Positions 1 through 64,000 of a stretch of 64,000 nucleotides of DNA are shown here, one piece after another. This DNA is from Chloroflexota bacterium (GTDB lineage Bacteria; Chloroflexota; Dehalococcoidia; JACQUA01). The translations under genes were made by a program, and so were the position numbers. The stretch spans positions 1-64,000 of the forward strand of contig JACQUA010000286.1 of the NCBI GenBank assembly GCA_016210565.1, given 5' to 3'. How positions within the stretch are numbered: the first letter of the stretch is position 1; each line of letters begins with the position of its first letter. The notes under the pieces are model-generated. The model had not been told where the DNA came from. It saw nothing but the letters and a program-made list of their open reading frames with translations, and did not search any database.

Positions 1-1647
1 GTCCCCGTTGGGATTGAAGGCAGGATTGCCGGTCTGTGTCCCGAAGCAGTGCTGGAATGCGCCGAAGTCCTCGAGGTCCACATCGCGGTCCCCGTCGATG
101 TCTCCGGGGACAACGGAGGGGAGCGGAGACGGGGTAGGTGCAGGGGTGGAGGTCGGGGTTGGCGTGGGGGTGGGAGCCGGGGATGGCGTCGGCGTGGCGG
201 CGGGTGTGGGGCTGGCCGGAGGAGTGGGCGTGGGGGTGGGGAGGATGGGGCCGATCTTCGCAATGCTGATAAAGGAGTCCTGCCCGCCGGCGGGAAACTG
301 GCTGTAGCCAGTGAAGGCGCCATAGGTGGAGCCGACGATGTAGGCGATCCCGGACCCCAGGGCGACGCCGAAAGCGGTATCGTAGTTGTTCGTCCCGAAC
401 TGAAGGGTCCAGATGTCATTGCCCTCGGAATCATAGATGCGGGCGAAAGCATCGGGACTACCCGGCGGGCCCAGGGCCGACTGGCCGGGCAGCGCGCCGA
501 AAGTGTAGCCGGCGGCGATGGCATTCCCGGCGGCGTCGGAGGCGAGGCCGTAGAGATAATCGGTGACTGCCGTCCCGAACTGGCGGGTCCATACTTCGTT
601 GCCCGAGTCGTCTATCTTGCGGACGAAGGCGTCGGTTCCGCCGGGTGCGGACCGTCCGGGGAAGACACCCGTGGTGTGCCCGCCCACGTAGCCCCTGGCC
701 GCGGCGTAGACGTAGTCGTTGCCGGAGGTGCCGAAGGGACGGAACCAGAGCTCGTTGCCGCTGCTGCGGTCAAGCTTCTGGACGAAACCGTCGGCAGGGC
801 CGGGACTTCCTTCCTGGTAGCCGGCCACTACAGGGTTTCCGGCAGGGTCCAGAACGATAGCCGTCGCGGCAGTGGGGCCGCCATTGTTGGATTCCCGCTT
901 CCAGACCAGGATGCCGCCGAAATCATATTTGAGGTTTATGTTCAGCGGGCCGCTGGGGTGAGAAGCAGTAGTTGCCACATACGCTCCGGGGGGCGGCAGT
1001 AGCGGGGGCGTCTCTGATGGCGTGGAAGGATTCAACGGCGCTGGTTGGTCCACCGCCAGGGAGTAGGGGATATCGTCCCCGGTCGTGCCGAACTGCTCGA
1101 TCCACTGGCGGACGCCAGTGCTATCGTACCTGGTAAGGAATGCGTCATACTGGCCTCCTAAAGATCCCTGGCCCGAAAGGGTGCCAGTGGTGTAGCCAGC
1201 CACAAAGACATCCGTCCCGTTGGTGGCGACGGCGCGGGCCACGGTCTCGCTGCCGGCCACCCCGGCCCCGAACTGGCGGTTCCAGAGTTCCTGGCCGGTC
1301 TGGTCGTATTTGCGGACGAAGGCCTGGGTCTCGGTCCCGGTCTCAGTGAACCCCACCACGTAGGCGTTGTTCTGGTTGTCTACGGCCACGGCCAGTGCCC
1401 GGTCGCTGCCGGGGCCGCCGAACTGCCGGATCCAGGCGATGCCCACGGGGCCCGTGTCCAGTGGCCTCGCCGGCGGGTTCGAGGCTTGGGGAGTGGCCGG
1501 CGGCCGCGGTGTAGGCGTGGGTGAAGGAGCGGGGGCCGGGAGTGGCGCGGCTCCGGCGGCCAGATTCACCATGAGCAAGACCCCCAGCGCCAGCGGAAGA
1601 ACCGGCACACCCATGCCGGCGGTGGTATTCAGATGATGTGCTTTCAT
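1..1647 (-). CDS. Secreted SBBP-type beta-propeller repeat protein with C-terminal dockerin-like segment (runs off the window start; absent from the ORF track)
   Basis: Reverse-strand reading from ATG at 1647 stays open to base 1: MKAHHLNTTAGMGVPVLPLALGVLLMVNLAAGAAPLPAPAPSPTPTP... then repeats such as VAGYTTGTLSGQGSLGGQYDAFLTRYDSTGVRQWIEQFGTTGDDIPYSLAVD, a Pro/Thr linker, and GDIDGDRDVDLEDFGAFQHCFGTQTGNPAFNPNGD at the edge. Confidence 0.85.
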   Translation of the reverse strand, partial: MKAHHLNTTAGMGVPVLPLALGVLLMVNLAAGAAPLPAPAPSPTPTPRPPATPQASNPPARPLDTGPVGIAWIRQFGGPGSDRALAVAVDNQNNAYVVGFTETGTETQAFVRKYDQTGQELWNRQFGAGVAGSETVARAVATNGTDVFVAGYTTGTLSGQGSLGGQYDAFLTRYDSTGVRQWIEQFGTTGDDIPYSLAVDQPAPLNPSTPSETPPLLPPPGAYVATTASHPSGPLNINLKYDFGGILVWKRESNNGGPTAATAIVLDPAGNPVVAGYQEGSPGPADGFVQKLDRSSGNELWFRPFGTSGNDYVYAAARGYVGGHTTGVFPGRSAPGGTDAFVRKIDDSGNEVWTRQFGTAVTDYLYGLASDAAGNAIAAGYTFGALPGQSALGPPGSPDAFARIYDSEGNDIWTLQFGTNNYDTAFGVALGSGIAYIVGSTYGAFTGYSQFPAGGQDSFISIAKIGPILPTPTPTPPASPTPAATPTPSPAPTPTPTPTSTPAPTPSPLPSVVPGDIDGDRDVDLEDFGAFQHCFGTQTGNPAFNPNGD

Positions 1648-2058
1648 GTAGTCGCCTCTTCATACCCGGCTCCCCTCGAGTCCGGGGTCCTGGGTCTAGA
1701 GTACCGGCAAATCCCCCTTTCGAAAACTGATCGTGTCCCACATCTCGGGCTGGACACAGAGGACCGGTACCGCAGGCCTCCGTGCCTGCGACAGTTGGAC
1801 CTTGTACGGCGCCTTCTTGTGCCAATGACCGTTTCCGGAACGAATTGGATGCTTGCGATTCGTCACTAATGGATTAAGTTTGTCTTGTCCAAGATCCAGC
1901 GCTCACAGGCGGGGACGCCTGTGGTACCGGTCATTCGCAACCTCGCTTGGAGCAATCAAACTATTGGCTGCGCCTATGTTTCACATCTCAAGAGACGCTC
2001 TGTGTTCAGCCCTGGAGATGTGGGTAAGGATCAGTTTCGAAAAGCGGGAGAGGAGCTT

Positions 2059-5000
2059 CTACGCGCCTGCGGTCCTCCCGAAGCTAATACCGATCAGCGC
2101 CAGATCGTAAACATCGACAATGCCGTCATGATTGACGTCGGCGTCGGGGTTGAAGCCCGGTTCGCCGGCGCGCTTATTAAAGGAGGCCGCCAGGAGGTCC
2201 AGGTCCGCGTTGTTGACAGCGCCGTCATGGTTCACATCCCCTGGCTGGAACCCCGGGCCCGGAGATGGCTGCGGGGTGGGCGTTGGCGTGGCCGCGGGTG
2301 TCGTGCCTTTGATAGCCAGGCTATGGTAGTCGCCAGCGCCCACGGCCACGGCGCCGGTGAGGCCGCTGGGCTGGACTGGCACATTGCTATTGGTTGGCGT
2401 GCCGTTGCCCAACTCACCCTCAGTGTTAGCGCCCCAGGCCCAGACGGTGCCGTCGCCCTTGAGCGCCAGGCTATGGAAGGAGCCCCCGGCCACGGCCACG
2501 GCGCCGGTGAGGCCAGTGGCCTGGACGGGGACATTGCTACGGGTGAAGGTCCCGTTGCCCAACTGACCGTAATAGCTATCACCCCAGGCCCAGACGGTGC
2601 CGTCGTCCTTGACCGCCAGGCTATGGTGGTCGCCCCCGGCCGCGGCCACGGCGCCGGTGAGTCCGCTGACCTGGACGGGGCTACTGGTGCTGGTGGTAGT
2701 GCCGTCGCCCAACTGGCCGGAGGCGTTGTATCCCCAGGCCCAGACGGCGCCGTCGCCCTTGGCCGCCAGGCTATGGTAGACGCCCCCAGCCACTGCCACG
2801 GCGCCGGTGAGGCCGCTGACCTGGACGGGGACATTGCTATCAGTAGTGGTCCCGTTGCCCAATTGACCGTAGTTGTTATGGCCCCAGGCCCAGACGGTGC
2901 CGTCGCCCTTGACCGCCAGGCTATGGTAGTCGCCCGCGGCCACGGCTACGGCTCCGGTGAGGCCGCTGACATTGACCGGAACAGAGCTGTAGGTCGATGT
3001 TCCGTTGCCCAACTGGCCGTAGGAGTTGTTGCCCCAGGCCCAGAGGGTGCCGTCGTCCTTGACTGCCAGGCTATGGTAAGCTCCCGCCGCCACGGCTATG
3101 GCGCCGGTGAGGCCGCTGACCCGGACGGGGATATTGCTGCGGGTGAATGTCCCGTTGCCCAACTCGCCGGCGTCGTTGTCGCCCCAGGCCCAGACGGCGC
3201 CATCGGCCTTGAGCGCCAGGCTATGGGAGTCGCCCCCGGCCACGGCCACGGCGCCGGTGAGGCCGCTGACCTGGACCGGCACATTGCTATTAGTCGTGGT
3301 CCCGTTGCCCAACTGGCCGGTAGGGTTGAATCCCCAGGCCCAGACGTCTCCTGCCGGGCGCGCCGGCGAAGGGGTTGGGCCGGGTGATGGCGACGGGGAT
3401 GGCGAGGGAGAGGGGCTGGGCGACGGGGATGGAGAGGGGGTAGGCGTCGGCGAAGGCGCCGGAGTAGGTGAAGGGCTAGGCGAGGAGGATGGGGACGGCG
3501 ATGCCGTTGGGGTTGGCAGGGGCGCGGTGCTCTTTATGGCCAGGCTGTGGTGCCTTCCCGCAGCTACGGCCACGGCGCCGGTTATGCCGCTGACCTGGAC
3601 CGGGACATTGCTGCTGGCGGTTGTCGTGTTGCCCAACTGGCCGTAGAGGTTGTAGCCCCAGGCCCAGACGGTGCCGTCACCCTTGAGCGCCAGGCTGTGT
3701 GCGGCTCCGGCGGCCAGAGCTGTGGCTCCGGCGAGGCCGCTGACCTGGACCGGGACGTTGCTGCCGGTGTTCGTCCCGTTGCCCAACTGGCCGAGGAGGT
3801 TGTAGCCCCACGCCCGGACGGTGCCGTCGCTCTTGAGGGCCAGGCTCAGGGATCCCCCGGCAGCCACGGCGATGGCGCCGGTGAGGGCGCTCACCTGGAC
3901 GGGGATATTGCTGCGAGTGAATGTCCCGTTGCCCAACTCGCCGGCGTCGTTGTCGCCCCAGGCCCAGACGGTTCCGTCATCCTTGACCGCCAGGCTATGG
4001 TCCAGGCCCGCGGCCACGGCTACGGCTCCGGTGAGGCCGCGGACCTGGACCGCGTTAGTGGTGCTGGCGGCAGTGCCGTCGCCCAACTGGCCGGAGGCGT
4101 TGTAGCCCCAGGCCCAGACGGAGCCGTCGCCCTTGAGCGCCAGGCTATGTTTGTCGCCCCCGGCCACGGCTACGGCGCCCGTGAGGCCGCTGACCTGGAC
4201 CGGGATATTGCTGCTGGCGAATGTCCCATTGCCCAACTGGCCGGAGGCGTTGAAGCCCCAGGCCCAGACGGTGTTGTCATCCTTGAGCGCCAGGCCATGG
4301 AAGCCTCCGGCAGCGACGGCTATGACGCCGGTGAGGCCGCCGACCTCGACCGGGACATTGCTGTTGGCCGTCGTCCCGTTGCCCAATTGCCCGGCGTCGT
4401 TGAGGCCCCAGGCCCAGACGGCGCCGTTGCTTCTGACCGCCAGGCTATGGGAGTTGCCCCCGGCCACGGCTATGGCGTCCGTGAGGGTACTGACCTGGAC
4501 CGGGATATTGCGATTGGTAGTCGTCCCGTCGCCCAACTGGCCGGTGGGGTTGTAGCCCCAGGCCCAGGCGTCTCCTGCCGGGCGCGCCGGCAAAGGAGTT
4601 GGGCTGGGTGACGGTGATGGCGTGGGTGGAGGAAACGGAGTCGGAGAAGGGCTGGGAGTGGGTGCTGGTGATGGCGAAATAGTGGGAGTAGGGCTTGGCG
4701 GGGCGCCGCCAAGGTCTTGGAAATAAAGATTGCCGGCCCAGGACGGGGAGCGGGAGGTGATGTCGGCATAGACCAGCTTCGGGCTGTTCAGCAATGCCGT
4801 CCCGGTTTTTCTGGGGAAGCGCGGGGCGACGATTTCATGTCCGGCGCCAAAGCCGGTCACGGGGCTGGCAACCCCCCAGAGTCCCCCCAGCGGCTTTTCC
4901 CTGATGTACAGCTCGCCGTATTTGTCCGTTGCCGTTTCCCTCAGGTTGTAGACCAGCTTGAGGTTCCCCGTTGCGTCTCCGTGCATGTCGGCGTTCCACA

Positions 5001-6006
5001 TCTTGAAGCCGGCCGGTGCGGCGAAAACTGCTTCTCTGAGGCCCCAGTCCTGGCGATGATAGATGGTCTGGCCGTCGTCGCCCTGGTAGGCCGCGTGCAG
5101 GCGGCCCATGCCGTCGTAAGCGAGCACGGTGGGCTGCATGAAGTCGGTGGAAACCTGGTCCACGGTCGTGGCGGGCCCCCACACGCCCGATACGCGGTCG
5201 ACGTGGTAGACCGTGTTTCTGTTGGGGTGGGTGCTCCCGTTGGCGGCCGTGTTGTGGGAGAAGACGGTTATCCTGTCCGACGGTCCCAGGATGGCGTTTT
5301 CGTGATAGGTGGTTCCGGCGTCGACAGCATTTTCGTGGACATGGCTGGCCATGACTTTGGCCGACCAGGTCCCCGATGGCCCGGCGCCCCTGACGAACTC
5401 CCACACAGTCCCGCCGTAGGCGTGCCAGCCGTAGTGGGCTGCGATGAGATGGACCTGGTTGGCGCTATCGGCCAAGGCCTTGATGGTCCTGATGCCGTTG
5501 TTGGTTGCTCCGAAGTCGGAGTCATGCCCGTTGCCAGCGTAGCCGGTGTTGGACTGAAGCGTCTGGACCGTCCATGGACCAGAGAGGTTCGAGACATTGC
5601 TGGCCACGCTGAGCTCATAGTTCCATTCCGATCCTCCAGAGGTGGGAGGGACGTCAAAATAGTAGAAAACGAAGACGGCGCCGTTGTGGTCCACCGTAAG
5701 CGTTGGCCCCAGTACCGCGTTGGGCGCGGTGAGAATCGTCTGGACCGTCCAGGTTGCGCCGGAATCCGCCGAAAAAGCATATTTCAAGTCAGCGCCGTTG
5801 CCAAACGCCAGGTGAAACTTGCCGGTGGCGTCTTCGACGAAGTCGTGTCCGCCCCAGTTGGAGATGGGCGAGATGAGGACGGGACCGGCAGCGGCGGCAG
5901 GCTTGCCGCCGAAAGTGATGGCCGGCCAAAGAGCCTGTAATACGATGACCGCGACGAGAAAGAGGGTGAGTGAAGACCGGAATGCCTTGTCGAAACTGCT
6001 CTTCAT
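2059..6006 (-). CDS. Large secreted protein: N-terminal sialidase/BNR-like region, two 7-repeat RCC1 propellers separated by a Pro/Ser/Thr linker, C-terminal dockerin
   Basis: 1315-aa ORF; repeated VWAWGxNxxGQLGNGTxxxSNVPVQVSGLTGAVAVAAGxxHSLALKxDG (7 + 7 copies counted); C-terminus GDVNHDGAVNNADLDLLAASF...DVNHDGIVDVYDLALIGISFGR; N-terminal hydrophobic signal. Confidence 0.9.
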   Translation of the reverse strand: MKSSFDKAFRSSLTLFLVAVIVLQALWPAITFGGKPAAAAGPVLISPISNWGGHDFVEDATGKFHLAFGNGADLKYAFSADSGATWTVQTILTAPNAVLGPTLTVDHNGAVFVFYYFDVPPTSGGSEWNYELSVASNVSNLSGPWTVQTLQSNTGYAGNGHDSDFGATNNGIRTIKALADSANQVHLIAAHYGWHAYGGTVWEFVRGAGPSGTWSAKVMASHVHENAVDAGTTYHENAILGPSDRITVFSHNTAANGSTHPNRNTVYHVDRVSGVWGPATTVDQVSTDFMQPTVLAYDGMGRLHAAYQGDDGQTIYHRQDWGLREAVFAAPAGFKMWNADMHGDATGNLKLVYNLRETATDKYGELYIREKPLGGLWGVASPVTGFGAGHEIVAPRFPRKTGTALLNSPKLVYADITSRSPSWAGNLYFQDLGGAPPSPTPTISPSPAPTPSPSPTPFPPPTPSPSPSPTPLPARPAGDAWAWGYNPTGQLGDGTTTNRNIPVQVSTLTDAIAVAGGNSHSLAVRSNGAVWAWGLNDAGQLGNGTTANSNVPVEVGGLTGVIAVAAGGFHGLALKDDNTVWAWGFNASGQLGNGTFASSNIPVQVSGLTGAVAVAGGDKHSLALKGDGSVWAWGYNASGQLGDGTAASTTNAVQVRGLTGAVAVAAGLDHSLAVKDDGTVWAWGDNDAGELGNGTFTRSNIPVQVSALTGAIAVAAGGSLSLALKSDGTVRAWGYNLLGQLGNGTNTGSNVPVQVSGLAGATALAAGAAHSLALKGDGTVWAWGYNLYGQLGNTTTASSNVPVQVSGITGAVAVAAGRHHSLAIKSTAPLPTPTASPSPSSSPSPSPTPAPSPTPTPSPSPSPSPSPSPSPSPSPGPTPSPARPAGDVWAWGFNPTGQLGNGTTTNSNVPVQVSGLTGAVAVAGGDSHSLALKADGAVWAWGDNDAGELGNGTFTRSNIPVRVSGLTGAIAVAAGAYHSLAVKDDGTLWAWGNNSYGQLGNGTSTYSSVPVNVSGLTGAVAVAAGDYHSLAVKGDGTVWAWGHNNYGQLGNGTTTDSNVPVQVSGLTGAVAVAGGVYHSLAAKGDGAVWAWGYNASGQLGDGTTTSTSSPVQVSGLTGAVAAAGGDHHSLAVKDDGTVWAWGDSYYGQLGNGTFTRSNVPVQATGLTGAVAVAGGSFHSLALKGDGTVWAWGANTEGELGNGTPTNSNVPVQPSGLTGAVAVGAGDYHSLAIKGTTPAATPTPTPQPSPGPGFQPGDVNHDGAVNNADLDLLAASFNKRAGEPGFNPDADVNHDGIVDVYDLALIGISFGRTAGA
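2310..3345 (-). repeat. RCC1-encoding ~150-bp tandem repeat block (C-terminal propeller)
   Basis: Recurrent 'ccccaggcccagacggtgccgtc...gccaggctatgg...ggcgccggtgaggccgctgacctggac' about every 150 bp, 7 copies. Confidence 0.85.
3535..4575 (-). repeat. RCC1-encoding ~150-bp tandem repeat block (N-terminal propeller)
   Basis: Same 150-bp periodicity, 7 copies; separated from the other block by a SPSPSP/TPTP linker (about 3350-3530). Confidence 0.85.
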
Positions 6007-6281
6007 TGTTTCATCTCCAGCGAATGCAGGACAGGTGGAAAAAAACCCGTCTTATATTACCCCTTTTTCCGGCTTTGTCAATACGCAGGTGCAAAAAAGG
6101 TTCAAAAACGGTATACTCAAAGAGGAAATGACGAAGCCCGAATGACGAATGACCAATCTAAAGAGGAAATGACGAAGTCCGAATGGAGTTGGCGTCAGCG
6201 TCCGCCACACGGATTTCTTTGTGCCCCTTGTGCTGTGTCTTTGTGTGAGACCATGCACCACGATTTGGTGCGCTTGTATTA

Positions 6282-8654
6282 GTGTATGAGATGACGGAAC
6301 ATTTCACGGTCTGTCCCTTTGCCGGCTGTCACCAGGACTGCGTGCTCAAAGTCGCGGTCCAGGACGGACGGGCGGTCAAAGTCGAATCGGTGGAGATGCC
6401 CGGCGAGCCGGGCGAAAGGCGCGCCTGTCTACGCGGCCTGGCTTCGCTGCGCTGGTTGTACCATCCGGACCGGCTGAAATACCCGTTGAAAAGGACAGGG
6501 GAGAGGGGAGAAGGGAAATGGGAAAGGGTTTCCTGGGATGAGGCGCTGGACGGGATTGCGTCGAAGTTGCTCGAGATAAGAGAACGATATGGGTCAAGGG
6601 CGGTGAAGGTCATGCCCGGCGGCAGCAGCTCGGTGGGGACGGTCATGGGGCGGCTGGCGGGGTTGCGTTTCGCCAGCGCCTGGGGAGCCGGCGGCGCCTT
6701 CGAGGGGAGGGGCTACACCTCGGACGGCGGCATACCGGCCGCCCTGTTGCTCGTCCTCGGCGACTCTTACCAGAGCCACGACTGCCGGGACTACCTGAAT
6801 TCGAAGATGGTGATTCTCTGGGGAGGCAACCCCGCCGAGACCTGCATCCCGGAGATGAGATATTACCTGGACGCCAGGGAAAACGGCGCCCGGATTGTAA
6901 ACGTCAGCCCTGTCTACCATGCCAGCGCGGCGAAAGCCGACTGGTGGATTCCGGTAAAGACGGCCACGGACGCCGCCCTGGCCCTGGGGATGCTGAACGT
7001 CATCGTCCAGCGGGGGCTTTACGACCGCAGTTATCTATTGCGGCACACTGTGGGGCCGTTTCTGGTACGGTCGGACACCGGGCGTTTCCTCCGGGAGAAG
7101 GACATCAGCGCTGGGGGCTCGGACAGGCCGCTGGTCTGGGAGGTTGAATCCCCCTTAATCCCCCTTTTTCAAAGGGGGAGAGCCGGAGCGGATGTAATCC
7201 CGCCTGTTGAAAAGGGGAGAGCCAGACCCCATGATGAGCCGGGTGTCGGTCCCGCCCTGTCGGGTAGCTTCAATGTCCAGGGCATCGAATGCCGGACGGC
7301 GTTCGACCTTCTGAAGGAAAGGGCGGCGGAGTACCCGCTCGACAAAGCGTCTGAAATCTGCGGACTGCCCGCGGCCACCATTGAGCGCCTTGCGGTGGAA
7401 TATGCTACCAACAAGCCGGCGGCTATCAGGCTGTTTCATGGGATGGCCCGCACTCTCAACAGCAACCTGGCCCTGAGGGCAATCATTACCCTGGGGGCCG
7501 TTACCGGAAACATCGGGGTGAGCGGGGGCGGGGTCTCCCAGCCGGACTGGTCCGGCTATCCGATAGAGCTGAATAGCCGGGGTGTCTCCTCGCCGAAGGG
7601 TGCGCCCGGAGTCAGCACGTTGCCGGGGACAAAGAACTCGCTCCGGGGATGGCGGGCCATAGCTGATGGAAAACCGTACCCGGTAAAGGCGCTGCTCATC
7701 GCCTACCAGAACCCTTTCCAGAACTACGGGAACGTGAGCCGCTACCGGGAGATATTATCGCGAATGGACCTGGTCGTGGTCTCGGATGTGTTCATGACCA
7801 TGACGGCCCGGTTCGCCGATTACGTCTTGCCGGAGGCCAGCACGTTCGAAAGGGCGGACATCGCCATCAGTAAAAACCACCTGGTCCGGATGGAGAAGGC
7901 CGTCGGCCCCGCTGGTGAGGCCAGGACACCCCTGGACATCTGGGGAGGCCTGGCCACGAGGGTAGGGCTTGGCCGGTTCTTCGAGTCCACTGAGGCGGAG
8001 TTGTTCAGGGTATTCCTGGATTCCGGACATCCGTCAGTGGCCGGGATCACCCTGGACAGGCTGGAGCGGGAGAAGGTCGTCCGGGCGAATGTGCCCCTGG
8101 CTGCCTACGTGCCGTTTGCGGATAAGGACTTCCCGACGGCGACGGGGAAGATCGAGTTCTATGTGGAGTCGCAACTGGAGTTTGGCGAGGAATTGCCGTT
8201 CTACCGCGAGCCGCTGGAAAGCGCCCCTCCGGGGTCGGGAAGCGGTTCCCTGCTACGCCTCTTGACTATCAAGACAAAGAACCTGGTGCAATCCCAACTG
8301 GCCAACGTCGACTGGATGCAGGGGCCTGATCCGGCCCCGTACCTCGTCATCAGCCCGGCCGATGCCGGCGCTCGCGGGATCGGGAGTGGAGAGATGGTGA
8401 GGGTCTTCAACGACCGGGGGGACCTGCGAATCAAGGCCAGGGTGAGTTCCACAGTGCCGGCCGGGACGGTCAACGTGTATCACGGTCCCTGGCCGGAGCA
8501 TTTCGTCAAAGGGCACTATAATCAGTTGCTACATGCCATCGACGACCCGAATGCGATCAACCCCGCCCTGGAAACAGACCAGATCGTGAAGGACACGAAA
8601 GCCGCCGCGCATATGGTCCATTACGATGTGCTGGTCAGGGTGGAGCGGGGGTAG
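6282..8654 (+). CDS. Molybdopterin-dependent oxidoreductase catalytic subunit (DMSO reductase superfamily)
   Basis: 790 aa; N-terminal Fe-S motif CPFAGCHQDC...RRACLRG; GNPAETCIPEMRYY, NPFQNYGN, C-terminal molydopterin dinucleotide-binding-like region; followed by a 4Fe-4S subunit. Confidence 0.9.
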   Translation: MYEMTEHFTVCPFAGCHQDCVLKVAVQDGRAVKVESVEMPGEPGERRACLRGLASLRWLYHPDRLKYPLKRTGERGEGKWERVSWDEALDGIASKLLEIRERYGSRAVKVMPGGSSSVGTVMGRLAGLRFASAWGAGGAFEGRGYTSDGGIPAALLLVLGDSYQSHDCRDYLNSKMVILWGGNPAETCIPEMRYYLDARENGARIVNVSPVYHASAAKADWWIPVKTATDAALALGMLNVIVQRGLYDRSYLLRHTVGPFLVRSDTGRFLREKDISAGGSDRPLVWEVESPLIPLFQRGRAGADVIPPVEKGRARPHDEPGVGPALSGSFNVQGIECRTAFDLLKERAAEYPLDKASEICGLPAATIERLAVEYATNKPAAIRLFHGMARTLNSNLALRAIITLGAVTGNIGVSGGGVSQPDWSGYPIELNSRGVSSPKGAPGVSTLPGTKNSLRGWRAIADGKPYPVKALLIAYQNPFQNYGNVSRYREILSRMDLVVVSDVFMTMTARFADYVLPEASTFERADIAISKNHLVRMEKAVGPAGEARTPLDIWGGLATRVGLGRFFESTEAELFRVFLDSGHPSVAGITLDRLEREKVVRANVPLAAYVPFADKDFPTATGKIEFYVESQLEFGEELPFYREPLESAPPGSGSGSLLRLLTIKTKNLVQSQLANVDWMQGPDPAPYLVISPADAGARGIGSGEMVRVFNDRGDLRIKARVSSTVPAGTVNVYHGPWPEHFVKGHYNQLLHAIDDPNAINPALETDQIVKDTKAAAHMVHYDVLVRVERG
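7147..7223. repeat. CCCCCTTTTTC/GAAAGGGGG palindromic repeat, two degenerate units, inside a CDS
   Basis: aatcccccttaatccccctttttcaaagggggagagcc...gtaatcccgcctgttgaaaaggggagagcc; matches intergenic copies near 23942, 24112 and 63335. Confidence 0.85.
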
Positions 8655-8818
8655 AAGGTTTGTAAGGTTTGTAAGGTTCATAAGGTTTATAAAGTTGTAA
8701 CGTTAGAAGGTTTGAACGTAGGAGGACTGGGAGCACGAGGGGGACGAAGGGGAGACTCAATAACCCAATAACCCAAAAACTCAATAACCGAAAAACCCCA
8801 GGGAACTCGACAAGCTGA

Positions 8819-9337
8819 ATGAACTCGAAATACGCTTTTATCTTTGACCTTCGCCGGTGCATCGGGTGCGAGACCTGCACCATCGCCTGCAAGGTGGAAA
8901 ACAACCTGGAGCCGGGAGAGAACTGGATAAGAGTCCACACGCTGGGGGATATCGGGAAGCAGACCTACCCGGAGGTGCGGATGTCTTTCCGTCCGGTGAC
9001 CTGCATGCACTGCCGGAATGCCCCGTGCCTGACCGCCTGCCCGGACGGGGCCATCGTCAGGCGGGAGGATGGCATTGTGTTCATTGACGGGAGCAAATGC
9101 AGCGGCTGCGAGCTATGTTTACCGGCCTGCCCGTACAACGTCATTCATTTCGACGCGCGGAAAAGGCTGGCATCCAAGTGCGACTTTTGCCGGGGGAGGA
9201 TTGACCGCGGCCTGGAGCCTTTCTGCGCCAGGGAATGCCCGGTGGGAGCGATCCGGTTCGCAGAGGGGGGTAACGGGGAGGGCTATGCGCTGCTGCCCGA
9301 AGCCGGCGCCGGCCCGGTGCACCGGTACGTCGAGTAG
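8819..9337 (+). CDS. 4Fe-4S ferredoxin-type electron-transfer subunit (DmsB/NrfC-like)
   Basis: 172 aa; CIGCETCTIACK, CMHCRNAPCLTACP, CSGCELCLPACPYN, CDFCRGRIDRGLEPFCARECP. Confidence 0.9.
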   Translation: MNSKYAFIFDLRRCIGCETCTIACKVENNLEPGENWIRVHTLGDIGKQTYPEVRMSFRPVTCMHCRNAPCLTACPDGAIVRREDGIVFIDGSKCSGCELCLPACPYNVIHFDARKRLASKCDFCRGRIDRGLEPFCARECPVGAIRFAEGGNGEGYALLPEAGAGPVHRYVE

Positions 9338-9564
9338 TTCTTTGAGTTATTGGGTTATTGTGTTTTGGGTTACGTGGTCGCCGCCGGGGGCGGGGAATCT
9401 GTAATCTGTAGTCTGTAGTCTGTAACCCGCAGTCGTGGTGGGTTCGCACAGCCACCCTCCTTCCCTCCGCCCCTCTGTGCTTAACCCACCCTACGCTACT
9501 GTTCGACACCCGCTCCGCCTTGCGAGAGTCCCGACCCGTCGCGACAAGGGGTGTCGCTACGGGC

Positions 9565-18423: not shown

Positions 18424-21126
18424 ATGTTCAGCAGAATCGATTATATGGGTGTGAGGAAACTGATCGAAGCCAGCCAGAAGATAGTTCTAGGGGTGTTCCT
18501 GTTGTTCGTTCTGGGCGCCGGGTGTATTGAGAACCCCTGGTTCACGCCGACCCCAACACCGCCTCCCCTGCCTCCGCCCACCCAGGAGTTACCTCTGGCT
18601 ATGCCCAACGTGAGCGCCGCCGCGGCGGCGCGCAACGTGTCCGGCGCCCGGGTGCTGCCGGAGAGCGGGGAAGCAATAAGGATCATGAAGAGCCAGGAGG
18701 GGTTTCTGAATGTCGTCTTGCCGGTGGCCCTTCCGAAGGGGGTGATTCTGACCAGTTTCACCGATCCCGCCAGCGGTGTGGTGCTGACCACCGACGGGCT
18801 GGTTATTCCCATCAGGGACGCTGCCGGCAAGGTGCAGATGAACCTGCTCGCTACCGTGAGACCGCTCATGGGGACCGGGGTGAATGTGGAGGGCAGAATA
18901 GAAAAACTGGAGATGGAGACCCTGCCTCTGAAATCCAATCTGGGTAATGTGGACCCGCGGTTAGGCCCGGTGTCGTTTCAGGTGCGGGCCGAGCTAAAGT
19001 CCCTGCCCGAGGGGGCCGGGGTAAAAGTCGTGTTGTCGAAGTCGCCCAATGCCGCAGCCAGAAACGCCCTCAACCTGGCGGCGACCAGGTTGCGGAACAG
19101 GCTGAAGGAGATCGCTTTTGTGGGGGAGGTGGAAAAGACGCGGTTGATTGACGGCAAGGATATCGGCGCCGCTGCCGTGACGCTATCCGTGGGCAGGTTG
19201 TGGGCGGACACCTTCGGGGCGCCGAACATCGCTATCGGCGTCTATCGAGACGATGGCAGCGTAGAAATGTTGCAGACGCAGTTCCTGCGCTACACCCCTG
19301 AAAATGAAGCCGTCTTCACAGCCCAATCGGCCAAGGGCTTTTCTGCTTTCGCCCTGGCGGGTATGGAGGGCCCGGGGCCGACGCCGACGCCGGCGCCAGG
19401 GCTTTTCGTGCTGGATGTGGCCAATGACAACCCGGATTTCGGGACGGTAATCATAGAGCCTCGCAGCGGACTGGGTCGCTATCCGGAGGGGAGCCGGGTG
19501 GTGGTCCGGGCGCAGGCCAACCCAGGACACAAGTTTGACTACTGGCGAGGGAGTGCCTCCGGCAACTCGATCCGGCTGGAGGTGGTGATGGACTCGAACA
19601 AGAGCATCATCGCCGCGTTCAGCAGGGAGAGCTTTACGCTGAACGCCGTGACTGACCCGGCCGGTGGCGGCTCTGTGGTAGTGGAACCTTTTTTGAGTTA
19701 CTATGACTACGGCTCGCGGGTGACCCTGCAGGCACAGAGTTCGCCGGGGTTTATCTTCCGGTCCTGGAGCGGCGACGTTTCCGGCGCCGCCAATCCGGCA
19801 ACGCTGGTCATGAACGGGACCAAGAATGTCACCGCTCATTTCGTCAAGGCGCGGTACAACTATGCCGTGTCGGTGAATCCCCCGGGGGCCGGCTACGTAA
19901 GCCCCGGTAGCGGATCTTCCGATGCGGGCGCGCAGATCATCTTTGGGGCCACGCCCAACGAAGGATGGGTGTTCTCTTCCTGGAGCGGCGAAGTGTCTTC
20001 AGGCGTGCGGCAAAATCCCTTTTCGATTCTCCTGGAGCGGGACACGAATGTGGTGGCCAACTTCACGCGGGTCCGTTATGCCCTGACCACAACGGCTTCT
20101 CCGGCGGCCGGCGGCAGCGTCAGCCCCGCCGGGGGGACTTTCGAACACGGGCAGACAGTGGTGCTGACGGTGATTTCCATGGGGGACTATCAATTCACCG
20201 GCTGGAGCGGGGATGCTTCGGGTTCGGAGAATCCCAAGACTATTATGATGACCAGGGACACGAGGGTCGCGGCGAATTTTTCCCCGATCACCTTTGTGGT
20301 CGGAGTCAATGTGAACCCGCCCGGGGCGGGCTACATCACGCCGGGATTCGTCCAGAGTCTGAGACGCGGCGACACGGTTACCCTCACAGCCATGCCGGCC
20401 CCCGGCTACATTTTTTCATCCTGGACGGGCGATATTACGAATGTCTACAACTCCGTGACCATCACGGTCACGGGCAACGTCCGGCTCACCGCGAACTTTA
20501 TTCCCGTTCCGGCCACAGAGGTCCCTACGGTCGTACCCACCATCCCCCCCACGCCGGCGCCAACCGGGACAGCGTCCCTGACGCCTTCCCCCACGCCGGC
20601 CGGATTGCAGGCGCTGCCCTCGCCAACGCCCACCCCTGCGCCCACGCCCACCCCCACGCCGGCGGGGACGCCGGCGGTTACGCCCATTGCCTCCCCTGCC
20701 CCTTCTCCCACGCCTGTGGGGACGCCCACCCCGGCGCCCACGGCTGCCCCATCGCCGACCGGGACGCCGTCACCCTCGCCCGCGCCGACGGCCACGCCGT
20801 CGCCAGCGCCCACCACGCCTCCGCCCACGCCAGCGCCGACGCCAACAGCTACGCCCACACCCGGGGTTACTGCCACACCATCGCCCACCCCATCGCCAGC
20901 GCCTACCGCAACCCCGCCTGCCGCGCCCAGTCCATCGCCGTCTCCTGCGCCGACGGCCAGCCCCAGCCCCTCACCGGCGCCGACGGCAAGCCCATCGCCG
21001 TCGCCCTCTCCGTCTCTATCACCCAGCCCATCCCCGTCGCCCACACGTTCCCCGTCCCCCTCGCCATCCCCGAGTCCGTCGCCATCGCCCAGCCCCTCCC
21101 CCTCGCCTGCTGCGAACCCTTCCTAG
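18424..21126 (+). CDS. Putative surface lipoprotein with divergent InlB B-repeat-like domains and long Pro/Thr/Ser C-terminal tail
   Basis: 900 aa; N-terminus ...[21 protein letters not shown]; repeats such as [34 protein letters not shown]; tail of [16 protein letters not shown]. Confidence 0.85.
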
Positions 21127-21657
21127 ACGCCCTCAGTACCCTGATTGTGAACAGCAACCCGGCTTGGGTCGCGCCCACGGTCGTCACCATCCGGCGGAAA
21201 TGGGCCGGCCATGGTTGCCTGGCGGGGCACGGTCACCGAGTCACCTGCGTTGCGCCAGCCCCCCGGGCGAGGGGACCTCGCCCCTACGGGCACGCGGCAG
21301 CGTGCTACAGAATCCTCGAATTTTCCAATCCTTTATGTAGACTTATTAAGCAGTGGGGTTTATAATTACCTTACTTTCTGCCGCGGCTGGTGTAGCCATT
21401 GCCGCATGGCGGTAGCAGGCCGTGAAGTGGAGAGTTCTTTCGAAAAATGGCAAATGAATCTCATAATTGTCTGGAACTTGCCCCCGGTTCAGCCGGGTGT
21501 TGGAACCAAGAATTTCCGCCTTGTCCGGTCAGGTGTCTGTGCAATTTGAGCTAAGCCGGATCATGCAAGCCTTGTCCAGAGTTCACTTTTCGCCACCCCG
21601 CAAGGCTGAAGCCATGGGCTGCGCCCCCCCGGGTGATGGGCATATTATGGGGTTAAG

Positions 21658-23796
21658 GTGTCTGATATCATCGTGAAAGCGCGGTCCCTGGCCCGTTGCC
21701 GGATGGCGGTTGCCGTATTGGTGGCGATGGCCATCATTGCGGCAGGGTGCATCGAGAACCCCTGGTTGACGCCCACTCCCTCCCCGACGCCGACGCCGCC
21801 GCCGGTGTTCGATATCCCCCTGGCCATTCCGGATATAAACCCGGCCGCGGCGGGAAGAGATAACAGGGGGGCCATTGTCCCGCTGACGCCGGGGGGAAAG
21901 ATTTCCATCGTCACCGGGGCGCAAGGGACGATGGACGTGGCCCTGCCTGTGGCGCTGCCCAGAGGGGCGACCCTCGCCAGTTTCAGTGACCCCTTCACGG
22001 GGGTTGTCCTGTCCAACGATGGACTGATAATACCGATACGGGACATAGCCGGCAAGTTGCGGATGACGCTCCAGGCCACGGTGAGGCCGCTCGGCGGCAC
22101 CGGGACCTCGGCTGAGGGAAGGATCGAGAAACTGGAGCTGGAAACGGCGGCGGTGTCGGCGGACCTGTCGGACCCCCGGGTAGACAGGGTGTCGTTTCAG
22201 GTTAAGACACAACTGATGTCGCTTCCCGATGGGGCGGCTCTCCGGATTATGCTGGCCAAGGCGCCGAACCCGGCCGCCATGAACGCCTTTACCCTGGCGG
22301 CCACGCGCATGGGTAACAGGTTGCGTGACGTTGCCTTTGTGGCGGAGGTCACCAAGACGAGGCTGGTGGACGGAAGGGATATCGGGCCCGGGACGGTGAC
22401 CTTCCAGGTGGGGAGACGCTGGGCGGACAGCTACCCGCCGGGCAATGTGGCCGTGGCGGTGTTGTCGGATGACGGCAGCGTCGAGCTGCTGCTCACCCGG
22501 TTCGAAGGGTACACCCTTGAAGACACGGCAACGTTTGCGGCCCAGACCAAACGGGGAGTGTCCACTTTCGGCCTGGTGGCTATGGACAACCCGTCGCCAA
22601 CCCCCACACCCACGCCGTCATTCTATCAGCTCAACGCGAGCGTCTATCCGCCCGACTACGGACGGTTGAGCGTCGATCCGCCCAGTCCGACAGGGAGGTA
22701 TCTGGAAGGATCTCGCGTGGTCCTTGGCGCTTCGCCCGGGCCGGGCGCCAGCTTCGAGCGGTGGGAAGGGGATGTTACCGGGAGTCAAAACCGGCTGGAG
22801 ATAGTCATGGACTCAAATAAGACTGTCTCGGCGGTCTTCAGGCGGCTGGCCTTCACGCTGACCGCCGGCGTCATACCTCAGAGCGGCGGAATGATCGGCA
22901 TTGAGCCTTACCTTAGCGAATATGAGTACGGGACGCGGGTGACCCTCACGGCGCAGCAAGAACCGGGGTTTGTGTTCCGGACCTGGAGCGGCGACCTTAC
23001 CGGGACCGCCAACCCGATAACGATAGTCATGGACGGTCCCAAGTCTGTGACCGCCAATTTTGCGGTGGTGCGGGTCAGCTATAGCACATCGGTCAACCCG
23101 GCGCGCTCCGGCTTGATAGCCCCCGCGAGCGGCACCGCCGATATCGGCACCCAGATCAGTCTTTTTGCCACGCCGACGGAGGGGTATGTGTTCTCTTCCT
23201 GGAGCGGTAACGTTCCCGCCGGGTCCACGGATAATCCCCTCAACGTGAGACTGGACCGGGACCTTAACATTGTAGCTAATTTTTCCCGGGCCCGCTTTAC
23301 CCTGACGACCCAGACGTTTCCCATCACCGCCGGTAGCGTCAGTCCGAGCGGTGGGACATTCGAGTACGGTCAAAGCGTGACTTTGACGGCCGTGGCCAAC
23401 CAGGACTTCCTGTTCAACGGCTGGGGCGGAGACATCTCCGGCTCGGAGAATCCAAAAACCATCACCATCACCAAGAACACCAGGGTAGATGTCAATTTCC
23501 TGGCGCAACGCTACACCTTGAGCGTCCGTATCAATCCCCCGGAAGGAGGGTTTGTCAGCCCCATCACCGCAGGGGTGTTTCCCAGCGGCACCATCGTCAC
23601 CCTGGAAACCCAGGAATTGCCGGGGTATATTTTCGATTCCTGGTCAGGCGATCAGATCAGCTTCTCGCGGTTCATCTCGGTGCAGATGACCAGGAACGTG
23701 TTCCTGACGGCTAACTTCCGCCTGAGGCCCACCCCTCCGCCTCCGCCTCCGCCGACTCCAACGCCCACGCCCCCGCCGGGCGGGCCGGGCGGCTGA
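21658..23796 (+). CDS. Paralogous surface lipoprotein with divergent InlB B-repeat-like domains (short Pro tail)
   Basis: 712 aa (GTG start); ...[54 protein letters not shown]; colinear with 18424..21126. Confidence 0.85.
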   Translation: MSDIIVKARSLARCRMAVAVLVAMAIIAAGCIENPWLTPTPSPTPTPPPVFDIPLAIPDINPAAAGRDNRGAIVPLTPGGKISIVTGAQGTMDVALPVALPRGATLASFSDPFTGVVLSNDGLIIPIRDIAGKLRMTLQATVRPLGGTGTSAEGRIEKLELETAAVSADLSDPRVDRVSFQVKTQLMSLPDGAALRIMLAKAPNPAAMNAFTLAATRMGNRLRDVAFVAEVTKTRLVDGRDIGPGTVTFQVGRRWADSYPPGNVAVAVLSDDGSVELLLTRFEGYTLEDTATFAAQTKRGVSTFGLVAMDNPSPTPTPTPSFYQLNASVYPPDYGRLSVDPPSPTGRYLEGSRVVLGASPGPGASFERWEGDVTGSQNRLEIVMDSNKTVSAVFRRLAFTLTAGVIPQSGGMIGIEPYLSEYEYGTRVTLTAQQEPGFVFRTWSGDLTGTANPITIVMDGPKSVTANFAVVRVSYSTSVNPARSGLIAPASGTADIGTQISLFATPTEGYVFSSWSGNVPAGSTDNPLNVRLDRDLNIVANFSRARFTLTTQTFPITAGSVSPSGGTFEYGQSVTLTAVANQDFLFNGWGGDISGSENPKTITITKNTRVDVNFLAQRYTLSVRINPPEGGFVSPITAGVFPSGTIVTLETQELPGYIFDSWSGDQISFSRFISVQMTRNVFLTANFRLRPTPPPPPPPTPTPTPPPGGPGG

Positions 23797-23863
23797 TTAC
23801 AGATTCAAGATTCGAAGATTACGCGCCCCCCCGACTATCGACTGGCGACTATCGACTGGCAAT

Positions 23864-24225
23864 GTAAGGCGGGTTAAGCGCAGAGGTGGTGTTTCGGCTG
23901 TGGGGTGGCTGTGCGAACCCACCATTATTTCTCCACCCGCGCTCCCTCCCCCTTTTCCAAAAGGGGGATACAGGGGGATTGTCTGCCGTTGGAAAAAGGC
24001 TCTTCAAATCCCCTCAACAGGCTGTCTAAAAAGGAATTTGCTCATATCTGAGCGGGTCGAGGTGTCAGATATAAACATATACTCCCCTGGAGTACTTTTT
24101 GGACAGCCTGTTAATCCCCCTTTTTCAAAGGGGGAGGCGGATGATGGCGAAGGCCACGTAGAAGATGGTGGGTTCGCGCGACCACCCCCTGCCAGCGCCT
24201 CCCCATCGCGCTTAACCCACCCTAC
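23864..24225. repeat. Composite palindromic element (GTAGGGTGGGTTAAGCGC family) enclosing other repeats
   Basis: gtaaggcgggttaagcgc...gctgtgcgaacccacca ... ggtgggttcgcgcg...gcgcttaacccaccctac. Confidence 0.75.
24016..24112. mobile_element. MITE-like inverted-repeat element (~97 bp)
   Basis: Ends AACAGGCTGTCTAAAAAG ... CTTTTTGGACAGCCTGTT: 18-bp terminal inverted repeats with one mismatch, sitting within a CCCCCTTTTT palindrome region. Confidence 0.6.
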
Positions 24226-24242
24226 ATACTGCCGACCGCCGG

Positions 24243-24815
24243 CTAGCCAAGCAGCGGTTCGATGAGGCCGTAATCCCCGGTCTTGCGCCGGTAGATAAGG
24301 TTAAAGGTCTTGGTGTCGCCGTTGTAGAAGAGGAAGAAGTCATGACCGAGCAGCTCCATCTGGTCGGCGGCTTCCTCGGGGGACATCGGCTTGACGGGAA
24401 AGCGCTTAACCCGGACCACCTTGCTGGAAGGAGCTTCTTCGGTCTCTTCCTGGGCAGCCTCGATTTCGGCCTCGGTGGGGGGGGCGGCGCCGGGCCGGTG
24501 GATGAAACGGTGGGGTTTTCGTAGCAGGCGCGACTTGAAGCGTTCGATCTGCCGGTCCATCACGTCAGCCGCCATATCGATGGCCGCATAAAGGGCGGAG
24601 GCCCTCTCCTGGGCGCGGAGCAGGGTCCCGTTGCTGTTTATGGTAATCTCGGCGATGTAGCGGTGCATGGGATTCTTGGCCCGCTGCGAGGTGATGACCA
24701 CCTTGGCTTCCAGGACCCTGGGCAGCCGCTGGTCGAGCTTGCCGAATTTTTTGTCGAGGTATCGTTTCAGCGCGTCGCTGAGGGCGATGTTCTTGGCAGT
24801 AATGTTCAGTTCCAT
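24243..24815 (-). CDS. hpf: Ribosome hibernation promoting factor, long form
   Basis: 190 aa; MELNITAKNIALSDALKRYLDKKFGKLDQRL...; C-terminal VVRVKRFPVKPMSPEEAADQMELLGHDFFLFYNGDTKTFNLIYRRKTGDYGLIEP. Confidence 0.96.
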   Translation of the reverse strand: MELNITAKNIALSDALKRYLDKKFGKLDQRLPRVLEAKVVITSQRAKNPMHRYIAEITINSNGTLLRAQERASALYAAIDMAADVMDRQIERFKSRLLRKPHRFIHRPGAAPPTEAEIEAAQEETEEAPSSKVVRVKRFPVKPMSPEEAADQMELLGHDFFLFYNGDTKTFNLIYRRKTGDYGLIEPLLG

Positions 24816-24839
24816 GGTACCTTACTTCCGGACACGGGA

Positions 24840-25547
24840 TCACAATTCCCGGGCAACCGCCATCGCCCCTACCGAGGCGACCGGCAGCTTCTTCAGCTCC
24901 TGGGCGCAGGCGCTGAGGGTCGCCCCGGTGGTGCAAACGTCGTCAATTAGCAGCACAGCTTTGCCTTTGAGCCGGCCATCGCGGCACGAAAAAGCCCCCT
25001 GGACGTTGCGGGAGCGTTCCCTGGCGCTGCCGGTTCTGGCCTGCGGGCCGGCGTCTTTCAGGCGCAACAGAGCGCCGCTTTCCACCGCCCAGCCGGTGAG
25101 CTTTCCCAGGGCCAGGGCCAGCAACTCTGCCTGATTGTAACCCCTCCCCTTCAGCTTGTTTCTATGGAGAGGCACAGGAACAAGAACGCATGGCGACAAA
25201 CCATGTTCCTGGATGCAGGCGAACAGGAACTCCGCCAGCGGGTGAGCCAGCGCCCTGATATCTTTGTACTTGAATTGGTGGATGGCGGAACGGATAATGC
25301 CGTCAAAGATAAAAGGGGCCCTGATAGCATCGACCGCTGGCGGCGAGTTGTGGCAATCAGCGCAAGTTCCGGCGCCGGCGCCGGGTTTCCCGCATCTGGA
25401 ACATACCGGTCCCCTTATGTAAGGCAGTTTCCGGCGGCAGGAAGCGCAGAAGAACGCGCCTTCTTTGCCGCATCCCGAACAAAGGCTGGGTAATAGCAAC
25501 TCAACGGCTTGAGCTTTCAGCCAGTTGATGCCGGCCAGGAAAGCCAT
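24840..25547 (-). CDS. comF: ComF family phosphoribosyltransferase-like protein
   Basis: 235 aa; CSGCGKEGAFFCASCRRKLPYI zinc motif, YKDIRALAHPLAEFL, RGYNQAELLA, AVLLIDDVCTTGATLSACAQELK. Confidence 0.92.
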   Translation of the reverse strand: MAFLAGINWLKAQAVELLLPSLCSGCGKEGAFFCASCRRKLPYIRGPVCSRCGKPGAGAGTCADCHNSPPAVDAIRAPFIFDGIIRSAIHQFKYKDIRALAHPLAEFLFACIQEHGLSPCVLVPVPLHRNKLKGRGYNQAELLALALGKLTGWAVESGALLRLKDAGPQARTGSARERSRNVQGAFSCRDGRLKGKAVLLIDDVCTTGATLSACAQELKKLPVASVGAMAVAREL

Positions 25548-25627
25548 GGGCCGCTCCAGTATTTCATAGGTCAGAAAGCGCCGGGAGGCGCGGGACTATG
25601 TTCCAGACGGCGGGTTAGAGCGGGAAA

Positions 25628-25855
25628 TCAGGACAGGCGCGTTCTGGGAGTGTGCAGCGCTCCGCTGATGATAGGCTCGTTGACGTACAGGTCGCCGTTC
25701 CTGATCTTGATGTTGTATCCGCAATCGGGGGTGGTGCATACCCATGCTTTGTAGTGTATGGGCGCGCCCTGGCTTCCAAAATCAGACAAAGGCACTAAGT
25801 CGCCAGTTTTGCATTTCTGGCACTTGGGGAATTGTTCGAGTTCCAAAGGAACCAC
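25628..25855 (-). CDS. Small zinc-ribbon-like hypothetical protein
   Basis: 75 aa; CQKCKTGDL...WVCTTPDCGYNIKIRNGDLYVNEPI; GTG start uncertain. Confidence 0.55.
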   Translation of the reverse strand: MVPLELEQFPKCQKCKTGDLVPLSDFGSQGAPIHYKAWVCTTPDCGYNIKIRNGDLYVNEPIISGALHTPRTRLS

Positions 25856-26098
25856 CTCCGGCCGTAATAAAAATTTGTGACCTTAATTTGGTAGACGAAT
25901 TAGCAGTATACACCTTTTGGGAACAAATTGCAATACATATAGGAAGGTTTCTGCAATTCGGACACCGGGAAATCCCGTAGCGACACCCCTTGTCCCGACC
26001 GATGCATCGGGATCGCACAGCGGAGCGGGTGTCGAACGCTGGCAGCGATCCGCGGAGCGACCCCGATACATCGCGGGTCGCCCCGGGCGGCGAAAACG

Positions 26099-26674
26099 TC
26101 AGACGAGGTTGGCCTGGTAGAGGGTGGTGTACTCGGGACCGGAGGGTTTGAGGACGCTCTTGATGAGGCTGATGTGGTCGGCCGTGAACTTGACTCCGGG
26201 GTGGTAGTCGAGCGCCGCCACGGTTTCTCCCAGCCGGCGGCGTGCCTCCGGGGAGCAATTGTCCCGTACACGGGCCAGGGTGAGATGGGCGGCAAAAGCG
26301 CGCGCCTCGGCGGGAAATCCCAGCTTCTCTATCTCTCCTTCGAGAAGACTCTGGATGGAAAGAAGCTCTTCCCCGCCGGTCAGACCAACCCACACGACGC
26401 GCGGCTGGCGGGTGTTGGGGAAACAACCAACGCCCTTGAGCTCCAGGACGAACGGCCCCGCGGCCGCCGTCACCGATCGCATCGTCTCCTGGATATCTTT
26501 CAGTTTGTCGACGGGCGTGTTGCCCAGGAACTTCAGAGTGAGGTGGGTGGATGCCGGCTTGACGCAGCTAACGCCGGGTTCTCTGTGGAGACCGAGCTTG
26601 CGCTGGAGCGCCTCCAGTTCGGTCTTGACCTCTTCGGGCAGCTCTATGGCGATGAAAGTTCTGAGGTATTCCAT
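26099..26674 (-). CDS. thpR: RNA 2',3'-cyclic phosphodiesterase (2'-5' RNA ligase family)
   Basis: 191 aa; RTFIAIELPEEVKTELEALQ, HLTLKFLG and HLTLARV motifs. Confidence 0.93.
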   Translation of the reverse strand: MEYLRTFIAIELPEEVKTELEALQRKLGLHREPGVSCVKPASTHLTLKFLGNTPVDKLKDIQETMRSVTAAAGPFVLELKGVGCFPNTRQPRVVWVGLTGGEELLSIQSLLEGEIEKLGFPAEARAFAAHLTLARVRDNCSPEARRRLGETVAALDYHPGVKFTADHISLIKSVLKPSGPEYTTLYQANLV

Positions 26675-26735
26675 ATAAGTAGCGAGTAGCCAGTAGCCAG
26701 TAGCCAGTAGCCCCCGCCCCGCGGGACTCCAGACT

Positions 26736-27590
26736 CTAGACTCCAGACTCCAGACTCAACACCCCTGCGGCGTTTTGCCACAGCAGGCTCTCTTCTTTTT
26801 CCACGGGCAGGTTCAGGGCTTTTATTCTCTGGATGAACTTCTTCGGGGAAATCAGCGGGAAGTCACTGCCGAAAAGGACTTTGTTCCGGGGCAGGAAGGC
26901 GGCGGCGTATTCAAAGACGTCCATCTTGTAGAGGAGCGTGGAGGCCGCGGTATCGTAGTAGGTGTTGTTCAGGGTACTGGAGACCTCTGGCATGAACTCG
27001 TAAAAGGGAAGTCCACCCCCCCAGTGGGCGCAAACTATTTTCAGGCCCGGATATGTGGAGATGAGCCGGCAGAGTAGAGCGGGACCGACTTTCCCTTTTC
27101 CGGCGTAGCGGTGTCCCACCGGCTCCGAAGAATGAGTGAGGACTACCATGCCGTGTTGCCGGGCCATCGCTGCCAGGCCGTCCAGAGCCGAAGCGGCCTC
27201 ACCTTCGAACATGCTGCTCGAAGGCCTGACCTCGCCGATGCCCTTGAGCCCGCCTTTGATGCATCTTTCCAGTTCGCGGAGACCGGCTTCACCTGCCGCG
27301 GGCAGGACCATGCCGAAGCCGACCAGCCGCCCGGGATGGCGGGAAACGGCCTCCATGATGTAGTCGTTGGTCCGGACGCACAGTTCATGGCTCAGCCAGT
27401 TGAGGTTGAGGGCCACCGATGTGGCGATCCCGGCCTCGTCCATGGCAGCGATGAGGTCCTCGGCGGTAGCCAACCGGGCCTTCGGACTGGTGTACAGCGA
27501 GGCGAAGACGAAGTCCTTGTTCAGATAGTCTTCCCGCTGGTCTCTTATTTCCGGTGGAAAGATGTGCGTGTGGAAATCAATTATTTTCAT
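26736..27590 (-). CDS. Amidohydrolase family (TIM-barrel) protein
   Basis: MKIIDFHTHIFPPEIRDQRED...VVLTHSSEPVGH...VCAHWGGGLPFYE...VLFGSDFPLI; internal ATG at 27590 preferred over track start 27686. Confidence 0.88.
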   Translation of the reverse strand: MKIIDFHTHIFPPEIRDQREDYLNKDFVFASLYTSPKARLATAEDLIAAMDEAGIATSVALNLNWLSHELCVRTNDYIMEAVSRHPGRLVGFGMVLPAAGEAGLRELERCIKGGLKGIGEVRPSSSMFEGEAASALDGLAAMARQHGMVVLTHSSEPVGHRYAGKGKVGPALLCRLISTYPGLKIVCAHWGGGLPFYEFMPEVSSTLNNTYYDTAASTLLYKMDVFEYAAAFLPRNKVLFGSDFPLISPKKFIQRIKALNLPVEKEESLLWQNAAGVLSLESGV

Positions 27591-28221
27591 GCAAAACTCG
27601 AGCGAAGAAATCGGCCGCTTTCCCTGCCACCGTCTTCTCGTAACCCATCCAGAAATGGTCAGCCCCCGGAATGATTTCGCACTCATGCGGCTCGGGGAGG
27701 CCCTCTACGAAATGAGAAAGCGCCTGGGCGGGGAACAGGTCATCCCGGCTGCCTCCCAGGAAGAGCTTGTGTCCCTGAAAAGCCTCCAGTCCGTGGTAGT
27801 CGCTGAACAGGGGAGGTGAGATCGCGGCCAGGGCCTGCGCGGCGACCCCCGCGGCGGCCACGGAAAGCGCAACGCCCGCTCCGAATGAATAGCCGCATAT
27901 GCCGGTCTTCGTCCCGTCCACAAATTTGGCTGACAGGACGTAAGATAGGGCTGCCCTCAGATCATTCTGCTCGCTGACGCCTCCGCCGAAGGCCCCCTGG
28001 CTGCCGCCCGTGCCGCGAAAATTGAACCGGAAGGCGTTGATACCCCGCCGCGCCAGGTAGCGGCAGACTAACACCACCACTCCATTGTCCATGTTCCCGC
28101 CGTAAAGGGGATGAGGGTGGCAGACTACTACTGCGGGTAAGTCGCCTTTGCTCTCAGCGAGATGCCAGACCCCTTCGAGGGTGAGGTCGCCGGACGGGAA
28201 CTGGACATTCTGTTCAGTCAT
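27577..28221 (-). CDS. Alpha/beta hydrolase (dienelactone hydrolase-like)
   Basis: 214 aa; VVVCHPHPLYGGNMDN, FRFNFRGTGGSQG, GICGYSFGAGVAL, GADHFWMGYE. Confidence 0.88.
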   Translation of the reverse strand: MTEQNVQFPSGDLTLEGVWHLAESKGDLPAVVVCHPHPLYGGNMDNGVVVLVCRYLARRGINAFRFNFRGTGGSQGAFGGGVSEQNDLRAALSYVLSAKFVDGTKTGICGYSFGAGVALSVAAAGVAAQALAAISPPLFSDYHGLEAFQGHKLFLGGSRDDLFPAQALSHFVEGLPEPHECEIIPGADHFWMGYEKTVAGKAADFFARVLHENN

Positions 28222-28232
28222 GATATGGAGCC

Positions 28233-28483
28233 GTAGGGTGGGTTAAGCGCAAAAGGGGCTGGGTTGATTGGGGATGGTTGCGCGAACCCACCATTGATAG
28301 TAAATTCCAAATACCAAGCACCAAGTTCCAAACAATATCAAAATCCGAATGTCCAAATGCCAAAAACGGGTTGCCCACCAGGTTTTGACTTTGAGACCTG
28401 ATGTATTGGAATTTGTTCGGAACGTTGGTGGGTTCGCGCAGCGCCTCTCCCCAGCCGACCCCACTGCGCTTAACCCACCCTAC
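28233..28483. repeat. Composite palindromic element (GTAGGGTGGGTTAAGCGC family)
   Basis: gtagggtgggttaagcgc...gttgcgcgaacccaccat ... ggtgggttcgcgcagc...gcgcttaacccaccctac. Confidence 0.8.
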
Positions 28484-28497
28484 GCGTCTTTCTTCCG

Positions 28498-29844
28498 TCA
28501 TTTCTTCTCTGGCGTTTCCGTGTGATTATACCCGAAAAGTGCTTTGAGCCGCTCAGCTATCTGTGTTTCCTGCCCCTGGTCCGTCGGGAAGTAGTAGCGA
28601 CGGCCGGCCAGGGATTCCGGCAGGTGCTGCTGCCTCACGAAATGGCCTTCGGAATTGTGGGCGTACTGGTAACCCCTGCCATAGCCCATCCCTTTCATAA
28701 GGGACGTTACCGGGTTGCGCAAATGGAGGGGAACGGGATCATGGCGCGTTTTCCGGACGTCCTCCTGGGCCCGGGCGTAGGCGAGGTAAAGGGCGTTGCT
28801 CTTGGGCGCCATGGCCAGGTAAACGACTGCCTGGGCCAGCGCCAGGTTTCCTTCGGGCATCCCGATGAAGTGCACCGCCTGCTGGGCGGCCACCGTCACC
28901 GGCAAGGCCAAGGGGTCGGCCATGCCCACGTCTTCGGAGGCCACCCGCTCGAGGCGGCGGGCGATGAAAAGGGGGTCTTCACCAGCTTCCAGCATCCGGG
29001 CCAGCCAGTAGAGGGAAGCGTCGGGGTCGGAGTCCCGGAGGGACTTGTGCAGGGCCGAGATTATGTCATAGTGCTGCTCGCCGGCCCGGTCGTAGAGCAC
29101 CGCGCGGCGCTGCATGGCGTCTTCTATGGCGGCCAGGGCGACCACGCGTTTGCTATCGTCGCCGGTCAGGGTCGCCGAAGTCGCCAGTTCCAGGGTGTTG
29201 AGGGCGATTCTGGCATCCCCATTGGCCATATTCAGCAGGTATTTCCGGGCTTCAGGTTCCAGCACCACTCCGTCTTTGCCCAGGCCCCGTTCTTCGTCTT
29301 TCAAGGCACGGTCAACGATGGTTCCGATATATTCATCGGTGAGGGCGTGCAACGTGAAGACGCGGCAACGGGATAGCAGGGGAGCAATGACTTCGAAGGA
29401 AGGATTTTCGGTGGTAGCCCCGATGAGGGTGACCGTTCCATCTTCCACATAGGGCAGAATGGCGTCCTGCTGGGCCTTGTTGAAGCGGTGGATTTCGTCG
29501 ATAAAGAGGATGGTCTTGTGGCGGTAGAGGCGGCGTCTTTCCTGTGCTTCGGCGATAAGCTTGCGGAGATCGGCCACTCCAGCGACGACGGCGCTGATCT
29601 GGCTGAAATGGGATCTGGTTAGATTGGCGATAACCGCCGCCAGGGTGGTCTTGCCGCTGCCCGGCGGCCCCCAGAGAATCATGGAGGGGACCTGGTCGGA
29701 CTCGATGGCCTTGCGCAGGACCTTGCCGCGCCCCACCAGGTGGTCCTGGCCGACGAACTCGTCCAGGCTCCGCGGTCGCATCCGGGCGGCCAGGGGGGCT
29801 TCTTTTTCAAGCTGTGATTGCAACTGGGGCTCGAAAAGGTCCAT
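28498..29844 (-). CDS. rarA: Replication-associated recombination protein A (RarA/MgsA AAA ATPase)
   Basis: 448 aa; LAARMRPRSLDEFVGQDHLVG, WGPPGSGKTTLA, LFIDEIHRFNKAQQDAILP, LIGATTENPSFE. Confidence 0.96.
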   Translation of the reverse strand: MDLFEPQLQSQLEKEAPLAARMRPRSLDEFVGQDHLVGRGKVLRKAIESDQVPSMILWGPPGSGKTTLAAVIANLTRSHFSQISAVVAGVADLRKLIAEAQERRRLYRHKTILFIDEIHRFNKAQQDAILPYVEDGTVTLIGATTENPSFEVIAPLLSRCRVFTLHALTDEYIGTIVDRALKDEERGLGKDGVVLEPEARKYLLNMANGDARIALNTLELATSATLTGDDSKRVVALAAIEDAMQRRAVLYDRAGEQHYDIISALHKSLRDSDPDASLYWLARMLEAGEDPLFIARRLERVASEDVGMADPLALPVTVAAQQAVHFIGMPEGNLALAQAVVYLAMAPKSNALYLAYARAQEDVRKTRHDPVPLHLRNPVTSLMKGMGYGRGYQYAHNSEGHFVRQQHLPESLAGRRYYFPTDQGQETQIAERLKALFGYNHTETPEKK

Positions 29845-29904
29845 GCGGGCGAGTTCCTTGAGCTATTGGGTTATTGAGTTGTTGAGTTCGCAGCGGCAAC
29901 GGGA

Positions 29905-30000
29905 ATCCGAGCGTCATTGCGAGCGAAGCGAAGCAATCTCCCGGAGCGTCCAGCCACTAGGGATTGCTTCGTCGCTTCGCTCCTCGCAGAGACGGCATAT
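29905..30000. repeat. Intergenic GTCATTGCGAGCGAAGCGAAGCAATC inverted-repeat element
   Basis: gcgtcattgcgagcgaagcgaagcaatctcccgg...ggattgcttcgtcgcttcgctcctcgca; second copy about 57000-57090. Confidence 0.8.
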
Positions 30001-30019
30001 TCTAATCTTAGAATCCTCT

Positions 30020-30229
30020 TCATACCTTCGCTATGGCCTGCCGGGGACAGGCCTTCAGGCACTTGAAGCAGCCACGACACACGGACGGGTCGCCCGCGAT
30101 ATAAGGGACTTCGTAAGGCGCCTCTTGCTTGATTATCTTCCGGGGGCACTCGGGAATGGCGGCGCACGCCCCGCTATCGCAAGAGGCAGGGTCGCATTTC
30201 TGAGCGTCTACCGCCGCAGTCTGTCGCAC
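30020..30229 (-). CDS. Small 4Fe-4S binding protein
   Basis: 69 aa; GDPSVCRGCFKCLKACPRQAI; GTG start. Confidence 0.75.
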   Translation of the reverse strand: MRQTAAVDAQKCDPASCDSGACAAIPECPRKIIKQEAPYEVPYIAGDPSVCRGCFKCLKACPRQAIAKV

Positions 30230-30286
30230 GGGTCAGCCTGTATTCTATTGGGATGGTGAAAGCCGACGGCTTTCGGGGGTTTAGCC

Positions 30287-30490
30287 TCAACCGAAACTGG
30301 TTCTGCTGGTACCGCAGCTCGATCCCCAACCGGAACTGTCCTCTTCTCCGAGCGGGCTCACCTTGCTGACAAGTTTCTCGACTGCCGCGGAGTCGCAGAC
30401 AGGGCAGCGCAGTTCATCTTCTTCGGACAGTCTTACCAGTTTCTCGAAGACCGCGCTACAACGCGAACACTTATATTCATATACAGGCAT
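30287..30490 (-). CDS. FmdB family zinc-ribbon protein
   Basis: 67 aa; MPVYEYKCSRCSAVFEKLVRLSEEDELRCPVCDS...VSPL. Confidence 0.9.
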   Translation of the reverse strand: MPVYEYKCSRCSAVFEKLVRLSEEDELRCPVCDSAAVEKLVSKVSPLGEEDSSGWGSSCGTSRTSFG

Positions 30491-30703
30491 TTCAGGCTCC
30501 TTTAACAGGGTCTTGTCATATTGTAATACATCCGGCGGAAAATCCCAAATCGGGCAGTCGGCAGTCGGCTATCGGCTATCGGCTATCGGCGGGTCGGCAG
30601 TCGGCAGTCGGGTGGTGGGCCTACTGGCTACTGGCTACTCACTACTCGCTACTCTTCCTACTCTTCCTACTCTTCCTACTTCTTCCTACTCTTCCTACTT
30701 CCC

Positions 30704-31207
30704 TCAATACCTCCACCCCACCGGACCGGCCATCCCTTCATACCGCATCATCAGGATATTGAAGTGGTCCTGCTCCTGCGCCGCCAGGAACTCGTACATG
30801 GCCCGGGCCTGGGGCGCCGGCGTCTCCCGGGCTGCCTGGCGATAGAGGTCGTAGCTCCGGGTTTCCACGTTCAGGCCGAACAGCAGGGCGTCCAGTTCGG
30901 TGGTGTGCTTTTCGACGGTCTTTTCGATTTCTTCCATGCCCCGCGGGAAAATGGGCCGGTCCAGGTCGATGCGCTGCCGGGGGAGCTGGGAGAAATCGGT
31001 CCACGTTCCGGTGTCTTTCAGGCTGTCATACTGCTTTTGAAGCAACTCCAGGTGGTTGCCCTCGTCCTTTGCCAGGAGAAGGAACGTCTGTACCCCCTTT
31101 TCATCCTCCGTGGTGTGGGCGGCGTGGGTGTAGAAATCGCGGCCCTCAACCTCCAGGCGGATGGCGTGTCTCAAGGCTGCCAGGGCGGCGGTCCTGTCTA
31201 TTTCCAT
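30704..31207 (-). CDS. Ferritin-like/rubrerythrin-type protein
   Basis: Internal ATG MEIDRTAALAALRHAIRLEVEGRDFYTHAAHTTEDEKGVQTFLLLAKDEGNHLELL; the upstream part of the track ORF is repeat DNA. Confidence 0.82.
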   Translation of the reverse strand: MEIDRTAALAALRHAIRLEVEGRDFYTHAAHTTEDEKGVQTFLLLAKDEGNHLELLQKQYDSLKDTGTWTDFSQLPRQRIDLDRPIFPRGMEEIEKTVEKHTTELDALLFGLNVETRSYDLYRQAARETPAPQARAMYEFLAAQEQDHFNILMMRYEGMAGPVGWRY

Positions 31208-31391
31208 GGATGGGCTACCTCCTTCCTCGATGGGGTTCCTACGGGTGGCACAGGCGTCCCCGCCTGTGGGCCACGGAAGACCACCATGTCTCGTAGCGAC
31301 ACCCCTTGTCCGCCTTGCGGACTCTCGCGAAGCGGAGCCGGTGTCGAAACCATTGTGGTCAGCCAGACAACGACAGGGGCAAGCTCTGTCG

Positions 31392-31745
31392 CTACAGCGT
31401 CGGTTCTTGCCGGCGACCACGCCCCTTCAGCCCGTGGAAAATGCTTTTCTGCCTTTCAGTATACCACCAAATGTAGGCCACAAAGGCGATACAGCAGGCG
31501 GCTGCCAGGGCGATATAGCTGTTGGCCCGGCCGCCGGCGCCCTGCCAGAGGAAAGCCAGCGTCAGCAGCAGGCCCATTGCCAGGTGACCGATGACCACGA
31601 AGGCGTTGCCCGGCGCCATGTCGAAGGAGTGGCCGCAATGGGCGAGGGCATACTGGGCTGACTTGAAGGCCGGGGGCAGGGTCAGGAAGGAGATGGCCCC
31701 GGCCACCGGCAATCCGCCGGTCGCCAATCCGGGAAGCAGGGCCAC
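31392..31745 (-). CDS. Small integral membrane protein
   Basis: 117 aa with about four hydrophobic helices (AFVVIGHLAMGLLLTLAFLW, SYIALAAACCIAFVAYIWWY). Confidence 0.55.
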   Translation of the reverse strand: MALLPGLATGGLPVAGAISFLTLPPAFKSAQYALAHCGHSFDMAPGNAFVVIGHLAMGLLLTLAFLWQGAGGRANSYIALAAACCIAFVAYIWWYTERQKSIFHGLKGRGRRQEPTL

Positions 31746-31818
31746 ATAAGCTCCAGTGACCAGGATGGCATCGCCCGCGACGGCTTTTTCTGTCCCCAGG
31801 CGGGAACGAACAGTTCTA

Positions 31819-34800
31819 TCAGAGTATCCTTCTCACATGCCAATCAATGGTTTTGAGTTCCTCCTTGAGGACTTGCCGCAAGTGAGTGCGCAGGGGACCG
31901 CTGCCGCGGTACTTTGAAAGCAAACCGGGCAAAACTCTGTCTACCTTCCCCTGGCATTCTTTGGCGAGTTCGGCGAGGCGCATGTGGCTTGGCCGGGATG
32001 GGTCAAACAGCGGTATCGGGAGGAGGAAGGGCTTCTTATGGATGTCGCGTTCGCCAAACAGTCCCCGGGACTGAGAACCCTTAATTCTTTCGTCAATGAC
32101 CGCTGAGTTCAATGTAGCGGCTAAGTAGTTGGCTTCATCGAGATTGGCCGTTTCGACGTAGAAAGTCTTGGTGTCAGCTATGAACGCCCGGGCCTTAAGG
32201 CTGATTTCTCGGCCCAGCGCGACAGGCGGCAAACTGGAGAGGTCCAGGACGCAGGAGACAAGATGTGTTCCCGCGGCATTGTAGAGCGTCTTGTAGCCGG
32301 CGGTCACGCGCTGGTTGGTTATCTTGTTGCGGTAGTTTATTTGCTCCAGAATGTTGGAAATCTTGACCGTTCCCGCCTCGGACTTTTTGGCCAATAGCTG
32401 CCAGATGGTGTCAGCTCCCTTGAGCCACGTCGCCAGACCGGTGTAGCCCATTTCCACGGCCCTGGGGTAGTTGATAAGAACAGGCTTACCATTCTCCAGC
32501 AGCAGGGGCAACACCACCGGGCGTGGCGGGGCATGAGCAAAAGGAAATACGTCGCCTCCCAGGAGGGTGGCAAAAATGAATTGCGCCTCGACTGCGCCTC
32601 GCATCCTGATGTCTTTCCATCGGTCCTTTGTTTGCCTGGCTTCCTCTTCGTCAGTTTCCAGAACTGGCCTTGTGGCGGGTCCGGGCTCTTTGGCAGCCCG
32701 GACGAAGAAGAAATTGCGAGGGTAAAGGGTCGCTCCATCCAGGACCCTGTCGTAGTAGCTGCTCTTGGCCTGCGTCTTTTGGCCAGACTTCCCCGAAAGC
32801 AGGCGTCCTGCCACCCGGGAAAGCTTGTTAGGCGTAAACTTCAACAGCTTACTGGCTTCAGCCCAACTCAGGTTCTTGGCCGGCAGTTTCCCTTCCATCT
32901 CTGTCGAAGCCACGGGGAAGCTTGTTTTTCCATCTTTTTGCGCCAGGAGCACACATGCCGTCTGGCGGAACAGCGGGGTGACTTCCCGATCTTTGGGGAC
33001 AGGAGCCAGATCGACCACGTGCTCAAGGGAAAAGGTAATACGTTCAAAAGATATGGATTCATCACCTTGAAAGTCAAAGGAAGTAAAGTCGGCATACTGG
33101 TCGGCGGACAGCACGCCGCGGGGCATGACGAAAGCGATGTGTCCCCCTTTTCGCAGATAGAGGAAGGATGCCTGGACAAAGAACAACGGCGCCAGATCAA
33201 GCTGGGTATAGAGGTGCGTCTTCCCGGATCCCAGCAGTCGGAACGTTTTCAGGGACAGCCGTTTCACATCGGTAACATAGCGGGCGCTCTCCATGTGACG
33301 GAAGGAAAGCCAGGGAGGATTGCCCACCACCAGGTCAAAACTTCCCTGAAGGAACCGTGGCCGCGGCATATTCTTCAGGATGAAGAGCCAGACGGTATCT
33401 TTCCCTTCCTTGAAAAGGCTCAGGAGGATTTCCATATCCTTGACAACGGCCTCCCTGGCAGCCGGGTTCAAAGACAGTTTCTCCATTTCCTTCTGGAAGC
33501 CCGCGAGCGCTTGCTCCGGCGGATGGGTCAGAAAATCCCGCATTCTCGCGACCACCGAGTCCAGTCCACTTCCGATGCTCGAGGGTATCGAAAAGACCTT
33601 ATTGTTCTCGGCCTCTACCTGGAAGAAAGCCTCTTCGCCCGAATTATTGTAAAAGATTTGTTGTACCGGCGGTGGTCTCAAAGTGTCGGCCAAGTAGACC
33701 GGTATGGAGATGGGTTCGGGAAGAGGCTGCAAGAGGTCACCCAGGGCAAGCAGGTAGTTCGTCCGGGCGATGGTGACAGCCACGGGGTGTACGTCCATGC
33801 CGACCACCTGCGACTGGATTCTACGGAGGACTTCCAGCCGGGGAGTGCCGAGGTTCTCCAGGGTATCGCGAAGCAAGCGGACAGCAATAAAAAGAAAAGT
33901 ACCCGACCCGCAGGCGGGATCCAACAAGCGCCACTGAGGATTTTCCTGCAATTGCACCATTTGCGATAGCACGTATTCGGCCAGCCAGTCGGGGGTGTAG
34001 TACTCGCCTAAGTTGTGTCGGGCTTCCTGCCCCAGGATTTCCTCATACAATTCTTTGAGTATGTCCTGCTTCGCCGCTGAAAAATCGTAGACCAGCAGAC
34101 TGGCGACCAGTTTCATGATCAGCGGCAAGCCTTCTCTCCTTGCCTTTGAGTTCAACGGCCAGGAGAAAAAATCGTCTTCGATGAAGTTGTTGATTCCCTG
34201 GCGGCTGAATTTAGCGCCTGTTACGATGTCCTCGGCGTCTTGCTCGGTGGGAAGGTTGGAACCGGAACGGAAAAAGAAGGCAATGAATTTGGCCAGGGTG
34301 GCGAGGTAAGTATGCTTGATAAATAGCGCCTCATTGCCCACAGCTTCGCCATAGACACGCTCCAGGTATTTTTGCCACTCTCCGAAGCGCACCTTGACAG
34401 CCGCTTCTTCTTTCACCCCCCTGAAAAGGATGCTCAAGGCGGAGTGAGAAGCCAGGAAGGTGGGACTGTCGGGACCAAACGCGGATACAATGTTAGAAGT
34501 GGTTGGCGTTTCCAGAGACCGGAAGATGAAAAGCACCGAGTCCAGGAAGAACAAGACATCTTCGGGCCTCGCTCTTCTTAAGTCTCTTTCTGCGATGACC
34601 TCAAGGTTTGCAGCATAGACACGGAACTTGACCCCGTCTGTAGCTATGCCGGTGTACGTGGAACTGGGATTCTTCTCTTTAAGCTGACTAATGTAGTGGT
34701 GCAATCCGGTCTCAGCATCTATCCTTTCCTTAACCAGGTCGCGCTTGAACTCGAAGACCAGGTTGCCGAGAAGCGCATCGATGCGGCCGCCATACACCCG

Positions 34801-34950
34801 TTCTTCCAGTTTGTACTTGTTAAGCGGGATGCCGAAGGCTTTCTGCACGAAATCGAGAAACAGAGCCTCAATGGCGGTATGGCTGCCGGCCTTACCGAGG
34901 TCGTGAAGATAACCAGTCCAGATCGTGGTGAACTTGTCTATGTCAGCCAT
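31819..34950 (-). CDS. Single-polypeptide restriction-modification-like enzyme: N-terminal PD-(D/E)XK-like region plus N6-adenine DNA methyltransferase
   Basis: GGRIDALLGNLVFEFKRDL nuclease-like motif; LGEYYTPDWLAEYVLSQM...LLDPACGSGTFLFIAVRLLRD; GNPPWLSF (motif IV). Confidence 0.85.
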   Translation of the reverse strand: MADIDKFTTIWTGYLHDLGKAGSHTAIEALFLDFVQKAFGIPLNKYKLEERVYGGRIDALLGNLVFEFKRDLVKERIDAETGLHHYISQLKEKNPSSTYTGIATDGVKFRVYAANLEVIAERDLRRARPEDVLFFLDSVLFIFRSLETPTTSNIVSAFGPDSPTFLASHSALSILFRGVKEEAAVKVRFGEWQKYLERVYGEAVGNEALFIKHTYLATLAKFIAFFFRSGSNLPTEQDAEDIVTGAKFSRQGINNFIEDDFFSWPLNSKARREGLPLIMKLVASLLVYDFSAAKQDILKELYEEILGQEARHNLGEYYTPDWLAEYVLSQMVQLQENPQWRLLDPACGSGTFLFIAVRLLRDTLENLGTPRLEVLRRIQSQVVGMDVHPVAVTIARTNYLLALGDLLQPLPEPISIPVYLADTLRPPPVQQIFYNNSGEEAFFQVEAENNKVFSIPSSIGSGLDSVVARMRDFLTHPPEQALAGFQKEMEKLSLNPAAREAVVKDMEILLSLFKEGKDTVWLFILKNMPRPRFLQGSFDLVVGNPPWLSFRHMESARYVTDVKRLSLKTFRLLGSGKTHLYTQLDLAPLFFVQASFLYLRKGGHIAFVMPRGVLSADQYADFTSFDFQGDESISFERITFSLEHVVDLAPVPKDREVTPLFRQTACVLLAQKDGKTSFPVASTEMEGKLPAKNLSWAEASKLLKFTPNKLSRVAGRLLSGKSGQKTQAKSSYYDRVLDGATLYPRNFFFVRAAKEPGPATRPVLETDEEEARQTKDRWKDIRMRGAVEAQFIFATLLGGDVFPFAHAPPRPVVLPLLLENGKPVLINYPRAVEMGYTGLATWLKGADTIWQLLAKKSEAGTVKISNILEQINYRNKITNQRVTAGYKTLYNAAGTHLVSCVLDLSSLPPVALGREISLKARAFIADTKTFYVETANLDEANYLAATLNSAVIDERIKGSQSRGLFGERDIHKKPFLLPIPLFDPSRPSHMRLAELAKECQGKVDRVLPGLLSKYRGSGPLRTHLRQVLKEELKTIDWHVRRIL

Positions 34951-35130
34951 TTTGCGCACTGCCGCCTTATTATAGCAGGACGGTCAACAGGCGAAAACCA
35001 GGCTCGGATGGCAACCTGTTACTTTTTCGTGCCTGCCAAGATCAAGGCGTGGACGTGAGCCAGCACGGTGTCACAGCCCCGCGAGTAAGCGGCTGGGTGC
35101 TTGTACGTTGAGACCGGGGGCAGTCGTCAG

Positions 35131-36285
35131 CTATCGGATTTTCAGGATTTCGCGGGAAAGGGGATAGAAGGTCGGCTCCTTGAGGATGAAGTCCTCGTCC
35201 AGCCAGACCACGTTGACGCCCGCCGGGGGTATTGTGCCCGGCAGGGCGAAGGTGCTGGGGACATCCAATCTTCTGGCTGGCTCTCCAGCCGCTTCGCTGA
35301 GGGCAAGCTGCCCCTGTTTCGATAGCAAATGATTGAGCATGAGGGCCATGGCGTTGGGGTGGGGGGGCTGGTCGGGGATGGCGGCGGCGAAGGACCCGGT
35401 CAGCACCATGCCAGGCTCTTTCGTCTTCGCCCAGGCGATGGGCGAGCCGGCCGCGGCCAGGTCGGCCACGACCTGGGGCAGCGGGCCGATGGCGATGGCG
35501 TATTTCCCCCTGGCGACCGTTTCCACGTGGAGGCGCGTGTCCCTGGTAATGGCCAGCTCCTGCGTCTCAAGCTGGCGCATGAATTTCTCTCCCGGCTCCC
35601 GGCCCATCAGCTTCACCATAATGTATGCTACCCAGGTGCCGCCCGCGCCGGGTGTGGTGGGGTCAATGAGGGTAAGTTTGCCCTTAAACCGGGGTTCGAG
35701 GAGGTCTTTATATTCGGTGAACTGGCCTTCTTTCACCAGTTCGGTGTTGACCACGAAGTAGGAACGGTAGGCGGAAATGAGGGGAACGCCCATTTCGTCC
35801 TTGTCCAGGAAAGGCAGTTTTCCGTCGGGCCAGGCTTTGGTGTCCAGCACCTCGGGCAACACCAGGTTAGGCGTGACGCGGGCAAGCACGCCCCGGGGCT
35901 TGAGCAACGTCAGGGTGGTAGTCTGGCCGGTGATGAAAACGTCAGGGAGGTGAAGGTTGGCCGCCCTCTCCTGGAGGTATTTCTGGGCCACTTCCGGCGG
36001 CCGTCCGGTGAGGAACTCGATCTGGACGCCATACTTGTTCTGGAAGTCCTGGATGAGCCGGTCTTTCAATAGCGCCCCGATCTCACCGTACATGACCACT
36101 TTGCCTTCTTTTCTGGCGCCGGCTATCAAGTCCTCCCACTTTTGTTCCCACACTGCTTTGGTGGCCACCGGCTGCTGTTTGCCGGGCGGCGGGGCGACGG
36201 TGGGGGCCAGCGCCTGTCCGCAGCCTGCCGCAATCACTCCGACAGCCACGACCAACAGTAGTACTGAAATAACAAACCTGTTCAT
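35131..36285 (-). CDS. ABC transporter extracellular substrate-binding lipoprotein (Fe3+/AfuA-like)
   Basis: MNRFVISVLLLVVAVGVIAAGCGQALAPTVAPPPGKQQ lipoprotein signal; GKVVMYGEIGALLKDRLIQDFQNKYGVQIEFLTG; internal ATG at 36285 preferred. Confidence 0.85.
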   Translation of the reverse strand: MNRFVISVLLLVVAVGVIAAGCGQALAPTVAPPPGKQQPVATKAVWEQKWEDLIAGARKEGKVVMYGEIGALLKDRLIQDFQNKYGVQIEFLTGRPPEVAQKYLQERAANLHLPDVFITGQTTTLTLLKPRGVLARVTPNLVLPEVLDTKAWPDGKLPFLDKDEMGVPLISAYRSYFVVNTELVKEGQFTEYKDLLEPRFKGKLTLIDPTTPGAGGTWVAYIMVKLMGREPGEKFMRQLETQELAITRDTRLHVETVARGKYAIAIGPLPQVVADLAAAGSPIAWAKTKEPGMVLTGSFAAAIPDQPPHPNAMALMLNHLLSKQGQLALSEAAGEPARRLDVPSTFALPGTIPPAGVNVVWLDEDFILKEPTFYPLSREILKIR

Positions 36286-36591
36286 TTTACAAACCTCCAA
36301 TTGAAATGACGAATGACGAAGTCCGAATGACGAATCAAATTCGAATGACAAATGACGAATTGCCGAAAGGACTCCAGAAGCTAGTAGACAGAAGCAAGAA
36401 TGTAGATGCCAGAAGTCAGAATCGAGAAGCTGGTAGCCAGAAGTCAGAAGAGGTACGGCAGTCCTAAATTCTGGATTCTGGATTTCGGATTGTAATCCTC
36501 TGGTCGTTCGTCATTCGGTACGGTTATCAACCCCGCCGGAGTGGGCCATTACATGCTACTCATCACCGCAGGGTGAAGTGCAAGGTATATT

Positions 36592-38223
36592 CTAGCGCAA
36601 TTTGCTCCTGATGTCAGCTTCCAGTGCCTTCTTGTCCACTTTCTGTCCCGCAGCTACCATCGGCAATTTGTCGATCACCTCCAGCCGCTCGGGTAACTTG
36701 TAGGTCGCGACATCCTTCTCCCTCAAGAACATAATCATATCATCAAAGGCGAAGTTCTCGCCACTCCTGGGCACCACGTAGGCGCAGGCCTTCTCTCCCA
36801 TGACCGCGTCGGGCATCTTGACTACCGCGGCTTCGAGCACCTTCGGGTGGGTAACCAGCAGTTGCTCGATCTCTGCCGGATAAATATTCTGGCCGCCCCG
36901 GATGATGATGTCTTTCTTCCGGCCGGTGATGACCAGGTTTCCTTTTTCGTCAAAGCGCCCGAGGTCGCCCATGTGGAACCAGCCGTCTTTCGACCACGCG
37001 GCCCAGGTGCTCTCCGGGTCGAGGTAGTATCCTCCCACCCCTCCGGGTCCCCTGACCACGATTTCGCCCACCTCGCCGCGGGGCAGGTCAACATCATTAT
37101 CGTCAGCAATCTTTATCTCGGCGCCGGCGTACGGTTTGCCAACGGTACGAAGCCGCTCTTCCAGGGGCTGGTCGATCCGGTGCTCGGCGCCTGTGGAGGC
37201 GTCGATGGAGCTATACGCCTGGGTGATGCGTCCCATTCTGCGTTCCACCTCGCCCCCCAGTTCATACGGCAGCGCGGCGCCCATGCACCAGATACACTTC
37301 AGAGACCGCAGGTCATATCTGGAGAAGCCGGGATAGTCCAGCATCTTCGCCAGTTGCGCCGGCACCGCGGGCAGGAAGGTTACCCTTTCCTTCTGGATGA
37401 GCTCCAGAGCCTTCTCCGGTTCGAACCGTTCCAGGAGCACCACCTTTGCCGCCGTCAGGGCAGCGCCGAAATAGATGGGGCCGTTGGGGCCGCCCTGGGC
37501 TGGACCGATGCAGCCGTAGATATCGTCGCCGGTCAGCCCGTAGTCCATGGCCCGGTACTTTTCGCGGCACATGGTGGAACAAATCGGGTATTCAATAAAT
37601 TTGGGGAAGCCGGTGGTGCCGCTGGTAGACAGGACGAGGGAGAACTCGTGAGCCTGGCACCGGGTGGTCTTCAGGTAGTCCGGCGGGTACTTGTCTTCTA
37701 CCGGCCGGCGGGCCATCTCCTCCAGGGAAACCGCCTCCGCGGGAACATCCTCGCCGGCTACGAATATTTCTTTCAGCCAGGGCTTCTCCGTCCGCAATTG
37801 GACGGCCATCTGGAAATGGTCGAAGCCGCGGAAGGTGAGGGGAATGACTATTCCCACCGGGCGGACGCGGTCAATGGTCTCGGCCATCTCTTTGTGGCGG
37901 TAGGTGTGCAGCAGGGGAAGGCAGAGGATGCCGGCTTTTTCGCAGGCGATGCGCAACATGACCGCTTCGGCGCAGTTCGGCAACTGGACAAGGATCAGTT
38001 CGTCCTTCTTGATGCCCAGCTCCAGCAGTCCGAGGGCTATGCGGTCCGTCCAGAGGTTCGCTTCCGCCCAGGTGAGCCTGCGTCGCGAGTCGACCAGGGC
38101 CTCTTTGCCCGGATACAGCCGGGCGTTCCGGTCCCATGCCCCGGCGAAGGTCTCGTCAGACCAGTAGCCCAGCTTCTTGTAATGGGCGATCATTTCAGGG
38201 GTGTATCTGGTTGCCTTAGCCAT
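36592..38223 (-). CDS. AMP-dependent acyl/aryl-CoA synthetase
   Basis: LVLSTSGTTGFPKFIEYP; GWFHMGDLGRFDEKGNLVITGRKKDIIIRGGQNIYPAEIE. Confidence 0.93.
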   Translation of the reverse strand: MAKATRYTPEMIAHYKKLGYWSDETFAGAWDRNARLYPGKEALVDSRRRLTWAEANLWTDRIALGLLELGIKKDELILVQLPNCAEAVMLRIACEKAGILCLPLLHTYRHKEMAETIDRVRPVGIVIPLTFRGFDHFQMAVQLRTEKPWLKEIFVAGEDVPAEAVSLEEMARRPVEDKYPPDYLKTTRCQAHEFSLVLSTSGTTGFPKFIEYPICSTMCREKYRAMDYGLTGDDIYGCIGPAQGGPNGPIYFGAALTAAKVVLLERFEPEKALELIQKERVTFLPAVPAQLAKMLDYPGFSRYDLRSLKCIWCMGAALPYELGGEVERRMGRITQAYSSIDASTGAEHRIDQPLEERLRTVGKPYAGAEIKIADDNDVDLPRGEVGEIVVRGPGGVGGYYLDPESTWAAWSKDGWFHMGDLGRFDEKGNLVITGRKKDIIIRGGQNIYPAEIEQLLVTHPKVLEAAVVKMPDAVMGEKACAYVVPRSGENFAFDDMIMFLREKDVATYKLPERLEVIDKLPMVAAGQKVDKKALEADIRSKLR

Positions 38224-38314
38224 AAAGAAAATCAAATATCAAAGACCAAAATGCAAAATGACCGTAGGGGCGAACCGGTGTGTTCGCCCGGTCACGGGCC
38301 CCCAGGGCGGCAAG

Positions 38315-39949
38315 TTATCCGCCGCGCCGCGCCCAGACTTTGGCGAAATCGCTTTGTGTATTCCTGACAGAGGTGAGCTGGGCCGGTGTAAACCACTTCT
38401 TCAGGTCCACCTTGTCCACGGGGTATTTGGCGCGCTGGAAATCGGCCTCCGACCCGTACGGAATCGTGGCGTCCAGGCCCAGGCCGCCCATGTAGGTGCT
38501 GCCGGCGACCTCTTTGCCTGTCAGTCCGACCCTTTCGATGGGCAGCATCGGGGAACCCCTCCCGCCCACGCTGCCCCTCATGATTCCCTTTTCCGGGTTG
38601 ACCCTGGTGGTGATGGCCCAGAGCACGTCGTCGGCGCTGTAGATATCAATGTCCTCGTCAACCACCACCACCAGGTACAGGCCCTGAGTGGCGCCGAAGG
38701 CGGCGGTGATCAGGTTGCGCTGGTAGGACTCATCCCCCGGACGCCTCTTCTTGACCTGGAAGACCACGCCGGCCCGGGGGGTGATAGCGTGAAGAATGTT
38801 CACATCCACCACGAAGCCGGGGATGAGGCGGTTGGCCATTTCATAGAAGCAGGCTTCGCGCCAGATGGCGCAAAGGTCGTCGCCCTCGAAGGAGTGCGCC
38901 AGGGGGGTGAAGAAGATGGGCCGATCCTTGCGGTGGGTGATGGCCGTGGCCTGGAACTTGAAGCCCTTGATGGCGCGGCCCATATATCCCGGCCACTCCG
39001 GGAAAAAGGGGGCCACGGCATATTTGTCCAGCTTCTCGGCCTCGTCCGTCTCCCAGACCCGCTGGGCGGTATCGAAATAGCCCTCGATCACCCATTCTGC
39101 CTCGGCGATGGAATAGGCGTCCACGGTCTTCGCCCTGACGATGTCCACCGGGAATCCCTGGAGACCGCCGGCGATGGCCGCTTTGTCCGTGCCTTTCGGA
39201 ATGATCAGGGGCATCACCGTGCCGCCGGCGATGACCATTACCGCCGGGGGAGTGCCGATGTTGATGGTGGCGGGGACTTTCTGGCCGCGGTGCTCCATGA
39301 GCGTCTCGCCCAGGTGGGTGCCGTAGAAGGCGTGGACGCCGGACCAGTTCTTCCCCCGGAAGCTCATCCGGTTGAAAGAGAGATGGGTGCCGCCGAAGAA
39401 GTAGTCCGGGCCGATGAACGTGTTGCCCCCGCCCAGCATCCTCCCCCCGTCGTACTCGGTGTGTTTGATCAGGGGCATCGTCGCCGGGACGTCGATGTTC
39501 TCCGTGATGACGGCTTCCTGGCAGGGGGCATGTTCCACCACCCGGGGTGGAATGGGTTTCTTCATCCCCTGCAGAATCTTGAACTTAATATCTCTGTACT
39601 GCCCGGCGCCGAAGAGTCTGGCCACCCTTTCCCGCCGGGCGAAGATGTTGGCGATGTCCCGCACCCCGGGATAGCCCTCAATGTTGTTGAACAGAAGGGC
39701 CGGGCCGTTTTCCAGGGCCATCTGGATGCCGGAGATGTCGTAGATGGGGCTTACCGGTCTTTCGACTTCCAGAATCTCGTTATTTTCCCGGAGAAAGCCA
39801 ACGGCATTTCTGAGGCTGATAAGGTGTTTCAATCGGTACCTCCAGAACTGGTGCAACGGTTTCGACAGTTGCCGCAATGCGGCAAATTGCGCGAGGGCGC
39901 CGGGGGGGCGCTGCGAAGAATCATAATTCCCGTCCCCTTCGTTTGTCAA
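38315..39949 (-). CDS. UbiD family decarboxylase
   Basis: 544 aa; DISGIQMALENGPALLFNNIEGYPGVRDIANIFARRERVARLFG; IKGFKFQATAITHRKDRPIFFTPL; VVVVDEDIDIYSADDVLWAITTRVNPEKG. Confidence 0.92.
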   Translation of the reverse strand: MTNEGDGNYDSSQRPPGALAQFAALRQLSKPLHQFWRYRLKHLISLRNAVGFLRENNEILEVERPVSPIYDISGIQMALENGPALLFNNIEGYPGVRDIANIFARRERVARLFGAGQYRDIKFKILQGMKKPIPPRVVEHAPCQEAVITENIDVPATMPLIKHTEYDGGRMLGGGNTFIGPDYFFGGTHLSFNRMSFRGKNWSGVHAFYGTHLGETLMEHRGQKVPATINIGTPPAVMVIAGGTVMPLIIPKGTDKAAIAGGLQGFPVDIVRAKTVDAYSIAEAEWVIEGYFDTAQRVWETDEAEKLDKYAVAPFFPEWPGYMGRAIKGFKFQATAITHRKDRPIFFTPLAHSFEGDDLCAIWREACFYEMANRLIPGFVVDVNILHAITPRAGVVFQVKKRRPGDESYQRNLITAAFGATQGLYLVVVVDEDIDIYSADDVLWAITTRVNPEKGIMRGSVGGRGSPMLPIERVGLTGKEVAGSTYMGGLGLDATIPYGSEADFQRAKYPVDKVDLKKWFTPAQLTSVRNTQSDFAKVWARRGG

Positions 39950-40081
39950 TTCCAGGTGTTGTTGGCGCCAGGGAGCGGCGAAAGTCTTTTGTAAGGGGTT
40001 TGTAGGGAATGTGATAGGTGTGATACAATTTCGCAGTTACCGGTCCTCATACTTTCGGCGTACTTACCACATCACATCTTC

Positions 40082-41938
40082 ATGGCAAAGCTACTGTCGG
40101 GAAACGAGGCGCTGGCCCTGGGCGCTTACCGCGCCGGGGTCAAGGTAGCTGCCGCCTACCCTGGCACCCCATCCAGCGAGATACTGGAAACCCTGGCGAA
40201 ATTCAAAGATATCTACGCCGAATGGTCCGTCAACGAAAAGGTGGCCATGGAGGTAGCGATGGGGGCCTGCTACGCTGGGGCCCGGGCCCTGGTTTCCATG
40301 AAGCAGGTGGGGCTTAACGTAGCCAGCGACCCGTTCATGGCGGTGTCCACCACCGGCGTCAATGCGGGTCTCGTGGTCATCAGCGCCGACGATCCCGGCA
40401 TCCACAGCTCCCAGGACGAGCAGGACAACCGCCACTACGCCCCTTTTGCCAAAGTGCCCATGCTGGAACCCAGCGACAGCCAGGAAGCCTGCGAGTTCAT
40501 GGCCCTGGCTTACGATATGAGCGAGCGGTTTGACACGCCGGTGCTGGTGCGCACGACCACGCGGGTGTCTCATTCCAAGTCGGTGGTCCGGGCAATCCCC
40601 CTTGATCCCCCTTTTGCAAAGGGGGAGAGGTTGGAAATCCCCCTTAATCCCCCTTTGCGAAAGGGGGAAAGAGGGTTCAGGCGCGACCTGGCGAAGTACG
40701 TCATGCTGCCCACCAGCGCCAGGATGAGGCGACCTCTCATCGAAGAGCGCCTGGTCAATCTGGCCGGATTCGCCGAGACCGTCCCGGTCAACCAGGTCTT
40801 CTCGGGTGACCCCAGCCTGGGGATCGTTACCAGCGGCATCGCCTACCAGTACGCCCGCGAAGTCTTCCCGAAGGCTTCCTTTCTCAAGCTGGGCATGACC
40901 TATCCCCTGCCGCGGCGCCTGATTGCGGATTTCGCCGCCACGGTAGACCGGCTGCTGGTCATCGAGGAGCTGGACCCTTTCCTGGAACAGGCCATTCTGG
41001 CTATGGGGATCAGGGTCGCCGGCAAGGAGTTCGTTCCCCGGACGGGGGAGTTGAACCCCGGCATCATCGAGGAGGCCGCTCACAAAGCCGGTCTCCTCAA
41101 GCGGCCGAGGCGCAAGACTGAACCGGCGCTGGTCCTGCCCAAGAGGCCGCCGCTTCTCTGCGCCGGTTGTCCTCACGCCGCGACGTTCTTTGTTCTCAGC
41201 ACCTTGGGACAGCGCGCCCGGCTGCCCGGTTCGAAAAGCGATGTACCAGGAGAGTCCGGGCTGGTCATCACCGGGGATATCGGTTGCTATACCCTGGGCG
41301 CTTATCCGCCCTACGATGCCATGGATACCTGCGGCTGCATGGGCGCCAGCATCGGGGCCGCGATGGGGATGGAGAAGGCAGGCATAAAGAGGAAGAGTAA
41401 GGTAGTGGCCGTTATCGGCGATTCCACCTTCATGCACTCCGGGATAACGCCCCTGGTCAACGCGGTCTACAACCAGGGCAAGATAACCGTGATTATCCTG
41501 GACAACAGCACCACGGCCATGACCGGTCACCAGCCCCATCCCGGCACCGGCGTCTCGGCGCAGGGACAGCCCACTCAGGCCGTCTATCTGGAAAGCCTCA
41601 TCCGGGGAATGGGAGTAAGCGAACTGAAGGTGGTGAATGCTTTTGATATCAGGGAAATCAGGAGCGCCATCAGGAACGCTGTGAATAGCGACCAGCTTTC
41701 GGTGGTCATTGCCCGAGGCGCCTGCTCGGTGCGACTGCCCGGCGGGGTCAATCCCAGGGCTGTAGACGATAACAAGTGCGACCAGTGCGGCGTCTGTATT
41801 CTCATCGGCTGCCCCGCCATCCGTACCGAAAGCGGAGAGGCATTGATCGAAGGGTCTCTTTGCGTCGGCGACCCCTGCGGCCTGTGCGAGAGCATTTGCC
41901 CGAAGAAGGCGATAGGGAAAGTAGCGAGTAGTGAGTAG
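40082..41938 (+). CDS. iorA: Indolepyruvate ferredoxin oxidoreductase, alpha subunit
   Basis: 618 aa; GNEALALGAYRAGVKVAAAYPGTPSSEILETLA; RTTTRVSHSKSVV; RPPLLCAGCPHA; GDIGCYTLGAYPPYDAMDTCGCMGAS; C-terminal 2x4Fe-4S. Confidence 0.96.
   Translation: MAKLLSGNEALALGAYRAGVKVAAAYPGTPSSEILETLAKFKDIYAEWSVNEKVAMEVAMGACYAGARALVSMKQVGLNVASDPFMAVSTTGVNAGLVVISADDPGIHSSQDEQDNRHYAPFAKVPMLEPSDSQEACEFMALAYDMSERFDTPVLVRTTTRVSHSKSVVRAIPLDPPFAKGERLEIPLNPPLRKGERGFRRDLAKYVMLPTSARMRRPLIEERLVNLAGFAETVPVNQVFSGDPSLGIVTSGIAYQYAREVFPKASFLKLGMTYPLPRRLIADFAATVDRLLVIEELDPFLEQAILAMGIRVAGKEFVPRTGELNPGIIEEAAHKAGLLKRPRRKTEPALVLPKRPPLLCAGCPHAATFFVLSTLGQRARLPGSKSDVPGESGLVITGDIGCYTLGAYPPYDAMDTCGCMGASIGAAMGMEKAGIKRKSKVVAVIGDSTFMHSGITPLVNAVYNQGKITVIILDNSTTAMTGHQPHPGTGVSAQGQPTQAVYLESLIRGMGVSELKVVNAFDIREIRSAIRNAVNSDQLSVVIARGACSVRLPGGVNPRAVDDNKCDQCGVCILIGCPAIRTESGEALIEGSLCVGDPCGLCESICPKKAIGKVASSE
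40594..40677. repeat. Two tandem 42-bp CCCCCTT/AAGGGGG palindromic units in frame inside iorA
   Basis: aatcccccttgatcccccttttgcaaagggggagaggttgg + aatcccccttaatccccctttgcgaaagggggaaagagggtt; encodes AIPLDPPFAKGERL/EIPLNPPLRKGERG. Confidence 0.9.
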
Positions 41939-42109
41939 CGAGTAGTGAGTAGTGAGTAGCGGCACGGCGCCCCGTGCCCTGCGGGGAACCGAAAACCACG
42001 AATCAACACGAATTGACACGAGTGTGTCCGGTCCTTTCAATTCGTGTCCATTAGCGTTCATTGGTCGTTCAATGTTTCCCTTCCCACCGCCTGCACGACT
42101 TGATAGTTA

Positions 42110-42709
42110 GTGAACTTGCTTGTGAAAAAGATAAACATCCTTATCGCCGGGGTGGGGGGGCAGGGGATTGTCCTGTGCAGCGACATCCTGGGCGACGCGG
42201 CCATCGCAGCGGGCTATGATGTCAAGAAGACCGATACCCTGGGCATGGCCCAGCGCGGGGGCAGCGTGGTCAGCCACGTCAGGATCGCCGAAAAGGTGTG
42301 GTCCCCTTTGATCCCCGAGGGCGAGGTTGACCTGCTGCTGGCCTTCGAAAAACTGGAGGCGGCTTCCTGGGTGCACTACCTGCGGAGGCAGGCAAAGGTG
42401 ATCGTCAACGACTATGCCCTGCCGCCGCTTTCGGTAAGCCTGGGCACGGCCACGTATCCGTCTGACCTTGAGATACAGGCTGTGCTGAAACAGCGGACAG
42501 ACAGGGTCTTCTTCCTCGAAGGCAGCCGGCGCTCCCGGGAGCTGGGCGACGCGCGGGTCATCGGGTCGTTCATGCTGGGCTGCGCCTCCGGCTATTTGCC
42601 CCTGAAGACGGCCGTCTTGAGGGAGGTCATCGCCGGGAAGGTCCCGGAGAAGTCCCGGGAGTTGAACCTCAAGGCGTTTGATGAGGGGAGAAAGGTGACA
42701 AAGAGTTGA
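42110..42709 (+). CDS. iorB: Indolepyruvate ferredoxin oxidoreductase, beta subunit
   Basis: 199 aa; KINILIAGVGGQGIVLCSDILGDAAIAAGYDVKKTDTLGMAQRGGSVVSHVRI; downstream of iorA. Confidence 0.94.
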   Translation: MNLLVKKINILIAGVGGQGIVLCSDILGDAAIAAGYDVKKTDTLGMAQRGGSVVSHVRIAEKVWSPLIPEGEVDLLLAFEKLEAASWVHYLRRQAKVIVNDYALPPLSVSLGTATYPSDLEIQAVLKQRTDRVFFLEGSRRSRELGDARVIGSFMLGCASGYLPLKTAVLREVIAGKVPEKSRELNLKAFDEGRKVTKS

Positions 42710-42716
42710 GACCTGT

Positions 42717-42893
42717 GTAGGGTGGGTTAAGCGCAGCAGGGGAGTTGCTGGGGTTGGGGTGGCTGCGCGAACCCACCATTTGAAACAACCAATGACGAAA
42801 TCCGAATGAATAATCCAGAACCAATGAAGAATCGAGGTGGGTTCGCGCAGCCGCCTCCGCATTCTACATCCGCCACTGTGCTTAACCCACCCT
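42717..42893. repeat. Composite four-arm palindromic element (GTAGGGTGGGTTAAGCGC family)
   Basis: gtagggtgggttaagcgc...gctgcgcgaacccacca...ggtgggttcgcgcagc...gtgcttaacccaccctgc. Confidence 0.8.
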
Positions 42894-42955
42894 GCTGTGC
42901 TCACACGCGGGACGCCTGTACCGGTTGACAGGCATCTTGTTAAGGTGGTAATCTA

Positions 42956-44890
42956 ATGGCCGTTGCCCAACTGGAACAGGGAGAGGCTATAACGGTGCTG
43001 GCCAGAAATACCATCCCCCAGATCATCCGGGCCAACCGGGAGAAATGGGGCTCCCGGACTGCCATGTGCATGAAGCGCTTCGGCATCTGGCAGAGATATA
43101 GCTGGGAAGATTACTACCAGAACGTCAAGCATCTGTCCCTCGGACTGATCGGTCTGGGGCTGAAAGCAGGGGATGTGGTGGCCATTATCGGGGACAACGA
43201 GCCGGAATGGTTCTGGGGGGAATTCGCCGTTCAGGCGGCGGGCGGCATCGCCACCGGCGCTTTTGTCGATTCTGTCCCTTCGGAGGTCAAGTACATCGCC
43301 ACTCATTCCGGGGCCAGGTTCGCCATTGTCAACGACCAGGAGCAGAGCGATAAGTTCCTCGCCGTCAAAGATGAATTGCCCGGCCTGCAAAAGATCATCT
43401 ACTGGGACCCCAAGGGTCTGCGGAACTACGATGACCCCCTCCTCATCAGCTTCGACAGGGTGATCGCCGCCGGCAAAGAATACGCCGCCGGCCACCCGGG
43501 CCTTTTTGAAAGGAACGTCGAGGCCGGCAAAGTCGACGATATCGCCTTCATCTACTATACGTCGGGGACCACCGGTCTCCCCAAGGGCGCGGTGCTGACC
43601 CACCGGGCGCTGATAACTACGGCCCAGGGGTTCGTCAGCCGTTATCCCCTCAACGAAAACGACGACCTGATTTCCAATTTCCCCGCGGCCTGGGTCGGGG
43701 ACAGCTATTTCGCCACCATCCCGCATCTCCTCACCGGGGCCAAGCTGAATTTCCCAGAGGAGCCGGAGACCATAGCCGAAGACACCCGGGAGATCGGCCC
43801 CAATTTCGTTATCTACGGCCCGCGGCAGTGGGAAAGCCTGGTCAGCCAGATCCAGGTCAAGATGATCGATGCCGGTTGGTTGAAAAGGCTGGCGTACAAT
43901 CTGTTCATGCCGGTCGGCCATAAAATGGCGGAGTACAGCTTTGAGGGGAAAAGACCGGACCCCTTCTGGCGCATCATTCATGGCGTGGCCTACCTGGTGC
44001 TTTTCCGGCCTCTCAAAGACCAGCTCGGGCTGAGCAAGGTGCGTTTCGCCGTTACCGGCAGCTCGGTGCTCAGCCTGGATACCTTCAAGTTCATCCACGC
44101 CATCGGCATCGAGCTGAGACAGAACTATGCCAGCACCGAAGCCGGGTTCATCTCCTCGCACAGCAAGGGTGAAATCCATTTTGAGAGCGTGGGGCGGCCG
44201 GCCCTGGGCGCCGAAATAAGAATCACCGCCGAAGGCGAGCTCCTGGTCCGGAGCGCCTGCATGTTCACCGGCTACTACCGCGATCCCCAGAAGACGGCCG
44301 CCTCGCTCACCGGCGGCTGGTACCGGACCGGCGACGCTGTCAATGTCGATGCCAGCGGCCATCTGATCTTCATGGACCGCCTGGAACACATGGAGGAACT
44401 GAGTTCGGGGGTCAAGTACGCTCCCCAGTACATCGAGGGACGGCTCAGGTTCAGCCCCTATATCAAGGACGCCATGGTGGTCGGCGGCAAGGACCGGCCG
44501 TTTGTTACCGCCATCGTAAACATAGACTTCACCACCGTGAGCAAGTGGGCGGAGCGCAACCATATCGCCTATACCACCTACGTGGACCTCTCCCAGAGAG
44601 AGGAGGTGGCGCGCCTGGTGGAGAAGGACATCGTCCGCGTTAATAGCTACCTGCCCGAGCCGGCCCGTGTAAGGAGGTTTGTGCTCCTGCAGAAGGAATT
44701 CGACCCCGACGAGGCGGAGCTTACCCGGACGCGCAAGATCCGGCGCGGATTCATGCAGGAGCGGTACCGGGAACTGATCACCGCCATGTACGAAGGCAAG
44801 AACGAAGTCCAGGTCGATACTTCGGTGACCTACCGCGACGGCCGCAAGGGGACCATGACGACGAGCATAAAGATAAGGACCGTGAAGTAA
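42956..44890 (+). CDS. Long-chain acyl-CoA synthetase-type AMP-dependent ligase
   Basis: 644 aa; IYYTSGTTGLPKGAVLTHRAL; YASTEAG; GWYRTGDAVNVDASGHLIFMDR. Confidence 0.94.
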   Translation: MAVAQLEQGEAITVLARNTIPQIIRANREKWGSRTAMCMKRFGIWQRYSWEDYYQNVKHLSLGLIGLGLKAGDVVAIIGDNEPEWFWGEFAVQAAGGIATGAFVDSVPSEVKYIATHSGARFAIVNDQEQSDKFLAVKDELPGLQKIIYWDPKGLRNYDDPLLISFDRVIAAGKEYAAGHPGLFERNVEAGKVDDIAFIYYTSGTTGLPKGAVLTHRALITTAQGFVSRYPLNENDDLISNFPAAWVGDSYFATIPHLLTGAKLNFPEEPETIAEDTREIGPNFVIYGPRQWESLVSQIQVKMIDAGWLKRLAYNLFMPVGHKMAEYSFEGKRPDPFWRIIHGVAYLVLFRPLKDQLGLSKVRFAVTGSSVLSLDTFKFIHAIGIELRQNYASTEAGFISSHSKGEIHFESVGRPALGAEIRITAEGELLVRSACMFTGYYRDPQKTAASLTGGWYRTGDAVNVDASGHLIFMDRLEHMEELSSGVKYAPQYIEGRLRFSPYIKDAMVVGGKDRPFVTAIVNIDFTTVSKWAERNHIAYTTYVDLSQREEVARLVEKDIVRVNSYLPEPARVRRFVLLQKEFDPDEAELTRTRKIRRGFMQERYRELITAMYEGKNEVQVDTSVTYRDGRKGTMTTSIKIRTVK

Positions 44891-45099
44891 GAAATTCCGA
44901 ATTCCAAAATCCAAGCTCCAAACAAATTCGAAAGAATCCAAGAATCAAAACCCAAGAGTCAAAATAACAAATGAAAATGCAAAATGGCTGTCGGCTGTCG
45001 GCCACCGGTTGTCTGAAGGCAGCCGCCAATGACCCTATCTGCGGGCAGCCGAACGCTGATTGCCGATGGCTGAACGCTGAGACGTTGCTCCGAAAATGT

Positions 45100-45182
45100 C
45101 ACCCTGAGCGCAGTCAAAGGGTCTTTCGTCCCCGCCAGTCCGAAAGATTCTTCGACTACGCTCGCTTCGCTCAGAATGACAG
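45100..45182. repeat. TCATTCTGAGCGAAGCGAAGAATC-type intergenic repeat
   Basis: tcaccctgagcgcagtcaaagggtc...gaaagattcttcgactacgctcgcttcgctcagaatgaca; other copies about 46170-46270 and 47463-47575. Confidence 0.8.
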
Positions 45183-45284
45183 CGCACGCCATTTTCATCG
45201 TTCATTGTCCCGACTGGTCCCGAAGGCGGATTGTTATTGATTTGTCATTTTGCATTTTGATTTTTGATATTTGAATTTGTCCCC

Positions 45285-46169
45285 ATGACTCAATTCTTCC
45301 AACTGACAGCAACCGGTCTGACCGTAGGGATGGTCTACGGGCTGATTGCCCTGGGCTTTGCCCTTGTCTGGAAGTCCAGCGGGGTCGCCAACCTGGCCTT
45401 GGGCGAACTGGTGCTGATATGCTCCTGGTTCACCTACGGCATGATGGTCCAGGCCGGCCTGCCGCTCTGGCTGGCCCTGATCGCCGTCGTCATCTTCGCC
45501 CTGGCCCTGGGCTGGACCATCGAGAGGCTCGTCCTGAGACCGCTGATTGCCCAGCCGATACTGTCCCTGATCACCGCTTCCCTCGGCGTGGCCTATTTCT
45601 TAAGGGGACTGGTGACCTTTGTCTGGCCGTGGAGTGTGGACGCCCTGCCGCGCATGTTCCCGCCGGAACCCCTGAGAATTGGCGGGGTGGTGGTGTCCCA
45701 GGAACACCTCTGGGCGGCGGGCATCTCCCTTGTCCTGTTCGGGCTGCTGACGGCTTTCTTTCGCTACCACCGGATGGGACTGGCCATGCGGGCGACCGCC
45801 GAGGACCAGTTGGCGGCCCAGGCTTGCGGCATCCGGGTGTCTTCTATCTTCTCACTGTCCTGGATGTTCGCCAGCGTGGTGGCCGCCGCCGGCGGCGTAT
45901 TGATGTCCAGCATCGGAGGCATCACCTTCGGGCTGGTAGAAGCCGGCCTTAAGTCCTTCTCTGTCGTGATCCTCGGCGGCCTGGAGTCCTTTGGAGGCGC
46001 CCTGATTGCCGGCCCGATCATCGGGCTCGTCGAAAACCTCGGTGGGGGCTATCTGACGCCCTATGTCTGGGCCGGGCTCAAAGACATCGTTCCTTTTGTC
46101 GTAATCATTATCGTCCTGTTCATCAAACCCTATGGCATATTCGGAGAGCAAAGGATCGAGCGGATATGA
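45285..46169 (+). CDS. livH: Branched-chain amino acid-type ABC transporter permease (LivH family)
   Basis: MTQFFQLTATGLTVGMVYGLIALGFALVWKSSGVANLALGEL; GLAMRATAEDQLAAQACGI; internal ATG at 45285 preferred. Confidence 0.93.
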   Translation: MTQFFQLTATGLTVGMVYGLIALGFALVWKSSGVANLALGELVLICSWFTYGMMVQAGLPLWLALIAVVIFALALGWTIERLVLRPLIAQPILSLITASLGVAYFLRGLVTFVWPWSVDALPRMFPPEPLRIGGVVVSQEHLWAAGISLVLFGLLTAFFRYHRMGLAMRATAEDQLAAQACGIRVSSIFSLSWMFASVVAAAGGVLMSSIGGITFGLVEAGLKSFSVVILGGLESFGGALIAGPIIGLVENLGGGYLTPYVWAGLKDIVPFVVIIIVLFIKPYGIFGEQRIERI

Positions 46170-46302
46170 TGGCGCAAAGACCCTTCGCCTGCCCCTTCGT
46201 TTCGCTCAGGGCTTCGGCTCAGGGTGACAGCTATCCATCCTGTCATTCTGAGCGAAGCGAAGAATCTCTTTGCGGATTAACGCAACCAAGGACTGGCCGG
46301 CC

Positions 46303-47358
46303 GTGAGTTTGCCCTGCGGGACCGCCAACTACTCCTACGAACAGGATATGGCCACCATCCGGACGAGGCTCCAGTGGGCATTGTTCGTCGCTTTCCTGTT
46401 GTTCCTGGCTGCCTTTCCGCTCCTGTTCCCCAGCCGGTATTACATCAGCATAGCCAATCTCATTGGCATTACCGTCATCATCGTCACCGGGCTGAACATC
46501 CTGACGGGCTACTGCGGCCAGCTTTCCATCGGCCATGCTGGTTTTGTGGCGGTGGGCGCCTATACCTCTGCCATCCTGACCGGGAAGGCCGGAATGCCTT
46601 TTCTCGTGGGGCTGCTGGCCGCCGGGTTTGCCGCCGGGCTGGTCGGCCTGGTTTTTGGCATCCCGTCCCTCCGTGTGCGCGGCTTCTACCTGGCCATCTC
46701 CACCATCGCTGCCCAGTTCATTATCATCTATGTCATCAATCATTGGAGCAGACTGACCGGCGGCTTCGTGGGTATCGACGTGCCGCTGGCCTCCATAGGG
46801 GGGTTCGTTTTTCGGAGCGAGATGAGCCAGTTCTATCTGATTTTCGCCGTGGCCGGAATCTGCGTCTTCTTTGCGCGGAACATCGCCCGGACGAGATTGG
46901 GCCGGGCCTTCGCGGCCATCAGGGACAACGACCTCGCTGCCGAGGTCATGGGGATTAACCTCTTCTACTACAAGCTGGTGGCCTTTTTCATCGGGTGCTT
47001 CATGGCGGGAATTGCCGGTTCGCTGCTGGCCCACTGGACAGGCTCGATAACCACCGAGCATTTCACCCTGGGCGATTCCATACTCTACGTGGGGATGGTG
47101 ATCATCGGCGGACTCGGCAACATCCTCGGACCCATTTTCGGCGTTGTAGCCATCCGCCTGCTGGACGTGGGCGTTACCCGTCTCTCGCCGACCCTCCAGA
47201 GCACCCTGCCGGGCCTGTCCCTGGGCTTTACCACCGGCGTGGCGCCCATGGTCTTCGGGCTGGTTATCATCCTGTTCCTGATTTTCGAGCCCCGGGGACT
47301 GGCCCACCGGTGGGCGATTTTCAAAGCTTCTTACCGGCTATGGCCTTTTCCATACTGA
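46303..47358 (+). CDS. livM: Branched-chain amino acid-type ABC transporter permease (LivM family)
   Basis: LPCGTANYSYEQDMATIRTRLQWALF...TGLNILTGYCGQLSIGHAGFVAVGAYTSAIL; LGRAFAAIRDNDLAAEVMGIN. GTG at 46303 proposed because the track start abuts a repeat. Confidence 0.9.
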   Translation: MSLPCGTANYSYEQDMATIRTRLQWALFVAFLLFLAAFPLLFPSRYYISIANLIGITVIIVTGLNILTGYCGQLSIGHAGFVAVGAYTSAILTGKAGMPFLVGLLAAGFAAGLVGLVFGIPSLRVRGFYLAISTIAAQFIIIYVINHWSRLTGGFVGIDVPLASIGGFVFRSEMSQFYLIFAVAGICVFFARNIARTRLGRAFAAIRDNDLAAEVMGINLFYYKLVAFFIGCFMAGIAGSLLAHWTGSITTEHFTLGDSILYVGMVIIGGLGNILGPIFGVVAIRLLDVGVTRLSPTLQSTLPGLSLGFTTGVAPMVFGLVIILFLIFEPRGLAHRWAIFKASYRLWPFPY

Positions 47359-47680
47359 AAAAATGCGAAGCCCGAATGACGAATGACCAGATAAGTTCCA
47401 AATTCCAAGCGCCAAATTCCAAACAATCGGCCATCCCGACGAGTCGGGACAACAAACGATGAAAATGTCATTCTGAGCGAAGCGAGCGTAGCGAGCGTAG
47501 TCGAAGAATCTTTCGAGATGGGGCGCCGGACGAAAGACCCTTCGACTGCGCTCAGGGTGACATTTTCAGAGCGATCGTCCGAAAGAAATCAACATCTCAA
47601 ATTCTGGCGCTCTCAGGCCAGGTCTGCGCCGGGGAGGATGCCATTGTGAGGAACGGCGTTCCCTATTCGGAGCTCCTGGC

Positions 47681-48958
47681 TCAGTCTGCCAGGTATTTTT
47701 CGGCCAGCCTGACCAGGAAATCGGCCTTGAGTCTCAGAGAGGCGACGTCTATGCGTTCGTTCCTGGCGTGGGGCAGCCGGCGGAGCTCTTCGTCGAAGCC
47801 CGGCGCCATCAGTTCCACTCCGTAACATGGAATGCCCGCGGCGCGCAAATGCCGGGAATCGGTGCCGCCGGAGGAAAGGCAGGGGAGGCAGGCCGCCCCG
47901 CCCCCGACTTCGCCGATCGTCCCGGCTACGAGCTTGTAGAAAGGAGAGGAGGTCGGAGAGAAGGAGGGAGGATTGTATGATACCTGGATTTCCACCTCAT
48001 TGCCCAGCGTCCTGTTTAGTTCCCGGCGTATGTAACCCTCGTCCTGCCCCGGCAGGACGCGAATGTCCAGTTCAGTTTCGCAATAGTCCGGAACGATGTT
48101 GGTCTTCGAACCGCCCCGGATTACGTTGGCAGAGACGGTCATCCGCGTGATTGCTTTGAGGTAGGCGGCGAAGGCCCTGTCATCGAACAGGCCTATGGCG
48201 CGGTCAACGGTGTCGGGTGTCACCGTGAGGTCGGCGCCTTTAAGGTCCACCATGTCCTGGATGAGTTGCCTGACATCCGGCAGAAGATTGATCTCCGGCT
48301 TGTAGTTGGATAGCCGGTCAATAGCCCGGCCCATCAGCGCAATGGCGTTTTTCCCCAGGTCAGGGGTAGAACCGTGACAGGAAACGCCCCGGGCGATGAG
48401 CTTGCTCCAGGCGACGCCTTTTTCGCCAACCTGCACGAAGTTGACCGTCCGGTCGCGAATCCGGTACGGAGCGTTTCCTCCTTCGTTCACGCAGAAGTCC
48501 GCCCGGATTTGTTCGGGGTGTTTTTCGAGGAGGAACTTGACCCCGGCGGCCCCACCGACCTCTTCGTCGGCGGTGGCGGCGAAAACGAGCCGGCCATTGA
48601 GTCCCGGTCTTTTTGCCAGTTGGAGCATGGCGTGGGCCTCGGCGGCCACCAGCGCCTTGCAGTCCAGGGCACCGCGGCCGAAGACCGTGCCGTCTCTTAT
48701 CTCGCCCGAAAATGGGGGGACATTCCAGCCTTCGCCGGCGGGGACCACATCGGTGTGCGCCAGGAAAAGGAGCGTCTTTTTCCCGCTTCCCACCGTGGCG
48801 ATGAAGTTTTCCCGGCCCGGCTCTCTGGCCATGAGTTCATTGGCGATTCCGGCTGCGTCGAATACCCGCTTCAGAAAGAGGGCGAGTTCCTTTTCCCTTC
48901 CGGGAGGGTTTTCAGTGTTGATCTTGATGAGAGAAGACAGTAGCTCTTCGACTTCCAA
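47681..48958 (-). CDS. M20 family metallopeptidase/deacylase (ArgE/DapE-like)
   Basis: 425 aa; LLFLAHTDVVPAGEGWNVPPFSGEIRDGTVFGRGALDCKA; ATADEEVGG; GGTDSRHLRAAGIPCYG. Confidence 0.94.
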   Translation of the reverse strand: MEVEELLSSLIKINTENPPGREKELALFLKRVFDAAGIANELMAREPGRENFIATVGSGKKTLLFLAHTDVVPAGEGWNVPPFSGEIRDGTVFGRGALDCKALVAAEAHAMLQLAKRPGLNGRLVFAATADEEVGGAAGVKFLLEKHPEQIRADFCVNEGGNAPYRIRDRTVNFVQVGEKGVAWSKLIARGVSCHGSTPDLGKNAIALMGRAIDRLSNYKPEINLLPDVRQLIQDMVDLKGADLTVTPDTVDRAIGLFDDRAFAAYLKAITRMTVSANVIRGGSKTNIVPDYCETELDIRVLPGQDEGYIRRELNRTLGNEVEIQVSYNPPSFSPTSSPFYKLVAGTIGEVGGGAACLPCLSSGGTDSRHLRAAGIPCYGVELMAPGFDEELRRLPHARNERIDVASLRLKADFLVRLAEKYLAD

Positions 48959-48978
48959 AATGGTTACCTCCCAATACT

Positions 48979-49113
48979 GTAGGGTGGGTTAAGCGTCCCG
49001 ATGCAGTCGGGACGTGAACCCACCGTTTTGGTGGTTACACTGGCACCGGCGCCAATTCTGCCCTGGGAATGGTGGGTCCGTCCCGATTACCATCGGGACT
49101 TAATCCACCCTAC
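48979..49113. repeat. Composite palindromic element (GTAGGGTGGGTTAAGCG family)
   Basis: gtagggtgggttaagcgtcccgatgcagtcgggacgtgaacccacc...ggtgggtccgtcccgattaccatcgggacttaatccaccctac. Confidence 0.8.
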
Positions 49114-49174
49114 GCGGGATTCCCCGAATGACGGGGACGGGACAGGCACGGCGGCCTGTCGTACTGGTCGTTGG

Positions 49175-49939
49175 CTAAGCCAGAACCTGGTGCAGGGCGA
49201 AGCTGAAGTTGGTCTGGATTTCCTTCTTACCCTTGATAATGCCGGGATGGCCGTAGGGGTGGCCGGCCAGAAGCAATTCGCAGTCCAGCGCGGCCAGTCT
49301 GGCGACGCTTTGCTTCAGCAGGCGGATATCTCCCCCAGGCAGGTCCCACCGCCCGGTGCTGCGGTAGAAGATAACGTCCCCGGCAATCAGTGTTTTCTTC
49401 TCCGGCCAGTAAACTGAAATCGAACCCGGAGAGTGGCCCGGGGTGTGAATTATCTGCAGGACAATCGGGTCGGGCTTCCCCAGGCGCATTTCCCCTTCTT
49501 TGAGAAACAGGTCGGGTTGGCGTTCCTTTCTGGCTGATTTATCCGCTGGACCCATGCCCAACATGTCGGCGATGGTCCGGTTGCACGATTCTTTGTCCCC
49601 TTCGTGAAGGGCGACGGGAACGCCGGTCTTCTCGGCGAGGCTGAAGCTCGCTTCGCAGTGATCGATATGCCCGTGGGTGTTTATCACCAGGCCGATATCC
49701 TTGAGGTCGATGCCGTCTTTGCCGAGCTGTTCGATGAGGGCGTCGAGGCCGGGTTCCTCGTAAAGTCTCATCGCGCCCCGGCTCCCCGGGTCCCTCATCG
49801 GGGTGGCGATTACGTCGTGGCCCGGATCGATCAAAACATACCTGGCCTGGCCATCGATATGATAGCGCAAGGCGTAGCTGTTGCTGTTGTTGCCCTGTCC
49901 TTCCCAGACATAAGCAAAGACGTCCTTGACTAGCTCCAT
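49175..49939 (-). CDS. MBL-fold metallo-hydrolase
   Basis: 254 aa; LVINTHGHIDHCEA; IIHTPGHSPGSISVYWPEKKTLIAGDVIFY. Confidence 0.93.
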   Translation of the reverse strand: MELVKDVFAYVWEGQGNNSNSYALRYHIDGQARYVLIDPGHDVIATPMRDPGSRGAMRLYEEPGLDALIEQLGKDGIDLKDIGLVINTHGHIDHCEASFSLAEKTGVPVALHEGDKESCNRTIADMLGMGPADKSARKERQPDLFLKEGEMRLGKPDPIVLQIIHTPGHSPGSISVYWPEKKTLIAGDVIFYRSTGRWDLPGGDIRLLKQSVARLAALDCELLLAGHPYGHPGIIKGKKEIQTNFSFALHQVLA

Positions 49940-50015
49940 GGAATGCCTTTCTTCAGATTGCCCGGTCTGATATACTTACAGGGGCTATTATAATACAAAT
50001 CGGGGGCAAAATATC

Positions 50016-50582
50016 ATGGCTGAGCCAAAAATGAAAAGCTCGTGGGAAATCGCCATGGAACGGGCGGAGAAGCTGGGCAAACCGTCTGAGGAGGAGATAA
50101 AAAAGAGGCGGGAAGAGACATACGTTCCCATCGGACAGGCCCTGGCCAAAAAGTACCTTTCAGGGCTGCCCGTCAGAGACCTCAATATCGAGCTGGAGAA
50201 ATACCGCGACGAAGACCTCAAGGTGGTCACCACGGCGCTCCTGGCAGAATTGCGGGATGGCATCTCCCCGGCCAGGGCTGAGGCAACGGACAGGGCAGTC
50301 GAGGCGTGGCGCTTATTGCGCCCGTCCGCCGTCACCGAAAGGGTCGCGGGCGACATCAAGAAGCTGATGGCGGATTATGAGGAGGCAAAGAAGGAAGAAG
50401 AGGAGCGCGCCGCGCCCCTGGCGGAGGAAGACGTCTGGCGGGAACTGGAGGCGGAAGGCATCGCCGGCAGCGCCGTAGCGGTCAACTTGCAGAAGGCGAT
50501 GTCCCGTCCCGTATCGCTCGAAGGCCTGAACAAAGCATTCGCAACGAAGCTGGAAGAGCTGAAAGACCAACTCGAGGAATAG
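50016..50582 (+). CDS. Hypothetical charged helical protein
   Basis: 188-aa ORF opening near a divergent promoter region, highly charged; no recognised family. Confidence 0.65.
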   Translation: MAEPKMKSSWEIAMERAEKLGKPSEEEIKKRREETYVPIGQALAKKYLSGLPVRDLNIELEKYRDEDLKVVTTALLAELRDGISPARAEATDRAVEAWRLLRPSAVTERVAGDIKKLMADYEEAKKEEEERAAPLAEEDVWRELEAEGIAGSAVAVNLQKAMSRPVSLEGLNKAFATKLEELKDQLEE

Positions 50583-50817
50583 CGCCATCGGTACCACAGG
50601 CCGCCGTGCCTGTGAGAGATGGAGTTCAGGCAAGGCCGCGACTAACAACGCCGCCGGTACCACAGGCCGCCGTGCCTGTGAGAGGCGGATATCCTGCCAT
50701 CACTGACACGTCGGGACGGCCGCGCCCTGCGTCGTTCCCCAGTGCACGGCATGCCGTGCCGCGACGGCGGCCGGACATGTTCGGCCCGGCGTCATTCGTC
50801 ATTCAGACCTTGATTCG

Positions 50818-52050
50818 TCATTCGCCCTCGATCAAGTCGGGGGTCGTCATTCCTTCGTGAGGGTATTTGGCCAGCAAGAGCGGGATATGCTCTTCCCGCA
50901 GCAGGGGAACGGGCAGGCCGTGGCCCTGTTCCCTGAGTTTCTTGACTGAACTATTGTCCGCAGTCAGCCCGTGGAGGCTGACCCGTTCCAGGCCCCTGGT
51001 CTGTATCAGTACCTTGAAGTTGCCGAACCCTTCGGGGCGCGCGAGCTCGATCATGGCAAAACGATTGGCGAGATAGGTTTCCAGGGACAGGCCGCGACGC
51101 CGGAGCTGCTGGATGAAGACCTTCAGGCCCAGGTTTTCCAGGAACCGTCCCTGCGAGATGAGGCCCTGGCCGGCGAGTCCTGCCCTGAACCCGGCGGATA
51201 TAACTGCCGAAAAGTCCACGTGACTGGTGATGTCCTGTTGCCCGATGTTGACATAATAATTACTGCCAGCCATGTGCCGGTGATAGGTCATCAGTGTACC
51301 CTGCCTCCTGGTGGGGGAGTAAAGGTCGGGGGCCAGGTCGCCGTAGTCTATAGTTAACAGGAAACCTGTTTCGAGTCTCTGTCCGGCCTGCCCGACCCAC
51401 CGGGCGGCCTCCAGGTTGATTTCCGCCTGTTGGCCTTCGACCATGCAGACGTTCTCGCCGGCGAGGTATTGCTCGATCGCCGGGCTGGAAGGACTGCCGG
51501 CCATTTCGACAAACTCGCCGTCCTTCACGGTGACATAAATCTCCTGTAGCCGGCCATCGAGCATGACCAGGCGATGAACCGGAAGGGCGTCCAGCAACTC
51601 GTTAGACAAAATGCAGCCGGTAATGCGGTTGGGAAGGGAGGTGAGCTGGGGATCGCTGGCGGCGCCGGGGGGAGCGGGGACAGCAAAGGCGGACTGCTTC
51701 TCCCAGGCGGTGTAGCGCAAGGAACCGGCGAAAGCCGGCGACAGATGAGGCAGGTATCCCAGAATGTCCTGGGCCAAGAGGCCCTTGCCTGCACCGGCTT
51801 CCACCACCTGGAAAACATCCGGCTTGTCGAGCAGCTCCCACATTTGCTCCAGTTGCAGGGCCAGGAGTGCGCCGAACATGGGATGGGTGGCCGGACTGGT
51901 ATAGAAGTCGCCATGGGCTCCTACCCTTTCCGCGTCGCGGCAGTAGTAGCCCAGGGTGGGGTGGTAGAGCGCCATGTCCATGAAGTCCCGGAAGGTTATG
52001 GGACTGGAGGCGGCGATGCGGTCTTTGATGAGGCTTTCAAGGGCGTTCAC
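50818..52050 (-). CDS. SAM-dependent methyltransferase, MidA/NDUFAF7 (DUF185) family
   Basis: TFRDFMDMALYHPTLGYYCRDAERVGAHGDFYTSPATHPMFGALLALQLEQMWE; VVEAGAGKGLLAQDIL; NELLDALPVHRL. GTG at 52050 preferred. Confidence 0.9.
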   Translation of the reverse strand: MNALESLIKDRIAASSPITFRDFMDMALYHPTLGYYCRDAERVGAHGDFYTSPATHPMFGALLALQLEQMWELLDKPDVFQVVEAGAGKGLLAQDILGYLPHLSPAFAGSLRYTAWEKQSAFAVPAPPGAASDPQLTSLPNRITGCILSNELLDALPVHRLVMLDGRLQEIYVTVKDGEFVEMAGSPSSPAIEQYLAGENVCMVEGQQAEINLEAARWVGQAGQRLETGFLLTIDYGDLAPDLYSPTRRQGTLMTYHRHMAGSNYYVNIGQQDITSHVDFSAVISAGFRAGLAGQGLISQGRFLENLGLKVFIQQLRRRGLSLETYLANRFAMIELARPEGFGNFKVLIQTRGLERVSLHGLTADNSSVKKLREQGHGLPVPLLREEHIPLLLAKYPHEGMTTPDLIEGE

Positions 52051-52213
52051 GGCACGATCACTTTTCACCGGAGTGGCGCAGAGGACGCCGAGAAAGACGC
52101 ACCCAGGCACTTGTTTTGCACCGTAACGATTCCTTTGCGCTCTCAGCGTCTCTGCGGTGACGAGTTACCGGCGCGCGGGCACGGCATGCCGTGCCGCTAC
52201 TGTCTGCTGGCTA

Positions 52214-53443
52214 CTAACTACTGACTACTCGTTGAGGGGCGGTCGCCGGTTCGGGCCGGGCGACGGTGTTGCCTATGGCCAGGCCGGCGAGGGATAGGGC
52301 GAGGCTAAATCCGGCCCAGGAAAGGGTAGCCCACCAGAGGCCGATGAGGTCGGCCATGAATCCAAAAACGGCGGCGCCAAAAACGGTGCCGACATAGAAA
52401 GATGTCTGAAAATAGCCGAAGGCCTCGCCCCTTCGTGAAGGAGTGGACACGTCGCCCACCAGAGCCTGGAGGGCGGGCGTGGCGAAGGCCGACCCCGCGC
52501 CGGCGAGGGCGACTGCGATGAGAAGCGTCCAGTAGCCGCCCGGGAAAGAGTACCACAGGACGCCGGCGGTGGCGATCAGCGAGCCGTAGATAGGGGGCCA
52601 TTTCCTGCCGAAACGGTCGCTGACCAGTCCACCGGGGAAGTTGAAGACGGCCAGCATAATGCCGTGAGCAAACATCAGCGCGCCGACCATCGATTCGGAA
52701 ACGCTGAAAAGCGCCACGACGTAAAGCGGCAGGATGGCATTGTTGAAGCTGGTGCAGAAACCACCCCGGGACCTCATGGCGCAGGCGCCCATGAAGGAAA
52801 GGAAAGCGCCCTCTTTCAGAAGTACCGGTTTGCGGGTTCTGGGGCCGGCCGGGGTGGCAGCGACCGGGGCCCGTCCTCGCAGCTCCTTGAAAGCTACCAG
52901 GCCGAAAAGCGCCCCGGCCCCGGCTATGAATGCCCACAGCCCGAAGACCGCCAGGAAACCAAAGGCCCTGGTGACGAAGCCTCCGACCAGCGGTCCCAGG
53001 CCAACGCCCAGAAAGAAAATGGTGTTGTAAATACCCATCACCCGGCCTCGCTCGTGGGGCTGCGTCTCATCGGTGAGCTGGGCGAGCAGGGGTGGCCAGA
53101 CGCAGCCGATGGAGAGCCCGCCCAGGGTCTGGAGGGCAAAGAAGTGCCAGGGCTGGCTGGCGAAGTTGTATAGCACGGCGGCCAGGGTGACGCCGGCAAA
53201 TCCGGCCACGATGAACCGCTTGCGCCCGATTCTGTCCGAAACTTTGCCCACCGGTATCTGGGTAATGAGCTGGGCGGCGGCATAGATTGACACCATCGCC
53301 CCGATGATGGAGTAGCTGGAACCCAGCGAGGCGGCGTAGAGGGCGAGCCCGGGCAATATGACTCCGTAGCCGGTATTGGCCAGGAAGATCAGGACGAAGA
53401 TTACAATCCGGTTGTTGGATATCAAGGGTCTCCTCGGTTGCAT
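52214..53443 (-). CDS. MFS transporter
   Basis: 409 aa, about 12 TM; VGKVSDRIGRKRFIVAGFAG; RGRVMGIYNTIFFLGVGLGPLVGG; GLVSDRFGRKWP. Confidence 0.93.
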   Translation of the reverse strand: MQPRRPLISNNRIVIFVLIFLANTGYGVILPGLALYAASLGSSYSIIGAMVSIYAAAQLITQIPVGKVSDRIGRKRFIVAGFAGVTLAAVLYNFASQPWHFFALQTLGGLSIGCVWPPLLAQLTDETQPHERGRVMGIYNTIFFLGVGLGPLVGGFVTRAFGFLAVFGLWAFIAGAGALFGLVAFKELRGRAPVAATPAGPRTRKPVLLKEGAFLSFMGACAMRSRGGFCTSFNNAILPLYVVALFSVSESMVGALMFAHGIMLAVFNFPGGLVSDRFGRKWPPIYGSLIATAGVLWYSFPGGYWTLLIAVALAGAGSAFATPALQALVGDVSTPSRRGEAFGYFQTSFYVGTVFGAAVFGFMADLIGLWWATLSWAGFSLALSLAGLAIGNTVARPEPATAPQRVVSS

Positions 53444-53519
53444 CTGGCGAAGCAGAGAAAACCTATATTACACCAAACCGAGACACGCGGCAATTTGAAA
53501 GTTAGAAGGCTCATAAGGT

Positions 53520-53732
53520 GTAGGGTGGGTGAGGCGCCCGTACATCCAACCCCGTTGGGAAGCCGGACTGATTTCGGGCGCGGAACCCACCATGCACCCC
53601 TTTGCACTCCTTCCCGCGTAACCCCGAATGGTGGGTTGCGCTCGCGGACTGCCACCAGACGGGCCGGTACAACTTGACAGGCTTGGTCCGAAGCATATTC
53701 TGTGGCGTGTCTGCTTGCTTCACCCACCCTAC
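53520..53732. repeat. Composite palindromic element, variant arms
   Basis: gtagggtgggtgaggcgc...gcggaacccacca ... gaatggtgggttgcgc...gcttcacccaccctac. Confidence 0.7.
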
Positions 53733-53879
53733 TCCGGCTGCTGCCTACTGGATTTACCTTTGACAACCGTGGGCCGGTGTTATACGATAGGCCATTGCCG
53801 TTTTCAGGATGCTGTCGACAGGCAGGGACGCCTGTCGTACCGGGTGGACAGGCAGGGACGCCTGTCCTACTGAAGGAGT

Positions 53880-55814
53880 ATGAACTTGGAAAGAGAACTG
53901 GAGAAACTGCGCCGTCAGACTTTATTCCCCGCCCGGAGGACCAGACCGCTGCCCGGCGGCTACATGGGTAAAATCCTGCGGGTCAACCTCTCCGAGAAAA
54001 AGATAACGGAGGAAAACGTGCCCGAGCCGGAGGTCCTGCGGAAATACCCCGGCGGCCAGTCGCTGGCCCAGCTTATCCTGGCGCACGAGCTTCCGGAAGG
54101 GGCCACCCCGTTGAGCCCGGAGAACCGGCTGGTCTTCATGGTAGGACCGCTGACCGGGACCGGCAAAACGCCGGCCGGCACCGCCTATACGATTACGACC
54201 CTGAGCAATATCACGCGTTTCGGCGACCACGGCCCCGGCGCCATCGTTAGCGCTTCGGCCATGGGCTACTGGGGAGTTTACCTCAAGTTTGCCGGCTACG
54301 ATGGCATCATCGTCAGTGGGGCTTCGAAATATCCCGTTTACCTGTGGATAAACAATGGCAAGGCCGAGCTCAGGGACGCCTCGAAAGTCTGGGGGAAAGA
54401 CAGCCAGGAGTCCATCGAGCTGGTCAAGGCCGAGGTCGGACAGCCGGAGGCGAAGGCGGCCGCCATCGGTCCGGCGGGCGAGAACCTGGTCACTTCGGCG
54501 CTCGTTGTCAGTGACCACAACCATACGGCGTCCCACGGGGCTGGCGTGGTGATGGGCGCCAAGAAACTGAAGGCCATCGCCGTCTACGGCAACAAACGGG
54601 TCCTGGTGAAGGACGCGGCGAAGCTGGAGGAGGCGGGCAACCGCTGGCGGAGCAAGATTTCGCCCTACGAGTACCCTAAGTCGCGGTACGGCAGCGGCCT
54701 GGGCGCTATGTTGAAAACGCTGGTGGCCAAGAACTTCCAGAGCACGCTTCTTCCGGCCGCGACTCAGGATTTCGATAAGCAGGAGTTCGTTCCCCGGCCG
54801 TGCTACGAGTGCAACCGGCAGTGCCCCTATGACGTGAAGCTGAATACCGGTGAGCACGCCGGAACCCTGGTCTCGCTGAATGCCGGAAGCGAGCATTTCG
54901 AAGGGGCGGCTTTTACCTTCGGGGTCACGGGGCCGGATGTCCTCTACCTGGCGGATGTAGTCAACCGCCTGGGCATGGAGGCCTCCCACTTCGGCTGCGC
55001 CGCCGGGGTAGCCTTCGAAGCCTACCAGAACGGGCTGATTACGGCCAAACAGACCGACGGCCTGGAGCTGCGGTGGGGCGACGCGAAAGTCGTGGAAGAG
55101 GTGATGGCGAAGACGGCCAAAAGAGAGGGGTGGCTGGGGAATCTAATAGCCGATGGCGTCAGGCCGGCGGTGGAAAAGATCGGCGGGGAGGCCAGGAAGT
55201 TCGTCGCCAACATCAAGGGCGGCGCCCCGGCTATGCATGACTGGCGGCCCTACACCGGCATCATGCTGGGGCAGATTATCAGCAGCGGTGGCGTCAAGTC
55301 CCAGTTTTCGGCCTGGGAGTACCGGGACGCCGCGCCGGACCTGGGCTATACTGGGATGACCGACCGGTCGACGCCCTCCGGCAAGGGAAGAGAGGTCCAG
55401 GTCCACGGCGCCAACAAGCTCTTCTGCGGTGCCTGCGGCGTCTGCTGGTTCGGGCAACCCATCGGTACCCCGGGCACGCTCCAGGACATGCTCGATGCTC
55501 TGGAGGCTGTCACCGGCTGGCAGGGCCTGAACAGGGACGAGGCCATCATGATGGGGGAACGGGCGTGGCAACTGGAGCACATCCTGCACATGCGCTACGG
55601 CTGGACGCCGGAGGAAGACCTGACCAACCTGGGGCCGCGGCTGCTGGAACGCCTTCCCGACGGGCCCTTCAAGGGATTTACCGTGGCCAAATTCCTGCCC
55701 GACCTGGTCTACGATTTCTACCGGGCCTGCGGCTGGACCGTGCCCGGCGGAAAGCCTACGCCGGAAACGTTAAGACGGCTGGGTATGGAGGATTTTTCCT
55801 TCGCGGCTGGTTGA
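53880..55814 (+). CDS. Aldehyde ferredoxin oxidoreductase family protein
   Basis: 644 aa; GYMGKILRVNLSEKKITEENVPEPEVLRKYPGGQSLA; RPCYECNRQCPYDVKLNTGEHAG; FCGACGVCWFGQP. Confidence 0.94.
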   Translation: MNLERELEKLRRQTLFPARRTRPLPGGYMGKILRVNLSEKKITEENVPEPEVLRKYPGGQSLAQLILAHELPEGATPLSPENRLVFMVGPLTGTGKTPAGTAYTITTLSNITRFGDHGPGAIVSASAMGYWGVYLKFAGYDGIIVSGASKYPVYLWINNGKAELRDASKVWGKDSQESIELVKAEVGQPEAKAAAIGPAGENLVTSALVVSDHNHTASHGAGVVMGAKKLKAIAVYGNKRVLVKDAAKLEEAGNRWRSKISPYEYPKSRYGSGLGAMLKTLVAKNFQSTLLPAATQDFDKQEFVPRPCYECNRQCPYDVKLNTGEHAGTLVSLNAGSEHFEGAAFTFGVTGPDVLYLADVVNRLGMEASHFGCAAGVAFEAYQNGLITAKQTDGLELRWGDAKVVEEVMAKTAKREGWLGNLIADGVRPAVEKIGGEARKFVANIKGGAPAMHDWRPYTGIMLGQIISSGGVKSQFSAWEYRDAAPDLGYTGMTDRSTPSGKGREVQVHGANKLFCGACGVCWFGQPIGTPGTLQDMLDALEAVTGWQGLNRDEAIMMGERAWQLEHILHMRYGWTPEEDLTNLGPRLLERLPDGPFKGFTVAKFLPDLVYDFYRACGWTVPGGKPTPETLRRLGMEDFSFAAG

Positions 55815-56131
55815 GACCAGTGGCACAGGCGTACCCGCCTGTGTTCGCGGTATTTTGCCGATGTTGCGCCTGTTTAGTCGCGACGGACGTACTCTCTGGG
55901 CTGAAACCGGACTTGCCCGGAGGTCCAGCCTATTCTGTTCTGGCCCTATGCGGTGTCTCACAGGCACGGTGGCCTGCGGTACCGGGGGCTAGGTGGGCCA
56001 GGGGGAATTTGATTTTTGGGGTGGTATTGAATAAAATTCTAGCCAAGAGAGGTTCCTGACTGCCGGAATTTGATCTCAAGGAGGTGGCTGTTCGAGACAA
56101 GGATACCTCCTAAGAACAAGGAGTCAGTTTA

Positions 56132-56992
56132 ATGGCCACCAGAATCGAAGTTTTCGATAAGTTCCAGGGGTCGGCGGATTACGTCACTTCGGAAGCCTTG
56201 AGAAACGCAGTCAACGTTTCAGTCGCGGTGGGGCGGCCCCTTCTGGTGAGGGGCGAGCCGGGGACGGGCAAAACCCTTCTGGCCCACAGCATCGCCAAGG
56301 GTCTGAAGAAGGAACTGCTTATCTGGAACATCAAGTCCACGACGAAGGCCCAGGAAGGCCTCTACGTCTATGACACGGTGCAGCGGTTGAATGACTCCAG
56401 GTTCGGCGACAAAGACATCTCCGATATCAAGCAGTACATCAAGCTGGGCAAACTTGGGCAGGCCTTTGTGTCGCCGGAGCAGGTGGTGTTGCTCATAGAC
56501 GAGGTGGATAAGGCCGACCTGGAGTTCCCCAACGACCTGTTGAACGAACTGGACATAATGAGCTTCTATATCCCGGAGACCAACGAGATCATAGAGGCCA
56601 AACACCGGCCCATCGTTATCATCACCAGCAACGCGGAGAAGGAATTGCCAGACGCCTTCCTCCGGCGGTGCATCTTCCACTACATCGAGTTCCCCGATGG
56701 GGCCTTGATGGAGGAAATCGTGCGGGTGCACTATCCCGACATCCAGAAAAGCCTGCTCAAGGAGGCCCTGCGGGCTTTTTACGCCCTCAGGGAGATAGAC
56801 GAGTTCCGGAAGAAGCCTTCGACCAGCGAGCTGATCGACTGGATCCAGGCAATCATCGAGTCTGGAATCTCCACCGACAAGATATTCAAAGACATCCCCT
56901 TCATCGGCACCCTGCTGAAAAAGGAAACGGACATAAACCTGTTCAACCACCTGCTGAGCCGGAGGGTGTCCGCGGACTTGAAGCTCAGATAG
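56132..56992 (+). CDS. MoxR-type AAA ATPase
   Basis: 286 aa; GRPLLVRGEPGTGKTLLAHSIAK; VLLIDEVDKADLEFPNDLLNELD; PIVIITSNAEKELPDAFLRRCIFHYIEFP. Confidence 0.93.
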   Translation: MATRIEVFDKFQGSADYVTSEALRNAVNVSVAVGRPLLVRGEPGTGKTLLAHSIAKGLKKELLIWNIKSTTKAQEGLYVYDTVQRLNDSRFGDKDISDIKQYIKLGKLGQAFVSPEQVVLLIDEVDKADLEFPNDLLNELDIMSFYIPETNEIIEAKHRPIVIITSNAEKELPDAFLRRCIFHYIEFPDGALMEEIVRVHYPDIQKSLLKEALRAFYALREIDEFRKKPSTSELIDWIQAIIESGISTDKIFKDIPFIGTLLKKETDINLFNHLLSRRVSADLKLR

Positions 56993-57105
56993 CCGCCCGT
57001 CGTTGCGAGTCCCGATTTTGTCGGGACGAAGCAATCCCCCGGCCATTCAAGCCATCCCGGAGATTGCTTCGCTTGGCTCGCAATGACAGCCACCGGGGAA
57101 TAGCA

Positions 57106-64000: not shown

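Follow-up and report, generated by a model that had tools for sequence, protein, structure and literature searches.

Is the palindromic sequence at 7147-7223, which lies in frame within the gene of a molybdopterin oxidoreductase, a mobile repeat that entered a pre-existing enzyme and was tolerated there, or does the peptide that it encodes serve its host? The window analyzed here is a stretch of 64,000 nt from a Dehalococcoidia (Chloroflexota) genome, a fragmented MAG of 6.53 Mb in 419 contigs with 6.4% contamination. In our view the segment very probably arose when a short, high-copy, selfish palindrome of the REP/RPE-like kind inserted in frame, to be neutrally tolerated in a protein loop or linker.

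A palindromic repeat read within a molybdoenzyme gene

The host ORF contains both a molybdopterin oxidoreductase domain (PF00384, E = 8.6e-47) and a molybdopterin dinucleotide-binding domain (PF01568, E = 2.5e-19) and is, judged by these two domains, a molybdoenzyme of the DMSO reductase family. Its top NCBIfam subfamily was DMSO_red_II_alp (TIGR03479), at a score under that model's cut-off, and its relatives in the PDB were 4ydd and 5e7o. The features at this locus are as follows.

6282 to 8654, + strand: catalytic subunit of a DMSO-reductase-family molybdopterin oxidoreductase, 790-aa ORF
7147 to 7179, + strand: full palindromic unit AATCCCCCTTAATCCCCCTTTTTCAAAGGGGGA, 33 nt (from the sequence, the family consensus, an nhmmer score of 50.8 bits and the DNA fold)
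7149 to 7214, + strand: encoded insert SPLIPLFQRGRAGADVIPPVEK, residues 290-311 (from the alignment and pLDDT)
7196 to 7219, + strand: degenerate second copy, hairpin part alone, AATCCCGCCTGTTGAAAAGGGGAG (from the sequence and the family consensus)
8819 to 9337: ORF of a putative 4Fe-4S ferredoxin-like subunit downstream of the molybdoenzyme, assigned by eye from cysteine motifs

The full unit is composed of a 5' half-arm (7147-7156), a linker and a hairpin of 9 bp with a 3-nt loop. The second copy lies 39 nt (13 codons) downstream and therefore shares its reading frame. The original prediction had assigned 7147-7223 to a repeat family, and both the sequence and its membership proved as described, in frame in the 790-aa ORF. 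The translation around the insert runs ...WEVESPLIPLFQRGRAGADVIPPVEKGRARPHDE... and takes in the stretch WEVESPLIPLFQR. Upstream of this gene, the window also encodes a large RCC1-like protein (2059-6006, − strand) whose 50-aa (150-nt) repeats form two blocks, with low-complexity PSPSP linkers between them, and which has a dockerin-like end.

Alignment with nine homologues, the nearest of which is 64% identical, placed a net 21 additional residues in the window's protein, with gap edges uncertain by a few codons. Exactly these 21 residues were missing from all nine, with no equally long unrelated segment in their place, as expected if the sequence is an insertion. In the orthologue from G001, another genome of the same taxonomic family (64% identity), the corresponding stretch reads WDGSGGRAVPHD, compared with WEVESPLIPLFQRGRAGADVIPPVEKGRARPHD in the window. 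The solved perchlorate-reductase relatives carry a different loop of their own at the insertion point, and because of this we regard the site as a variable loop. An AlphaFold2 model, built with the ten-sequence alignment, had a mean pLDDT of 79, compared with about 38 for residues 291-310 (all below 50), which lie between the strands at 283-287 and 314-316. The insert is thus predicted to form a low-confidence, disordered loop that links two strands of an otherwise confidently modeled fold.

Copy number, architecture and spread of the family

Searching the whole genome with a 23-nt hairpin pattern, allowing up to 3 mismatches, yielded 260 forward and 273 reverse matches (533 in all, and fewer actual copies, since a palindrome can match both strands), compared with 0 in a reversed-sequence control. 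A profile HMM built from 71 seed copies and run on a first sample of 1.61 Mb, with a cut-off of at least 14 bits, recovered 124 non-overlapping copies with scores of up to 55 bits, compared with a maximum of 11.2 in reversed sequence. Given the 533 pattern matches against none, and HMM scores that separate likewise, the repeat is not a product of chance. Altogether, the analysis covered about 29% of the genome, in a sample that favored long contigs with known copies. The consensus, AATCCCCCTtaaTCCCCCTTTt.cAAAGGGGGAga, places the half-arm AATCCCCCTT at the 5' end, followed by a short linker and the hairpin TCCCCCTTTnnnAAAGGGGGA. Copies also lie between genes in the window.

23947 to 23980, − strand: intergenic copy in the opposite orientation
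24113 to 24135, + strand: intergenic copy, hairpin part, between the gene calls at 23796 and 24243
63345 to 63362, + strand: intergenic copy, slightly degenerate, between the gene calls at 63203 and 63440

Adjacent copies no more than 120 nt apart were arranged head-to-head in 21 cases, tail-to-tail in one and as direct tandems in 16. The head-to-head dimers, of roughly 90-125 nt, fold as a single long structure, as exemplified by those at L091:16340-16464 and L076:16736-16848 (z = −5.0 and −4.6, respectively). The family is abundant in the window's genome and in G001, and copies were absent or few in the remaining 58 genomes of the class comparison. Among 300 further genomes from the phylum, just 2 had exact matches, and an exact 36-nt match was found elsewhere in one Dehalococcoidia MAG and one Deltaproteobacteria MAG. 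Similar peptides presumably occur in proteins of other phyla as well, such as cyanobacteria, and a plasmid search using the encoded peptide gave nothing meaningful. A literature search for the translated peptide of a companion repeat gave no match.

Because the copies are dispersed and their sites are empty in relatives of other genera, we infer that the unit transposes. It would spread as selfish DNA, probably as the head-to-head inverted dimer, which may be processed in trans by a nuclease or transposase that recognizes DNA hairpins. The movement of REP dimers and REPINs is ascribed to RAYT (Y1 HUH) transposases (PMC3733652, PMC3116915), and the dimers seen here are organized in the same way. 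In this genome, none of the seven Y1_Tnp (RAYT-type) loci carried a copy of the unit within about 1.4 kb, and several carried a different REP (ACAGGC..GCCTGT); mobilization by these RAYTs was rejected. The mobilizing enzyme is likewise a gap for CGTC REPs (Di Nocera et al., PMC3733652). The unit also seems not to be the end of a longer transposon, since copy pairs 0.5-3 kb apart were in the '-+' arrangement in 2 of 17 cases. As regards a possible MITE nature, the dimers have inverted arms, and the search for transposon-length pairs gave none with an inverted bias. When 20 stretches of G001, the nearest genome, which belongs to another genus of the same family, were compared with the G000 sample for filled and empty intergenic sites, synteny was too eroded.

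Host genes, reading frames and competing explanations

Genes were called with an ad-hoc codon-usage caller, and copies that lay 90 nt or more from the ends of a gene were counted as in-gene. By this definition, 20 of the 124 copies are in-gene, forming 11 clusters in ten genes. Beside the molybdoenzyme, Pfam identified the hosts as IorA, RecG (two sites), an SNF2 helicase, a cytochrome c, TruB, a BcrAD/DUF2229 activase, LigD, a MiaB-like radical-SAM enzyme and ArgJ. One of these genes lies in the window.

40082 to 41938, + strand: IorA, indolepyruvate ferredoxin oxidoreductase alpha subunit (PF01855, PF02775)
40594 to 40626, + strand: first copy of the unit in iorA, encoding IPLDPPFAKGE
40636 to 40668, + strand: second copy in iorA, in tandem at 42-nt spacing, encoding IPLNPPLRKGE

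Eight hosts (the molybdoenzyme, IorA, RecG, the SNF2 helicase, the activase, TruB, the MiaB-like enzyme and ArgJ) were compared with relatives, which lacked the insert in each of them; RecG site 1, which falls within a poorly aligned linker, was not clear-cut. The window's genome carries 15-16 additional residues in IorA, 9 at RecG site 2, about 14 in the SNF2 helicase and about 60 in the activase. In ArgJ, residues 171-197 are extra (+27), and in G001 the matches on either side adjoin with codon precision; the MiaB-like enzyme, whose gene holds three copies of the unit, has 82 aa where G001 has 10 (about +72); and the gap between two matched parts of TruB spans 45 aa compared with 21 in G001 (+24). 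Inserts in LigD, the MiaB-like enzyme, TruB, the activase, cytochrome c, the SNF2 helicase and at RecG site 1 lie between or outside Pfam domains. With ten enzymes decorated and eight compared with insert-free relatives, the genome offers a natural experiment on the tolerance of loop insertions. Apart from one opposed copy in TruB, the copies inside genes occur singly or in direct tandem rather than as inverted dimers. Within the activase fusion (L115:1746-6086, − strand), three composite in-frame units, CHSERSEESPxxIPLNPPLSKGG(T), join two unrelated repeat families (TCATTCTGAGCG.. and CCCCCTT..) that were amplified together.

The iorA tandem translates as IPLDPPFAKGERLEIPLNPPLRKGER / IPLDPPFAKGERLEIPLNPPLRKGE, in a sense frame other than that used in the molybdoenzyme, which bears out the earlier claim of two different frames. 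In the genome sample, each of the three sense frames occurs among the in-gene units (IPLNPPxxKGE, SPLxPLxxRGR and NPPxSPFxxGG), and two units are read antisense. For annotators, database peptides such as SPLIPLFQRGR or IPLNPPLSKGE are to be read as translated repeats and not as domains. The unit had been described as stop-free in at least two frames, and its copies are indeed open in more than two, yet random DNA of this genome is equally so. The mean number of open frames out of six was 4.29 for in-gene copies, 4.30 for intergenic copies, 3.70 for shuffled units and 4.49 for random genomic 36-mers. Stop-free variants are thus not enriched among the genic copies in this six-frame count, contrary to what had been proposed. 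A special stop-free design of the unit was likewise rejected (4.30 for real copies compared with 4.49 for the 36-mers), the linkers of in-gene copies being the same in kind. Openness in several frames is simply an ordinary property of short stretches in a genome of 60% G+C.

Of the sampled DNA, 63% belongs to gene interiors, yet these hold 11 of the 93 clusters (P ~ 1e-24), with 61 of the 93 being intergenic; an additional 0.30 Mb picked for its copies reinforced this depletion, with 0 of 52 copies well inside a gene. We conclude from the depletion that most genic insertions have been removed and that the remainder sit mainly in loops and linkers. Most insertions into genes would be lethal or deleterious and purged, and the survivors would be those that left the frame intact and struck a surface loop or an inter-domain linker, adding about 9-72 residues of disordered peptide. 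The second, degenerate copy in the molybdoenzyme may have arisen by partial duplication or by a second insertion. Tolerance after selection explains the in-gene copies, and a function of the peptide is not needed for it. One observation counts against neutral tolerance as the full explanation: 18 of the 20 in-gene copies are in the sense orientation (eight genes with sense copies only, one mixed, one antisense). Frame openness explains this bias weakly (summed open frames of intergenic copies, 2.4 sense compared with 1.9 antisense), and the bias may reflect chance or be a mechanistic trace.

The original prediction had left room for the element as a source of new peptides. An in-frame insertion into unrelated enzymes in different frames stands; the recruitment of the peptide for partner binding, stability or regulation, with the element serving as a source of peptide modules, we judge very unlikely. 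Copies are kept in frame in several enzymes and have been amplified in tandem as protein repeats, as in the three units of the activase and the three copies of the MiaB-like gene. However, different enzymes acquired unrelated peptides from different frames, and the strong gene depletion, the lack of enrichment for stop-free variants and the predicted disorder of the loop all speak against recruitment.

About equally improbable are a pseudogene that is not expressed and an insert produced by misassembly or contamination of the MAG. Its 419 contigs and 6.4% contamination invite the suspicion, as do the many G001 copies near contig ends, where they are expected if repeats break assemblies. Yet the molybdoenzyme ORF is open on both sides of the insert, with normal coding scores and 64% identity to its orthologue, and in-frame inserts of this sort recur across ten genes, including several housekeeping genes (ArgJ, TruB and RecG, for each of which the genome yielded one match or one of full length). 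A regulatory DNA or RNA element within the operon, such as an attenuator or mRNA-stability hairpin with an incidental peptide, would suit a stable hairpin and the effects on mRNA stability and termination attributed to REPs elsewhere (PMC3733652), but it is very unlikely, as no T-run follows the hairpin and in-gene positions vary by gene, tracking protein loops and linkers rather than transcript position.

Relation to known palindromic elements and other repeats of the genome

Insertion of a selfish palindrome, the reading that we prefer, has precedents. Rickettsia palindromic elements (RPE; Ogata et al. 2000), as described in PMC2229807 and PMC10969869, lie in frame in unrelated and often conserved genes as well as between genes, and one enzyme decorated by an RPE has been shown to be translated and active. 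The present unit resembles them as a palindromic repeat that is in frame in unrelated conserved genes, absent from orthologues and presumably tolerated; it differs in that RPEs are rickettsial and measure 105-150 bp, whereas here a 33-nt unit (dimers of about 90-125 nt) is based on C/G runs and resides in Dehalococcoidia. Small translated-repeat peptide insertions from a 2005 study, as cited in PMC2229807, are also comparable, but their sequence, length and host differ.

A dispersed, high-copy stem-loop of 20-40 nt, the size class of REPs, is what we found (33 nt, 124 copies in 1.61 Mb). Like the GTAG/CGTC REPs, which are 20-40 bp stem-loops of high copy number, the family is mostly intergenic with head-to-head dimers predominating. 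Unlike them, it has neither a GTAG nor a CGTC tag by the stem of its consensus, possesses the 5' half-arm and has no RAYT gene found adjoining it. REPINs (Bertels and Rainey 2011, PMC3116915) consist of two inverted REP hairpins with a short variable spacer, and the inverted hairpin pairs seen here similarly fold with their spacer as one large hairpin; however, a cognate RAYT was not found at the seven Y1_Tnp loci, and in-gene copies are not inverted dimers except for the opposed copy in TruB. The unit is a new family of a kind already known, belonging neither to the tagged REP super-family, for want of a tag, nor to the RPEs, given its length and host. The literature searched described no protein-tolerated palindromic repeat for the class Dehalococcoidia of the Chloroflexota.

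GTAG/CGTC REPs have been reported within genes for DNA repair, DNA ligase, RNA helicase and tRNA pseudouridine synthase B (Di Nocera et al. 2013, PMC3733652), and the in-frame hosts here include RecG, LigD, an SNF2 helicase and TruB. DNA-repair and tRNA-modification enzymes recur as hosts (RecG, LigD, SNF2 helicase, TruB and the MiaB-like enzyme). Hosts of the DNA-repair type accounted for three of ten genes (P ~ 0.006 against an assumed 4% background, in a test whose category was taken from PMC3733652 and whose gene list was known beforehand). The repeated appearance of TruB and of DNA-repair genes deserves notice, but the basis is ten genes. That unrelated palindromic families in unrelated phyla repeatedly reach the same enzyme set (TruB, DNA ligase, RecG-like and other repair helicases), through preferred landing sites or selected loop growth, appears unlikely; if true, TruB, LigD, RecG and the SNF2 helicase (of ten genes) would add an independent case to the 2013 list.

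A further palindrome of this genome, ACAGGC-N(2-7)-GCCTGT flanked by a GGTACC-like sequence, forms a family of its own and is present as 190 exact hairpins in the 1.61 Mb (reversed control, 0), including those at 14503-14534, 55955-55986 and 60324-60355 of the window. It adjoins RAYT-like Y1_Tnp genes in L057, L059 and L062 and is probably the RAYT-linked REP of this genome. At L056 (contig C172, about 6077-6334), a RAYT-like Y1_Tnp match is in frame within a frame of ~1112 codons resembling a DNA methylase. Short tandem arrays of 7-nt periodicity (AGTAGCC / CTACTGG type), at 26677-26724, 36368-36450, 41919-41966 and 60347-60408, apparently represent another repeat family.

Follow-up and report, generated by a model that had tools for sequence, protein, structure and literature searches.

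Two copies of a dispersed palindromic repeat read in frame within the iorA gene of a Dehalococcoidia bacterium

The iorA locus

The window, that is, the entire 64,000-nucleotide stretch of DNA analyzed here, comes from the metagenome-assembled genome of an uncultured Chloroflexota bacterium (6.53 Mb in 419 contigs, with 6.4% contamination) and encompasses the adjoining genes for the two subunits of indolepyruvate ferredoxin oxidoreductase (Table 1). The open reading frame of the alpha subunit (40082–41938) runs through 618 codons without a break anywhere and includes, at 40594–40677, a palindromic repeat, AATCCCCCTTnnTCCCCCTTTnnnAAAGGGGGA, in two direct units of 42 bp that are read in frame and encode the stretch AIPLDPPFAKGERLEIPLNPPLRKGERG. 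These units had been pointed out in an earlier examination of the DNA without database searches (hereafter, the sequence-only reading); its coordinates proved exact, its translation correct and the frame open throughout.

Table 1. Genes and repeat copies in the window.
Feature	Coordinates	Strand	Details
Repeat copy, in frame, VESPLIPLFQRGRAG	7147..7179	+	inside molybdopterin oxidoreductase ORF 6249-8654; monomer scan, ORF reading
Repeat copy outside predicted genes	23948..23980	-	2 mismatches
Degenerate repeat copy	24115..24146	-	4 mismatches
iorA, indolepyruvate ferredoxin oxidoreductase alpha subunit	40082..41938	+	618 aa, frame intact; TIGR03336, POR_N, TPP_enzyme_C
Palindromic repeat unit 1, AATCCCCCTTGATCCCCCTTTTGCAAAGGGGGAGAGGTTGGA	40594..40635	+	encodes IPLDPPFAKGERLE (approx.); 0 mismatches to family monomer pattern at 40594-40626
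Palindromic repeat unit 2, AATCCCCCTTAATCCCCCTTTGCGAAAGGGGGAAAGAGGGTT	40636..40677	+	encodes IPLNPPLRKGERGF (approx.); 0 mismatches to family monomer pattern at 40636-40668
iorB, beta subunit, partner gene downstream of iorA	42110..42709	+	NF005322 237.6 bits (cut-off 237), PF01558
Repeat copy	63333..63364	+	3 mismatches

A family of dispersed palindromic repeats

The iorA units belong to a family that is scattered over the genome. The strict pattern ATCCCCCTTN{0,6}TCCCCCTT has 118 matches genome-wide, compared with none for the reversed-pattern control. In 0.97 Mb of the 6.53 Mb, sampled as stretches chosen around repeats from the first 100 of the 118 strict matches listed, there are 165 copies of the core with at most one mismatch (2–3 for two control palindromes), and the monomer scan of the same stretches finds 164 copies (one in the reversed sequence). 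The family consensus is AATCCCCCTTaaTCCCCCTTTttcAAAGGGGGA, with a 33-bp core, a variable 2-nt spacer and a 3-nt loop. Many of the copies are arranged as inverted doublets, in the manner of REPINs or MITEs: among the monomer pairs less than 60 bp apart, 27 are inverted (-+), with preferred spacings of 12–15 and 25–27 bp between the monomers, 5 have the opposite arrangement (+-) and 19, the iorA pair among them, are direct; ~71 of the 164 monomers are unpaired. A fixed 42-bp tandem period was rejected given that the spacings between neighbors range from 30 to 73, and a 45-bp perfect palindrome suggested as the full element by matches in two other genomes (G001 and G085) fits only three sites in the sampled part of the repeat's own genome and is therefore not the principal form there.

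The two iorA units share 32 of their 42 nucleotides by direct reading, and in the monomer scan, both agree with the 33-bp consensus at every fixed position. Within the monomer, they differ at four positions, all in the variable spacer and loop. Because these are the very positions at which the dispersed copies vary, the pair probably arose from two independent copies that came to lie next to each other, and not from a recent tandem duplication. The family counts refute the notion that a low-complexity Pro/Lys linker arose locally in iorA by duplication of a 42-bp segment and resembles the repeat by coincidence. The direct tandem arrangement and the preserved frame would fit such an origin; however, a unit that agrees at all fixed positions with a genome-wide family, for which controls give 0–1 matches, and that varies within the monomer precisely where the dispersed copies do, makes this account scarcely credible.

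The distribution of the repeat across the genome is far from uniform. Predicted genes account for 77% of the sampled bases but contain just 30 of the 165 copies (18%, including one at L211, C47:37135, and one at L214, C62:14103, which appear to be chance resemblances or ordinary codons and were left out of the insertions), and therefore, coding regions are strongly avoided. The sequence-only reading described the palindrome as intergenic in the window, which holds for most of the sampled copies but not for the one that lies in frame in the molybdopterin oxidoreductase gene.

In G001, the one genome from the same family of bacteria, the repeat is frequent, with 49 strict copies; across Dehalococcoidia, 26 of 393 genomes have it at all, and in a phylum-wide sample, copies are present in 2 of 121 genomes, both from Dehalococcoidia. 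Since many Dehalococcoidia genomes are free of the repeat, homologues without the insertion are readily at hand for measuring both the cost of insertion and the sites that proteins tolerate. A search of the repeat against Rfam yielded nothing above the threshold, and the sub-threshold matches to miRNA precursors are attributed to the hairpin shape. A second dispersed repeat, TGTCATTCTGAGCGAAGCGAAGAATCT, was observed with up to three mismatches in the window (46241–46267) and in 14 other places in the sampled stretches.

The insert in the IorA protein

IorA was aligned with ~100 distinct proteins from relatives and named GTDB genomes, mostly Dehalococcoidia, along with Anaerolineae, Bacillota and Syntrophales. 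The nearest homologues are only ~69% identical to the window protein. The repeat is absent from all the ~100 homologues, none of which carries repeat codons of that length at this site, and the insertion is, among these proteins, specific to the genome of the window, as anticipated by the sequence-only reading, which took the insertion to be lineage-specific. The distance between the conserved VLVR and KYVML motifs is 56 residues in the window protein, compared with 41 in most of the Dehalococcoidia homologues, 39–45 in nearly all homologues and 36–38 in some distant paralogues; the segment between VV and F spans 29 residues, compared with 14, highly variable ones, in most Dehalococcoidia. In the alignment, the 28 repeat-encoded residues take the place of ~13 non-conserved linker residues, for a net gain of 15. 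Given that the net change is 15 amino acids, not 28 or 14, the event is not accounted for by a single, simple step of insertion. The earlier description of an in-frame insertion is right as to the frame and the absence from homologues but not as to a clean gain of 28 residues; judging from the alignment, the event is best described as a net 15-residue replacement or extension of a variable 14-residue linker.

An AlphaFold2 model of IorA built from 36 IorA sequences (mean pLDDT 85.5, pTM 0.85) places the insert in a region without secondary structure. Residues 173–192, located between a strand (166–170) and a helix (203–206), have the lowest confidence in the entire model, with pLDDT below 50, and homology to the solved alpha subunits of 2-oxoacid:ferredoxin oxidoreductases breaks near the insert and picks up after it. 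The model thus fits with the insert occupying a disordered interdomain linker, in line with the loop that had been expected at this site, and the low pLDDT suggests that the insert would be exposed on the protein surface.

The open frame could also have been retained by chance in a decaying pseudogene or a misassembled locus. The source is a metagenome-assembled genome with hundreds of contigs and some contamination, and the iorA site is itself a repeat; repeats are classic assembly hazards. Nevertheless, IorA matches the TIGR03336 (IOR_alpha) profile over residues 2–611 with 692 bits, above the curated cut-off of 651, iorB adjoins it, and in a 36-member family alignment, all the family-invariant residues, including the C-terminal cysteines, are kept. 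The 42-bp unit is short and lies inside a 92.7-kb contig, which, together with independent in-frame copies elsewhere, speaks against the assembly error that had been raised as a possible objection. Moreover, the same pattern recurs in independent genes (RecG, PriA, MiaB and ArgJ) that are unlikely to all be dead, leaving this explanation most unlikely. The repeat peptide is presumably translated and IorA presumably still functional.

Another explanation holds that the insert has taken on a function, whereby a basic, proline-rich linker or an mRNA hairpin tunes the assembly or the translation of IorA. The mRNA of the insert is predicted to form a hairpin of -58.9 kcal/mol (z -5.6), far stabler than in shuffled sequences, and the match of both units to the consensus could be taken as a sign of selection. 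However, the strong hairpin stems from the hairpin potential that palindromes themselves possess, the linker is conserved in none of the homologues, and recent insertion accounts for the consensus match without selection. Adoption for a function is, accordingly, highly improbable.

In-frame copies in other genes

The sequence-only reading, which likened the insert to elements that enter open reading frames, finds corroboration in other genes of the genome, where in-frame copies occur in ArgJ, RecG, PriA, MiaB, an SNF2 helicase, cytochrome c, a CoA-activase and the molybdopterin oxidoreductase. ArgJ contains two repeat units that amount to a clean gain of 28 amino acids over 24 homologues. RecG has two in-frame copies, one in the hypervariable N-terminal linker and one in a variable helicase loop, PriA has one, in a variable loop ahead of the P-loop, and cytochrome c has two. 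In MiaB (L217, 9409–10866, G000:C83), several units of the SPFAKGG type lie between the N-terminal and radical-SAM domains, and the repeat region comprises 109 residues compared with 49 in the solved structure (PDB 7mjv), a gain of ~60 amino acids. The CoA-activase (L202, 1749–6122, G000:C13) contains three 72-bp tandem composites of the palindrome and the second repeat, all in frame (CHSERSEES...IPLNPPLSKGG) and located between its two ATPase domains.

The repeat is read in at least three different frames, giving IPLNPP.KG, SPLxPLxQRG and SPFxKGG. For genome annotation, this comes with a warning: motifs such as IPLNPPLxKG or SPLxPLxQRG, when met in predicted proteins, derive from the repeat and are not conserved domains. 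All the in-gene sites that can be aligned with homologues are in linkers or in loops, most of which vary in length; this would be expected if only harmless insertions survive. Among the loci from relatives, there is a single, weak in-frame candidate (L322).

That DNA helicase genes are hit more than once is suggestive. Still, it appears rather unlikely that the family, like the REPs of other phyla, preferentially ends up in replication and repair genes (RecG twice, PriA and the SNF2 helicase), such that the in-frame survival is non-random; if true, this would point either to a shared, replication-coupled mechanism of single-strand insertion or to the repeat peptides having a function in the proteins concerned. 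Two further observations concern the ends and the integrity of reading frames. At three loci (L203, L214 and L220), a palindrome in the reverse orientation supplies the last codons and the stop of predicted genes (...SPPLKKGD or similar), and the PriA gene of the same-family genome (L272, G001:C331) has one in-frame TAG inside the reported open frame.

Mobility and origin of the insert

From the dispersal of the repeat and its absence in homologues, we infer that it is mobile. Five matches to the RAYT-family profile NF047646 in the genome exceed the cut-off; at the six RAYT-like loci examined, there is no copy of the repeat within ~1.5 kb, and no transposase could be linked to it there, nor was an insertion sequence with ends matching those of the repeat identified. 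A cognate RAYT may reside in the part of the genome that is missing from the assembly. Two of the RAYT-like loci, L337 and L338, bear other palindromes (CGGGAACAGGCTTTCCAGCCTGTTCCCG and GGGCGCTTCGCGAAGCGCCC), possibly representing separate REP families.

Taken together, the 84 bp in iorA very probably stem from a short palindromic repeat, dispersed, non-autonomous and similar to REPINs or MITEs, two copies of which settled in a variable interdomain linker. Under this scenario, a small non-autonomous element would spread via some enzyme, chiefly between genes; where a copy enters a gene at a flexible linker and is read in an open frame of the element, the protein would tolerate it. The copies in iorA would have been kept because the frame reads through without a stop, yielding a short, disordered peptide rich in Pro, Gly and Lys, and the native 14-residue linker would have been overwritten or lost, for the net gain of 15 residues.

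Comparison with known repeat systems

A search of open-license papers found neither a paper containing the sequence of this repeat nor a description of REPs or MITEs in Dehalococcoidia, so the family is apparently undescribed; in-frame palindromes in genes are already known elsewhere. The Rickettsia palindromic elements (RPEs) are ~100–150 bp long (~150 bp in those first reported), with one conserved peptide per family, according to the summary in PMC10969869. In the accounts given by PMC10969869 and PMC3733652, they are dispersed palindromes, found between and inside genes, that are read in frame and add short peptides to unrelated housekeeping proteins. The repeat described here resembles the RPEs, including the CGTC-type RPE-4 and RPE-6, in being dispersed in and between genes, in frame, sometimes with several copies per gene, and in interrupting conserved genes whose homologues lack it (IorA, ArgJ, RecG, PriA and MiaB). 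It differs from them in its 33-bp core (42 bp per unit in iorA), the use of several frames without a single conserved peptide, the lack of the CGTC tag, the Chloroflexota host and the proportion of copies in predicted genes (18% of those sampled, compared with nearly half of the R. conorii RPEs, which were reported as intragenic). The likeness to RPEs proposed in the sequence-only reading is thus borne out in behavior, though the element is shorter.

The intragenic GTAG/CGTC REPs known from several phyla, including those of Opitutus terrae, Thauera and Thioalkalivibrio, are 20–40 bp long, occur as dimers and groups and produce inserts of ~20–30 amino acids; some of them supply stop codons, and they are frequent in DNA replication and repair genes (PMC3733652). 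The present repeat is similar in size class, arrangement in dimers and groups, insert length, provision of stop codons and occurrence in replication and repair genes (RecG, PriA and the SNF2 helicase), but unlike these REPs, its consensus has neither GTAG nor CGTC at the ends, and it flanks no RAYT at the six loci examined. The excess of inverted pairs at preferred spacings over the opposite arrangement (27 to 5) is reminiscent of REPINs (PMC3116915), whereas the many unpaired monomers, the 19 direct pairs and the RAYT-like loci devoid of the repeat are not. The enterobacterial RU-1, RU-2 and RU-3 are MITE-like elements of 103–168 bp with open frames that are occasionally fused to genes (PMC2759123); the repeat shares with them the MITE-like, intergenic character and the occasional open frames in genes but is shorter.

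With this family, one more bacterial lineage joins those in which selfish palindromic DNA has turned, time and again, into the protein sequence of housekeeping enzymes; its repeat has no GTAG or CGTC tag and no visible transposase. Lacking these tags and a linked RAYT, and being of smaller size than the RPEs first reported, the repeat is assigned neither to the RPEs nor to the GTAG/CGTC REPs, but it works in the same way as both.
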